In this document: piece after piece, positions 1 through 64,000 of the stretch
Layout of the letters: every line of letters begins with the position of its first letter
Numbering within the stretch: the stretch's first letter is position 1
Source: Hysterangium stoloniferum
Lineage: Eukaryota; Basidiomycota; Agaricomycetes; Hysterangiales; Hysterangiaceae
Length of the DNA stretch: 64,000 nucleotides
Direction of reading: 5' to 3'
Assembly (NCBI GenBank): GCA_015178975.1
Contig: WHVD01000165.1
Span: 114,158-178,157 of the forward strand
Notes under the pieces: model-generated
Told to the model about the DNA's origin: nothing
Database searches by the model: none
What the model saw: the letters and a program-made list of their open reading frames with translations, nothing else
Position numbers and translations under genes: made by a program

Positions 1-170
1 CACTTCCAGCACTCTCCAGAAGTGGTAAATGTGCGTCCAGGCAGCTCCAGCATATTCCATGAGTGGCACTTTTGTCCCAACTCCTCCTGCACATGTGGAA
101 GTGACACATGGGTGCACCTGTAGTACCCACACACCCATATCTAGTTAGGCGCAGAACACTAGCACTGCTT

Positions 171-478
171 GCCTTATAGTTAGATAGGATAGCCGTTGTC
201 TCCCTCTCCCAGAAATAATACTGTTTTATAATTCTGCCTTGAATAATAATAAAAATTTCCCTCGCATATTCTTATGTACTCACAAAGCTATTATCAGACA
301 TGACAACTGCCCCCACAACACACCTGTACTTTTGGCAACAATCCAGCACTTAGCACTCCAAGTCGCATTCTGTTCGAGCTCATCGTCGGCAACATTGTCA
401 AAATCACTTCACCAACTCTTCTTTGTCTAACCCTTTCTTTTGCGCCATATAGAATTCTATCCTATCTAACTATAAGGC
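171..478. mobile_element. MITE-like element with 22-bp terminal inverted repeats
   Basis: Positions 171-192 and 457-478 are perfect 22-bp inverted repeats (starting GCCTTATAGTTAGATAGG) that enclose 264 bp of AT-rich sequence. The short open frame inside (239-430) has no recognisable domain and is probably chance. The size and the perfect termini suggest a non-autonomous DNA transposon. I could not find a clear target-site duplication, so an LTR-derived inverted arrangement is also possible. Confidence 0.5.
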
Positions 479-1047
479 GAACATCAAAAAGATTAATGTA
501 TTTACAAATAAAAATAAAGATAATAAAAATATTTAGGAGTACTTAACTGTAAATCAATATTGTTTGAATGATAGAGCAACCTGTTTAAATAGTAAGCATT
601 AGGAACCAATATTGGACCTGGAGCATACTCCAACATCTTTCCACATTGTCACACATATCCTTAGAAACCAATACTCATTCACAATTTATCTTATTTTTCT
701 TGTTGTTTGTTCATTTTGGTCACAGTCTCAAGACCCAGATATTCCACTGGGTTCTGGAATGTCCTTTATGGCTTCTGACCCTAAGTTGTCTAAGACAATT
801 CATCTCTTAGGTCCTGTCAGATTATTCCATGAATGCTAGATGCTTTGTAACTTGTGTTCTGCCCTATCTCTGGTTTGAATTTGACATATGTATGCGTAGT
901 CACTTGCTTATTGTGCTATTTGGACTTGTACCATTTCCTGCCCAACCCTTGTTCCTAAATCAGTCAACCCTGTATCCTTCCTGTCTTCCCATTTCATCTT
1001 TTTGTCTGATTGGATTAGTAGCGTAACAACTATAAGGTCTATGTATA
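479..1047. other. AT-rich stretch without a recognisable gene
   Basis: Short open frames at 612-839 and 829-1026 show no known motif, no convincing splice pattern and no codon bias. I see nothing else to annotate here. Confidence 0.5.
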
Positions 1048-1191
1048 TACATCAGTAAAATGGTATTTGTTCTGGACAGCTCCCGGAGGAGATCCCCCCA
1101 TTCTAGGAAGCTCCTGGATGTTGTGGAGCATGTGGAGCATCCCAGAATAGGGGTACCTCCTCTCAGTGTTTAATACCATTTTACTGATGTA
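1048..1191. mobile_element. Hairpin MITE flanked by TA (Tc1/mariner type)
   Basis: Perfect 18-bp inverted repeats (CATCAGTAAAATGGTATT) lie at 1050-1067 and 1172-1189 and are flanked on both sides by TA (1048-1049 and 1190-1191). The interior is also partly self-complementary (GAGGAG...CTCCTC and AGAATAGGGG pairings), so nearly the whole 140 bp could fold into one hairpin. TA duplication plus short terminal inverted repeats is the signature of Tc1/mariner-derived MITEs. It has no coding capacity. Confidence 0.65.
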
Positions 1192-1433
1192 ATCTAAAGA
1201 ATAATCAGAATATCAACTTAGCTACACCCCAGTATATTTCCCAACCTATCAGTCTTAAAACTCTAAATCATGTATTTTTGGAGCCTACAGATAGTAACAA
1301 CATTGTGGACTCAACTGTGGAAAAAGAGAAACTAATATACAATACTATCCTCTGATGCTGTAATCACTATCTAGAAAACTGTCTGAAATGTAGCTTTAGT
1401 GTGGAATGAGTTGATCCAAAATCACTCCACACA

Positions 1434-3031
1434 CTAAATAGTATTTGTTCCACATAACACATTACCTATCGGGTCCAAATTACTGGCTTTCTCTCCAAAA
1501 CATGGTGATAATGGACATGGCTGTACTACTTGATCCAATTCAATGATGTCTGTGATTTGATGCCCTGAGTGACCATAAGATTTCTGCACAGCATACATGC
1601 TTATATTTGAATTATATCCATCATAGTCAAACCACTCAACATAGGCCAGATGCTTGGGGTGAGGGTGGGGCCCTTTCAAATTGATATGTGCTAGCCTGAA
1701 GATCATCTGTAGTTGTGCTACTCTCAATCCTGTAATAGTAATTTCAATTGGTTAATGACTTTGAAAAGTTAAGACTTACCTTGAAGTCCCATTTGTTGAG
1801 AAGAGCTTGTTGGGTTTGTATCAACAAGGACAATATCAAAAACATCTGGAATTTCTTTCTGTGTCACAGTGGCCTTCTTTCCAAGTGCAGCTCGTATGAT
1901 TCTTGTTTCAATTGGATCATGTAAACTATCAAGAACAGGCAATGTAATGCGAAACATTTTCCAAACATCCAGGGTCTTGTAATAACTTGGGATACCAGTT
2001 TCAACTGCCAGCTGATCCCACCCTCTACCAGATGCCTGTGAGCCCAAAGACCTTTTAGCCTCAAATCCTTTCACAGCTTCTTGAAATTGAGTTGGACTTA
2101 TTGAAAACAATTTCATAAGTTTCATAATTTCCTGTGTTGCTATTGATGGCCATTGTGCTAGCTTTGGCTCATAGGTCATTGTGGGAAATGGTATTGCTTG
2201 AATTTCTGTGTTACCATCAAATTCAGGATCCAGACCACTGTTATCTGATTCAAGTTGGAGTTCTGAATCTGAATTCCAATATCCTGTGTGTTGTAATTGT
2301 CGCCATTCAATGTATTGCTCAAAATAACAAAGCTTCTCTTGGCGATCCAGCCATCTAACCATTTGCTCTGTATAGTCTTTCTTGCTAACACCCCAATATG
2401 CTTTCTTAGCATATTCTATATGATAACGCTCTGGTGTTTCAGTTGTAAAGTTAGTGGTTGCTCCAAACCTGCAAATGAATTCTGGATAATGTGGTCGTGT
2501 ATGTAACTTAGGAATATGGAAATGAGGAATTGTCCCTTTCTTTCCTCTTCATGCTCCAGTGGTGATAAAGATATTTTTATTGAGATGCCATATTTTGTTA
2601 TATTCCATTAATTGGGAAAGTGTCTCTTCACTGTGAGAACGATATTGAGCCATATAGATAAAATCTAACTCTGCCCATGTGGCACGCAGAGCTTGTCAAG
2701 GAACTGCTCCTACTAATGCTGGTAGTATTGAACGTTGTAGGTCTTGATGTTCCTTTCCTGTCCACTGTGATATCTTTGAAATCCCTGCAGTAAAATGACG
2801 AAAACCTGGAAACTTAGGCAAGCATCGAAAATCAGCATCAAGCTCTAATTTTCCCACAAGGTTTATGTGTCATGCCACACAGTGGTCTTTAAATGCCTTG
2901 TGTAATCCATGAAGAACATCTGGACAAACAGCCTTGCAGATATCCAAAGAGGGAAAGTCAATCCACCATGGTTCTTCTACACCATTAAATTTTCGTTCTT
3001 TGGCTACCATTGCAAATTTCCAAGTATCTGC
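1434..3031 (-). pseudogene. Plavaka/KDZ-type transposase, C-terminal half (interrupted)
   Basis: This is the C-terminal half of a transposase of the Plavaka (CACTA-like/KDZ-related) group common in basidiomycetes. It would act in the nucleus on element ends. Visible family hallmarks are WWIDFPSLDICKAVCPDVLH near 2950, a region like the family's 'R-Y-H..AK.A' with a WLDRQEK motif (about 2320-2440), and a C-terminal 'RVAQLQMIFRL...YVEWFDYDG' block. A 50-nt GT-AG intron at 1730-1779 joins the last two exons in frame. In-frame TGA codons near 2698 and 2552 sit where the family usually has Arg. The gene continues at 15037-16430: removing Gypsy1 and one copy of its 5-bp target duplication makes the two halves read on without frame loss. 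It is clearly inactive. Confidence 0.8.
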
Positions 3032-3036
3032 ATCTG

Positions 3037-3338
3037 TGTCAGGGGACAATCTCAAGTTTTCTAAATTCATCCCTGACCTTCCTTAATATAGTCTCATAAG
3101 TCAAGGATAAGAGTACTTTGTTTTTATCACATTTTCAAACTCAGCTGCACCTTTAGTTAGTCACTCACTAGCTGAGGATTCCTTAGACTTTTCTCTTCAG
3201 ATTCCCTCTGCTAGGTAAGTAATAATGTACATTGTATGTATATAATAGATAGGTATAAAACTTACTTCGGATTCCCTCTGCTAGTGCCCCAACTCAGTCA
3301 TAGTGCAAGTCAGTGTGGTCTAGAGAGTCGCCCTTACA
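3037..3338 (+). repeat. Gypsy1 5' LTR (302 bp)
   Basis: It begins TGTCAGGGGACAATC and ends CGCCCTTACA. It is nearly identical to the split 3' copy (8569-8829 plus 14991-15031, together also 302 bp). A TATA-like GTATAAAAC lies near 3253, and a 'GGATTCCCTCTGCTAG'-like motif occurs twice. The matching ATCTG target duplication fixes the outer boundary. Confidence 0.9.
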
Positions 3339-3477
3339 GAAGAAAAGTCTCACATCAAGTGACCGGAGTTACCACCGCTATTTTTCGAACCATATTCAAG
3401 ATCGCGAGTTCAAACATTTATACAGATCTAATCTATTTCAAGTTTACGCACGGTCCCCTCCCCTCATTTTTACTATT

Positions 3478-4843
3478 ATGTCGACTTCTATTACCGATCC
3501 CCACCAGGTGCTGGAACAGTGCAGTAATGACATTCGAGATCTCCAAGCCTCCCAGAAGCAAAATACGGACCTGTTGCAGCAAATTCTTCAGCAACTCACT
3601 GTACAAACACAACCACCAATGAATCCTCCACAGCTGCCTGCGTTACCTACATTGACCTCTGCTGCTGTTTCGACCAACTCAGGTCCGAAGGTTCCACTTC
3701 CAAATGGGTACGATGGTGATCGATCTGGTGGATGTACCTTCTACAACTCGTGTCTGCTGTACATCAGCATGAATGGGTTGAAGTTCCAGAGATGAAGGTT
3801 CAATGGGTGGTGTCGTTCATGAAGACCGGTCGAGCCGCCCTTTTTGCAAATCGGCTCATGAAGTCATGGAGTCAAGGAGATGCGGTGCCTTCATGGGAGA
3901 CCTTCGTGGGGACCTTCGAGTGCAAGTTCTTTCCAGCTGATGAAGCAGCTACAGCCTGTATCAAATTAGAAGGAATGACGTACCATCAAGCCCGAAGAAC
4001 GGTCGACAAGTACACAGATGAGTTTCGCGAACTCATTGACCTTGCAGGTTACAAAGACGCATTAGCCATTGTAATGAAATATCGACATGGCCTCTTACCG
4101 AATATCCAGATCCAGGTTGTGATGATGGAGAACCGCCCGAAGGATGATGCTGCTTCCCGCTTTGACTGAAACCGAAATGCAAACGAAATTTTTTGTTCAG
4201 CAGGCGTCACAACGCGACTGGTTGCACTGAAACCTTCGACGTTCCCTCACATCGTTCCCCCACTTCCCCCACATCCTACATCGACACTACCCTCCTCTAG
4301 GCTGATCGACGCGATGGACGTTGATGCGACCAAAGGCCGGGGTCTTCCCTCAACACTCTGTTTCGAGTGTCATCAGCTGGGTCATCTCAGTCGTGACTGC
4401 CCTTGAAAACTACAAAGAATCTGCTCCCTACTTACTAGCCTTGATGAAGAGGGACAGGACATGGCCATGGACATCCTTCTTGCAGAAGCGGATGTCCGAA
4501 TTGCCTGTAGTAGGGTGGCCGAAGCAGATGACTCTCCTCGAGGGGCTGATCTACAGCCTGTTTTGGGTTTTCCCAACTGCAGCGAGTGAAGGGTATGCCC
4601 TCGCTGCCACTTTCAAATAGATTCAGTGTCCTCTCTGTTGATGATGTATGTACAGTTAATACATCAGAAGTTGAACCTCTGTTGAGTGAGGACACTGGAA
4701 TTCAAGTCATACCTAACCCACCCAAGTCTCCCTCAGTCCATTCACATCGTAGAAGACCAGTTTGGGAACGTCGTCTTCCAAAATCTCTCATTATTGCCTT
4801 AATGGCAACTGCCAAATCATTACACCTAAAAGTTGAGCTCTAA
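3478..4843 (+). pseudogene. Gypsy1 gag (nucleocapsid), broken
   Basis: The Gag-like reading frame starts at the ATG at 3478. A coiled-coil N-terminal part (about 80 residues) leads into a typical retrotransposon Gag core after a frameshift near 3740. The nucleocapsid CCHC zinc knuckle (C-X2-C-X4-H-X4-C) is plain at 4359-4400. In-frame TGA codons at 4167 and right after the knuckle (4402), a further frame change near 4590, and a TAA at 4841 interrupt it. Gag would assemble the virus-like particle and bind the RNA genome. Confidence 0.75.
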
Positions 4844-4849
4844 ACAACT

Positions 4850-7800
4850 GACACTGGTCTTCTCCGATTGACTCGTGCATTGGTTGATTGTGGTGCAACT
4901 GGTCTATTCATTGACCGAGACTATGTGCATGAAAATGGAATTGCCACACGATCACTCATCTACCCAATTCATGTATACAATGTTGATGGGACACCCAATG
5001 AAGCAGGTTCAATCACTGAAGTTGCTGAGTTGGTCCTCTGCTACAAGGATCACTCAGAAAAGGCATTGTTTGCAGTCACCAAGCTTGGGAAGGAATCCCT
5101 TTTACTTGGCTATACCTGGCTTTGGGATCACAACCCAGAGATCAATTGGCAGACACAAGGAGTCAAAATGACCCGTTGTAACCCACACTGTAAAGAGTGT
5201 AAAATCTCAACCCTCAGGGCACACAAAGAGATTAGATGTTTACAAGCTTGTAGAGATGCCCCTGCCCCAGTCTTCACATCTGAGGAAACAGAAGAGCCAA
5301 TTCCTGATTTACTACTTGATCAGTCTGATGAGGTTGAAGACCAAATAGAGGACTTAATTGAAGATGGAGATCGGGTATTTGTCACAGTGCTGCACCCAGA
5401 ACTGACTCCAAATCAGATTCGAGCATCTGCCACAGTGTCTCAGTGACTAGCAGAGGCTAGTGCAAGGTTTAATACACCGAGCCCAAAAGGTTTTCGAGAC
5501 ATTGTCCCTGAGTATCTCCACACCTTTGAAGATGTGTTCTCCAAGGAGTCATTTGATTCATTGCCTGATAGAAAACCTTGGGACCATGCAATTGAACTAA
5601 TCCCTGATGCAAAGTCAACCAATTGCAAGGTCTACCCTATGTCCCTCAATGAACAGACAGAGCTGGATATTTTTATTGCTGAAAACCTTGCAACTGGTCG
5701 GATACGTCCTTCTAAGTCACCCATAGCATCCCCAGTTTTCTTCATCAAGAAGAAGGATGGCTCCCTCCGACTTGTACAAGACTATCGTGCATTGAATGCC
5801 CAAACAATAAAAAATCAATATCCACTCCCACTTATTTCAGAACTGGTGAATCGATTAAAAGGGGCACAATATTTCACAAAACTTGATATCAGATGGGGCT
5901 ACAACAATGTTTGCATTAAGGATGGTGATGAGTGGAAGGCTGCTTTCTTTGAACCCTTAGTCATGTTTTTTGGGCTCACTAATAGCCCAGCAACCTTTCA
6001 GACCATGATGAATGACATCTTCCGAGATTTGATTGCAGAAAAAGTTGTCTGTGTCTATCTGGATGACATCCCAATTTTCACCAGGACGCTTGAGGAACAT
6101 CGGCATGTCCTATTACTGGTTCTAGAGTGTCTTCACGAGTATAAGCTCTACCTTAAGCCAGAGAAATGTGAGTTTGAAAAGACAAAGATTGAATACCTTG
6201 GTCTAGTCATCTCTGAAAACCAAGCAGAGATGGACCCAATCAAGGTGTCAGGTGTATGTGATTGGCCCACTCCTACCAGTCGGAAAGAGGTACAGGCATT
6301 CCTTGGTTTTGCCAACTTCTATAAATGATTCATATCAGATTTCTCCCACCATGCGCGACCACTGTTTGATCTCACAAAAAAGGAAACCAACTGGAGGTGG
6401 ACCATGACAGAGGACAATGCCTTCCTTCTTCTCAAGGATCTGGTTACAAATGCACCAATTCTGACAATGCCTGATGATTCAAAACCATTTAGAGTTGAAG
6501 CTGACTCATCAGACTATGCCACTGGAGCAGTCCTCTCACAACAGCTGGATGATGGAAAGTGGCATCCTGTTGCCTTTTACTCAAAAGGCCTGTCAGCTGT
6601 TGAATGCAATTATAAGATCCATGACAAAGAGATGCTGGCAGTGATTCGTGCCTTTGATGAGTGGAGACATTTCCTAGAGGGGGCACAGCACTCAGTGGAG
6701 GTATGGACTGATCACAAAAACCTCAAGTACTTCATGTCCTCAAAAAAGCTAAACCGAAGACAGGCCCGATGGTCGCTGTTCCTGGCACGTTTTGATTTCC
6801 AACTGCACCACCAACCAGGGCACTCTATGGGTAAAACAGATGCACTCTCTCACCGGTCTGACCATGGTTCAGGTGAAGGAGACAACTCACACATCACTCT
6901 ACTTAAGCCAGAGTTCTTTGCAATTCGAGCCATGGAGGGTGTGTCAATACATGGGCCAGAACATGAATTCCTCACTGCTATTCACCAAGGAAATGAGAAG
7001 GGTGAACAGGAGGAAGTGGTGATCAAGGCAGTGAAGGAACTCCAGAAATCTGGTGGCCGATCTATCAGATTAATGGAATGGTCAGAGGAAGATGGATTGG
7101 TGTTGTATCGGGGTAAAATATATATCCCAACTGACCCAGAACTGAGGTGTAGGATTGTGGAATGGCACCATGACTCTCGGGTTGCTGGCCATGCAGGACG
7201 ATGGAAGACTTTAGAGCTAGTAAGTCACAACTTCTGGTGGCCAGGCATATCACGATATATAGGGTAATATGTCAAGACCTGTGACACATGTATACGCACC
7301 AAGTTCCAGCGTCGAATGCCAATTGGGGAATTACACCCAAACACCACACCAGCAGACCGATGGGATACAACCAGTGTTGACTTCATAGTTGACCTACCTG
7401 AATCTCAAGGGTATGATTCAGTTATGGTAATTGTAGATCTCATGACAAAGTGGGGACATTTCCTGCCCACACACAAAACTGTTGACTCTGTGGGTGCAGC
7501 TCGGATCTTTTTTAAGGATGTGTGGAAGCATCATGGACTCCCACAGAGAATCATTTCAGATCATGGATCACAGTTTGCAAGCCATTTCACTCGGGAATTA
7601 TACCGGCTCCTTGGGATTCAACCAGCCTATTCCACAGCCTACCACCCTCAAACTGATGGACAAACTGAATGAGTCAACCAAGAGCTTGAGACATATCTAT
7701 GGATTTTTGTGAATCAGTGCCAATCAGACTGGGTTGACCTTCTCCCACTTGCAGAATTTCAATACAACAACCATATCCATGCATCTACACAACAGACACC

Positions 7801-8407
7801 ATTCATGTTAGACTGTGGGCATCATCCACAAATGGGTTTTGAACTAAACCTTCGATCCAGCAAGGTGGAATCGGCAAACAATTTTCGAGATCGAATGGCT
7901 GAAACTCTTGAGGAGGCAAAAGCAGCATTGGCTAAAGCAAAGGACAAGATGACAAAGTACTACAACCGTCGGCGAACCCCAGCACCAAACTTCAAGGCAG
8001 GAGACCACGTTTTCCTAGATGCCAGTGATATTCAAATGGCCCAACCCTCAAAGAAGCTTTCACACCTTCGGTTAGGGCCATTCAAGATACTTGAACAGGT
8101 CTCATCAATTGCCTATAGGTTGGAACTGCCCATGTCAATGAATAGACTCCACCCAGTATTCAATGTGGTGAAACTGACACCAAAAATTGAGGATCCAATC
8201 ATTGGCCACCATTCTCAACCACCACCAGATCCAATAGTAGTGGAAGGAGAGGTGGAGTATGAGGTTGAGAAGGTATTGGATAGTAGATGGAGATATGGGT
8301 GAATTAAATACCTCATAAAATGGCAAGGCTTTGGCATGGAACATAATAGCTGGGAACCAGGATATATGGTATTCGCTCCCACTCTGACAGCAGACTTCCA
8401 CACATGA
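4850..8407 (+). pseudogene. Gypsy1 pol: protease, RT, RNase H, integrase, chromodomain
   Basis: Domains in order: retropepsin with ALVDCGATGLFID (4880-4920); RT with the palm motif YLDD (at 6058-6069, usual YLDDILIF changed to YLDDIPIF); RNase H with VEADSSDYATGAVL and WTDHKN; integrase with an HHCC zinc module (7170-7300) and the catalytic D, D, E around 7380, 7560 and 7650; a GPF module near 8070; and a C-terminal chromodomain (EVEKVLDSR...IKYLIKWQGF, 8260-8330). Stops at 5444 (TGA), 6326 (TGA), 7265 (TAA), 7670 (TGA) and 8300 (TGA) sit mostly at normally conserved Arg or Gln codons, which points to C-to-T decay. It cannot make a functional polyprotein. Confidence 0.9.
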
Positions 8408-8568
8408 CATCCAGAGGCAGTAACAATTCAGGGCCCTATTCGAGGATCAAGACAACCTCCAAACACCATGGTACAAGTGACCCAGATTCCAGAGTTTCGA
8501 AAGGTCAAGCCTGGACTTTATTGGCAGCAGCAGCATGTCGGGATGCCATATCTTAAAAGGGGGGGTGA

Positions 8569-8829
8569 TGTCAGGGGACAATCTCAAGTTTTCTAAATTC
8601 ATCCCTGACCTTCCTTAATATAGTCTCATAAGTCAAGGATAAGAGTACTTTGTTTTTATCACATTTTCAAACTCAGCTGCACCTTTAGTTAGTCACTCAC
8701 TAGCCGAGGATTCCTTAGACTTTTCTCTTTGGATTCCCTCTGCTAGGTAAGTAATAATGTACATTGTATGTATATAATAGATAGGTATAAAACCTACTTC
8801 GGATTCCCTCTGCTAGTGCCCCAACTCAG
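8569..8829 (+). repeat. Gypsy1 3' LTR, first 261 bp
   Basis: It starts TGTCAGGGGACAATC directly after the polypurine tract and matches 3037-3297 almost base for base. It stops where Gypsy2 begins. The last 5 bases, CTCAG, are the Gypsy2 target duplication. Confidence 0.9.
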
Positions 8830-9259
8830 TGTCACGAATCGATTATTCTTTGATAAAGTTGAATAATATTCTACTAATTGAACTCAAAAGCCTCATTCGA
8901 CGAAGTATATATTCACCCTGTCGATGAAGTAAGAGGCTATTACCAGTCACGAGAACTCACGGAAGTATTTGTCGAAGAAGTTACAACAAGATAGATTACT
9001 AATATCACTAATATACAGATATCTCGACTGACTTCCCTCGCTCCTTTCGTAGCCCTTTTATGCTTTTCATCGTATCGTTATGACTATGTTATGAACTAAT
9101 TATGAAATCATATATGACGTCGAAATGAGACATGTTGAAAGAGATTCGATGGTGTTGAATAATGTTCGGTTTTGTCGAGTTGAATTCAATAGGTTGAAGA
9201 GTTGTCGAAAGTTACCTTTGAATGTTTGTGACAATATGTGACATGTGACAGTTGTGACA
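8830..9259 (-). repeat. Gypsy2 3' LTR (430 bp)
   Basis: Plus-strand sequence runs TGTCACGAATCG...GTTGTGACA. It pairs with 14556-14985 with only scattered differences, mostly transitions. The adjacent plus-strand GTATCCTCCCTTTGTG is the reverse complement of a polypurine tract, so this is the 3' LTR of a minus-strand element. Confidence 0.92.
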
Positions 9260-9339
9260 GTATCCTCCCTTTGTGACCGAGCCCATGAGGTCGGAGTTTG
9301 AAAAGTTTTTTCATCATCTATTTTCGTGTTCCTCAATCA

Positions 9340-9927
9340 ATGTCTGATATAGAAGTCAATCAACTCGAATCAGGATCCGAGTTTTTGGGTTTCGAGGATA
9401 GAGATGTGGTTGTTGATGCGGTTGGTAAGTCAATTTATGGGATTTCTTTAAAATTAGTTAATTAGTTAGTTTTTAAGAAGAAATTCCCAAAAAGTGGATA
9501 GAAGACTGCAAAGAACCATTCAACAAGGTGACTTGTAAGGGAATTGGGAATTTGAAGCAGAATCGGAAAATTCATAATTTTTTGTTTTTGTTGAATTTTT
9601 GTTGAATTTTGCTAATTTGTTTTTTCCAGTTGCACAATGTGTTTTAACACGAATTTCATGTGCAATGCATCGTCGAATTGCGATCGGTGCAATCAGTTGC
9701 ATCAGGCCTGTTACTGGACTGTGAATAGGCCAGCTGGAAAACCACATCAAAATCGAAAAAAGAGTCGAAACGTGATCAAAGAATCGGGAAATGAAAGCGA
9801 ACTGGGATTCGCAAACTTGGCCAAAGGAAGAATGTCCATTGCAACATTATGTCAAGAATGTCGAATTTTTCTATACAGTCGAGAAGGTCGGAACATCGAT
9901 CGGATAAGGACTTGGAGAAAGAGATAA
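9340..9927 (+). pseudogene. Opposite-strand spliced ORF in Gypsy2 with half a Zn2Cys6-like cluster
   Basis: This reads opposite to gag-pol, between the integrase end and the 3' LTR. The likely start is the ATG at 9340. An acidic first exon (28 codons) ends at a GTAAGT donor (9425) with an acceptor TTTTAAG at 9477. A second exon is followed by a T-rich intron ending TTTTTTCCAG near 9630. The last part (9637-9927) contains C-D-R-C-N-Q-L-H-Q-A-C, an exact C-X2-C-X6-C half of a fungal zinc cluster. The second half has the right spacing, but the Cys positions read His, Arg and Ile. The exon 2 to exon 3 phase does not fit any visible donor, so I treat it as decayed. Position and layout mirror the intact antisense gene at 61089-62071, although the N-terminal sequences differ. 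Confidence 0.5.
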
Positions 9928-10046
9928 AATCAATTGGCGAAAGGGCCTAATAATTTTTCCAATAATTTTTTCGATGGTCGAGTCATTCGAATGAAGTCAG
10001 ATCGTACAAAGACTTGAGAATGGATCGGAAAGTCGAAAGATTCTTT

Positions 10047-13000
10047 TCAATGTATGTCGGAATATTTTTGATAACGTATTTGCGCTTTCTGGATATTTGA
10101 TTTGAGATGTTTATGTAAAGCTTCAAGATCTGACGTATAATCGCAAGCTAGAGCAGAAGCTAGATCTTTTTCAGGGTGAATTTCTAACAATGGATGATAA
10201 CCTTTATTAGCAAAAAATGGTGTTTCACCAGTTGTTTCAGAAGGTGCATTGTTGTAAGCGAATTCGGCTAAAGGAAGTAATTCGGCCCAATTGTCTTGTT
10301 GATAATTGGAATATATTCGTAAATATTGTTCGAGGGTTTGATTGACTTGTTCAGTTTTTCCATCGCCTTCAGGATGATATCCTGAAGTGAAATGTAATTT
10401 CATGTCGAGTGCTGTTCCGAGAGATCAAAAGAAATGTGACACAAATTCGGATCCTCGATTGGAAGTTACATGACTTGGGACTCCATGTTTTGAAAAGAAA
10501 TGTAATACAAAAAGTCGAGCGAGTTTGGGAGCATTGATCATAGTATAAGTTGGAATGAATATTGCTTGTTTTGAAAGTCGATCAATGATTACAAGTATTG
10601 AGTCGTAACCATTCGAGGTCGGTAATTGTTCGATAAAGTCCATAGAGATTGAATGCCATGGTCGAAGAGGAATCAGAAGTTGCTTAAGTAATCCAACGGG
10701 TCGATGTTGTGGAGTTTTCGATTTTGTACATGTTACGCATGATTGAATAAAATCTTGAATATCTTGTCGGAGTCGTGGCCAAAAGAAATCTCGATATATT
10801 GTTCAATACATTTTCGTTTGACTGAAATGGCCTGCAGTAATATGATCATGTCGTGATTGAAGAACTCAAAGTCGGAGAGTTTGATAATTGGGAACGTAAA
10901 TTCTGTTTCAGAAACATAAAAGTCTTGTTTGTTCTTTTGCCAATCTTCTTCAGTACTGTCGGAAATCTGTCAAATTTTGTCGAGAATAAATTGATCTTCT
11001 TTTTGAGCTTTGAGTATATCTTTCAATAGTTGATCTGTATCCATAATGAGAGTAGCTTTTCTCGCTATTGGAAGATAATATGTTGCACGTAAGGAAGCTT
11101 GAATTTGCTCATTTGTAAATACCGGTGAAAGATTAGTCGGATTCTTTATCAAGTAGTCAGGTTCATTTGGATAAATGTCATTTCTTCTTGAAAGAACATC
11201 TGTTTTTAAATTTAGTTTTCCCAGTCGAAATTGAATAATCAAATTAAAGGTCAATAAATATTCTGCCCATCGAGCTTGTCATTAGGACAAAATTCAAGTT
11301 GTCGCAAAATATTCGAGATTCTTGTGATCCGTTAAAACTTCAATTGGTTCTTTTGTTCCTTCGAAATAATGTCGCCAAATTTTGAAAGATTCAAACATTG
11401 CCAATAATTCTTTATTGTAAGTGTCGGAGTTAATTTTGGAGGTTGAAAGAGTTCTTGAATGATAAGTGACTAGATGAATCTTGTTATCGGGAGTCTGCAT
11501 AGAAAATATTGAAGCTATAGCATGATCAGAAGCGTCAGTTTCGAGTATAGGTTTATAGTCTGGATTCCAATGAATTAAAATCGGAGCTGTAGTAAATTCT
11601 TTTTTCAAATAGTTAAATGCATGTCGACATTTTTCATTGAAATGCCATTGAACCTTTTTTCAAGTAGGTCGAGTCAATGGTAAAACAATTTCAGAATAAC
11701 TTGGAATAAATCTTCGATAGAAATTCACGAATCCTAAAAATGATTGAATGTTGTGAACGTTTTGTGGTTCGGGCCAGTCTTGAATAACTTTGATTTTTTC
11801 TTCATCCATATATACACCTTGAGGGGAAATAACATATCCTAGAAACTTGACACTGGTTTTGTGAAATTCACATTTTTCGGGTTTTGCAAATAATCAATTT
11901 TGTTGAAGCCGTCGAAGAACTTCTCGAACTTGTCATAAATGTTCTTTGAGATTGTTGGAAAATATTAGTATGTCATCAAGATAGATAATTACCCAAATAT
12001 CAAGTAAATCTGAAAATATTTCATTCATTAATTGTTGAAAGGTTGCCAGAGCGTTGCATAATCCAAAAGGCATAACCAAATATTCGAAAGATCCATATCG
12101 AGTCCGAAAGGCTGTTTTCCACTCGTCTCCAGGAGCAATCCTAACTAAATTATAGGCACCTCGGAGATCGATTTTCGTAAAATATTTTGCCATTCGAAGT
12201 CGATCCAAAAGATCAGGAATTAAAAGAAGTGGATATCGGTTTTTCTGTGTAATTTTATTAAGTCCTCGATAGTCAACGCAAAGTCGTAGGCTTCCGTCTT
12301 TCTTCTTAACACATAAAATCGGTGCGCTGGCAGGAGATTGCGACGATCGAATAAACTTCTTCAAAAGGTTCTCTTGGAGATATTCTTGTAGCACTTGAAG
12401 TTCTGTCTCAGATAACGAATAGATCGGACCCATAGGTGGAATAGTTCCTTCTTCTAATGGGATAGTGTGATCATAACTTCGATGTTGAGGTAAAGCTTCA
12501 GCTTCTTTCTTGTCAAAAACATCTGAGAAGTCGGAATATTTGGTCAGAATGTTCGGTATGTCGAATGAAGTCAAAGTCATAGTTTTTGTACCAGAGGCCT
12601 TACAAGTCTTGAAAGATTCGTCGCAAATAAAGACCACAAAGGTTTGAGAGTCTTTTGCTTTCACAGCTCGTAAGAAAGTCTTTTGATTGACTATGTTGAT
12701 ATTCGGATTAACAGTCTCGGATTTCGATTCTTCACAGATTTTCTCAGATGTCAATGAATGACTCGCCAAGGTCGAAGCATGCTTCTCTTCCAATAACGTT
12801 TCAATTGACGGTTGAATCGGATTCAGATTTGTCGAAGGTGTCGAAGTAGGTTCGAATGATATATGGCCAGATCGCCAGTCAATCGCAGGATTGTATTGCT
12901 TCAGCCAGTTGAGTCCTAATACCACTTGACAAGACAAGTCGAGATTGGTTAGAAAGAATTGTAATTTTTGAATTTGCCCAGATGGAAAATAAACTTGTAA

Positions 13001-13216
13001 TGTAGTTGTATACGTGATTTGTCCTAATGTTGGAGTCAATCTGTCAATTAATTTTAATGATAACGGATTTTTCAATTGGTTGAAAGATAGGTTATTTTGT
13101 CGTGCAAACGTTTTGTCCATAAAAAGATGACTAGATCCTGAATCAATTAATGCTTTCATTTTCGGAATTTTTTTCAATTTAAGTTCAATAATTAAAGAAT
13201 CAGAAATTGTTACCAC
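10047..13216 (-). pseudogene. Gypsy2 pol: protease, RT, RNase H, integrase (stops)
   Basis: Domains on the minus strand: retropepsin ALIDSGSSHLFMD (about 13115-13155); RT with PYPLL-type fingers and the palm motif IIYLDDILIFS (about 11965-11995); RNase H with ETDASDHA and LTDHKNLEYF (11290-11610); an eroded HHCC module (10740-10900); integrase core with DFIEQLPTS, TSNRGSEF and GDGKTEQVNQ (10330-10640). The open 427-codon stretch 11933-13216 is followed by pieces broken by stops. I see no clear chromodomain before the frame ends. As in Gypsy1, several stops replace expected Arg codons. Confidence 0.88.
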
Positions 13217-13229
13217 TCGTAATATTACA

Positions 13230-14410
13230 CAGGAACCTTTTTTGGCGTGATCGAGTCTTTTTCAATACTCTTCACATGCCTGAAGAGTATCCCTTTTCAA
13301 TTTTCCGATTTAACATTTGATGTTCGATTTGACTGGTCAGATTGAGTTGTCAAATCTTGGACTTCAATGATTCATCCTTTTGCAATTTGACGAGTTTTTC
13401 TTTTTGGACAATCCCTTGCCGAATGACCTTTCTCTCCACATAATATACATAACCCTTCTTTAAATCTTCTGTCTCATTCGGCAGGAAGTAATTGTCCATC
13501 AGGTCCTAAAATTGTCGAAGATGGTTTCACTTGAGTCGAAGGCCTAAATGTTCTTGAAGTCAAAGTTGTCGGTTTTGAAGTCGAAGGTGTTCATGATGTC
13601 GAAGGATAAGTCATAGGCATTGTCGATTGTCTTCTTTCAAATCTTTGCGGAGTCGAACTTGATTCTGTTTCACATTGTCATTCATTCTCTTGCATCCAAT
13701 AGTAAGAATCAAGTTGAAGGGCTGCCGTTCGCAGTTCGGCAAAACTTTCAGGCTGAACTTGAAGCTTCACTATTTCACCCTTAATTCAATTCAGAAGTCC
13801 TTTATAAAATCATTGTCATAAAGTGAATTCATCATATTGAGTTTGAGCAGCGAGACTTGTAAATTGAATCGAATACTTCGCAACATGATGATGAGCTTTC
13901 ATTCGAAGATTATCGAGTTTTTCTTCAGCTTCTCCTTCTGCATCAATTTCTCCAAACTGAGCATATAATTCATCTAGAAAATCAAGATAATCCACAAGGA
14001 AAGATGGCGGAGGAATTGGGGGATTTAATAGAAAAGGTTGCCACCACTCTTGAGCTGTTTTCTGGAAATACGAAGTTACCATCATAATTTTCGATTGATC
14101 GGATTCAAATGATTTTGGTCGAGATCGAAAGACCATTTCGCATTGAGTGATAAAATTCTTCAACATTGAAGGTTCTTCTCCAGTAAACTCTTTGGGCTTA
14201 TTCACTGTGATTTCGGGCTCCTTCGAAGATATCTGGTTCCTTCAATACTTTTCCGAGTGCATCTCCGAAATGTCAAAACATTGTTTCATCCTCAGACGTA
14301 ACAGGTTCGGGACGTGGAGATTCGGGCAAAGATGTTAAAGGGGATTCGGATTCTTGAATTGGCAAGATCGGCTCTTCTCAAACTTCTTCAGGTTCTCGGG
14401 TTGAAGACAT
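13230..14410 (-). pseudogene. Gypsy2 gag with CCHC knuckle
   Basis: The probable start is the ATG at 14410 (minus). The Gag core (EFTGEEPSMLKNFITQCEM and following residues, 13816-14205) is typical of gypsy Gag. A CCHC knuckle (LCILCGEKGHSARDCP) lies near 13410-13460. TGA codons at about 13813, 13783 and 13680 interrupt it where Arg would be expected. Protease follows after about 200 bp in the pol frame. Confidence 0.78.
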
Positions 14411-14555
14411 CACAGTTCTTCTAGTTTTGGTTAAAGGAGAAACTGGAATTCACAATGGCCGAATAACTCTCAGCTCAAAGTGCTGTGGAACTTGATGCTT
14501 TGGTAGTCTCGGATCGTGTCCTGGGCTTCATCAACAGTTGACAGTTGAAATATAC

Positions 14556-14985
14556 TGTCACAAATCAATTATTCTTCAATAAAGTCGAATAATATTCTAC
14601 TAATCAAACTCGAAAGCCTCATTCGACGAAGTATATATTCACCCTGTCGATGAAGTAAGAGGCTATTACCAGTCGCGAGAACTCACGGAAGTATTTGTTG
14701 AAGAAGTTACAACAAGATAGATTACTAATATCACTAATATACAGATATTTCGACTGACTTCCCTCGCTCCTTTTGTAGCCCTTTTATGCTTTTCGTCGTA
14801 TCGTTATGACTATGTTATGAACTAATTATGAAATCATATATGACGTTGAAATGAGACATGTTGAAAGAGATTTGATGGTGTCGAATAATGTTCGGTTTTG
14901 TTGAGTTGAATTCGATAGGTCAAAGAGTTGTCGAAAGTTACCTTTGAATGTTTGTGAGAATATGTGACATGTGACGGTTGTGACA
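14556..14985 (-). repeat. Gypsy2 5' LTR (430 bp)
   Basis: Plus-strand sequence starts TGTCACAAATCAATT at 14556 and ends GTTGTGACA at 14985. CTCAG follows at 14986-14990, repeating 8825-8829. It has the same length as the other LTR. Confidence 0.92.
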
Positions 14986-14990
14986 CTCAG

Positions 14991-15031
14991 TCATAGTGCA
15001 AGTCAGTGTGGTCTAGAGAGTCGCCCTTACA
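14991..15031 (+). repeat. Gypsy1 3' LTR, last 41 bp
   Basis: This is the end of the Gypsy1 3' LTR (...CGCCCTTACA), matching 3298-3338 and resuming after the Gypsy2 insertion. It is followed by ATCTG, the Gypsy1 target duplication. Confidence 0.9.
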
Positions 15032-15036
15032 ATCTG

Positions 15037-16430
15037 GAAACTCCGGGTGAATTCCTTTAATTGTGTCCAATATTGACTAGCCAGTGTGTGGGATCTGCAC
15101 ATGGTCAGCATCAAGTAAGTGTGTCCCAGCCAAACAGGGTATACAATTATTGGGTGCAAGACCTGCAATCAATGCCTGCTCTGGTGTATCAGCAATATAG
15201 AATAATGGTGCTAGTATTACCTTGCAAATATATCCTTCACTGTCCACCATTTCTATAGGTGTCACTGTAAATGGAATCACTGGTTTCATGACTTCTCTCA
15301 TGCACATGTGGCACAGGCACCTTGACAAGATGCCTGGTAAAAGACTGGCCTGTGTGGGATTTTGAAATTCCAAGTGGGAGAATTTCCCCTCAGGAATAAA
15401 GGCAAGAGGTAAGAAAGCCCATTTACTTGGCTTTGCACGAACATTTTGGCGAATATGTGCTGAGGAAATAAGAAGAGGTTTGACCTTCTTATCACCAGTC
15501 AACTGTACAGATGAGTACTATCTGTTGTCATGATAAAGGGATTGATTGTAAGATTGGGAAATTTTCTCTGTAATTCATTCCATGCTTCACCACTTGGAAT
15601 TTCACTATAACAGTGAATTGTTCCTTCTCCATCCACATACTCCTCATATGGTAATAGCAGCTGTGGATCTTTAGGTGCCTCTGGCAAAGTAATCCACCTT
15701 GCATTCCAAGGTGGCAAGCCAGGCAAGGCCTCAATGCGATTTATAAGATCACTACTGGTCTTGAATGATGGTACATGCCCAGGAGCATTGACCTGTATGA
15801 GTATGAAATGAGTAAGCACAACTATATGCCTCAAAAGGATTGTGTTACCCAAGGTAAATTGAGAAACTTATCAATCTGAGTATTGGGAAGTCCACTACTC
15901 CCTAGCCAATTAGCTAATTGCCACTCCTCTTCTGTTGCAAATGGAAAAAATGGGGCATTTGGATTCTCATTTTGTTTAGTTTTCTCATAGGGAGTGTCAG
16001 CTTTCTGAAGCTTCTTTGCAACATTTGAAAATGGAAATTTGTAATAGCACTTTGGAAAGTCAGAAGTATTTGTATGGTCCCGAGTGGTTGATCCGGCAGG
16101 ATTAGGAATGCATTGAGGAGTAGCATTCCCCACTGAGCAGTCAACATCCATACTATCCATGGAATTACCAGTATCCATGTTATTCATGGAATCATCAATC
16201 TCCCAACCACCATAATTATCATCACTGTCTGAACTATCTTCCTCAGGCTCTTCATAAAACCTGGGAAGATTATTTGGAAGTGGAAAAGATGAAGAATTGT
16301 CAAGATTAATCTCTTTATAGTCCTGAGATTCTAACCATGCTTGACAAGAGGGTGACTTTGCCATATGAACTGATAAACTGCTGTTAGATCCACAAGTAAC
16401 CTTGTATAAAGGTGAAGGACAAATAGGCAT
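15037..16430 (-). pseudogene. Plavaka/KDZ-type transposase, N-terminal half
   Basis: The start is taken as the ATG at 16430 (minus), opening with a degenerate C...C...L..H zinc-finger-like segment (PLYKVTCGSNSSLSVHMAKS) as in Plavaka proteins. An acidic Ser/Asp-rich linker follows. A 56-nt intron at 15793-15848 is in phase 0. The conserved block 'INRIEALPGLPPW...' follows, then a '...DSTHLYS/LTGDKK' region corresponding to the family's catalytic-domain start. A one-base deletion near 15500 shifts the frame, and TAG at 15077-15079 interrupts it. The gene then runs into the Gypsy1 insertion and continues at 3031-1434. The stops and frameshift show it was already decayed or decayed afterwards. 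Confidence 0.8.
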
Positions 16431-16689
16431 TTTAAGTGTTGTGAGATGGTCAGTAAAGAGAACAACCACAAGGGAGATCAGTGGAGATCAGTTGAGTGAT
16501 GAGTGATTTCTGCAGTCATGTGATTAACAGCCCTTTTTGGAGCTCCTTATAGTATCATGAGTTTAATTTTCTTTTTACCTTTATATTCTATAAAAAAACC
16601 CTTCAAAACAAAAAGAGTATAAAAATATAAAAAGAAAATTCTTATGAGTAAACAAGACAAAAAACAAAAAAACAAGGTATACTGAAGGT

Positions 16690-17519
16690 TGTAATGTATT
16701 CAGGGGTTTCTCTTAGATAGCTCAATATATGCTAAAGTGTCACAGAGCTTCAACAATAAAACAAGCAAAGGTCCAGTAATTTAAATACTGATAGATTAAT
16801 GAGCTGCACTATTAAGCTTAAACAACTCAAATAAATGCTTATTTTGATTATTGAAAGGTTCAATAGAACAATATATGACTCTTTTAGCAAATAAAAGAAC
16901 TATTCCTTGAGAATAGGGGCTAGAAGATGAGTATATACGCAGTAACTTAGCAGAGACTTGATATAAAGCTTCAGATTCTTGGATGCTTATTTGTAACTAT
17001 TAATAGTTATTTAACAAGGTGTTAAATAATTTATTAATAGAGAAAGTAATGTGTGTTGGATTATTTGAGTGCTTGTACTTTATTAATTCAATAAACTTAG
17101 GGCTGGGCCTTGAATAATCTAGTATTGGCAGGGACTTCAGTAAGAATACTTATTAGGTTTATTATGTAATTAATAAGCCTAAAGGGTAGCTGTGAGGCTG
17201 GGGGAACTTAGATGATTAGCTAAGTTCAAGAGTTGCTGACAAAGATTCAAGATTCTGCAAGTGTAGGTGCTTGCAGTTAGTATATCAGACTAAGGCTATT
17301 ATTGTACTTAGGATGATTAGATAAGCTTCTGAGCTGTGCAGTAAAATATGTGTCAGATAGATTGATTTTATTGGAAACTTGGCCCTCCTTATATACATTT
17401 TGATAACTAAATATTTAATCATTTATTTATTTTATGAGGTCATTATTTAGGTCATAATGACCTCACATTCTACTTATTTTTTACCCTTTATTTACCATGT
17501 GATTCCCCTCTCTGAGACA
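16690..17519 (-). repeat. Probable solo LTR (830 bp), family R
   Basis: On the minus strand this reads TGTCTCAGAGAGGGG... to ...AATACATTACA with a TATATAAGG box near 17390. The flanks AAGGT (16685-16689) and AGGGT (17520-17524) could be a target duplication with one mismatch. The left ~560 bp is repeated at 57454-58014 with about 95 percent identity by eye, which proves it is a dispersed repeat. No internal retroelement sequence is attached. Confidence 0.5.
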
Positions 17520-17524
17520 AGGGT

Positions 17525-18720
17525 TTCAACCTTTGGCTTGAACATGAAGGTTCAAGGCCACGGTCCCGGGACGGAAGCAATTGATGAGTCAGCGGATTCA
17601 AATAATGACTCGAGTAGTCACATCCGTGACTTGTGTGATATCCCGACACTGGAGGCTTATCTAATAGGTCACATGACTCCAAAAATGCGCACATTGGAGC
17701 AAACAATGTGCCGAAAAGCAATAACTAAGTAAATAAAATATAAATAATTAGTTAAAAATTATAATAAATTAACTAAGATATAATAGCATTATATGAGCTT
17801 ATATATGCTATTATGATCATGTGTTTGGATGGAGAAGAAATCGGGAAGGACTTCAAGGATGAGTTGGGAGGCTTGTATGAAGATGGCGCAGCTGCTGCTC
17901 TAGTAGCAGATGTCAAGGTCGTATTGATCTGAATAGTCATAGGCGTGGGTGGCTTCGTCAAAAGACTCCTCCACTTGCCATATTTGTTTCCATTCATCAA
18001 GGTCTCGCCATTACTATGGCTCGTGAAGCAGATGGCATTGTCAAAAAACTCCTCGGCTTGCCAGACATGTTTCCATAAGGTTAATGCTGAAGTTTAGGTG
18101 GGGTTTGTGCAAGATCTGTTGGGGAATCGTTAAACAATTTATCATAGTATTGAGAGTGATACACATGCTTGGATCTAAACCAAAAGTGTGACCTGTCGAA
18201 ATGAGATATTGGGTGAATTTCACACTGCGGCTATGCAAGAGATGATTTTTAGAATGAAGAAGAGAGATAGATGCCCATGACTAGAAGTGCAGGAACTCAG
18301 ACACAGATACAGAGACCAAGAAGCGGAGGATAGTTCGACCAGTGGGCACTGAGGACCACAATCGTACACAACTTGTTGCTACTATCCCGAGTGACTAAGT
18401 CTAACAATGATAGGTCAGAATAATACAATGATAAATTAATATACCTGATATGTGAAAGCACCAGGATGAAAGGAAGGAATAACATGTGGCCATGAGGGAT
18501 AGCATCATATAATATATTCAAATATCCACTCATCAACAAAACGTGGATGAATGGCCACACAATGACTATTGCTATAGTGACCCATTGACCAAAATAGATG
18601 CCAGCATGGTTCTTGCAAACCTAACTTTGTAGTTCAGGGCAAGAAAGGCCCTGCAGGAAAAATATATATACATGATGCCTAATAACCCGGTGATTCTGAA
18701 AAATAGGAATGACGGACCTT
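17525..18720. other. Region with degenerate ORFs, no identifiable gene
   Basis: Minus-strand fragments at 17773-18000 and 18041-18238 can be read through a shared exon-like text with several stops, and may be the relic of one gene, but I cannot name it. A sequence related to 38930-39000 (AACTCAGACACAGATACAGAGA-like) appears at 18285-18310 and suggests another LTR relic. The rest is featureless. Confidence 0.3.
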
Positions 18721-20960
18721 GAAGTTTTGAAATGGTGATCAAGTTTTTGATGGAGAGGTTTTTGAACAGCGATGAAACACTCTTGAATGGTGACAAAGAT
18801 GTTTTCAAACAGCGATGACATTTATGAACGGCAACGAAGAGGTTTTGGAATGGCGAAGATGTTTTTGAACAGTGTTTCGAACGGTGACAAAGACATTTTC
18901 AAACAGTGGTGATGTTTATGAATGGCAAAGAAGAGGTTTTGGAATGGCGAAGATGTTTTCAAACAGTGATGAGACACTTTTGAATGGTGACAATGATGTT
19001 TTTAAACAGCGATGACATTTATGAACGGCGACCAAGATGTTTTGGAATGGCGATCACTGCCGGGGATGCCCACTTTGAAGACTGGGTCCAGCGAAGACAT
19101 TTTCGAATGGCAATGAAGAGATTTTTGAATAGCAATCACATTTGTGAATAGCGATGAAGACGTTTTTGTATGGTGACAGAGAAGTTTTTCAATGCGCAAG
19201 GCATTTTTGAATGGCGATGAAGATGTTTTTGAAGTTTAAAAACAGTGATGAAGAGGTTTTTGAACAGCGACAAAGAAGTTTTCAAACAGTGATCAAGTTT
19301 ATGAACAGTGATGAAGAGGGTTTTGAATGGTGACGAAGACCTTTGATCAGTATTCTGAATGGCGACAGAGAAGTTTTTCAATGGGCAAGGCATTTTTGAA
19401 CAGTGACAAAGAAGCTTTTGAACAGTGATCAAGTTTGAAAATGGTGATGAAGAGGTTTTTGAACGGTGACAAAGAAGTTTTCGAACAGCAATCAAGTGTA
19501 TGAATGGCAGTGAAGAGTGTTTTGAATGGCGACGAGGACATTTGATCAGTATTTTGAACAGCAATGACAATAACTTTTGCCAACGGTGAAATGGCGAAGA
19601 AGACATTTGATCAGTGTTTTAAATGGCGACGAAAACATTTGATTGGTATTTTGAATGGTGATGACAATAACGTTTGCCAATGGTGAAACGGTGAAGAAGA
19701 CTCTTGATCAGTGTTTTGAATGGCAATGAAGACGTTTGATCGGTATTTTAAATGGCGATGACAATAACATTTGCCAACGGTGAAACAGCGAAGAAGACCA
19801 TTTTGATTAGGGTTTTGAATGGCGATGAAGACATTTGATTGGTATTGTGAATGGCGATGAAGACATTTGATCAGTATTTTGAACGGCGATAACAATAATG
19901 TTTGCCAATGGTGAAACAGCGAAGAAGACCATGTTGATTAGTGTTTTGAATGGCAATGACAATAACATTTCCCAACAGTGAAATGGCGAAGAAGACATTT
20001 GATCAGCGTTTTGAACGGTGATGCTGACGTTTGATAGGTATTTTGAATAGTGATGACAATAACATTTGCCAATGGTGAAATGGCGAAGAAGACCATTTTG
20101 ATTAGTGTTTTGAACGGCAACAAAGACATTTGATCGGTATTTTGAATGGTGACAAGGCATTTCAATTAGTGTTTTGAATGGTGACGAAGACATCTGATCG
20201 GTATTTTGAATGGCAATGAAGACATTTGATCGTTATTTTGAATGGCGATGAAGACATTTGATCGTTATTTTGAACGGTGACGAAGGCATTTTGATTGGTA
20301 TTTTGAATGGTGACCACAATAATGTTTGCCAATGGTGAAACAGTGAAGGAGAGGATTTGAAACGACGATGAAGACCATTTTGATTAGTGTTTTGAATGGT
20401 GACGAAGGCGTTTGATCGGTATTTTGAACAGCAATGACAATAACAGTGACAGAGTGATGGGGAGGATTTGACAATGGCGATGAAGACCATTTTGATTAGT
20501 GTTTTGAACAACGATGAAGACCTTTTCATTGGTATTTGAACGGTGATGACTATAACGTTTGACAACGGTGAAACAGTGAAGAAGACAATTTGAAACGATG
20601 ATGAAGACATTTTGATTAGTGTTTTGAATGGCGATGACAATAACATTTGTCAATGGTGAAACAGCGAAGGGGAGGATTTGACAATGGCGATGAAGACCAT
20701 TTTGATTAATGTTTTGAATGACGACAAAGATGTTTTGATCAGTATTTTGAATGGTGATGACAATAACGTTTACCAATGGTGAAACTATGAGGTAGATGAT
20801 TTGAAACGGTGATGAAGAAAATTTTGATCAGTGGTTTTGAATGGTGATGAAGATGATTTCGAGGGCGTGTCAACGGTGGAGGGGCAACAGTTTGAATGGC
20901 AAAGACAATGTTTGAAATGGCAAAGACAGTATTTTGAATGGTGAAGGCGACGGTTCGGAT
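18720..20960. repeat. 2.2-kb degenerate minisatellite (~21-nt unit, ~100-bp higher order)
   Basis: The whole stretch consists of variants of TTTTGAATGGCGATGAAGA, spaced roughly 21-22 nt. From about 19560 a higher-order unit of roughly 90-120 bp appears, marked by the recurring GACAATAACGTTTGCCAA and the following GGTGAAACAGCGAAGAAGAC. Divergence is high and transitions dominate. Because the unit is near 21 nt, several minus-strand frames stay open for 70-150 codons with heptad-like repeats. These frames overlap each other and have no start or splice logic, so I do not call genes. Confidence 0.85.
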
Positions 20961-21079
20961 GGTGAAGACACCCCTCTCAATGCCATGTGCAAATGAGGTC
21001 TCGTTCACGGGGGGAATACACATAGGTTTGGGCAAAGCATTTCTGCCAAAACAATCTAAATCATCATTACATAGAACAA

Positions 21080-21460
21080 GCTTAGGCAGAACATTTCTTA
21101 TTCCTGGGGTTGGCACCCCAGACCCCCCAGGGGGTTCCCCCTTGACCTCCAACTTAAATGATAGAGAGGAATAGATGATCCCCAAACCCTAAACCCTAAA
21201 AAGGGCTACCAACTCTATCAAGAGCATCAAACACTCTAAAATGAATCAAAATAGTATGAAATGGAAAGCTTTTCTTCAAAAACAAGCTCATAACTTGAAA
21301 ACATACTTGACTTCTAAAATAAACAGATATCACTCATTCTATCTCTATTCAAAGCTTAGGCAGAGTATCTCTACCAAAACAAATCATCAACACATAGGAA
21401 AAGCCTAGGCAAAGTATTTCCTATTCCTGGAGTTGGCACTCCAGACCCCCTATATGGATA
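21080..21460 (-). repeat. Two partial copies of the ~325-bp tandem repeat
   Basis: The marker CACCCCAGACCCCC (21115) recurs as CACTCCAGACCCCC at 21437, a spacing of 322 bp. Read on the minus strand it matches the units at 35596-36550 (marker GGGGTCTGGGGTGCCAA, then a 'CCTATGTGTTGATGATTTAGACTG'-like text). A two-copy TTAGGG-like string (CCCTAAACCCTAAA, 21188-21201) lies inside the unit and is degenerate in the other copies. Confidence 0.75.
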
Positions 21461-21841
21461 TTACATAAGGACATTATGTTCCATCAAACTATACATGATA
21501 GAGCATGTTAAAAAATAGTTTGGTGATTTCTACTATTTTATATACTGAGGTATTAGCTATATAGTTTGAAACTGCAAAACATTGGATACATTTTGTGAGT
21601 CACTTATACATATCTAGATCATCCCTTCCATAGAAACCTCTAGAGCCAGTAGATAATGCCCCACTGTCAGTAGAGATGAGGTTGGGTCCATATTGGGTGT
21701 GATTGAGGGTAGGGAAGGGAAGGGTGCTGGTATGCAGGGTGTGTATGAATGGCAAATCTCTGGCCTACAACAGATATATCAAAGGATAGCATTTGTGCTG
21801 CTTTCTTTGCAGGTTTTTCACCATTCTATACCTGTATTTTA

Positions 21842-22433
21842 GCCTGAAGCTCAGTTTTTTCAACATGGGAATATTGAGGGAAGATGGGAACAGGCTGTCA
21901 CTACACATCCCATTTGGGAGGTTCCATACACCCACATTTGGAGTTTCAACACTCCCATCTTTCATCATACAATGCCTCCCCAACATAGGAAGTATTACTA
22001 TCCTGTGTGGCTAATTCAAATTGATCATTATTCTGGTCCCAAAAGATGGCATGTGAAATGGTGGCAACACAATCACTATTATAATCTATCTCCAATAGAG
22101 TTATAGATTCCAGAACATGATGTCATTGACTCATTGTGGAGAGACCAGAAGAACAGATGGCAAATTAGAGTAAGCTATTTAAAGTTATTTGTAGCTATTA
22201 AAATAACTCAAATTTCACTTTTATAGTTGGGAAAATGGGATTTGGTGTGCTCATTACCACATGAAGATGTCAAGATCTTGGATTACCTTCATTATCCATT
22301 GGCTCCAATGTTTGATACTCTTCTGAAACCTCACCTTCCATTGCTTAGACCAAAACAAGTTAGAAGAGAAGAATGTCCTACTTTGGATTACCTGTACACT
22401 GGGAAGGCTATGTATCTCAGAGTTGAAGGCTGA
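21842..22433 (+). pseudogene. Unidentified spliced ORF, one in-frame TAG
   Basis: From about 21842 one frame runs to TAG at 22104-22106 and continues to 22169. A GTAAGC donor (22170) and TTATAG acceptor (22226) bound a 57-nt intron that joins in frame to an exon ending at TGA 22431-22433. The protein is Trp/His/Tyr-rich (RKYYYPVWLIQIDHYSG, then KRWHVKWWQHNHYYNL) with a basic tail. I do not recognise a family. The neighbourhood (tandem repeat, MITE, Tc1 remnant) suggests transposon cargo or a decayed host gene. The TAG fits CAG>TAG decay. Confidence 0.4.
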
Positions 22434-22568
22434 ATCCACCTACCTTAAAAACCATGTCATATTGTTTTCTGGAAATCTCCCTTCACTACAAATTGCCATG
22501 ATACATTATTGGCTGCATATAGACCTAGGACTCTGGTGCAAGGAACAAGGATAAATGGATACAATGAG

Positions 22569-22784
22569 TACAGTAGGCAACAAAACTGTTTGGATGTTTC
22601 TTTGTTTTGAAAAGAACCTTTAGCATTAGCCCAAAATAAATTCTAAGAATTCTGAATAAATTATGATAAATGCTCTAATATCACCAAATGTTGATTACAT
22701 AACCATGATGTCATATGTCCATTTATGGCAATGTAATAATAGGATTAATGAAGCTTGTACATCCAAACAGTCTTGTTGCCTGTA
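22569..22784. mobile_element. Tc1/mariner-type MITE (216 bp)
   Basis: The left end TA-CAGTAGGCAACAAAACTGTT (extending to 22597) and the right end (from 22759), reverse complement TA-CAGGCAACAAGACTGTT, form about 25-bp inverted repeats with a 2-nt gap and one mismatch. The element is bounded by TA on both sides. There is no coding potential. It lies beside a Tc1 transposase remnant that may have belonged to the mobilising family. Confidence 0.65.
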
Positions 22785-22807
22785 TTTTATAAACTTTTTA
22801 TACTAAA

Positions 22808-23260
22808 CTAGTACTTGGTATACCCTCCCTTGGCCTTAATTACAGCTTCAACTCTTCTAGGCATACTTTCTATCAAGTTCTGACACACCTCTTTTGGTAT
22901 CTTCTCCCATTCCACTTGACAGTGCTCCCAAAGCTCCTCCACTCCACTTGGTTGTGTGTTGTAGTCAGTTAGCTTCCTTTTCAAGGGTTTAGATCTGGAG
23001 ACTGTGCTGGCCATTAATAACAGTATAACCATGGTCATCAAACCACTTTTGAGCAGTTTTCTGGTATGCTTTGGCCTATTATCCTGCTGGAAGATGGTAT
23101 CAGAAGGAGTTTCATTGTAAAACTCAAGGGATTGCTGAAGTTCATCCTCCAAGATGGATCAGTAAAGTTGTGAATCCATCTTCCCTTCAATCCTAGTGGC
23201 ATATCCAATGCCTTCCCAATGCATGTAACCTTACATTAAAGTGGTGCACAAGCATATTTC
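22808..23260 (-). pseudogene. Tc1/mariner transposase remnant (C-terminal part)
   Basis: Minus-strand frames read, in order, MHWEGIGYATRIEGKMDS, then LEDELQQSLEFYNETPSDT, the catalytic segment IFQQDNRPKHT (second Asp of the DDE triad), and, after frame disturbance, ...LIESMPRRVEAVIKAKGGYTKY at the C-terminus. Only the C-terminal half is present. The third catalytic acidic residue lies in a scrambled stretch (22930-23040), so the protein is dead. Confidence 0.75.
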
Positions 23261-23730
23261 ACCAGGAAACTGTACACTAGATGCAACAGTTCTCATGTTT
23301 TGATAATCTAATGCCCAAATGTAATTTTATTTTGATAATTGCCAATACAAAATTGATCAAGTATCTACTAAATTTGAAAATAGAAACATGTCGCAGCACT
23401 TGCGCGACACCCTGCGCGGCGCTTTCCTATATAGCCGCCCATGAAAATAGTACGACTTCGCGGCAAAGGCCGGCGACCCGAGCGCTAAAATATTGACAGT
23501 CAGTTGGGTGAGAATTTGGGGAAAACGCTGGCAATCTCTTCTGTAGTCAAATCCATGAAGTTCTGACATGCCGAGTGGATGCAATGAAGTGAAGCCTGGT
23601 CAAACGGCCACTTGAGATATTTACTATCAATTATTTGGTAAGAATTTCTCATTACAATGCGGTTCACCTGACTTCCATGAGTTTAGGTCTGATCGTCAAT
23701 ATCGGTTACTTATGAAGAATAAACATTGTA
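23261..23730. other. Intergenic region upstream of the beta-galactosidase promoter
   Basis: I see no gene. A GC-rich patch with CpG-rich short inverted motifs (TGCGCGACACCCTGCGCGGCG, 23400-23420) contrasts with the CpG-poor repeats around it. Confidence 0.4.
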
Positions 23731-23972
23731 AAGAATCAGCTTTCGTGGTCCGCTTTACTCCTTAGTTGTCACCTCTCTACGGTCTTCGGAGTATGATGTC
23801 AACTCAATTGCCCGTCGCTTCTGAGGAATAAAGGCGTTGGTCAAGAATCAGCTCACGATCCGCTTTCCTCCTTATGTAGCTGTCACTTCTCTACGGCCCT
23901 CGGAGTATGATGTCAACCCAATTGCTCGTTGCCAAACACGTCACGTGCAAACATGATGAATTGAGGTATAAA
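23731..23972 (+). promoter_or_regulatory. Promoter of the GH35 gene: duplicated ~87-bp block, E-box, TATA
   Basis: Positions 23731-23815 and 23843-23929 are direct repeats of about 85-87 bp (each starting AAGAATCAGCT and containing CGGAGTATGATGTCAA), some 112 bp apart. A CACGTG E-box lies at 23942-23947 and a TATAAA box at 23967-23972. The first ATG after a plausible start site is at 24014. Duplicated blocks next to a TATA box are good candidates for activator sites, but the factor is unknown. Confidence 0.6.
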
Positions 23973-24013
23973 ACACGGCTTGGAGGATGTCTGTCTGTCT
24001 TCAATCAGCAAAG

Positions 24014-27000
24014 ATGTCCAAGGCTCGATTTTCTTTTACCTTTTCTGCACTGCTTTTGCTCTGTCTTGTACTATTGACATGGCCAGCAACACTCCGAGTC
24101 TCTACGTCATCAGTGCCCGACTTCGGCTCTCGAACTGCATTCGCGAACCCACCAAGGCGATCTAACGGATTAACTGATGTGGTTCAATGGGACAATTATA
24201 CCCTATTTGTCCGTGGCCAGCGTATACTCCTGTAGTATGTCTCAAGAACCCTACTTGCACTCGAACAAGTTTGTCGCTGACATATCGTAGTTCTGGAGAA
24301 TTCCATGCATTCCGTATACCTGTTCCCGATTTGTGGCTTGATATATTTCAAAAGATGAAAGCAGCGGGATTGAATGGTGTCAGGTTAGTCATTATCCATT
24401 CGTCATGCTGAGACTCTCACTGAACAATCTACTAGTATCTATATACATTGTAAGCAATGTTGGATCCCTCGTAGTTGAATAAGTAAATAAATAAAATTCT
24501 TAGGGGGGCTTTCTCATCCTGCCCCAGGAGTCCTCGACTTCGATGATTGGAGAGACCTCCAGTCGTTGTTTGACTCTGCGAGTGCGGCAGGTTTATTTAT
24601 CGTTTTACGGCCAGGTATTCTTTCTTCTTTTTTTTTTCGTCCGTTTAAAATGAAGTTTGCAGGTCCTTATGTGAGCCTTTATGGACCAGTAACACAACTT
24701 ACAATGAACAATGGTGACTTGTCGACAGATCAACGCAGAAACGACCGCTGGTGGAATAGCCCATTGGGTCACTAGCCAAGTGGCAGGCGAGCTTCGTACC
24801 AACGCAACTGACTATCGTGCAGCCTGGGAACCTTACATTCAAGCCATCATCGACGCTACTGTTCCAAACCAAATCACGAATGGAGGCCCTATCATAGGTC
24901 AGTCCATCTCTTTTCCAGTCGCGACATAGCTGACGGATGCAGTTTAGCTGTGCAAATCGGTTAGTTGGATAGATATTGGGTGAACGTATCGTTTTTCTGA
25001 TCAGCAGTAGATAACGAATATAGTCAGAAACCTATCAATCGAGCAGAATACTTTGCTGAGCTCGAGGCTGCTTTCCGAGCTGGTGGTGTTGTCGTACCCT
25101 TGTTCGCCACGTTTCTTCAGTGAAATCGGGATAGAGTTACTAATTACACAGGGAAGAACACATAATGAACCTGGAGAGGGTGCCAACTTCATTAATGGCA
25201 CTGGTGCCGTTGATATCTTTGGCATGGTGCGAAGTATCTCGGTCCGTGCCCATCACTTAACTTATTGGCTACACTAGGATTCATACCCACAAGGTCAATG
25301 CTCTGATCCGGAAGTACGTGAGCCTTTGTGAGCCTTTGTAGAGACCACTCTGACGACCTTGTTCCAAAAGACTTGGAACCCAGTAACACCCAATTACCAC
25401 CAGTATCATGAATCTGTTACTCCGTCCCAGCCATTCTACATGCCAGAATTCCAGGGCGGATCCTTCGACTCTTGGGCAGGGCCTGGGTATGATGCATGTT
25501 GGATATTGACTGGTCCAGACTACGAGGATGTTTTCTACAAGCACAACTGGGCATCAAACGCTAAGCTCATGTCTTTTTATATGCTATACGGGTAAGGATA
25601 TCCAGAAGTTCATAGTCGCTTATTAAATACGCTAATCAATCCTTCCATTGTCAGGGGAACTTCATGGGGATTACTTCCGTACCCTGGTGTTTATACTAGG
25701 CAAGTAAACTACCTTCCTCTGGCCAATATAGTTTTATCTAATTCTAATGTGGTAGTTATGACTACGGTGCCGCCATCCGCGAAAATAGGGCGTTGTCTCC
25801 TAAATTCGATGAGCTTAAGCGACAGGCCTTATTCTTGCGTAGCTCTCCTGAATTCAAAAAGACTGATTGGATCGGCGATACCAGTACAGGGGGTGTTTCT
25901 GTGAATGGGACTGGAGCCTTCGTCACACTCCTGCGAAATCCCGACTCCGGAACCAATTTCTTTATCGCTAGGCAGAATGATTCCACCTCTACGTACGTGT
26001 TTTCTTTTGATGTAGTATCCTATATTGAGCTTTAATTCTTGAAATAGTGCCAGTGTAGACTTCACTATTACAGCACAGACTTCTACTGGTACCCTGACCC
26101 TTCCTAGGATCTCTAATTCTATTGCTTTAGATGGGAGGCAGAGTAAAGTGATAGTAACCGACTATTCATTCGGCTCATCAAACCTTCTTTACTCCACGGC
26201 CAGTATTTTCTTTGCGGGACGGATTGGATCGCGTGATGTTCTTTTCCTCTTCGGTGAATCTACCCAGAGCCATGAGGCCGCCTTGAAGCTTGGGCCTAGT
26301 AATTCGGGTGCTTGGGGTATTTCGTCTTTCGTCAAGTTCTCAAGCGATAGTGCAAACGACGTGACAACCATCACTTTTCTTCCCGGAATTACAGGTTTAG
26401 TCACAGTCTGGGAGTCGTCTTCGCAGCTTGTCCTCTTCAGCGATACCGTTACGGCGACGTCGTTCTGGGCTCCAGTTATTCCAGGATCATCCGACCTCTC
26501 CCAATACTGGGAATTTGGTTCTAATGAAACCGTTCTCGTTGGTGGTCCATACCTCGTCCGAAATGCCACCATCCAGAATTCGGAACTCCAACTGACTGGT
26601 GACTTGAACGCGAGTGTGACCTTGACAGTCTTTGCTCCAAGCAACATCATGACCGTTACTTGGAATGGGATGCCCATCTCGGACCTTAAGGACATACAAG
26701 GGAAATCCAGTGCAATCACAGGGCGTTTGAATATGAAAGCTACGAACTCTTTCCGGCTTCCCCAGCTCACCAACTGGAAGTTCGCAGACAGCTTACCGGA
26801 AATCCAGGCGACTTTCAATGATGCTAATTGGATCACCGCTAATCATACAACAACAAATATCATCACGCCACCTGTGTTTGGCGATGGACGTGTTCTTTAC
26901 GGTTCGGTCATCAATTCGTGTCGCTTCATAATATACTGATATGTGAACTTACTCAGGCTGTGATTATGGCTTGTATGTTACGCCTTTCATTTTGCCTACA

Positions 27001-28209
27001 AATTACTCATCCTATACCATTAGCTGTGAAGGAGCCGTAATTTGGCGCGGCCATTTCAATGCAACTGGGGCTGAAACATCTGTCAATCTTACCATCAGTG
27101 GAGGCACAGGTAAATAATTGGTTCATGTCTGACTACCGAACAATATTCACATATTCCTAGCATTTGCTGCCAGTGTGTGGATTAACGACGTTTTCATCAA
27201 ATCGACACCGAGTGATAGGTAGGAGTTAATCATACCCAATCGTTGCTGTTCTCATATGAAGTTGTCGGTGCTAATTCAGCTCGACTCCCTCCCAAACAAA
27301 TGAGATATTCACCTTCCCGGCAGGTTCAGTGAAAACCAGTCAAGACAACGTTGTCACTGTTGTGCAAGATAACACCGGTATTGACGAGAGCGGCTGTACG
27401 AGCACTTCCAAATTTCCCCTAACTTATACTTTTAAACACCTTTCCTTCAGCTACGCCGGACAATTCTAAATCACCCCGTGGAATTATGGGTTTCAAACTC
27501 AACACCGGTGAATTCACTACTTGGAAACTTCAAGGAAAATTGGGTGGATATACGGGGTAAGTAAGCCTCAGGAAGACGAAATAACATTGGTTGCACACTG
27601 ACTTCGTTTTCCAGTTACCCGGATAGAACTCGTGGCATACTCAACGAGGGAGGACTGTTTGGTGAACGGGAGGGCTGGCATCTACCTGGTTTCGATACAT
27701 CAAAATGGCAAACTCGCCCATTGTCGGAAGGGTTACCCAATCAAGATGCAGGGATCGGGTTCTTCATCACTACATTTGACCTCCATATGCCATCAGGGAC
27801 CGATATTCCCATCTCTTTCGTATTTGACGATGATTCGGCAAGGTATCGTGCATTGTTATTCGTCAACGGATGGCAGTATGGAAAAGTATGTTTGATGTCG
27901 CACCTTCCATATCTATTCTAATGGTTATTTTTAGCGTGTGGGCTACTTGGGTCCACAAGTGAAGTTCCCGGTTCATCAAGGACTCTTGGACTATAATGGA
28001 AAGAAGTGCGTATATGTCATCGAGCCTTGTTACCTATTCTAAAATGGGCTTCTCCATCTGTTAGCACTGTTGCGATTGCTCTTTGGTCTTTGGATGCCAA
28101 TACAATTGTATCTCCGAAAGTCACATTGGTAGCTGACGGCTTTATCGATGGCGGCGTGGGTCATATAGCTTTAAACAACCATAAATGGTCCCCTAGGAGG
28201 TCTTCATGA
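24014..28209 (+). CDS. Secreted beta-galactosidase, GH35 family, 21 exons
   Basis: The product hydrolyses terminal beta-galactosides (galactan or xyloglucan side chains, lactose) outside the cell. Exons by splice logic: 24014-24231, 24291-24383, 24436-24449, 24504-24614, 24663-24670, 24729-24897, 24948-24959, 25008-25101, 25157-25226, 25278-25313, 25371-25591, 25655-25699, 25756-25992, 26048-26901, 26957-27109, 27161-27218, 27280-27395, 27451-27556, 27615-27885, 27935-28005, 28065-28209. They sum to 3102 nt, 1033 aa, with no internal stop and the usual fungal GH35 length. Residues 1-27 are a signal peptide (LLLLCLVLL core). The acid/base Glu is in VDNEYS and the nucleophile Glu in [10 protein letters not shown]. 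Later parts match the GH35 beta-sandwich domains, including the C-terminal jelly roll (PGFDTSKWQ, then VNGWQYGKR). The intron at 25700 has a GC donor. The intron at 25102 has a poor donor (GTTCGC) and is my least certain join. The start at 24014 is preferred over the upstream in-frame 23987 because TATA is at 23967. Confidence 0.9.
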
Positions 28210-29238
28210 GAAAGGAATGCTCGCCGTGTTTGATATCTGTAAAATGGCAATTAACGTGTGAAAACATTCGCTGCATATATCTACATTACAACAGGGTATT
28301 AAAAATGAATATCAATAACGAAGATGCTACGAGGGCCGCAGTTTTGCGGTTCTTGTAACATTTTTTACGAGGGCCATCACCAGTTGACCTTGAGCAAAGC
28401 TATAGTTAATCAATTTTACTACTCCTGTCTCCTGCAAGCTCTCCAGAAATAATGAAAACAAAAAAAGAATCTATTCATTACATAACAAATGGATATTACA
28501 GTTTGGGTTTTAAAATATTTATATATTTATAATATCAAAATATAGATGGTCAGCTCTGCCCGGGATTGACTTTTCCTTGAATCCTTCTCGGTTCGTCTCT
28601 AATCACTATTTCAAAGAATATTCCTCTTCACCCCAGAACCGAGGGTTCCCCGAAAATATGTTCACCTTTCCTCACTCTGCCCCAGAACCCAAGGTGCCTC
28701 CCGACAATATGCTTATCACAAGTATAGTATTTCCTTTTAGGACAATCCTTTGTCTTCCAAATAGGACTTTCCCCGACTGTCAAGAGTTTAGTTGAATAAA
28801 TGCACCCTTCTTTACAAAAATGGTTTTGAGAGCTGCTTGGACAAACTGTTCTTTTTCTGTAAAAACAAATACTAAAGTATGGCTAACAATTCATTGATTC
28901 CAAAACTAAATTCAATTTCAATTCTAGGTAGTTTATTTATACTTATATTTAACAAATATTAAAACTATTTGTAAACAGGTCAAAAGATTAGCTAAAGAAT
29001 AAACCAATATTTGATGAATATATGCTTATTTAAACTAACCTACTGAATCCATTGTGATATTATCTTTGTCTCTGTCCATGTTTGGGCCAGCAGACCCAGT
29101 GGAAGTGAATCCAGGGGCCACAGGCTCCATTGTGCAAAACATGCTGATAGGAACATAAGCAAGCCCAGCAGAAAAATGAGGGCTGGGAGTGAACACATCA
29201 CAAATGTGTAAGAATACATAAGTAATGTAGAAAATGAA
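28210..29238. other. AT-rich region without recognisable genes
   Basis: This is the 3' flank of the beta-galactosidase gene followed by AT-rich sequence. A GAGGGCC motif occurs twice near 28332 and 28370. There is no convincing ORF; 28577-28795 is short, without a family match. Confidence 0.4.
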
Positions 29239-29307
29239 TAGCCAGACTGGGGATTGAACCCAGGATCTCTCACTTATATAACAAAAGTGTTAACCACTAC
29301 ACCGACC
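29239..29307 (-). other. tRNA-like sequence, possible SINE head
   Basis: On the minus strand there is an A-box-like TGTAGTGGTTAA and a B box GGGTTCAATCCC with a perfect 5-bp T-stem. The acceptor stem is weak (several G-T pairs and one mismatch), and the anticodon arm gives either a 9-nt loop or lacks U33. A functional tRNA is therefore unlikely, and a tRNA-derived SINE head with internal pol III promoter is more plausible. It starts exactly at the exon 2/intron 2 border of the antisense gene copy at 29307-29748. Confidence 0.5.
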
Positions 29308-29748
29308 TTGGGTAGGTTTGGCCTTGGGCTCAAAGGCCCCGGCACATCCTCCTTGTCCTCCTCATCCTCTTCATCATCAGATTCCAAAGGCATCACTGCC
29401 TTGCACTGTGGAAAACATCAGCAAGGTTGCAAAAGATAAGAAAACACCGACTTACTTCACCCTCCTGCTTCTTCTTCACCTCCTCTTCTCACACCCGATC
29501 AGTTCCCACTGTGTTTTCTTTGCAAGCATGGCCTCCCAGTGCTTGCATGCAGCCTCTTCCTCTGCCAACTTCTTCTCCTCCACCTCTATTGCCTCCAGCT
29601 CCTCCTTCTCCTTATGCTCTTCCTCCTCACATGCCTTCTTCTTCTCTTCAAGAAGTCAACAATACTCTTGAGTGTTTGGGGGTCCACTAAGACCCGACAC
29701 GGGGGTGACGGTTAACCTAGTGGGGAAAGGTTTCGACCCCGAGCCCAT
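29307..29748 (-). pseudogene. Antisense accessory gene of a gypsy element, copy E2 (exons 1-2)
   Basis: This is homologous to the intact gene at 61089-62071. Exon 1 (29748-29455) starts MGSGSKPFPTR and becomes a Glu/Lys-rich coiled coil (LLEEKKKACEEEEHKEKEEL). A TGA interrupts it near residue 31. The first donor has lost a G (AAG then TAAGT). Exon 2 (29405-29307) is acidic (SDDEEDEEDKED) and ends PK at the same place as in the intact copy. The upstream TATATAAAA-like box and a degenerate CATGTGATCTGGAAGG-like block (29800-29850) are conserved. The zinc-cluster exon is missing because a tRNA-like sequence follows directly. The gene faces away from a polypurine tract and LTR at 29909-30602, as in E1. 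Confidence 0.75.
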
Positions 29749-29925
29749 GGTCATGGTGATTGAGGGAAAAGAGTTAAAACTCAAGCACCAGCACCCCTCA
29801 AATTTTTATATGTAAATTGTTACCAGGTCACATAATGTTTTGACACACCACCCATACCCAACAAGTTTTATGTACAGGATCTAGATTTTTGGCCTCCTTG
29901 GGATTTCAGCCAAATAGGGGGATAC

Positions 29926-30602
29926 TGTTACAACCATGTTACAACCATGTTGCAACCCGACGGTCCCTGAGGTTATTGCTGCCTATCGACGTTTCAAGTT
30001 ATCAATCAAGTCATCGCATTGGAAACCGTCGGTTGCCCAATGCTGATGTATGCTTTCACAGCAATCAAATTCCATTTACACCCCCATCAAATTATACTCG
30101 TACTATCTGGTTATACTCTGATATGTCCCTTTTTTATTATGATGATCCATTCTATACTATGTTTCACATATGTCCGTATATACTTGTAACCTGTGGACTA
30201 TTTCCTTTTCTTGTAATTCTGCTCTCGGTTAAATCATGGCCTCCGAACTTATCATAACTTTCCAGTTCCTAGTCAAGTTGATTTGTCAGTAATTATTGTT
30301 TCCACTCTTCCCTTAGTTAGTATTTTCTAGACACCAATGATTTGTATATGAACCCACTGTAGTTGTAGATACAAGACAATCAGAATATCGACTCAGAACA
30401 CTCACATATGTATCTCTATAAGCCTCACACTAAGTATCCAGCTCCTCTGCATGCACTTGCCTCTCTTCGGCCTCTGACCCCTCAGCCCGATACACGACTT
30501 ATCCTTTGGTCCCAATTGGTAACTCACCATGAGGAACTCGTTAGGACTAGCTTTGCCCACCTGAAATTTAAGGACACCCGACAGTTACTTGCAAGTGCTG
30601 TT
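29926..30602 (+). repeat. 3' LTR of element E2, truncated at its right end
   Basis: It begins TGTTACAACCATGTTACAAC right after the polypurine tract AAATAGGGGGATAC. The first 11-13 bases are repeated in tandem. It aligns with the minus-strand LTR at 30623-31262 and with 49885-50376. The usual 3' end (motif AAGCTGAAGCCAAG, then TAACA) is missing, because the sequence switches at about 30603 into the inverted neighbour. Confidence 0.75.
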
Positions 30603-30622
30603 AAGAACTGAAAACTGACTAA

Positions 30623-31262
30623 TGTTGGTAGGCCAATGGGGTCCGATCAGAAGGACTTGACTTCAGCTTATGTATATGCTGCACCCTTGCAAATATCTGT
30701 CAGGTGTCCTTAAATTTCAGATGGGTGAAGACTAGTCCTAACGAGTACCTCACGGTGAGTTACCAATTGGGACTGAAGGATAAGTCGAGTGTTGGGCTAA
30801 GGGGTCGGGGACTGAGAGTGGGCAAATGCACGCATACATAGGTGGAGAGCAGGATACTTAGTATAAGACTTCTAGAGATGTATGTGGGTGTTCTGAGTCG
30901 ATATTCTGATTGCCTAGTAACCACAACTACAGTGGGTTCATATACAAGTATTCAGCGTCTAGAAAATACTAACTAAGGGAAGAGTGGAAACATTATTGAC
31001 AAATAAACTTGACTAGGAACGGAAAGGTTACAATAAGTTCGGAGGCCATGATTAACCAAGAGCAGAATTACAAGAAAGGAAATAGTCTGAGGGTTACAAG
31101 TATATATAGGCATATGTGAAACATAGAGTAGAATGGATCATCATAATAAAAAGGGATGTATCAGAGTATAACCAGATAGTACGAGTATATTTTGAGAGGG
31201 GCGTAAACGGGGTTTGATCGCCATGAAAGCATACATCAGCATCGGGAGACCGACAGTTTCCG
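30623..31262 (-). repeat. Inverted LTR of the E2 family, truncated at its start
   Basis: On the minus strand it ends ...GGCCTACCAACA at 30623, followed by about 20 bp of internal sequence (TTAGTCAGTTTTCAGTTC) matching that after the LTR at 50376. It shares the AAGCTGAAGTCAAG motif near 30660-30675. Its 5' end is lost at 31262, where a copy of the DIRS-like tyrosine-recombinase 3' end begins. Confidence 0.7.
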
Positions 31263-31267
31263 ATGTG

Positions 31268-31450
31268 ATGTCTGCTTGGCTTCATTGGGCCATTCCCACC
31301 ACTCAACCTCCCAGTCCGCTGGACCTTCATCTCACTTAACCATTTGGCTTGAGCATGGCCCGATTTATTTCTGGTCACACAAAAGAGTGGTGGTGACGCA
31401 ATAGAGTCTATTTGCTCGTCCAAACTCACGAATGAATGCCAGAGAAGCAT
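31268..31450 (+). repeat. Partial copy of the DIRS-like element end
   Basis: 31268-31432 matches 34525-34675, which spans the last codons of the tyrosine recombinase and its 3' flank, in the same orientation. DIRS/Ngaro-type elements use split direct repeats, so this may be the upstream repeat of the element at 31505-34680. It could equally be the end of a second, tandem copy. Confidence 0.5.
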
Positions 31451-31504
31451 AACTAGGGTAAGAGGAAGGGTGGGTGCGAAAATATAAACAGAACTCGAAG
31501 TTCT

Positions 31505-32983
31505 TTGAAGACTATTGAGTGCATGTTCGGAAGGAAACGACTTGCCACTCCTAAACCACCCAACGTCCTTCCTCCATCAAATTCGAAGCCCAAGAGCAAG
31601 CGGAAACTTACTGTACCTCCAGCCACTCCTACCCTTTGTCCTCGACCCTTGCCTAGCACATCTGCCACAGAGCCAGATCTGTTCGCCGACTCCGATTTTT
31701 CTCATTTTCTTTTCAACCCCAGTTAATGTTTCGCTATGTCTACAACCATTCCTTCTGGGTCTGACCCAGATCAATGCCTTCCCTCGGAAACTGCTCCTGA
31801 TGAGAATCAAGCATGGCCTCCAGCACCGCCACCTAGCATAGCCACTGCACAACCAGCACTGATGAACTCAGATCTTTGCACCATCATTCTAAACATGTCT
31901 TCCCAAATCGCTGCTCTTCAGCAGCAACACCATCCCCCCTCTGTCCCCCACCATCAGGTTCCCTCTCTTTCCAGCACTGGCCCTCCCCAACCTCCTCTAC
32001 CCCATGCCATCCCCCTGCATGCCCCCTTCACTTTCCAGTGTCCATCTCAGCCTTCATTGGTGGCAGGTTTCTTGCCTCCCCCTGGAAATTCTGATTCCGG
32101 TGCGTCTTCTTCCCTGATCTCCCTTTTCCCTGATATCGAAGAAATGATGCTGCTGGCTATTATCTGCCATTCTTTCCGGCCTACCCAACTGGCCAAACTG
32201 GACACCTGCATACATACCAAACCACCAAAGCCTTCTTATGAATTTCAGGATGGTCTCTATGTGCAGGCAGAAAGGGCATCAACGAAGGATTTTCCAAACT
32301 TTGAGTCATTCTACTTCCCCCTGTCATGTTACCTCAGTGTCCTCCAAGCCCATGTGCTGGCAGGTCCCACCTCTCCTTCTATCATGACTTTCATTCTTGG
32401 AGCTTCCAGTTATCTTGCTTTGCTTTGTTCATGGTATTGGGAGTATGATTGGACTGCCTTGCTAAACTATCATTTTGCATTCCATTCTAAGCCTTTAGCT
32501 GAGATGGCAAGGGGTGGTTACTTTCATTGGGGAGAGTTGGATTCAAATCTTCAGGGGCAATATTTGGTTGGCCACCCCCATATTCGCCCTAATAAAGCTT
32601 CCACAGCTCATGCTGGGAATGATTCCTCCAAAACTTGGCCTTGCCTGGATTTCAACTACCATAAATGCATGCAGGATAAGTGCAATCATGTGCACAAATG
32701 CAGGCTTTGTGATAGCAGTGACATGGTGTGGCTTCTTGCACTGTCAAAAAATCAACTTAGAGGTGTGGCTCAGTGTGGGACTTGTCTTTGCCATCTCCCC
32801 ACTGTAGCCCCCACAGCACATATCTGGCTCTTCCATCTACTGTTCATTCATCCCTGCCTCCCCTCCCCTTCTCCAATCTTTTTCCTCCTGGTCCCCCTCC
32901 TCCTCTTTGGCCAAACTCTGACCCACATTGCAATATTGTTCTTCCATCAACCCATCAGCTCCCCATCATGTCATCCCCTTTAA
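31505..32983 (+). pseudogene. Gag-like protein of a DIRS-like retrotransposon
   Basis: One frame runs from ATG 31505 to 32983 with a single TAA at 31724-31726 (fits CAA>TAA). The N-terminus is Pro/Lys-rich and the middle holds a globular, Trp/Tyr-rich region. The Cys/His cluster WPCLDFNYHKCMQDKCNHVH...CRLC at about 32638-32712 is the pattern seen in Gag of fungal DIRS/Ngaro-type elements. The last ~70 codons of this frame are probably out of frame, because the RT region continues in another frame from 32773. Confidence 0.6.
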
Positions 32984-33440
32984 ACTTTACTGCATGGGAA
33001 TTCCATCTGTGTGATTACCCAGATCGTACCTTTGTCATGTCATTACTTCACATAAGAAAACATGGTGCAGTAATTGGCTTCAAAGGCAGTGATCATGAAC
33101 AACATTGTAAAAATTTAGTGTCTGCTTCTCAGCATCCACAAGAAGTTTCATCTGCCATCCACAAACTATTATTGAATTTGCATGCTGTGGGACTATTCCC
33201 CACCCCTCCATTGCCACACTTTCATTGCTCTCCTCTAGGCATTGCTATGCGTAAATGAAGCTCCAAATTATGGCTTATCAATCATTTATCTTGGCCAGCC
33301 TCATCGTCCATGAACAATGGCATTCCTGATTCCGAAGGATCCATAACTTACGAGTCATTCAAAACTGCACTTCAATATTGTCATGCTAGCATCATTTTTA
33401 AGATTCTCGTTTTCTTCTGTTTGGCTTTCTTCTGAGTCAA
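32960..33440 (+). pseudogene. DIRS-like reverse transcriptase, N-terminal fragment
   Basis: The frame 32773-33258 and its continuation read WEFHLCDYPDRTFVMSLL, CSPLGIAMRK, a TGA at 33256, then LWLINHLSWP and MNNGIPDSEGSITYESF. This is the typical start of the RT domain of DIRS-type retrotransposons (usually ...WRLIHHLSYP...SINDGIP). The remaining palm and RNase H are absent: about 100 bp later the tyrosine-recombinase region begins. The element therefore has an internal deletion. Confidence 0.65.
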
Positions 33441-33547
33441 ATGCTCTTGCTGACTCTGCCTCCAGTTTCAATATGCATGCTTCTTTACTCTTTGCCCTCT
33501 TTGCATAAACAGAATTGCTTGAATGACCCCCTCCTCATTGGTATCAG

Positions 33548-34600
33548 ATGAATGCTCACCTCTCCCCACCAGTCGCCTTTTTCCTCTTGTATGGCCTCAC
33601 CAACAGCACTTGGAAAACATACAGTACTGGCCAAAAGTCTTTCATTGACTTCCTTACCCTCCAACCTCATCTCCTCAATCCCGATCACTCCTTCCTCCCT
33701 GCAAGCAAAACAACCATCATTGAGTGGGTCACTCATCTCGGGCTCCCATGACGACTCAGGTCATCGACTATCAAGTCTTACCTCGGGCATGTTAAATCCT
33801 TGCACATTGATGCAGACCTCCCCTTCGAAGCCATTGAAGCTCCCCTCACACAGCGGGTAATCAGGGGTATCAAGTGTTATTTTGGTGAATGTTCACGCCA
33901 CCCTGTTGCACCAATAACACTTCCTATTCTCCACCACCTCATCCTCTTCTCCTTGCCAAAATCATCAATCCATGCTGCTGTGATTGATGCCGTGATTAAG
34001 CTGGCCTTTGCAGGATTCTTACACTGTGGTGAATTTACAATGAAGGGCAACAAATTCAAAGTGTTTGATCCTTCTACCCACCTCACAAGAAGCTCCATTG
34101 CATTCTTGCCTGAGTTCGAGAACCCATCTCACCTTACAATTACCTTTCCTGCTTCAAAAACAGACCCCTTTCATAAAGGTGTCACCATCTATGTTGCTGC
34201 CATCACTGCCAGTACTTGTGCCATGTGGGCCCTCAAATACCTGTTCACTGCAGATCTGTGCCCTCCCAACTCACTGCTATTTTGCAACAGTGATGGGTCC
34301 CTCCTTCAGTATTCTTTCTTTGTGGCATCCCTCAAGTCACTCCTCCACACTGCTGGTTTTAATTCCTCCTTCTTTTCAGGTCATTCTTTCCATTGTGGCA
34401 CAGCTTCCTCAGCTACTGAGGCTGGTTTCACAGACTATGAGATCCAGTTAATCGGCCGCTGGTGCAGTGATGCCTATAAGCTTTACATTGAGTCTTTCTG
34501 CACATGTGTTCTCAATCTTTCTGCTAAACTTCATTGGGCCATTCTCAGTGCTCAACCTATTGGCCTGCTAGACCTCCACTCACTTGATTCCTTGGCTTGA
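33548..34600 (+). pseudogene. Tyrosine recombinase of the DIRS-like element, catalytic residues lost
   Basis: A 350-codon frame with one TGA at 33749-33751. The N-terminal SAM-like part (NSTWKTYSTGQKSFIDFL) and the C-terminal catalytic part are recognisable. The beta-strand Lys (PASKTDPF), GHS, GRW and the C-terminal Tyr (AYKLYIE) are kept. The first catalytic Arg of F-L-R-C-G-E is His (CAC, 34022-34024), and the Arg of H-S-F-R-R-G reads His-Cys (34391-34396). All three changes fit CpG transitions. The enzyme would integrate circular cDNA by strand exchange; this copy cannot. Confidence 0.75.
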
Positions 34601-35540
34601 GCATGGCCTGATTTATTTCTGGTCATGCAAAAGAGCGGTGGTGATGCAATCGACCTTATTTGCTCACCCAAACTCATGAATGAACAACAGAGATGGTCAA
34701 ATTATGTGCATACCCATTATATATATGTGTATGTACTATTTCCACCCATGCACACAAAAAACCCATGTTTGTCCAGAAAGTACAGGGAGGTCACATGTCA
34801 TTTTTTATTATTTAAATACATTTATATGCCATATCACATAACTAAGATGCATAGTGGTTGGGAAGAGAACTACCCTAACAGTTGGTTGAGAAAAGGTGGG
34901 ATATGAATGCAGTGGGTTGGGTTTAGGGTTTAGGGTACAATACTAGTCTCAGAGAGAGGCATAGCAGCTCAATGGGACATACAAAACCGTATAACATATG
35001 AGAAAATGTAAGCAACAAAGAAGAAAGTACAAATCAAAGGTATCTAGGGATAAGTTAGACATAGTGCACTCACCTTTGCAGCAGAATGCCAACAAGCAAG
35101 GGAATATTGCAGAGGAGAGTGCAGAAGAGCACAGTGACAAGGATGAAAGGGTAAAGCAAAGAAGAGGTGAATAAGTGACTTGTCTAAAATAAAGATAAAT
35201 AAACAAAGAAAGGTATCAAAATCAAAGTTGCAAGGTAGAAGATCATAACTCAAGCTCACAGTGCAATAAGGCCAAAGTAAGGGCAGGATGTGATAAAGAT
35301 GAGTCAGAGGATAGTGACAAGTATTGACACTTGATAGTTTGGATAGAGGGATGGCTGGATAAGTCAGGATGAGGGAGATGGGATATATTGAGATATTGTC
35401 TGTGATATAATAAGGGCTTCTTGGAGGTAAAAACCCTGTTTTTATTAAATATTTATAGGAAACTCAGAAGGGGATTTCTGTAGCTTCTTTAATTGATTTG
35501 TGCTGGAGTTTTGAAGCTGCCATTAGTGTGATTTAACACT
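34601..35540. other. No gene; TTAGGG-like double repeat at 34919
   Basis: 34919-34937 reads GGGTTTAGGGTTTAGGGTA, a two- to three-copy telomere-like string, far too short to be a telomere. The rest is AT-rich, and minus-strand ORFs at 34949-35259 show no domain. Confidence 0.4.
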
Positions 35541-36550
35541 ATTATCAGGATTTAGGGATTGAGGATGATTGTTTTAATCTCTATCATTTAATATGGGGGT
35601 CTGGGGTGCCAACCCCAGGAATAGGAGATGCTTTGCTTAAGCTTGTCCTATGTATTGATGATTTAGACTGTTTTTAGCAAAAATGCTCTGCCTAAACCTT
35701 GAATTTAATTAGAGTTAGGGTGAGTAACATCTGTTTATTATAGAAGTCAGGTATGTTTTCAAGTTATTAGCTTGTTCTTAAAGAATAGCTTTCCATCTCA
35801 TTCATTTTAGAGTGTTTGATACTCTTGATAAAAATGATAGACCTTTTTTAAGGGTTAAAGTTTGGGGATCATTCATTCCTTTCTATCATTTAATAAGAGA
35901 GTCAGGGAGAAACTCCCTGAGGGGTCTGGGATGCCAATCCCAGGAATAGGAAATGCTTTGCCTAAGCTTTTCTTATGTGTTGATGGTTTAGACTGTTTCT
36001 AGCAGAAATGTTCTGTCTAAACCATGAATTTTGTTAGAGTTAGGATGAGTAACATCTGTTTATTTTAGAAATCAAGTATGTTTTCAAGTTATTAGCTTGT
36101 TCTTGAAGAATAGCTTTCCATATCATTCATTTTTAGAGTGTTTGATACTCTTGATAGAATTTGATAGACATTTTTAGAGGTTAAGGTTTGGGGATCATCC
36201 ATTCCTTTCTATCATTTAATATGGGGGTCATGGGGGGACCTCCTAGGGGGTCTGGGGTGCCAACCTCAGAAATAGGAAATGCTTTGCCTAAGCTTTTCCT
36301 ATGTGTTGATGATTTGGACTGTTTTAACAGAAATGTTCTGTCTAAACCTTGAATTAAAGTTAGGGTGAGTAACACCTGTTTATTTTAGAAGTCAAGTATG
36401 TTTTTAGTTATTAGCTTGTTTTCTTTTTTTTTAAAAAGAAAGGCTTTCCATCTCATGCTATTTGATTCATTTTAGAGTGTTTAATGCTCTTGATAGAATT
36501 GATAGCCCTTTTTAAAAGTTAAGGTTTGGGGATCATCCATTCCTTTCTAT
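35540..36550 (+). repeat. Three tandem units of a ~325-bp repeat
   Basis: The marker GGGGTCTGGG(G/A)TGCCAA occurs at about 35596, 35921 and 36247, spacing 325-326 bp. Each unit also contains TTAGACTGTTTT, GAGTAACATCTGTTTATT, TAGCTTGTTCTT and TTTGGGGATCATCCATTCC. The units carry an imperfect palindrome CTGGGGTGCCAACCCCAG. Copies in opposite orientation are at 21080-21460. Confidence 0.85.
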
Positions 36551-36567
36551 ATTGGGGATTGGAGGGG

Positions 36568-36766
36568 CCCATTGAAGACTTATGGAATCACCTGAAGAGG
36601 AAGTTGACAGGGTATGAGAATGTATCCTAGGGGATGGAAGACTTTTGGGAGAGGGTGGTAGATGAATGGTGCAAGATTGATGCAAAGATGTGTCAGGATT
36701 TGATTGAAAGTAGGCCTAGGAGGGTTGCAGATATATTAAAGGCACAATGTGGCTAGACCAAGTACC
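36568..36766 (+). pseudogene. Tc1/mariner transposase C-terminal fragment
   Basis: The frame reads PIEDLWNHLKRKLTGYE (third catalytic acidic residue in PIE), a TAG, then DLIESRPRRVADILKAQCG, a TAG, and TKY. It resembles the C-terminus at 22808. A matching minus-strand fragment (WPTQSPDLNP) lies at 36840-36890, so two pieces of Tc1 elements face each other. Confidence 0.7.
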
Positions 36767-36902
36767 AAATACAAGTAATTTCCTACTTAACCTTGTCAGC
36801 AACAAAAGGGATCCAATGAATCCTCTCTATTAAAATATTTGGGATTCAGATCAGGAGACTGTGTTGGCCATGAGAGAACCCTGAAACCATTTTCTTACTT
36901 AC

Positions 36903-37256
36903 CTTGTCCATGGCCCTCTTGGTGGCTGCTCTGGCATGCTCCACAGCGACCCATGCCACCTCCTCCCCTGCTTTCTTCCTTTGCTCTTCAGCCTCCTTCT
37001 CAGTGACCACTGCTCCCCAGTACTCTTGCTCAAGCTCCTCCTCCTCCTCTCTTGCCCTTTTCTCCTCCTCCTCCTCCTCTCTTGCCCTTTTCTCCTCCTC
37101 CTCCTCTCTTGCCCTTTTCTCCTCCTCCTCCCAACACTGCCACTGTTCTTCATACTGCTCAAGTATTTGAGCAGCAGTGAGGGGGGCCCAATAACTGGCC
37201 ACTGAGGATGACCTGGCCATTGTGTTTGGTTTCCAAGGTGTGGGTTTTGGACCCAT
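36903..37256 (-). pseudogene. Antisense accessory gene of a gypsy element, copy E3 (exon 1)
   Basis: Exon 1 is open for 118 codons from ATG 37256: MGPKPTPWKPNTMARSSS, then TAAQILEQYEEQWQ and several perfect EEEEKRARE repeats, an extended coiled coil. The donor GACAAG/GTAAGT at 36903/36902 matches that of the intact copy. Exons 2 and 3 are missing because a minus-strand Tc1 fragment begins within the intron (36890). The upstream TATATAAAA box (37310-37320) and the CATGTGATCTGGAAGGTAA-like block (37335-37355) are conserved. It lies antisense to the polypurine tract and LTR at 37968-38752. Confidence 0.8.
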
Positions 37257-37369
37257 GGCATGTAGATGATGGTGGTATAAAAGAAGATGAATTTTTATTA
37301 TTTTGAATTTTTATATAGGCTCGTCACATTTAAACATTACCTTCCAGATCACATGACTCTTTGACACAT

Positions 37370-37912
37370 TGTTAAGTGCCGTGTCGGGAACTTATTCTGG
37401 AACTATCAGAAAGTCACCGGGAAGTCGGGAACTATCAGATAGGGTCAGGACGTTGGCTTCAGCTTATGTGCTGCACCTCTACACAAACACTCAAAGTCCT
37501 TAATTTCAGAGGTGAGACTTACAATGGAAGATATGGATATTCAGAGTTCTGAAGAGTTCTGAATATCGAGCATACAGAAAGATGGAAGAGGGAATAAGAA
37601 AATAAGTCGATATCAGATCTAAAGTAAAGTACAAATTCGCAGAAACTAATATAAGTCTTCTCATTATTGTACTACAAACTAAGACCATAATAAGATGGAA
37701 ATAGGAGTATTCTAAAATGGAAATACAATAAGACATATCGGGGAGACAATATTCTGAAATGGGAATATAATAGATGAATGAGTGAATACTTCTCAACGGA
37801 CAAATTACCAAATGCAGAACAAGGGAAGAATGCAGAAGATATGGTAACTATGATGTTCCATAGTCAGAGGTCACAAGTCGGATATTGAAACATCCGGGAA
37901 TGGGTCATAACA
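37370..37912 (-). repeat. Solo LTR (543 bp) with CACAT target duplication
   Basis: On the minus strand it reads TGTTATGACCCATTCCC...CGGCACTTAACA. CACAT flanks it at 37365-37369 and 37913-37917. It inserted into the promoter side of the E3 antisense gene: without it the sequence matches the E1 promoter and polypurine region. It is related to the solo LTR at 40797-42417. Confidence 0.88.
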
Positions 37913-37984
37913 CACATGCATGTAACTGACAAACTTTATCACGTTCTAGAGCCTCCATGGGACTTTGGCATAAAGGGAGGGTAC

Positions 37985-38752
37985 TGTTAGGACTGGAAAA
38001 CCCACTGGACTCTGGACCCCATCATATATGCACCTGACTCTCTATACCCACCAGGCTACAGTTAACTGGACAACCCACCAGGACCCAGATGTCAAATGTG
38101 TTTTTGCCCAACCCTCTGTGTCTCATGCACCAATCATTGGACTCCACTGGAACCTGTGCATGTCAAACCTGCCTATATCCAACTCTGTCTCACACACCAA
38201 TCACCAGACTCCACCTGGACAACCCATCAGCTCTCTAACTGAGCACCATTCCCATTATGGTCAAATGACCTGTCATGTTTCTGCCTCTGTTCTGTTCTGT
38301 CCCTAACACCTAGTTTGGTGTTTACTCGTCCTGATTCATGATTACTTTTAGGCTTTCATTATTACTGGATTTGGTATTGCATACATTCCACAGTCTATAT
38401 AGTCTAGCTAATGTTTGTACATACAATCCAGTCAGAAAATCAACCTAGTTCTCCCCCAGTAACTTAGCATTATATCCCACTCTATATCCCATCTCTCATC
38501 TTTATAAACACTATGCTGTCAACCTCGTTGGAGGCCATGGGCTCTAACCACCCAACTTATCAACTCTTTGAGAACTCGACATACCAACCTTGTACCAACT
38601 ACTTCTGGACTCCCTGGGTTTCCCATTTGCCTGCTTGAAATTGGACACCACAATCTTGTGAGGGCACAGCCTATAAGCTGAATCCAAGCCCTACTGGATT
38701 ATCCAAAGGTTTTCTCTGGAACCCCTCCACTAAGCCTGAATGTCCCTTAACA
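37985..38752 (+). repeat. 3' LTR of element E3 (768 bp)
   Basis: It starts TGTTAGGACTGG after the polypurine tract CATAAAGGGAGGGTAC and ends CCCTTAACA. It contains the conserved TATAAGCTGAATCCAAGCC motif near the right end (38671-38690) and a TATATAG box near 38395. The 5' part of the element is gone, so no target duplication can be tested. Confidence 0.8.
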
Positions 38753-40791
38753 CCCTGAGGAGATTGCTATTATTGCTCAGGACTATGCACAATGGTACCC
38801 AAAATTGCCAAGAGGTGGTCCCATATGGCTCAGTATAATTTGCAATATCTTAGCTATGGAAGACCTATTCACCTTGCCAGCAAGTCTAAATGATCTCAGT
38901 ATTAGCAATGAAAAAGGGAGGTAGATGTGAGGCACTAAAAGTGTGGGAGCTCAGATACAGACACAGACACAGACACATATGGGTGAGACAAAAACTCACC
39001 AGAGATTAACTACATAGTGGTGCACAACATGCATCTAATGTGTTGAATCATAAAATCTAACACTCTGCAGGGATCTTCTAGGATGGTCCAAGGAGGATAA
39101 TGTCTTACCAGAGGAAAAACCTTAAGACTGACAAGTTCATCAATTGTAGTATATGATTTATACATATATAAGAAAGAAATAAGTTCTATAACCAGAAATG
39201 GTCACTGACTGCAGTGACAGGCCACTGACCTTGAATGTCATGTAATGTATCAAAGTTGGGGGCAAAAGGTCTCTTTGTGGCTATTATGCCCACAAATATA
39301 CTGTAGATACACAATTATTCAACTATTGTTAGTTAAAATATGTGCAATGTATCCTAACTAGAAAAAATAAGGACAATATCTGAAATATATAATCTGTCTA
39401 AATGATAAGTCCATCAGAATCATGAGGGATTAAGATAAGGATTTCCAGAATAAATACTTTCCCCTTCACAGTACCTCCCATTGAAGAATCATGTTACACA
39501 AACTGCTGCAGATTTCATAGTACCTCTCTCCATGCTTTGCCTGCATCCTGCTGAGTTGGAGAGTTCAATGGCCTTAAGGACATTTGTAAATCTATTCCTT
39601 TTGAATGCTTTGTCAATTACCAAATATAACTCTTCCATTTTTCTCAAGAGATTGAGTGATACCCTGTAGGACCTGATAATTCCTTTAAGTCAAGAAGTAT
39701 GAAAAGTCAGTTATAAGAACTGCCCAATCCACACAATGATTCAAGTACAGAATTAATATACACTAGTATAGTAGTAGAAGGAGAAAATAGATGAGAGTAA
39801 CTATATAGTTACTTGAGGTTTCTGAAACTAATAGACTCTTAGAGTTGTAAGACTCCACTAGTTGGCTACTAGAACCCAACCCCAGCCAGATGGCCTGAGA
39901 GGAATATAGGCATCACAACCTGAGAATGCAATGCATAGTTAGAGTATAGAATGATTATAGATGCAGTACTGGCAGTGGAGGCTATAGTGGGGGAATGGAG
40001 AGGCTAGAAAGGATAGTGCTTAAATGATGGTATCATGAAAGGAGTCAGGGTTGAGAGCTAAGAGAACTAGTTGATTGTATTATATGATCAAATAGAGGTG
40101 AAAACTACATTTTATAACTAACAAGGCCCTTAGAACTGTACAGACAAACCAACAACCTTGATCATCACTATACATGGGTCAAGGTTGGGTTGCAGTGTCT
40201 CTTGGCACTTTATGCACCCACAACAGTACATACAAGTGCATGACTATTCAACTACCCCCATTGGGATATATGCAATATATCCTAACAAAGTAAATCATTA
40301 AAAATAGAATTAAAAAAATTGCCAAAATCTCAATAATATTTATAAGAACTTAAACCCTACCCTTCACAGTAAGGCAGGGGAAATTTGCCACAGACTCTTC
40401 TATGTTGAAAGGGGAGAAGAAAAGGTGATGGTGATGTGGAGCCAAGGTTTGGAGGGTGCTGCAGACATGGCAGAAGTTACCTCCATGTGTGTAAATCTCA
40501 ATGGAGAGGGAGGAGTTCAAGTAATGGGTTATCCATTAGAGAATCACATTGCAATGGCCAGTGAGAGCTTCATTTGTACCCATATCAATCACCTTCCATT
40601 TTCCTCTGTTCCAAGGTTTGGATATCTCCAGAGAGTAAAGTAAACACTATCTATATGGGGTTCCACATTATCCATGCTTCTTCAGATTTCCTTTATTTGG
40701 TGAAGTTTATCAACCCTTCCAAGACAGCTATATACTAATTCTTTTTAGGACTGTGGAGCTGGATTGGCACAGGTATCAACAAGAACTGGTG
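38753..40791. other. Repeat debris without genes
   Basis: Two related segments, about 39210-39360 and 40130-40280 (each ending CTATTCAACTA... then TGCAATRTATCCTAAC), suggest relics of one LTR family. A purine run GAAAAAGGGAGGTAGATG precedes TGAGGCACTAAAAG at 38925-38945, like a polypurine tract and LTR start. ORFs at 39481-39669 and 40425-40643 are short and unrecognised. Confidence 0.35.
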
Positions 40792-40796
40792 TGACC

Positions 40797-42417
40797 TGTT
40801 AAGTGCTGTGTTGGAACCTATTCCAGAACTATTGGAAAGTCACTGGAAAGTTGGAAACTATCAGATAGGGTCAGGATGTCAGCTTCAGCTTATGTGCTAC
40901 ACCTCTACACAAACACTTGGGAGTCCTTAATTTCAGAGACAAAAACTTATGCTGGAAGATATGGATATTCAGAGTTCCAAAGAGTTCTGAATATTGAGCA
41001 TACAGAAAGATGGAAATTGGAATAAGAAACTAAGTCAGTATCAGATCTAAAGTAAAGTACAATTTGCAGAAACTAATATAGATTGTCTTGTTATTGTACT
41101 ACTAATTTAGGATTATAATAAGATGAAATTGGAAGTATTTGTCAGGAACCAGAAAACCTGCTGGCCTCTGGGCCCCCGGAACCCATCCTACATGCTCCTG
41201 ACCCTCTATATTGTATAGTTACAACAACTGGAGTTCCCACCGGAGCCCACACGTCAACTTGTTTATGCCCGACTCTCTGTATGCACCCCACCCTATTTGT
41301 ACCCAACGCTCTATACCCACTACCGGACAACCTGCCAGGACCCAGACTCCACCCTATATATGCCCGAATCTCTGGACCAGCCACCAGACTCTGACCGGAC
41401 TCCTGGAACCCCTCTAACAGAGCATAGAACCCTGCTCTCATTATGGTCAAACAGTCTGTCATGTGTCTCATGTACCAGTCATCAGACTCCACCAGACTCC
41501 GAACTCCACCCTATATACACCCGACACTCTGTATCTCACGGACCAGTCATCGGACCCCGACCGGACTCCCCAGAACCCCTCTAACAGAGCCCTGTTCCCA
41601 TTATGGTCTAATGACCTGTTATGATTCGTTCTCTGCTCCCATTCCATTCCGTCCCTAATTCCTAGTTTAGTATTTACTTGTTTCGTTTTATTTTTAATAG
41701 TTCTGACCCTCATTAATACCGGATTTGGTATTATTACATTTCAAAGTCTATATAAGTCTGCTACATTCATGTACTTAGAATCCAGTTTCAATCTCGAACA
41801 AGTTTGACCCTGGAACAAGTTACACCCCTGATCCAGTCTCTAGTCCTCTTGTCTGTCTGCATGCTCGATTCCCGGAACTCCCACGGGAACTCCGGAATCT
41901 ACATCTTCCTGTATGCATTCTGTCAGCTCAAAATATGGACACCCGAATGAGTGTACAAGGGCAAGCCTATAAGCTGAAGCCAAGTCCATCTCAGCAGTAC
42001 CTCACCTTTCTGGTAATTATTCTGATACACTGTCTTGTACTACTAATCCCTGGAACTTCCCCAGACTTATTACCCAGGGAGTCCATGGGACAATTCCTGG
42101 AAGAAAGTGTGTGTTTGGAATAATTACTGGAAACACTCCACAGGACTATCCGTGGATCTTTGTCCAGAACTTAACAGTATTCCGAAATGGGAATACAATA
42201 AGATGGACTAGGGAAAATATTACAAAATGGGAATACAATAAGTAAATGAGTGAATACTTGTCAGTCAACAAATTACTAAATGTGGAACAAAGGTGAGATC
42301 CAGAAGTATGGGAACTATGAATGTTCTGTAGTCAGAAGTTGGGGTTGGATATTGAGGTGGAGGTCAGATGTTTCAGATGATATTGGATATTGAAGTATCT
42401 GGGAATGGGTCGTAACA
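40797..42417 (-). repeat. Solo LTR with TGACC duplication, itself holding a nested solo LTR
   Basis: On the minus strand it starts TGTTACGACCCATTCCC (42417) and ends CACTTAACA (40797). TGACC flanks it at 40792-40796 and 42418-42422. The LTR proper is 40797-41139 plus 42182-42417 (about 578 bp), with one copy of the nested element's duplication. It is related to the solo LTR at 37370-37912. Confidence 0.85.
41140..42176 (+). repeat. Solo LTR (1037 bp) nested in another solo LTR
   Basis: It begins TGTCAGGAACCAG, ends GAACTTAACA, and is flanked by GTATT at 41135-41139 and 42177-42181. It carries the TATAAGCTGAAGCCAAGTCC motif at 41968-41990. It belongs to the same superfamily as E1, E3 and E4 LTRs. 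The open frames inside (41142-41713, both strands) are LTR shadows. Confidence 0.85.
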
Positions 42418-42514
42418 TGACCCTGTCAAGTAATGGCAAAGTCCATTCTTTAAATTAGGAATAGGGAATATTACATCATGTTTACATTATTATAGATTTT
42501 GGAATAACTGAATA

Positions 42515-43235
42515 CCATTATTTACAGCCCATTGCATTACATAAGGTATGTGCTAGATTTGCAGAGAAATATTGCTGAAAATTGCAAACCTTGTAGCTCT
42601 CTCAATAATTGACCAAGTGCCTTGTAACTTCATATATATATTTTACCACTATATATATAGTATAGTTTGATGTTATAACTCCAAAATTTGACCTACAGAA
42701 TGTTTCCCAAAATCGCAGTCCAGTTGAGCTTGCCAACCAATTCATGAACCAACAGATGTGTCACTCCCAATAAGCTTGCAATATGTTGTTTTACATGTAC
42801 ATATCTAGGTAGTAAAGAATGACAGCACCTGGCCTTTGCAGTCAAGCTAATGCGAGTGAGTTCACCAAGTAAATGCATACAAACTACCCTCATACAGGCT
42901 TGCAGCTGGTATTTAGACTGCAAAAAAAAAGCCAGGTGCTGTCATTTTTTACTACTTAGATACATGTAAAACAACATATTACAAGCTCATTGGGAGTGAC
43001 ACATCTGAATTGGTTCACAAGCTCAAATGGACTGCAATTTTGGGAAACATGCTGTAGGTCAAATTTTGGAGTTATAACATCAAATTATACTAGTTATATG
43101 GTAGTAAAATACATGTATGAAGTTACAAGGCAATTGGTCAATTATTGAAAAAGCTACAAGGTTTGCAATTTTCAGCAATCTTTCCCATAAATCTAGCATG
43201 CACCTTATGAATGCAAAGTGCTGTAATATTGATTT
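42515..43235. mobile_element. Fold-back element with ~300-bp arms
   Basis: The left arm (about 42515-42835) and right arm (about 42930-43235) are inverted copies with roughly 80-85 percent identity by eye. For example GTGCTAGATTTGCAG at 42550 faces AAATCTAGCATGCAC at 43190, and GACAGCACCTGGC at 42822 faces GCCAGGTGCTGTC at 42931. The loop is about 95 bp. There is no coding capacity. I found no certain target duplication, and the outer borders are approximate. Confidence 0.75.
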
Positions 43236-43446
43236 TAATCTATGTCATTTTTCCCTGCCAAGGTGCTGTGCAATTGATCAACCATTGTGTTCATTGTTGA
43301 CAAGTTGGGACTTAAGACAGCCAAATATCCAGTTAGATTACGTAATACCAGCCACTGTTCCAGCTATCTTATCTAGCTCTGAGTTCAGTGTGTATATAAT
43401 CTAATAAGAATGGTGCTTTAAGTTACATATGTAAGTCTGGACCTAC

Positions 43447-44196
43447 TGTTAGGATCCCTGTCATTTCAGACCCCCACAACCTGTTTTAGTCTCATAATCC
43501 TCCAGCATCCTGTTACTGGTACCCTCACTCATGGTACCACTGCTCACAGTGCCCCTGACACTTGTTTCTTTGTAGCTTAGCCCCTTAGTCTTCTGTCCCA
43601 TCTCTATCCATTTGCTCCCCCATCACCATTCCACATATATATCCCATTTGCCACCTCATACCATTTTAGTATACTTTGTTATATTGTATTTAGTCTCATT
43701 TGGATCCTCATTCCTTCCCATACTTCTTTTAACCCATCAATGCTCTCACTTCTCTGATCAGCCCGCAATCATCTCTCTCACCGTAGTATAAAGCTCTTTC
43801 CATGTATGCGACAGCTATCCAGTTCAAATCTCAACTTAGATTACCCCCTTCTAGTTCTCAGTCCTAATACTCCTGTTCTAATACCCTCAAATGTGTCTTT
43901 GGCAAGCCATGACTCCTTACCTTATGACTCTTAGTAATTCAGCCCTCTGGTCAATTATACTAAGTGTTGATCCTCATCCTATCATACTATCTGCTCTGTT
44001 TGAAATGCCAGAGCACCCTAACAGTTTGTGTGAGAGTGCAACATATATGTAAGTTGAAGCCAAGCTCCACTATGTTTATAGAGTCAGACATCCTGAGGAG
44101 TATGATCTCTATCATTGGCCCCCCAATTGACTCAGTTACCATCATCAGTCCCTCCAACTTAGAGCCTCCTCTCCCCATTTGGCTTAGATCTTAACA
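43447..44196 (+). repeat. 5' LTR of a deleted gypsy element (E5, ~750 bp)
   Basis: It starts TGTTAGGATCCCTG and ends GATCTTAACA, contains GTATAAAGC near 43790 and the GTAAGTTGAAGCCAAGC motif at 44050-44068. Element sequence follows directly (a short run into the protease gene), with gag missing. Confidence 0.65.
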
Positions 44197-44229
44197 GTAG
44201 ATTCAAAGTCAAGCTTATAAACTTAACTA

Positions 44230-44406
44230 TGGCCTTCCAGCCCAACGGATCCACTCTTTTAGAGCCCAATTCTCTTTTCATCTCCTTGACTTCAGCACAC
44301 ACCCCTTCAAAGTTTAAAGCCTTGGTGGACTCTGGCTTGACCCATTGCTTCATGGACACTTATTTCCTCACCATTCATAAGCTCAAAACTTGACTGGTCA
44401 ATCCAG
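44230..44406 (+). pseudogene. Gypsy protease fragment, interrupted by the copia element
   Basis: The frame reads TLLEPNSLFISLTSAH, then ALVDSGLTHCFMDTYF with the retropepsin Asp at 44328-44330. TGA follows shortly after. The continuation (PLQLFDGTSNSVITQVCDL) is found at 49787-49870, after the copia insertion, which confirms the interruption. Gag is absent upstream, so the element was already deleted. Confidence 0.75.
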
Positions 44407-44717
44407 TGTTGGAATGTATACACCACGAACAATGGATTCGACGATCGGCATCTATTTTTAGAACACGCGATCAAAGATACACGAAAGGACACGTCACCCC
44501 TTTGTTCCACATATTCATTGCACGGTATTTAAACTATATGGCAATGCCATTTACACCTCAGTCCGTTATACCCTAATACGAGACTGAGGTGAGTTTGCTT
44601 TAGATAATATTCCTTATTGTCGTATTGACAGTCTGTATTAGACAATATTAGGTATATATACTGAGTCCGTTATACCCTAATACGAGACTGAGACAATATT
44701 AGTTGCAATTTTTAACA
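44407..44717 (+). repeat. Copia 5' LTR (311 bp)
   Basis: TGTTGGAATGTATAC...TTTTTAACA. It contains a 32-bp sequence twice (44557-44588, 44661-44692), each copy bounded by CTCAGTC/GACTGAG-type inverted ends. TATATATA lies near 44654. Confidence 0.93.
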
Positions 44718-44773
44718 GGTTATGGGCCCCGACTCGTCTGTATAAGCTGACTATACTTGTGACGAATTAAAAA

Positions 44774-47700
44774 TTGCAATCCCATTCTCCATTTTACATG
44801 GCTTCCTCTATAACAACCTCTACGGATGACCTTGCTCCATCCATCACAGCACTCCGCACCAACATCGTTTACTCTGGACCAAAGCTAGACAAACTCCAGT
44901 CCAACTACCAACCATGGCTTCGTGCTGCAACTTTATTTCTCACTCTTACCGGCTTCCAAGGCTATGCCAAGGGACTTATCCCTCAGCCAGGTCTCGACTG
45001 CCCTTGCGCTCGGGCCAACTGGGAAAGTAATAACTCCCTCGCTGCAGCTCTTATTGCATCCACCCTTGAGGCCTCAGAATGGGAGTACATTGACCTGGAC
45101 CTTGGGGCGAAGGCCTGTTGGGATACTTTACAACTTCGCCACAAGAGTGAGGGACCCATCCGACAGGTCCAAGTACTGCAAAATGCCCTACTCGCTCAAT
45201 TTTCCCGCAGCACACCTCTACCCACAACAGCCGAAACCATCTGCACTATGATTGACCGTGCTTACGATATGGGCGAAATTTCCCGCGACCTCTTTAAATG
45301 CATTGCCCTTCTCAATGCTTTGGGCACCGACTTCCAACATCTCCGTTCTATCATCACCCGTGATATCACTCAATCCACTAAGTCCAATCCGTTCACCTCT
45401 ACCCAACTACGTTCCTACTTAGACAGTGAACAAGCTCTTATGACCCCAGTTAGTAACAAAAATTTCAATGTGGGTGACTCCATCGCTCTCGCCGCCGTAT
45501 CCAAACCCAACACTTCAATCGTTTGTTCCAATTGCAAAAAGCACCGCCATACAGTTGACTACTGTATTGCACCAGGCAGTGGAATGGCGGGCAAGACTAT
45601 TGAAGAGTCGAAGCTGGCCAGGCAACAGAGCCGGGGGGCTAAATCATCGAGGACCATACATTCTCCATCTACCTCCACTACTCCAGCATCAACCCCTACA
45701 ATGAAGATTCCTGTGTGTATCCAAGGGGCCAATGGTCGTATTTACATCGCTCAAATGGACACTTCCGAATTATCTACCCCAAACCCTGCCTCCACTGACT
45801 TTGCGGGACATGTCTCCCCCGCTCCTGACCGAGCATTGTCTTCCCCTCTTGTGCTAGAACAGATCGAGTACGAAGGTTGGCTTGTCCTTGAGGAGGAGTT
45901 GAAGACTACCGTCGATTGGACCAAGAACAGCCACATGCACCCTACAGCATTGAACACATCAACCGTTCAACCACTGTCACAATCGAAACGTACCCCAATT
46001 TCCACCGAAATCTACCCCTTCTGGCTGGACACTGGTGCCACCATACACATATCACCAGACCAAACTGATTTTTTTACTTTAAGAGCCATTACCCCTCGTT
46101 CCGTAAGGGGATTAGGAAATTCTCTTATCTGGGCCATTGGTATTGGTGACATCAAAATGCGTATAGGCCGTGGAACATCCATCATACTCCGAGACATACT
46201 CTACATACCAGACGCCACAGTGCGTCTCATATCAGTTCGTTGCTTAACCCGAGATTCCAATATCATCGCACACTTCGATGATCAATCATGTTGGCTCAGT
46301 ACAAAATCATCTAACGCTATAATAGCTCGTGGCTCATTACTCCCCCACAAAAATCTCTACACGCTATCTCTCCACTCCACACTCGCAGAGCATGCACTTA
46401 TCACTCAAAATATGCCTACCCTCGACACTTGGCACCGCCGCCTTGGACATGCGAACTATAAATCTATTAACGACATGTTCAAAAGCGGTCTCCTAAAAGG
46501 TGCGCAATCCTTCCCCACTTCAGCTCCCTGGAAATGTGATTCATGCATTCTTGGAAAACAGACAAAATCTTCAGTTCCAAAAATACGTGAAAGTGGGTTG
46601 GGGCATAAGGCGACAAGGAGATTAGAAAAAGTTTGGATAGATCTCTCAGGACCACAGGCTATAACTTCACAAACTGGAAATAACTACGTCATGAATATAG
46701 TTGACGACTATACAAGTTTTGTTTGGACTATATTATTGAAAGCTAAAAGTGATGCCTTTCCTCAACTTCGGATATGGGAGCAAGCTAGGGAAGTTGAAAC
46801 AGGGCTGAAAGTTGGAATATACTGCACTGATAACGGGGAACTCAAAAGCTGCGAAATGTCGAATTGGCTATCATCCAGAGGAACTGATCAGCAATTTACG
46901 GCACCATACACATCAGCCCACATTGGACGAGTGGAACGTATGCATAGAACCCTTATGGGAAAAGCTCGATCAATGCGTATATACGCTAATTTACCAACAT
47001 ACTTATGGGACGAACTCTACCTAACTGCGGCTCATCTTCATGTTAAGACCACCACTAACTCTCTTAATGGCAAAACTCCTTGGGAGCTTTGGTATGGCTG
47101 CATTCCTGATTACTCCTATATGAGGGAAATTGGATGCAAAGCTTTCGTACTCATCCAAAACCGATCTAATCCAAAAATCTTCGAACGTTCAATTGAATGT
47201 ATTTTGGTTGGTTACGATGCGAAATCAAAATCATACCGATGTTACAACCCTAAAACTCATCAAATATACAGTTCATATCACGTATGTTTTTTGGAAAGCC
47301 ATGAGGGACACCCCCGTCCAGAATCAATGTGTACACACCAAGACCTGCCAGTACCTTCCCCAATCACCTCTACCTTATCTACACCAGATAACATCATCAT
47401 TCCGAACCCTCTCGATGATAGTATTATAGCACCATCTATACCACCCAGTATAAATCATCCAGTAGCACCTGCACCACAAAATGACGGCCCCCCTTTAATC
47501 AACAACCAACCAAATCCCGAAGCACCTGTTCGTCGTTCCAATCGTATTGCAGAACGACATATTGAACCGGGCTCATGCCTTCAACGTGCTATCCTAGCCT
47601 CTCAAGAAAGTGCGGAACGTTTACGTCTCACAAAGCAACAACGTCTGCATACCCTACATGAACTCCACCAATCGCAGTCAAACACATCCCATGATCCACC

Positions 47701-49390
47701 CAATAATGAGGATATTGATCATGTATTATCCATGTTACCGCAAGAATATGGCCTCCTTGGGGCCGACGCTACCATCGAATCAGTCACAGGCATCGATCCC
47801 CTAACATGTAATGACGAACCCAAGTCTTGGGAGGAAGCCCTCAACTCTGCCGATGCAGCTCATTGGCGAAAGGGTTATCTTGATGAACTTGCTTCTCTCA
47901 AAGCCATGGGGGTCTACAAGTTAGTCCCCCGATCTGATGTCCCACAAGGCTGTAAAATATGCAAAGGTCGACCTGTCTTTCGAATTAAACGGGATGAGAC
48001 AGGCAAGGTGACCCGATGGAAAGTACGCCTGGTTTTCAAAGGTTTTGAACAAATATATGGCAAAGATTATAACAAAACAAGCTCACCAACAGCACGCATG
48101 GAATCTTGGAGGATCTTGCTACATATCGCTGCTACCCTAGGATGGGATGCTCAGCAGATCGATATCAAGACAGCATTCCTATACGGTATACTCCCCGAGA
48201 ATGAGACGCAGTATATGGAACAACCAACCGGTTTTGAAGAGCCTGGCAAAGAGGATTGGGTATGGATGTTGATGCGCGGTATTTATGGCATGAAACAGAG
48301 TGGATGCATATGGAATCAAACGATGAACGAACAAATGATTTCCTGGGGTTTTACAAGACTTGACTGTGAATCATGCATCTATTACCGCAAAACTTCTACT
48401 GGGATCATAATAGCGGCTGTTCATGTTGACGATTTTCTCTCCATTGCAAGTTCTCCCGCAGAAAATAAGCTTTTCAAGGAACAGATGAGCAAGGTCTGGA
48501 CTATCTCTGACCTTGGGAATGTGCGTTTTGTCGTTGGTATTGCTGTCGAGTGGGACCGTCCCAACAAATCTGTTTATTTATCCCAAATTGCCCTTATTGA
48601 CAAGATTATTCGACAATTTGGCCAAACCAATGCTTCCATTGCATCCACACCCATGGACTATAATTCAAAGCTTCGACGCAGCAATCGCACAACTTCTTCC
48701 ACTACTGAACTCGATGCTATGTTGAAACTTCCCTACAGATCTCTAGTGGGTTGTCTACTTTATCTAGCCATCTCAACCCGTCCCGATATTTCCTATGCTG
48801 TCCAACAACTCTCTCAATACCTTGACTGTTATTCCATGCCCCACTGGCACGCCGCCATTCGCGTCGTGCATTATTTAAAAGGCACCCGAGGACTTCATTT
48901 ACACCTGGGAGGTACCAATGCAATCAACCTGCTAGGATACACCGACTCCAACTGGGCCAATTGTCTCGACACTCGTCGCAGCATAAGTGGTTATGCCTTC
49001 ACCTTGTGTTCCGGTGTTATTTCTTGGACTTCTAGAAAACAAAAAGCGGTTGCAGCGTCCTCCTGTGAGGCTGAATATGTTGCCGCATTTGAGGCTGCCA
49101 AGGAAGGCAGTTGGCTTCGCACATTATTTACAGGCCTCCAATTTCCTCCCTCGGCTCCTATGACTCTCCTTTGTGACAACAATGCCACCATTGCACTTTC
49201 CGAGGACCCACTTTTACATTCTCGGGTCAAACACATCGATATCAAATATTATTTTCTTAGGGAGCGTGTCTTAGTGGGAGACTTTACCTTAAACTATGTC
49301 AACACCAAAGATAACCTCGCTGATATCTTCACAAAGGCCCTAGACACCTCAAAATTTTCCCGTCTTCGCCCCTTCCTTGGTCTCATCTAA
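44774..49390 (+). CDS. Copia Gag-Pol polyprotein (1538 aa)
   Basis: Domains in order: N-terminal Gag (UBN2-like region, residues 30-230); CCHC knuckle C-S-N-C-K-K-H-R-H-T-V-D-Y-C (about residue 253); aspartic protease FWLDTGATIHIS (about 417); GAG-pre-integrase with an HHCC module (WHRRLGHANY...CDSCILGK, 550-600); integrase core with WIDLSGP, CTDNGE and the Glu of RVERMHR (620-730); RT with the palm YVHVDDFL-type motif (VHVDDFL, about 1218); and a C-terminal RNase H (YTDSNWANC, then SSCEAEY, 1390-1450). The start at 44774 is the first ATG after the LTR, with a second in-frame ATG 8 codons on. The protein would be cut by its own protease and used for reverse transcription in particles and integration in the nucleus. 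No stop or frameshift is seen, and no key residue is missing. Confidence 0.95.
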   Translation: MQSHSPFYMASSITTSTDDLAPSITALRTNIVYSGPKLDKLQSNYQPWLRAATLFLTLTGFQGYAKGLIPQPGLDCPCARANWESNNSLAAALIASTLEASEWEYIDLDLGAKACWDTLQLRHKSEGPIRQVQVLQNALLAQFSRSTPLPTTAETICTMIDRAYDMGEISRDLFKCIALLNALGTDFQHLRSIITRDITQSTKSNPFTSTQLRSYLDSEQALMTPVSNKNFNVGDSIALAAVSKPNTSIVCSNCKKHRHTVDYCIAPGSGMAGKTIEESKLARQQSRGAKSSRTIHSPSTSTTPASTPTMKIPVCIQGANGRIYIAQMDTSELSTPNPASTDFAGHVSPAPDRALSSPLVLEQIEYEGWLVLEEELKTTVDWTKNSHMHPTALNTSTVQPLSQSKRTPISTEIYPFWLDTGATIHISPDQTDFFTLRAITPRSVRGLGNSLIWAIGIGDIKMRIGRGTSIILRDILYIPDATVRLISVRCLTRDSNIIAHFDDQSCWLSTKSSNAIIARGSLLPHKNLYTLSLHSTLAEHALITQNMPTLDTWHRRLGHANYKSINDMFKSGLLKGAQSFPTSAPWKCDSCILGKQTKSSVPKIRESGLGHKATRRLEKVWIDLSGPQAITSQTGNNYVMNIVDDYTSFVWTILLKAKSDAFPQLRIWEQAREVETGLKVGIYCTDNGELKSCEMSNWLSSRGTDQQFTAPYTSAHIGRVERMHRTLMGKARSMRIYANLPTYLWDELYLTAAHLHVKTTTNSLNGKTPWELWYGCIPDYSYMREIGCKAFVLIQNRSNPKIFERSIECILVGYDAKSKSYRCYNPKTHQIYSSYHVCFLESHEGHPRPESMCTHQDLPVPSPITSTLSTPDNIIIPNPLDDSIIAPSIPPSINHPVAPAPQNDGPPLINNQPNPEAPVRRSNRIAERHIEPGSCLQRAILASQESAERLRLTKQQRLHTLHELHQSQSNTSHDPPNNEDIDHVLSMLPQEYGLLGADATIESVTGIDPLTCNDEPKSWEEALNSADAAHWRKGYLDELASLKAMGVYKLVPRSDVPQGCKICKGRPVFRIKRDETGKVTRWKVRLVFKGFEQIYGKDYNKTSSPTARMESWRILLHIAATLGWDAQQIDIKTAFLYGILPENETQYMEQPTGFEEPGKEDWVWMLMRGIYGMKQSGCIWNQTMNEQMISWGFTRLDCESCIYYRKTSTGIIIAAVHVDDFLSIASSPAENKLFKEQMSKVWTISDLGNVRFVVGIAVEWDRPNKSVYLSQIALIDKIIRQFGQTNASIASTPMDYNSKLRRSNRTTSSTTELDAMLKLPYRSLVGCLLYLAISTRPDISYAVQQLSQYLDCYSMPHWHAAIRVVHYLKGTRGLHLHLGGTNAINLLGYTDSNWANCLDTRRSISGYAFTLCSGVISWTSRKQKAVAASSCEAEYVAAFEAAKEGSWLRTLFTGLQFPPSAPMTLLCDNNATIALSEDPLLHSRVKHIDIKYYFLRERVLVGDFTLNYVNTKDNLADIFTKALDTSKFSRLRPFLGLI

Positions 49391-49470
49391 CTCGATTTCC
49401 ATGCGAGGAGGAGCACACGTTGTTTTCGCTAAGGAGGAGACCATTAACGTTTGTTCTTGCTGAGGAGGAG

Positions 49471-49781
49471 TGTTGGAATGTATACACCACGAACAACGGA
49501 TTCGACGATCGGCATCTATTTTTAGAACACGCAATCAAAGATACACGAAAGGACACATCACCCCTTTGTTCCACATATTCATTGCACGGTATTTAAACTA
49601 TATGGCAACGCCATTTACACCTCAGTCCGTTATACCCTAATACGAGACTGAGGTGAGTTTGCTTTAGATAATATTCCTTATTGTCGTATTGACAGTCTGT
49701 ATTAGACAATATTAGGTATATATACTGAGTCCGTTATACCCTAATACGAGACTGAGACAATATTAGTTGCAATTTTTAACA
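49471..49781 (+). repeat. Copia 3' LTR (311 bp)
   Basis: It matches the 5' LTR except at four sites, each CG in one copy and TG or CA in the other (for example ACAACGG against ACAATGG). Confidence 0.93.
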
Positions 49782-49786
49782 TCCAG

Positions 49787-50376
49787 TCCCCCTTCAACTC
49801 TTTGATGGCACTAGTAATAGTGTCATAACTCAAGTTTGTGACCTCATGGTCATTTTTCCATGTGGAACTCTTCAGCAGCTCACTTTTTACATATATACTG
49901 GTAGCTCTTGGACTATTCCCTTTTCTTGTAATCCCGCTCTCAGATAATCATGGCTTCCAATCTTATCATAACCTTCTGGTTCCTAGTCAAGTTTATTTGT
50001 CACTAAATGGACAGTCCCACTCTTACCTAGTTAGTATTTTCGAGAAACTGATAACTAGTATTTAAGTCTTACTGTAATGTAGCTACAAGTCAATCAGAAT
50101 ATCAACTCAGAACACTTGTATACCTCTCTCATAGTCCCACTCTAAAGATCCCACTCCTCACCTTTGCTTGCACTCACTCACTCTTGGTCTCCGACCCTTC
50201 AACCCCCAACTATCCTTTGGCTTCTGATTGGTGATTTACCAAGAGGATTATTCGACAGGATTTGTTTTCCACCTGGCTGAAATGTAAGGACATCTGACAG
50301 TAGCTTGTGAGGGTGCAGCATATAAGCTGAAGCCAAGTCCTTCCATTTGGTCCCTGTCGGTCTACTCCACATCAGT
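49787..50376 (+). repeat. Gypsy protease remainder joined to a 5'-truncated LTR
   Basis: 49787-49890 continues the protease gene broken at 44406. From about 49885 the sequence switches to an LTR of the E2 family (compare 30170 onward: CTATTCCCTTTTCTTGTAAT, TTCCTAGTCAAGTT, AATCAGAATATC). It ends ...GTCGGTCTACTCCACA near 50376 and includes TATAAGCTGAAGCCAAGTCC at 50321-50340. Confidence 0.65.
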
Positions 50377-50399
50377 CAGTTTTCTGTTCTTAACAAGGA

Positions 50400-50905
50400 G
50401 AAACAATGCCACATGGACAATAACCTCTGTTTGTTGTGTGCTGATCCTGGACACTGTGTCACCAACTGCCCCAAAGAAACAAAGTTCTGATCTGCAAATT
50501 CCACTTCAACTTCTCAGCCAGCTGACAAGCCAACCTTTGAGTCAAAAAAAGCATGAGCAACTCTCCAGACTCTGTGTGGATAGAGAGTTGCATTGAATCT
50601 ACCCATACCAGAGACTTCCATCTTAATGTGTCTGCTCTTTATGACCCCAATTCTTTGTTTATAGATCTTACCTTGGAAATCCTTGGAAACCTCATTTTTC
50701 AAGCTCTTGTAGATTCCGGCTCAACCCATTGTTTTATAGATATGTATACATTTTGCCCAAAAACACCAAATAAAAACTCATTTTGTAGATCCAATGCCTC
50801 TCTGACTTTTCAATGGTACCTCACACTCTGTAATTTCCTGAGCATGCAATCTCCAACTCCAGTTTCCAATGTGGAACATTTCAGACAGTTACTTTCTATG
50901 TAACA
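50400..50905 (+). pseudogene. Gypsy gag end and protease fragment
   Basis: A CCHC knuckle (L-C-L-L-C-A-D-P-G-H-C-V-T-N-C) lies at 50428-50469. After a frame change, 50553-50903 holds a retropepsin with ALVDSGSTHCFID (Asp codon at 50711). The rest of pol is missing. It follows the truncated LTR at 49885-50376 and belongs to the same element. Confidence 0.7.
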
Positions 50906-50909
50906 CAGT

Positions 50910-52990
50910 TGGGACTACTCGGTAACATAGACAGTCCCAATGTTTGAGACAGCTGCATCACTCTCGAAGCTTCATCCAGGATTTTTGCCTCATTCCTGTG
51001 TCATTTATCTGTTGTCATTCCAAACTCAATATTGCCAGGAAAACCAAGAGCTGTAGCCACTCAACCGATGGGATATCCGGTCCGCTCGGAGTTATCTCGT
51101 TGGAAGTTGACATTGGTAGGTAACAGTCATAATCACACCGGAAGTGAATGGGTGTCCTTGAGAGGACCCCCTCACGTGAGGGAAATGAGAGGATCAGATC
51201 CTCTGAGTCATCTTCCAATCCTGTGCAACATCCGTCAGACTCACATTTTCGTCCCATCTGGAGCTTTGCTTCGTTACCTACATCCTGTTCTCCCCCCCCC
51301 CCCCCCCTTGCGCCCTGCCCGCCGTGGCCGTTCCTTTATGAAGAAGGTGAGACACATGGATCACCCCAACAGCCACAGCCATGACCAACACCACCCCTTG
51401 CGCCGTGCGTGCAGCTCTTCGGCTGATTTGGCCACCACCAGCTGCACCATACAATCAAGGTGGTATGTCCTTCCACACCCAAGGCCGAGGATTTTCACCT
51501 TCCCAATCGCGAGAGTTCTCCCCTCCTCAACGACCGTCTTTCTCTCCACGCCCTTCGCCCTCTTCATTCGCCCCACGTCATCTTCCCCTATGCAAATCTT
51601 CCCGGCTGCTTTGGGTTCTGGCTCTGGTCCCACATGCGCACACTCACCCCCCACGCAGTCGCGATCACATTATCACCGTGCGTCACCCTGGTATTTCTCC
51701 TCGCCGTCATATCGCCATGCTCTGTCACCAGTAGGGAACTTGCAGCCGAGTGCGGATGTTAGACACGGGCGAGGCGCAGGTGGGCTCTGGATCTGGATCT
51801 AGTTAGAGTAAGAGGTATGGTACGAATCATCAGAGTTATAGCGGGTTCTCATCAAGACCGCATTGGACGAGAACGAGGAGAGGAATGAGAGGAATTGGAT
51901 GTTGCGGTAGTTACTATTGATCCGAGTTGTTTGTCCCACTCTCAGATTGGACCTGATGTCTACGACTGCTGAGTGCTAGCTTTTTCCACCGTTCTAGTGT
52001 GTCACAGTTCTCGTCGTGCAGGGGGATACCTCAAATCAAGTGGCAAGGCCGGTGCCAGTATGGATGACATTCCGCATTCAAAAGGGACGGCTTGCTTTCG
52101 GCTGCCGACCAAATTTTCCGTGACATGGTTACAGATGAGAGAGTAGCCTGGTGAGGAATTACTGTAAGTCCATTTTAGACAGAAAACACGACTGGCCGAC
52201 GAAGAACAAAATGATATAAGAGGGATGCGAGGACTGGCATGATATATCTCATTGAGCATCAGGTGAAGAGAAGATTTGTTGCTTCTTGGAGTAAGTATAT
52301 ATGTTAGAAGAATGCTGATAGACTTCTGCAACTAGACAAAGGACTAATTACGGGGAAGTAATATTAGAATCGATTTTATTTGCGAGGCAAGAGCCTGCAA
52401 TGTGCTCATCGATGACGGGGATGAGAGACAGGTACATAATCAATCCTCTGACTGTCTTTTCACCATAAATAACAATTGAAGCAAAGGTTGATGTCAAAGC
52501 GCAAATGAAACTATAGTGTCGAGCGACTTCCGGTTCACCTCAAATAAAACCATCGATATATGAAAAATTAGTGATTCCCGAGTGTAAAGTAAATATATAG
52601 GTATAAGGGGAGTAACAGATACATGAGGGAAATCAAACATTAGTAGTGAGAAATGTTGTGTTGCAACACCTTCCGAATGTGGTGGTGCTTAGTCAATGAG
52701 GGTGCAACACTCCAGAGTTATAGGTCGATTGTTACCATTCGCGTATGTCCTTCCAGATCTGATGGCAGCAAGTGTGAAATCAAATGAGGTCGACCCCACT
52801 CCGCTGTAAGGCCCCCAGCCACTTCGTATTTGTCAAAGACGCAATAAACAATGCGAGCCATGGTGTTAAATAACATGTTTGGCCGCCTAGATCTCAAGTT
52901 GCTGTAATTCTATATAGTCACTTATAAATATGCACAGTCTAGCCCGATCTCGTAGCATTGAAATATATGTACTTTACAATCTTATAAAAA
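50910..52990. other. Mixed region, no supported gene
   Basis: A 16-base C run sits at 51292-51307. Around it (51032-51802), overlapping Pro/Ser/Arg-rich frames on both strands look like low-complexity sequence, perhaps a decayed host exon, but no single frame has splice or domain support. 51800-52990 is featureless apart from short ORFs. Confidence 0.35.
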
Positions 52991-52993
52991 AAA

Positions 52994-54060
52994 TTAGAAC
53001 GAGAATAAAAAAACGAGAATAGGAGAGTAAGCTGCGTGGCAAGACATTACGCACGATGGCCGGCCATGACAGTCTGCAATATGAGCCTTGAATGCCTTGA
53101 AACAAGCAGCACACTCATCACAAAATTCAAGTATATCGGGGCTTCCATCTCGATCAGTGTCCAAGCTGCTGGTAGGAGATAAATGATCACAACTTGACCT
53201 GTCGACAGGGGGAGCTGAGCAATGTCTATGACTTGGGCCAACGACTATTCTGCCGATGGGACTACTGATCGATTGGCTCGAACAAAAATGAGTGGGGGTA
53301 GAAAAAAGGGGTGAGCATGGTGCATTTACTTCATGCTGCTGAGTGAGGGCATGGGTTCCAGTTGCACGTTGAAGTCGGGATCGTGAGGCTGCTTGAATAC
53401 CAGGCAGTACCAATGCTATTGCTGGTGAGATTTGAAGGTAGCTATTAATTATACAAGTGTACTCACCAGCTACCACAGGATGACTCGCTGCATATGCAAG
53501 AGAAGATCGCTTGCGAGTTGTTATAAGTACCCTCCTATGAAGAGGAGTGTGAGGTGGAATATGGTGATATGGAGTAGAAGACACCGGCGAGACAGCTGTA
53601 AAGATATTAGATCATCTTAGTCATTACATACACATTTGCAACACACCGCCATCTTTATCCTGTGTGGGATAATCTGCCACAAGGTTGACACTCACGTACT
53701 TCTCATCAATAATGACTAGGCATGATTTAGCAAACAATGTGCAAGATATAAGCACTATCCAACTTACCATTTAAGCTGCAATCAGAGCAGAATGCGCGGG
53801 TTCATCCAGCAACGGTCTTCATCTCTACAAATAGCAATACAGGTGACAACAATGTGCAAAAACACTCGAATTTGATGTGTCACATGTTTAGATAGGCAGG
53901 GATACCGTCTGGATAAATGACACAGCCTTGTGAGATTGGACTAGATAAGCAGGCTAGAAAAAGATAAACAAAAAGTAAAGCATAAGTACTCACTAAGGAA
54001 ACTCTCCACCAATATAGCACAGGACTCCACAATCTACCCAACCCTCGAGCTCATTCAAGT
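52994..54060 (-). CDS. Hypothetical multi-exon gene, Cys-rich C-terminus
   Basis: I do not recognise this protein. The terminal exons are best supported: an exon beginning after TTTACAG at about 53596, a GTGAGT donor near 53467 and a CACCAG acceptor near 53420, then a long last exon to the stop at 52994. It ends with a Cys/His-rich stretch (FCDECAACFKAFKAHIADC) after an Asp-rich loop DTDRDGSPDILE that resembles an EF-hand loop but has Pro at the hydrophobic position. Upstream (53600-54050) several GT-AG borders are visible (GTGAGTACTTATG, GTATCCCTG, GTAAGTTGG) with Cys-containing exons (GWVDCGVLCY, FCSDCSLN), but one exon reads through TGA in the best frame. It may be a host gene or a decaying one. 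Confidence 0.35.
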
Positions 54061-54529
54061 GTGGACTGCCTCGATTTATAGTCTGTGATCCTGAGTGAAC
54101 CCAATCCTACACCAGCTCCAAACACTGATATCGCACCAAAGACATGTGCCATCGCCAATGTATCACGCAATTGCAATTGATGGTGTTTGGGTATGCCTAG
54201 ATATTTGAGGTAACTAATTTTTGCATGCTTGGAAAGTGTGTTATATATAAATTACATTACATCATTCTAATGTGTGGATAAAATACTGTCATTTATTCAA
54301 TGATTACACCAATATTACAACTTGCTTATCATCTATGTGACAAAGAGTGACAAATTGGCAGAATGTGACAGTATGTCGAGTCTGGGGGCTTTGTCGAGCT
54401 TTGATGCAGGAATGTGGCTAGGACACCTTCACATGCCAGCAAATGACCAGATCTCATGGCAGACACGCCGAATGGTAACAATCAACTCATTAATGAACAC
54501 TCCATTTGGCTTCCTCTGGACTAGTGGTT

Positions 54530-54660
54530 TGCAGGCCCGGCTCAGCTCAAAACCCTGGCTTGGGCTCGGCTTAGTGGGGCTCGGGCTTTCCTAGACCTCG
54601 AGCTGAGCCCAGGTAGAGGGCTCGGGCTTGGCTCAGGCTCAGGCTGTGGCTCTAGGGGGC
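54530..54660. repeat. Low-complexity GGCTCGGGCTT-type repeat
   Basis: There are about ten imperfect repeats of GGCTCGG/GGCTCAGG within 120 bp. It is GC-rich against the AT-rich surroundings and has no coding evidence. Confidence 0.6.
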
Positions 54661-54794
54661 AAAATGTGTCAAATTTCTCTGATGTTGTTCCTACACAACA
54701 CTTTGAACAAAAACCTCTTCATCATCTAAATCCTCAAAGCCCTCATCATCTTCAACGTCTCCAACCAAGTCATCCCAACTCCCAGGCTCCCCAC

Positions 54795-55225
54795 TGTCAC
54801 GAATTGATTATTCTTCAATAAAGTTGAATAATATTCTACTAATTGAACTCGAAAGCCTCGTTCGATGAAGTATATATTCGCCCTGTCGATGAAGTAAGAG
54901 GCTATTACCAGTCGTGAGAACTCACAGAAGTATTTGTCGAAGAAGTTACAACAAGATAGATTACTAGTATCACTAATATACAGATATTTTGACTGACTTC
55001 CCTCGCTCCTTTCATAGCCCTTTTATGCTTTTCTTTGTATTGTTATGACTATGTTATGAACTAATAATGAAATCATACATTACCTCGAAATGAGACATGT
55101 TGAAAGAGATTCGATGTTGTCAAATAATGTTCGGGTTTGTCAAGTCAAATTTGATAGGTCGAAGAGTTGTTGAATATTACCTTTGATTGTTTGTGACAAT
55201 GTTGTGACTTGTGATGGTTGTGACA
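54795..55225 (-). repeat. Solo LTR of the Gypsy2 family (431 bp)
   Basis: Plus strand TGTCACGAATTG...GTTGTGACA, matching 8830-9259 and 14556-14985. CCCAC flanks it exactly at 54790-54794 and 55226-55230. It formed by LTR-LTR recombination after insertion beside an hAT transposase pseudogene. Confidence 0.93.
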
Positions 55226-55267
55226 CCCACTCCCCTCAACACACTCCAAGATTGTGCTTGGTTCTTC

Positions 55268-57365
55268 TCAGTAGATCAGTTCTTGGCAATGGAGGCACTT
55301 GAGGAACTGTAAAGCCTCAACAATGTCAGGTTTGAGCTGACTATGACATTTGCTCTGATGAAAATGCATGTTCACTAGAGCAGATGATGCCATGACAGGA
55401 AGGTAGTTCTGAGCTAGTGAGGCCCAGACTGGGTACTTGGTTGAATTCCACTGTGATGACAGCATGAGTATATCACAAGACACATCCATACCCCCCACCA
55501 TTCGACAATTGTCATGGTCCCAAGTTCATTCCTTGAATGTAAGTGGCCCTTGAAGTCTTTGCACCATGGGTCATTTGGGTCAGTGTGAGCATTCTGTATA
55601 TGTGTGTCTGCATCATATTCATTGTCTGATAGTTCACAAAGCAAGATCCCAACTTTGCATGTCATCAAGCTTCCTGTCTGATTTGGTGGTGGCACTGGGT
55701 TACCTATATACATCTCTGTGTAACATTCCTTGTACTGACAGCCATTTAATCAGAGTTTCTTTGGTTCATAGATAATAAAACATACAATCTCTTCAGCACA
55801 TACATAAGAGGATGTTGTTGAGTTTATCTACAACCCAGTATCTCCGAATGTACTCAGTCTTTTGTGAGTGATCGAGAGCTGCAAGATATGTGTGTTAGCA
55901 CCAGGAAAAACTTATGAAATGTTGTTATGCACACATAGCAAAAGTGTATGCATCAGAATAAGCAGTTCTATCATAGTACTCTGCAATTTTAACAAAGCCT
56001 GCATCCAGGGCAGCAACAAAGGCCTGATACTTCACATGAGCATGTTGAGAACTCCATGCCTTGTGTAGTGCTTCAAGGGCAGGTAATGCAAGGTGCAGGG
56101 TGGGTGCCTGGTCTGATGAGAATGCATGTTGAGCATTGTCAGCATGCTAGAAACCCTGAACACTCAATGACAACAGGAATGAGAACAAAGTTAGGCTTAC
56201 AGTGAGAAGATCATTGAATAACTTTAGTTCATCCCATTCCCCAGCATCAAGCCATAGGTTATCAATTTTTTCATGTTTCATGAGGTCTTTCTCATCTCTT
56301 CCAATTTCGTATACAAATGTATTGATAATCTAACATTCATGTCAGTAGATATGCATGTCATCATAACAGTACTTACATCACCCATTAATTCAATTTGTGA
56401 AGTCATGATATATGTTGATGACCAGCGAACTGGTATGTCAATAAAGAGCTGACAAATTGGCTTCATATTGACATGTGCTGAAGGTCTGCAAAGAGCTGCT
56501 TCTTTTTTTCAGAGGAACATGCCTAGATGCATGTCATCAACAGTGGGTTATGGGTGAAAGGAATAGGATGTTGGTTGCCTTGACACTTATCGCCTGCACA
56601 AGGCCCACCACATCACACCCATTATCAACTATGAGGTCAGCCTCCAGTTCTGCTGGATTGTAGTGTTTTGACTTTCTGTGTGTCGAAATCAATGACTGTG
56701 TCACAAGGTTGATGATATGAGTGAGACATCTAGGAGCTGTCCATGTTAAAGGGAGAAGATGAAATAGAGGTCTCATACACACTGAATACAATCTTTTTCT
56801 GGATAGAATGTCTGTCCCACCTCTACACAGATATGTTTTGCAAACTCTTTGAGCATGGTGCCATTGTTTGATGCATTGTCACAAGTTACATGACCAATCT
56901 ATATTTACTGATGACAGTCAACTTGCTTTGGGAGTTTTAAGTGTGACATACCTTATGTGCAATACTGAAAGGCTGCTGTCTAATGCAGCCTTACATTGGC
57001 ATCGGTCCAGACGTTGATAGGACCAAACTGTATTCCTCTAGAACGGCGAGTACGATACACGATGATGACGGTAAGTAAAACGATATGAAAAAACTACTAT
57101 GCGCGTCTGTGATAACGTAATCAGTATGTCGTAAGCCACCAGGCTTACAAATACCCAAGCATGCAACAATCTTGAACAAGGCTTGACCCAGCCACACACC
57201 ATGGTGTGCATTGTTCAACTGTGTAAAACCTAGCAACATGGTCTGAAGTTCCCACTGACCATTGACCTCCTCAATCCAGGACCCAGTAACAGCAAAGTAA
57301 CCATTGATATTTGAGGCCTGCCCTGTGTCACAAGTTAAACTAACTTTCCCTTTTACAGTGTCACT
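55268..57365 (-). pseudogene. hAT-family transposase, broken
   Basis: Read from the N-terminal side: GKVSLTCDTGQASNINGYF with the first catalytic Asp region (57300-57360); CDNASNNGTMLKEFAKHIC (56820-56885); DIPVRWSSTYIM (56400-56440); and the C-terminal dimerisation block TMTIVEWWG then YPVWASLAQNYLPVMASS (55370-55530), ending at 55268. Frames shift many times and the pieces are separated by stops, so it is inactive. It would have cut and pasted an hAT element through 8-bp target duplications; I could not locate the ends. Confidence 0.75.
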
Positions 57366-57453
57366 CTATGGGATGACTGTCAGCAAAACATAAATAAAGA
57401 GTGATATGATTTGACCACACTGTTAGTCTACTACATAGTGCAATCAGTTGTGC

Positions 57454-58014
57454 TGTAATGTATTCAGGGGTTTCTCTTAGATAGCTCAATATATGCTATA
57501 GTGTCACAGAGCTTCAACAATGAAACAAGCAAAGGTCCAGTAATTTAAATACTGATAGATTAATGAGCTGCGCTATTAAGCTTAAACAACTCAAATCAAT
57601 GCTTATTTTGATTATTGAAAGGTTCAATAGAACAATATATGACCCTTTTAGCAATAAAAGAACTATTCCTTGAGAATAGGGGCTAGAAGCTGAATATATG
57701 TGCAGTAACTTAGCAAAGAGTTGATATAAAGCTTCGGATTCTTGTATGCTTATTTGTAACTATTAATAGTTATTTAACAAGGTGTTAAATAATCTATTAA
57801 TAGAGGAAATAATGTGTATTGGATTATTTGAGTGCTTGTACTTGATTAATTCAATAAACTTAGGGCTGGGCCTTGAATAATCTAGTATTGGCAGGGAATA
57901 TCAGTAAGGATACTTACATACTTATTAGGTTTATTATGTAATTAATAAGCCTAAAGGGTAGCTGTGAGGCTGTGGGAACTTAGATGATTAGCTAAGTTCA
58001 AGAGTTGCTGACTG
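57454..58014 (-). repeat. Second copy of LTR family R, cut by an LTR insertion
   Basis: TGTAATGTATTCAGGGG onward matches 16690-17250 with few changes. It stops at GCTGAC (58014), where the E4 LTR begins with TGTTACGACC. The missing ~270 bp is not seen on the far side. Confidence 0.75.
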
Positions 58015-58712
58015 TTACGACCGGACAATCCTGCCAGACTCCGGGCACTAACCTGTATGCCCCCATGCGCTACAAGCACCAATTGTCTGTTTATAGGATT
58101 TCCCACCCAGACTCCGTTACATCAAGACTTGTTACGTTCGACCTCATTACGACACATATCAGTCACCGGACTTCCCCCGGACTCCGTCTCTGTCTATATC
58201 CGTCTTTGTCCCATGCATCAGTCACCGGACCCCGCTCAGAATCCCATCACCACTCTAATCGAGCCCCGTTCCCATTTTAGTCAAATGACCTGTCACGATT
58301 TAGGACTCCACTCCCGCTCCATTTCCCGTTATGGGTTATGCTTTGTCACAATTCGGACTCCGTTCCATTCCGTCCCATTCCTAACACCAATTTGGTGTTT
58401 ACTATTCCCGTTTTATATTTTGTTAGTTTCGTTTCATCATTACTGGATTTGGTATGTCATTCACTCTATGGTCTATATAAACTGGCAGATGTTGTACATA
58501 CAATCCAGTCAGAAAATTAGCTTAGATTCCCCCCAGTAATCTAATAACATTTTCTGCTCTAAACCCTTGCTTGATTCACATTGCTTTCACTAGTCGGAGC
58601 CCACAGGCTCTGGCACATCTATCTCTCTCAACTATCTCAACTCACGACCCACGACCTCCGACTTACGACCCATGACCCCCGACTTACGACCTACGACCCA
58701 CGAACCCCACCC
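58015..58712 (+). repeat. LTR of the E1 family (E4), 3'-truncated
   Basis: TGTTACGACCGGACAATCC onward aligns with the minus-strand LTR at 60878-60060, with CpG in E1 often TpG or CpA here. A TATATAAA box lies at 58475-58482. 58628-58705 is a ~10-nt tandem repeat (TACGACCCACGACC type), expanded compared with E1. The alignment ends at CGAACCCCACCC, so about 120 bp of LTR end is lost. Confidence 0.85.
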
Positions 58713-58859
58713 AGTGTAGAGAGTTCAATCGGAAAGAGACTAATATGGCAATAGTTTCAAGTCACGTCACAGCACAAATTCTTATATATACTTTGGCACT
58801 CAAGACGACTTCTACACAGCCAAATCAGTTTTATCAAACAGACGACCAAAACTCCATCA

Positions 58860-59332
58860 TGTTCAACACTGCATCGTCCTCCAAAGTAACCCTCAGTTCC
58901 TACTCGAAACCGACTCTTCACTCCCAAATAGAACTCCAGCCAATAACGTCTCGCTTCTCCTCATCCTCAGACATCATTTCCAAGCCCCTACCAGCCCACT
59001 CATGCTCCTCCAAGAAATACCATCGTTTCCTCCGTCGACAAGGTATTCGACTCCCATATGCTCCAGACGATCCTGTCTTCATTCGTATAGAGCACTATGA
59101 TGGCTCCTCCGAAATCCTCCACTATCGATTCGATCGAGTGTTCCACCAGGACTGTTCCCCACCGTCATCGGGAATCTATTACATGGCAACGTTCACTCCA
59201 GTAGGAGATCACAGAGGACCCAAGTTATTTAGGACCCCGGTTCCAGAGGGAAGTCAAGTAGAGCCTCGTCGAGGTCGTCGTCAATTCGTGTTCCTTGCGT
59301 GGTTGTGGAGCCTACTCACCACCTGGTTCTAA
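58860..59332 (+). CDS. Small hypothetical protein (157 aa)
   Basis: The frame is open from 58745, but a TATATATA box at 58784 favours the ATG at 58860 (MFNTASSSKV). The Ser-rich N-terminus leads to a basic segment (KKYHRFLRRQGIRLPYAPDDP), an acidic-aromatic middle (FIRIEHYDGSSEIL) and an aliphatic C-terminus (FLAWLWSLLTTWF). C-rich third codon positions suggest real coding. I recognise no family. It sits between LTR fragments, so it may be retroelement cargo or a small host gene. No intron is evident. Confidence 0.45.
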
Positions 59333-59681
59333 ATGGTGATTGATTGTGTCCCCTCCTTATACTGCAAAACTAGGAACACAATACATCCAATCTCGGTTCA
59401 TCGATTGGTAATATTGTCAAGATTTCGAAATCAAGCATAGCATTTGAGGGTGACGCATTATCGTGGGATTCTTGTGTTTCTGACTCATGTCATTGATGTT
59501 TCATCAGCCATCACTTCTATTACTCCATCATCCCTATTGTCTGACTCACTTCCCCTATTGTTCTATTGTGTTTCCCCATTTATCCGTATCACATGTCTGA
59601 TCTCATCTTTTGTTTGTCATTCTCTTATTGTTCAGCGCAGCCTCCCCCTATTATTGTTCACAGCTTTACTAACACTCTTAT
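59333..59681. other. Spacer with no identifiable feature
   Basis: T/C-rich sequence downstream of the small ORF. The 80-codon frame at 59444-59686 is hydrophobic without any motif. Confidence 0.35.
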
Positions 59682-60059
59682 TGTGATGACTCAGAGATGA
59701 CTCACACCATATCGCATCGTTATTGTGTCGTTGTTTGTAGATGTTTGATTTGACCTGTGCTCTCTCAAGTATATAAGGGCCTCTCTTTTGCCCGCTATTG
59801 AACAAGCAATTTCGTTGTATCTCATTTCGAAGCTCATTCTTAAGGACAATCTCTTAAGTCTTACTCTCAGTCTCACTCCTACGGCCAGTAAGGGATACTG
59901 TGGTGTCTCTTATTGTTGAAGTTCTACACTCCTCGACATTGGGCTTACGTCAGCCTTTTGTATTCATCTTTGTTTACATCATCCAAGGTCCGATCTCTAG
60001 CCTCTCGCTCCGAGTGTGTTTGGTTATAGACTGGTTTCAAGAACGACTGTGTCAGTGAC
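59682..60059 (+). repeat. Probable LTR fragment of another gypsy family
   Basis: It begins TGTGATGACTCAGAGATGAC, has a TATATAAGGG box at 59768-59778, downstream pyrimidine-rich leader-like sequence, and ends ...GACTGTGTCA/GTGAC at the E1 LTR. The layout is that of a gypsy LTR. There is no second copy in the window, so the call rests on structure only. Confidence 0.45.
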
Positions 60060-60878
60060 TGTTAGGATACACACTCAGGCCGGGTTTCCGGAGAAACCCG
60101 CGGGATATCCGGTAGGACTTGGCTTCAGCTTATAGGCTGCGCCCTCGCTAGATCGTGTTGTCCAATTTCAGACAGGCGGACGGGAATCCCGGGGAGTCCG
60201 GGCGGGGGTTCGTGGGTCGTGAGTCGTAGGTCGTGAGTCGAGAGTCGTGAGTCGAGATAGTCGAGAGAGATAGATGCGCCGGAGCCCGCGGGCTCCGACT
60301 AGTGCGAGCGGTCTGATGAGAGTAGGGTTTTAGAGAGGAAAATGTATTAGATTACTGGGGGGAATCTAAGCTAATTTTCTGACTGGATTGTATGTACAAC
60401 ATCTGCCAGTTTATATAGACCGTGGAATGCATGACATACCGAATCCAGTAATAATGAGACGAGACGAGCAAAACATAAAACGGGAATAGTAAACACCAAA
60501 TTGGTGTTAGGAACGGGACGGAACGGAGCGGAGTCCGAATCGTGACAAAGCATAACCCATAACGGGAAACGGAGCGGGAGCGGAGTCCTAAATCGTGACA
60601 GGTCATTTGACTAAAACGGGAACGGGGCTCGATTAGAGCGGTGACGGGATTCTAAGCGGGTCTGGTGACTGATGCGTGGGACGAAGACGGACATAGACAG
60701 AGACGGGGTCCGGGGGAAGTCCGGTGACTGATATGTGTCTTATGAGGTCGAACGTAACGAGTCTTGACGTAACGGAGTCCGGGCGGGAAATCCTATAAAC
60801 AGACGATTGGTGCTTGTAGCGCGTGGGGGCGTACGAGTTAGTGCCCGGAGTCCGGCGGGATTTGTCCGGGTCGTAACA
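60060..60878 (-). repeat. E1 3' LTR (819 bp)
   Basis: Minus strand: TGTTACGACCCGG at 60878, TATATAAAC near 60418, a GTCGTGAGTC-type tandem repeat at 60212-60266, the TATAAGCTGAAGCCAAGTCC motif at 60116-60136, and the end GTATCCTAACA at 60060. It aligns with E4 (58015-58712). Confidence 0.9.
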
Positions 60879-60936
60879 GTATCCTCCCTTTATGCCGAAG
60901 TCCCAAAGAGGCTCTAGACCTAAATAAGGTTCTTGT

Positions 60937-61036
60937 CGGCTACGCGCATGTGTCAAAAGTCATGTCGGTTACACGTATGTGTCAAAGAGTCATGTGATCT
61001 GGAAGGTAAGGTTCAAACGCGACGAGCCTATATAAA
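60937..61036 (+). promoter_or_regulatory. Promoter of the antisense gene: two tandem 29-30-bp blocks and TATA
   Basis: 60937-60965 and 60966-60995 are tandem copies (CGGCTACGCGCATGTGTC / CGGTTACACGTATGTGTC, each followed by AAA.AGTCATGT). TATATAAA lies at 61029-61036, 53 bp before the ATG. One block copy, the GATCTGGAAGGTAA box and the TATA box are conserved upstream of the antisense gene in E3 (37310-37365) and, degenerate, in E2 (29800-29850). This promoter lies in the element but outside the LTR and points into it. Confidence 0.65.
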
Positions 61037-61088
61037 AAATTGAAAAAATAGAAATTTCTTCTTCTTTATTACCCCCATCTTCGTCACT

Positions 61089-62071
61089 ATGGGACCAAAA
61101 CCAACACCACGCAAACCAATGCCGACAGCAGGGCCCTCCACGGGCACTCCGTATCGGGCGCCGTGGACGGCGGCCCAATTGTTGGCGCGGCGAGAAGAGC
61201 AGCGCCAGCTTCGTGAAGCAGCAGAGAGAGAGGCGAGGGAGGCTGAGGAGGCCCTGGACAAGGAGTACCAGGAAGCGTTGGCCGCGGAGGAAGAGGCCGC
61301 AAAGGAGAGGGAACGTGAGGCGGAGGAGGCTGCGCGAGTGGCCGCGGAGAACGCCCGGGTGGCTGCGGAGAAAGCCCGGTTGGCCGCGGAGAGGGCCGCC
61401 ATTGTTGCGGGAAAGGTAAGTCCCAAATTCACTTGTCGATTGTTTACTGACTTGTGATTTTCAGCGCAAAGCGACAGAGGTGGAGTCCGAGTCCGAGGGG
61501 GAGCCAGAGAGCCCCCAAAAGGTAGGCCTCATGTCCATGGAATACCCGCGGAGACTGACCAACTCAACAGAAGGCAAGGAAGGCGGCGCCAGTCCGTCTT
61601 CCGACGCGGAACGAGCCACGGTGTTCCGGTTGCAACGACCGGAACACGGAATGCAACCGAAAGGCCGGCCGGGGGCCGGGATGTTATCAATGCGCGCACC
61701 TCAAGGCGAGGTGCTCGCTTGTGCACGAGCAGGCCACGGGATCCGGGGCGCGAGACATAAGCGGGACGGACGGGTTGTCCGGGTTGGACGAGGTCCTTGG
61801 ACGGATCGCCGAGGGCATCGAGGCCCAAAACGAGTTGCTCCGGAAGAGCAACAAAGTCCAAATTGTGGTGGCAAAGGAGCTGTCCGGACTCCGCGAGGAG
61901 TTTTGGAAGTTCCTGGCGGAGTATGGCGGCTATGTCTTTGAAGAGCCGCAAGTCGGGAGTTCCGAGGATGCCGGATCGGATGAGGACGGGGTTGCCGCGG
62001 AGGTCGCGGAGCTCCCAGAGGAGATAGCTGAGGAAGCAGGGAAAAAGAACAGTCCCATAAATGTAGACTGA
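61089..62071 (+). CDS. Antisense accessory protein of E1: coiled coil plus Zn2Cys6-like cluster (294 aa)
   Basis: Exons 61089-61415, 61465-61521 and 61571-62071 join in phase 0 to 295 codons with stop. The introns (49 nt each) have GTAAGT...TTTTCAG and GTAGGC...CAACAG borders. Residues 1-25 are a conserved start (MGPKPTPRKP...), 35-105 a Glu/Ala/Arg-rich coiled coil, and 110-127 an acidic exon. Residues 146-176 hold C-X2-C-X6-C-X9-C-X2-C-X6-C with basic residues in the second half (CAHLKARC), the exact spacing of fungal Zn(II)2Cys6 DNA-binding clusters. The C-terminal part has a second helical segment (LDEVLGRIAEGIEAQNELL) and an acidic tail. A poly(A) signal AATAAA lies at 62085. The gene converges on pol, whose stop is at 62282. 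Nuclear DNA binding or nucleic-acid chaperoning is my inference; the partner is unknown. Confidence 0.82.
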
Positions 62072-62281
62072 AAAAGTAGTATAGAATAAAAAATAATTTG
62101 AATTATAAAAGCAAAGCGTGAAAGAAAAACATAAAAATTAAAAGTCAAAGCCAAAGTCCGCGGGGAATCCGCTTGAAGACTTGACAAGACATGTCTGAAC
62201 CTGTAAAAGCAAAGAGAGACATAGGGCGACAGGGAATAGTGAAAATGAGTCCAAACGTAACACGGGGTCCGCGGAGTGCGG

Positions 62282-64000
62282 TCAGAGAGACGATAATGGT
62301 CCAGGTTTGAGTGGGTAAGCTGTATGAAAGTCAGTAACAATTTCCGTGGCATTACCGAGTTCCGTGGCCAAAATCCATGAGGTTTCTTCATCGGTGCCCT
62401 CGTAACCCGCCCACTTGACCAAGTAAAGCAGTTTACAAGTGCGTCGACGCTTGTCAATTTTTGAATCTAAAATCTGAGAGATTTCAAACTCGGGTTCTCC
62501 GTCAATGACGACAGGAGGAGGCGGAGATTGCACGCGATCCGGGATAGTGTTAGCAGTACAAGGTTCTAGCATAGAGACATGAAATACCGGGTGTACCGCG
62601 CGCATGCTATCCGGAAGCCGTAGAGTCCAAGAAACTGAACCTACTTGTGCGATAATTTCAAAAGGACCTAAATATTTTTCAGCAAGCTTCTTTGATGGAC
62701 GGGTAGTCCGGAAGAATTGAGCTTTGACATAAACACGGTCGCCAATCTTGAAGTTTGGTGGCGGGATCCGGTGTTTGTCCGCTGAATGTTGGTATTGCTC
62801 TTGGGCAGACAATATTGCAGTCCGGAGTTCCTCGTGGAGCTCGTGGAGGTCCGTGGTGAACTCTTGAGCACGAACAGAGGCGAGATTTCGTTCTGGATGT
62901 ACTGTAATATTTGGATTATATCCTTTATTTGCAAAGAACGGGGAAACGCCAGTAGTGGCCGAGGGTGCGTTGTTGTAAGCAAATTCTGCAAGTGGTAACA
63001 AGGTTTTCCAATTGTCCTGTTGATAGTTGCAATATACGCGGAGGTACTGTTCCAATGTCTGGTTGACGCGTTCGGTTTGTCCGTCACCTTCCGGGTGATG
63101 TCCGGACGTGAAATGTAATGTCATGTCCAAGGATTTTCCGAGGGATCTAAAGAAGTGAGACACGAACTCTGATCCTCGATCGGAAGTCACGTGGGACGGA
63201 ACTCCGTGCTTGGAAAATACGTGGATAATAAAAAGTTCCGCTAACTGCACGGACGTAATTGTATCGTAAGTAGGGATGAATATACCTTGTTTTGAGAATC
63301 TGTCAACAACGACTAGGATAGCGGAAAAGCCTTCGGAATCCGGCAGGTGTTCAATGAAATCCATAGATATAGAATTCCACGGGTGTTCCGGTACCGGGAG
63401 TTGTTTCAAAAGGCCGTATGGCTTGTGTCGCTGAGATTTCGAGCGGGGACAAGTAGTGCAAGATTTACAATAGTGCTTAACGAATCCACGGAGTCCGGGC
63501 CAAGTATATTCTCTTCTTATTAATGATAGAGTCTTGTTGTACCCGAAATGTCCTGAGAGTGGATGATCATGTTTGTATTGAAGGATCCTGAGGTGGAGGC
63601 CGTCGGAGTCCGGTACATAGATCCTATCGTCAAGTCTAATGAAACCATGTTGATCAAGAGACCACCGAGGTTGATCGGGGTCCACGGGATTGTCCAGATG
63701 AGCTTTAGTAACTGGGTCTAGCGGAATTGCCGATAGAATATCTTGATGTAACTTCTCGATATCCATAATGATAATTCCACGGACAATGGGATTGACGAGG
63801 AAAGTTGCGCGGACCGATGCGGTAAGTTGTTGATTCGTGAAGATAGGTTTCAGGTTGTGCGGATTTACCGTTGCATAGTCGTTGCTCCCCTCTTTAGGAT
63901 AGACGTCCCATCGTCTAGTTAAAGCGTCGGGTTTGCCGCCGAGACGGCCGGGTCGAAAACGGATAATCATGTTGAAGGCGGAGAGATATTCAGACCAGCA
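62282..64000 (-). CDS. E1 pol, 3' part: RNase H end, integrase, chromodomain (partial)
   Basis: The frame is open from the window edge to TGA at 62282. At the edge it reads the end of RNase H (SEYLSAFNMIIRFRPGRLGG). The integrase HHCC module (H-D-H...GHFGYNKTL...YCKSCTTCPRSK) lies at about 63455-63570. The catalytic Asp, Asp and Glu are in MDFIEHLPDSE, TSDRGSEF and GDGQTERVNQ (63360, 63175, 63065). A GPF module (KYLGPFEIIAQVGS) lies near 62655. The C-terminal chromodomain (FEISQILDSK...CKLLYLVKWAGYEGTDEETSW, 62360-62490) classifies it as a chromovirus, which directs integration to modified chromatin. No stop or frameshift is seen. Confidence 0.93.
   Translation of the reverse strand, partial: CWSEYLSAFNMIIRFRPGRLGGKPDALTRRWDVYPKEGSNDYATVNPHNLKPIFTNQQLTASVRATFLVNPIVRGIIIMDIEKLHQDILSAIPLDPVTKAHLDNPVDPDQPRWSLDQHGFIRLDDRIYVPDSDGLHLRILQYKHDHPLSGHFGYNKTLSLIRREYTWPGLRGFVKHYCKSCTTCPRSKSQRHKPYGLLKQLPVPEHPWNSISMDFIEHLPDSEGFSAILVVVDRFSKQGIFIPTYDTITSVQLAELFIIHVFSKHGVPSHVTSDRGSEFVSHFFRSLGKSLDMTLHFTSGHHPEGDGQTERVNQTLEQYLRVYCNYQQDNWKTLLPLAEFAYNNAPSATTGVSPFFANKGYNPNITVHPERNLASVRAQEFTTDLHELHEELRTAILSAQEQYQHSADKHRIPPPNFKIGDRVYVKAQFFRTTRPSKKLAEKYLGPFEIIAQVGSVSWTLRLPDSMRAVHPVFHVSMLEPCTANTIPDRVQSPPPPVVIDGEPEFEISQILDSKIDKRRRTCKLLYLVKWAGYEGTDEETSWILATELGNATEIVTDFHTAYPLKPGPLSSL

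Follow-up and report, generated by a model that had tools for sequence, protein, structure and literature searches.

The antisense gene brtn of Boty-like elements in Botrytis cinerea was reportedly described by Zhao et al. in 2011. Boty is a gypsy element, and brtn provides a fungal precedent for antisense genes carried by retrotransposons (PMC7264820, PMC8365987, PMC4227169). In plants, antisense open reading frames between pol and the 3' LTR (aORF-3R) form an established class, whose function is given as unknown (PMC7264820). ORFs of this kind with a predicted DNA-binding domain were described for Retand in 2025 (PMC11963269). A different element-encoded factor, VANC of the Arabidopsis VANDAL elements, is described as acting through dense, same-orientation motifs in its own element (PMC5735166, PMC10398659). 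The first-pass annotation of the locus reported here had named antisense ORFs from plant Tat/Ogre-type elements only; the brtn gene of Boty in the sources cited above shows that they extend beyond plants. Among the papers listed by a literature search, for which subscription papers were mostly outside reach, no retrotransposon was seen to carry an antisense gene that is spliced or encodes a zinc cluster.

Here we describe an antisense gene in a chromodomain gypsy element of Hysterangium stoloniferum (Hysterangiales), based on a genome of 111 Mb in 554 contigs. The window, the whole 64,000-nt stretch of DNA that was analysed, ends at the contig end, so the 5' part of its element copy is missing. 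The gene lies between pol and the 3' LTR, antisense to the element, which runs on the minus strand (Table 1). Pfam identified integrase H2C2, rve, SH3_Tf2-1 and Chromo domains in the pol sequence of the window (minus strand, 62282-64000). The complete order is seen in a copy of about 8.1 kb, L109: LTR, gag, protease, RT, RNase H, integrase zinc domain, SH3, chromodomain, antisense gene and LTR. The pol frame is interrupted in L109, and several other copies have an open frame of 1304 aa. With RT, RNase H, integrase and a C-terminal chromodomain, the element is a gypsy chromovirus. At least 133 scored gene places and at least 110 pol places are present in the genome. A pol match lies beside the gene, in the same relative orientation, at 51 of 53 loci, all of which had been fetched via the gene itself; it is absent at L041 and L050.

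Table 1. Features of the antisense gene and the surrounding element (positions in the window)
Feature	Positions	Strand	Remarks
3' LTR of gypsy element	60060..60878	-	TG..CA on the minus strand; recurs as an LTR pair in copy L109
Three CGGACTCCG LTR sites, CGG-N3-CCG class, in element sense	60529..60854	-	sites from 60529, 60773 and 60846
Polypurine tract adjoining the LTR, AAAGGGAGGA on the minus strand	60882..60891	-	sequence observed; assignment inferred from position
TATA box of the antisense gene, TATATAAA	61029..61036	+	TATA(A/T) in 93/95 copies
CT-rich stretch from TATA to ATG; likely transcription start region	61055..61079	+	in nearly all displayed rows, not in L053
Exon 1: N-terminus and coiled coil	61089..61415	+	
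Intron 1, GTAAGT..CAG, with CTGAC branch-point-like site; 49 nt	61416..61464	+	
Exon 2	61465..61521	+	57 nt in 89/95 copies
Intron 2, GTAGGC..CAG, with CTGAC site; 49 nt	61522..61570	+	
Exon 3, with Cys6 motif, second helical stretch, acidic tail and TGA stop	61571..62071	+	
Cys6 motif C-X2-C-X6-C-X9-C-X2-C-X6-C, residues 146-176	61622..61714	+	
AATAAA, possible polyadenylation signal	62085..62090	+	in 67/95 copies, at most 60 nt from the stop
3' part of pol: integrase, SH3_Tf2-1, chromodomain	62282..64000	-	cut by the contig end

The gene is complete, as the first-pass annotation had proposed, and the proposed anatomy was confirmed: three exons join in frame into 885 nt encoding 294 aa (gene span 61089-62071, plus strand), both 49-nt introns are of the GT..AG type, and the TATA box at 61029 and the AATAAA are in place. 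Homologues in other copies, which that annotation had made a test of the gene, were looked for and found. The main alignment comprised 108 loci and the window; removal of 13 duplicate rows (including L019 and L020, other places that carry the sequence of L007) and of L001, the window's own place, left 95 distinct copies. Intron 1 retains its GT in 94 and its AG in 93 of these copies, and intron 2 retains each in 94. The ATG is present in 93. Exon lengths keep the frame, being divisible by three in 86/95 copies for exon 1 and 90/95 for exon 2, versus 26/95 for intron 1 and 23/95 for intron 2. Intron 1 is 48 to 72 nt long and missing in one copy, and intron 2 is 47 to 52 nt long; a branch-point-like CTRAY occurs within the last 30 nt of intron 1 in 80 and of intron 2 in 94 of the 95 copies. 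The AATAAA is a weak point, found in only 24 of the 44 copies below 92% identity. Altogether, 41 of the 95 copies are intact (at least 285 aa, ATG, and GT-AG in both introns).

The substitution pattern points to selection on the protein. Among 11 intact representatives, picked to span the divergence, the 55 pairs (which are not independent) have dN/dS of 0.13-0.36, with dS reaching 1.09. When the window's gene was simulated under neutrality, with and without tenfold CpG mutability and with stops disallowed, mean dN/dS was 0.55-0.76 and the lowest single value 0.37. The highest pair, window-L077, is at 0.36, close to the simulation minimum; the remaining 54 are at or below 0.31. A ratio near 1 had been named in advance as evidence against the gene, and the observed values argue instead for purifying selection. 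When the window is compared with each of the ten remaining representatives and the results are summed, codon positions 1, 2 and 3 differ by 6.3%, 6.1% and 18.8%, the intron bodies by 24% and 21%, the splice signals by 8.7% and the leader by 7.7%. Coding of the region on the sense strand was considered and rejected: the mirror frame contains stops in exon 3 of 40 of the 41 intact copies. It is the sole other frame with low dN/dS (0.11-0.41), low because its third positions coincide with those of the gene, and in 15 of 16 comparisons by exon the gene's own frame has the lower value. The locus is almost certainly a functional, protein-coding accessory gene, antisense to the element and under purifying selection, to judge from these patterns.

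By inspection, the protein starts with a proline-rich segment, continues through a long Ala/Glu coiled coil and a basic KRK...KKARK stretch to the Cys6 motif, and ends in another helical stretch and an acidic tail. Between the window and L073, the deepest intact allele, residues 143-181 are 85% identical and the first 30 residues 83%, compared with 69% for the whole protein. The cysteines fall at residues 146, 149, 156, 166, 169 and 176, in line with the span 146-176 first annotated. The Zn2Cys6 spacing is C-X2-C-X6-C-X5-12-C-X2-C-X6-8-C, and the cysteine spacing of the protein fits this rule. The description of the protein as Zn2Cys6-like held in part. In its favor, the spacing fits and is exact in 39 of the 41 intact copies (altered in L045 and L078). 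Against it, Pfam Zn_clus (PF00172) scores were 8.0, 9.6 and 15.1 bits, below the gathering cut-off of 21; the highest was given by the whole 43-residue motif alone, and five half-motif pieces had no match in Pfam. In the Zn_clus alignment the first CX2CX6C half of the protein also pairs with the domain's second half, positions 16-31 of the profile. The second half motif of the protein, CYQCAHLKARC, appears closer to the canonical DNA-reading first half, judged against Gal4. It is possible that the order of the zinc-cluster halves is swapped in this protein.

Relatives of the protein were found only within the species. Searches of a set of 5.8 billion proteins yielded three proteins (P0001 in every search, P0002 in all but one and P0003 in a single one), all from Hysterangium stoloniferum; the first of these searches scored only 8000 candidates, since the coiled coil contains common words. 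A scan of viral contigs gave no relative, and among PDB sequences none matched the Cys6 motif, with two weak talin matches to the helical part. Weak Pfam matches to TAF4, DUF5539 and ANTH fell below the cut-off (E 0.056 to 1.3) and were attributed to chance. Such genes are probably hidden by repeat masking in annotated genomes, which makes the absence of homologues weak evidence.

In old copies the gene is more diverged than the rest of the element. Old copies were defined by a fourfold-site difference of at least 6% in the gene, and 30 of them have at least 250 nt of matching pol. At fourfold sites, these 30 differ from the window by 42% in the gene (transversions 18.1%) and by 15.6% in pol (4.1%). 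The LTR differs by 12.9%, the leader by 5.8% and the spacer to pol by 10.2%, where the LTR and flank values are on the low side because they were taken from best local matches. The contrast between gene and backbone is sharpest in the L073 group. Between the window and L073 there are 19 differences in 357 LTR positions (1 transversion) and 24 in 393 of pol, against 76 in 327 of exon 1 (36 transversions) and 120 in 498 of exon 3. In other old copies the LTRs are 20-27% different, so the gap is smaller. CpG decay was rejected as the sole cause of the excess divergence of the gene, since the excess is also seen in transversions. The gene thus exists as deep alleles on a common backbone, which recombination during reverse transcription would explain most simply. 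Breakpoints also occur inside the gene (L087). No sign of positive selection was identified in the overall dN/dS.

The element is also CpG-rich in comparison with the other elements examined. Its gag-pol has a CpG observed/expected ratio of 1.10 and its LTR one of 1.35. Five elements of the same genome, selected for long frames, served as controls. Four copia pieces, chosen for long open frames from the 150 listed of 1270 candidates, have ratios of 0.32, 0.34, 0.23 and 0.65. The fifth control, the pol part of a gypsy element (C441) with a 1298-aa frame, has a ratio of 0.04. The 1.1 kb after pol of this gypsy element contains no CX2CX6C and no antisense gene. The first 57.9 kb of the window are at 0.50. 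Of 19 family copies compared with the window, the seven that are most decayed read TG/CA at 57-74% of its CpGs, against 6-10% C-to-T change outside CpG. This TG/CA signature of CpG loss has been described for basidiomycete transposons (PMC4352252). Two partial DNA_methylase matches were identified in the genome. Young copies are also losing CpG (10 of the 17 differences between the LTRs of L109 are at CpG), a point against the mechanism proposed below. As read from its copies, the family is exposed to CpG decay, yet its recent copies are CpG-rich.

Zn2Cys6 proteins bind two zinc ions and recognise inverted CGG triplets set a fixed distance apart. The CpGs of the element are located largely in CGG/CCG, and we counted CGG-Nn-CCG sites in L109 (one LTR counted, 7276 nt), the one copy from which the repeat-site statistics derive. 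For n = 0 to 8 the counts are 2, 2, 2, 21, 7, 24, 5, 11 and 2. The expected means are 1.6-5.2 (about 4 for N3 and N5), and the maxima in shuffled sequences (150 at each of the Markov orders 2, 3 and 4) are 13 for n = 3 and 11 for n = 5. The excess of these two repeats extends over the LTR, gag-pol and the gene. The first 57.9 kb of the window, being CpG-poor, would be unfair as the sole control for CGG, and the shuffles and other elements were therefore added. A codon-shuffle control used one frame for the whole of gag-pol, so that beyond gag it amounts to no more than a local shuffle of triplets. Among 960 trinucleotide inverted repeats (spacing 0-14), CGG-N5-CCG ranks first and CGG-N3-CCG second, and in gag-pol alone they rank first and third. 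Among all 31,200 trinucleotide pairs they rank second and sixth, and second and twelfth in gag-pol. The top word among the 31,200 pairs is the contiguous CCGTGG/CCACGG, which, like the raised count of CGG-N7-CCG (11 sites), is a point against the mechanism proposed below. The LTR holds 5 N3 and 3 N5 sites and gag-pol 11 N3 and 16 N5. Both spacings occur in all three codon phases. Deep alleles have fewer sites within the gene.

Some of these words are oriented. CGGANNNCCCG occurs 12 times in element sense (7 in gag-pol, 2 in the LTR and 3 inside the antisense gene) versus 0 for CGGGNNNTCCG. GGACTCC is oriented 12 to 0 in gag-pol plus LTR and occurs once each way in the gene. No orientation is seen for CCACGGA and TCCGTGG (7 and 6). 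The sense strand of gag-pol is 27.3% A, 27.5% C, 20.2% G and 25.0% T; its richness in A and C favours, and does not dictate, the orientation of CGGANNNCCCG and GGACTCC. Genome-wide, family copies included, there are 21730 N3, 10802 N4 and 15635 N5 sites. One stretch, C1:269888-277346, contains 24 N3, 9 N4 and 3 N5 sites, with a similar series near C1:25-32 kb, and is probably another CGG-rich repeat. Its richness in N3 indicates that neither the N3 excess nor CpG-rich DNA is unique to the element.

A zinc-cluster-like protein, CGG repeats of two spacings and CpGs uneroded in comparison with other elements together suggest self-recognition. As the preferred reading we tentatively propose, as a possibility that deserves consideration more than confidence, that the accessory protein attaches to CGG sites throughout its element and acts against silencing, as VANC does. 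The gene, on the strand opposite gag-pol and with its own putative TATA promoter and two introns, would give rise to a nuclear, dimeric zinc-cluster protein, to judge from the basic KRK..KKARK, the coiled coil and the Cys6 motif. The protein may bind CGG-N3-CCG and CGG-N5-CCG repeats along the DNA of its own element, and binding would leave replicating copies unmethylated at CpG and open to transcription. Copies without this protection would become methylated and decay at CpG. The location of the CGG sites in coding sequence, unlike VANC targets, is a point against this proposal. A fuller version is more doubtful: the antisense zinc-cluster protein would read oriented CGG repeats in its own LTR and coding sequence and shield copies from CpG methylation, with the code embedded in gag-pol and ancient alleles exchanged between backbones. 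The first-pass annotation had suggested that the protein could regulate the LTR, repress host silencing or guide chromatin targeting together with the chromodomain; the CpG and CGG-repeat data favour self-recognition or anti-silencing.

Several other explanations would account for parts of these observations. The protein could be an ordinary regulator of its own LTR, acting as activator or feedback repressor in the manner of retroviral Tat or HTLV HBZ, in which case the CGG sites outside the LTR would be incidental and the CpG richness otherwise caused. The 5 N3 and 3 N5 sites in the LTR are consistent with this, and in position, putative own promoter and antisense polarity the gene resembles Grande gene23 and the antisense gene of HTLV (PMC7264820). 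We nevertheless regard ordinary LTR regulation as doubtful, as the majority of sites lie outside the LTR, in gag-pol, and the Cys6 motif is kept between copies whose LTRs have diverged strongly. The CpG richness and CGG words might instead have been inherited from another host by horizontal transfer, or reflect codon or composition bias, and be unrelated to the protein. The lack of a relative outside the species in the protein-set searches, the other CGG-rich repeat in the genome and the equal enrichment of other words such as CCGTGG/CCACGG all fit this explanation. Deep subfamilies and strongly decayed copies point to long residence, sites occur in all codon phases, and shuffles that preserve 5-mers give about 4-5 sites versus the 21-24 observed, all of which makes inherited composition unlikely as an explanation.

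Orientation on the element-sense strand fits recognition of RNA as well as of DNA. The repeats could act in genomic RNA, in its packaging, dimerisation or export from the nucleus, with Gag or a Rev-like accessory protein as binding partner, and the one-sided CGGANNNCCCG words and, in gag-pol plus LTR, GGACTCC words are as expected for such a role. The core CGGANTCCG would form a one-base loop and a poor hairpin, CCACGGA and TCCGTGG lack orientation, and an RNA role leaves the lack of CpG depletion in the family unexplained; moreover, the DNA sites of VANC are likewise same-oriented (PMC5735166). We consider a role in RNA improbable. Two further alternatives concern the gene itself. An antisense RNA can act through dsRNA (PMC7264820), and the RNA rather than the protein might be the functional product; purifying selection at the amino-acid level and exon lengths that keep the frame make this very improbable. 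The lack of homologues outside the family would also suit a chance ORF, or a host gene captured recently and without function in the element. With the pol match adjoining the gene in constant orientation at 51 of the 53 loci fetched via the gene, and dN/dS held this low over such large dS, we give this explanation almost no weight.

The locus makes the function of antisense accessory genes directly testable, as it combines purifying selection, a candidate DNA-binding motif, candidate targets in the same element and, in CpG methylation, an outcome that can be measured. The introns are an unambiguous marker for the mRNA of the gene. The system could show how a retroelement stays CpG-rich where the other elements examined are CpG-poor. 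The evidence, all of it from sequence, suggests but does not prove that the protein helps the element to recognise itself and stay active.

Compared with described systems, the gene resembles brtn, which is likewise an extra antisense gene of a fungal chromodomain gypsy element and also sits between pol and the 3' LTR. It differs in that brtn occurs in an ascomycete host and that the available descriptions of brtn, by which rather than by sequence the two were compared, mention neither introns nor a zinc cluster. The protein resembles the PF00172 domain in its six cysteines with fitting spacing and in the coiled coil and basic stretches nearby; it departs from the domain in its score, which is below cut-off, and in a first half that resembles the second half of the domain. 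VANC is the proposed analogue, a factor encoded by an element whose own DNA is dense in short motifs of one orientation. VANDALs are Mutator-like DNA transposons, not retroelements. The motifs of VANC are described in non-coding tandem repeats, and loss of methylation is shown for VANC and inferred here. HBZ of HTLV-1, a human retrovirus, is a bZIP protein with its promoter within the LTR. Its gene (HBZ is named in PMC11963269) is antisense like the one described here and gives a nuclear regulator, as the present gene may. Among plant elements, Grande gene23 is described with its own promoter and a nuclear product (PMC7264820, PMC11963269), and Retand TRP28 is predicted to bind DNA (PMC11963269). 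The aORF-3R of Grande (gene23), RIRE2 and Retand differ in belonging to plant elements, Retand being a non-chromovirus, and in having, as far as they are described in these sources, TRP28 or SMC-like domains and not Cys6. What is new here is an antisense gene with introns and a zinc-cluster-like motif, present as deep alleles on a common backbone, in a CpG-rich element with an excess of CGG-N3-CCG and CGG-N5-CCG.

Divergence from the window jumps inside exon 3 of the antisense gene in some copies (L087 and L010), which points to recombination breakpoints within the gene. In another copy, L109, the two LTRs differ from each other at 17 of 819 positions, and 10 of the 17 differences are at CpG. 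No obvious target-site duplication was found in the flanks of L109.

The intact antisense-gene product was not found among public protein records, probably because of repeat masking. Fragmentary relatives from H. stoloniferum do stand there, annotated as hypothetical proteins: BU17DRAFT_80596 (P0001), BU17DRAFT_86143 (P0002), and BU17DRAFT_102139 (P0003).

CGG-N3-CCG sites also occur in similar series in two stretches of contig C1, which are probably copies of one CGG-rich repeat; caution is therefore needed in naming the element's family the sole CpG-rich one.

The second LTR in the window is 91% complementary to the element's LTR across the longest arm, and no internal region belonging to it was recognised in the window sequence. 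The nearby 195-aa ORF resembles, as judged by eye, the 166-aa frame of L114, with QPNQF, SSSKVTL, and RLPYAPDDPVFI in common; the ORF is perhaps part of another mobile element.

Locations of the features discussed (C, contigs of host genome G000)
Feature	Location	Strand	Description
L109	C235:467600-477500		element copy with LTR pair
Second LTR	window 58027-58708		same family as element's LTR, inverted relative to it
195-aa ORF	window 58745-59332	+	between second LTR and element's LTR
L114	C441:1414600-1416900		166-aa frame, downstream of control gypsy element's pol
CGG-rich stretch	C1:269888-277346		CGG-N3-CCG series
CGG-rich stretch	C1:25110-31964		CGG-N3-CCG series
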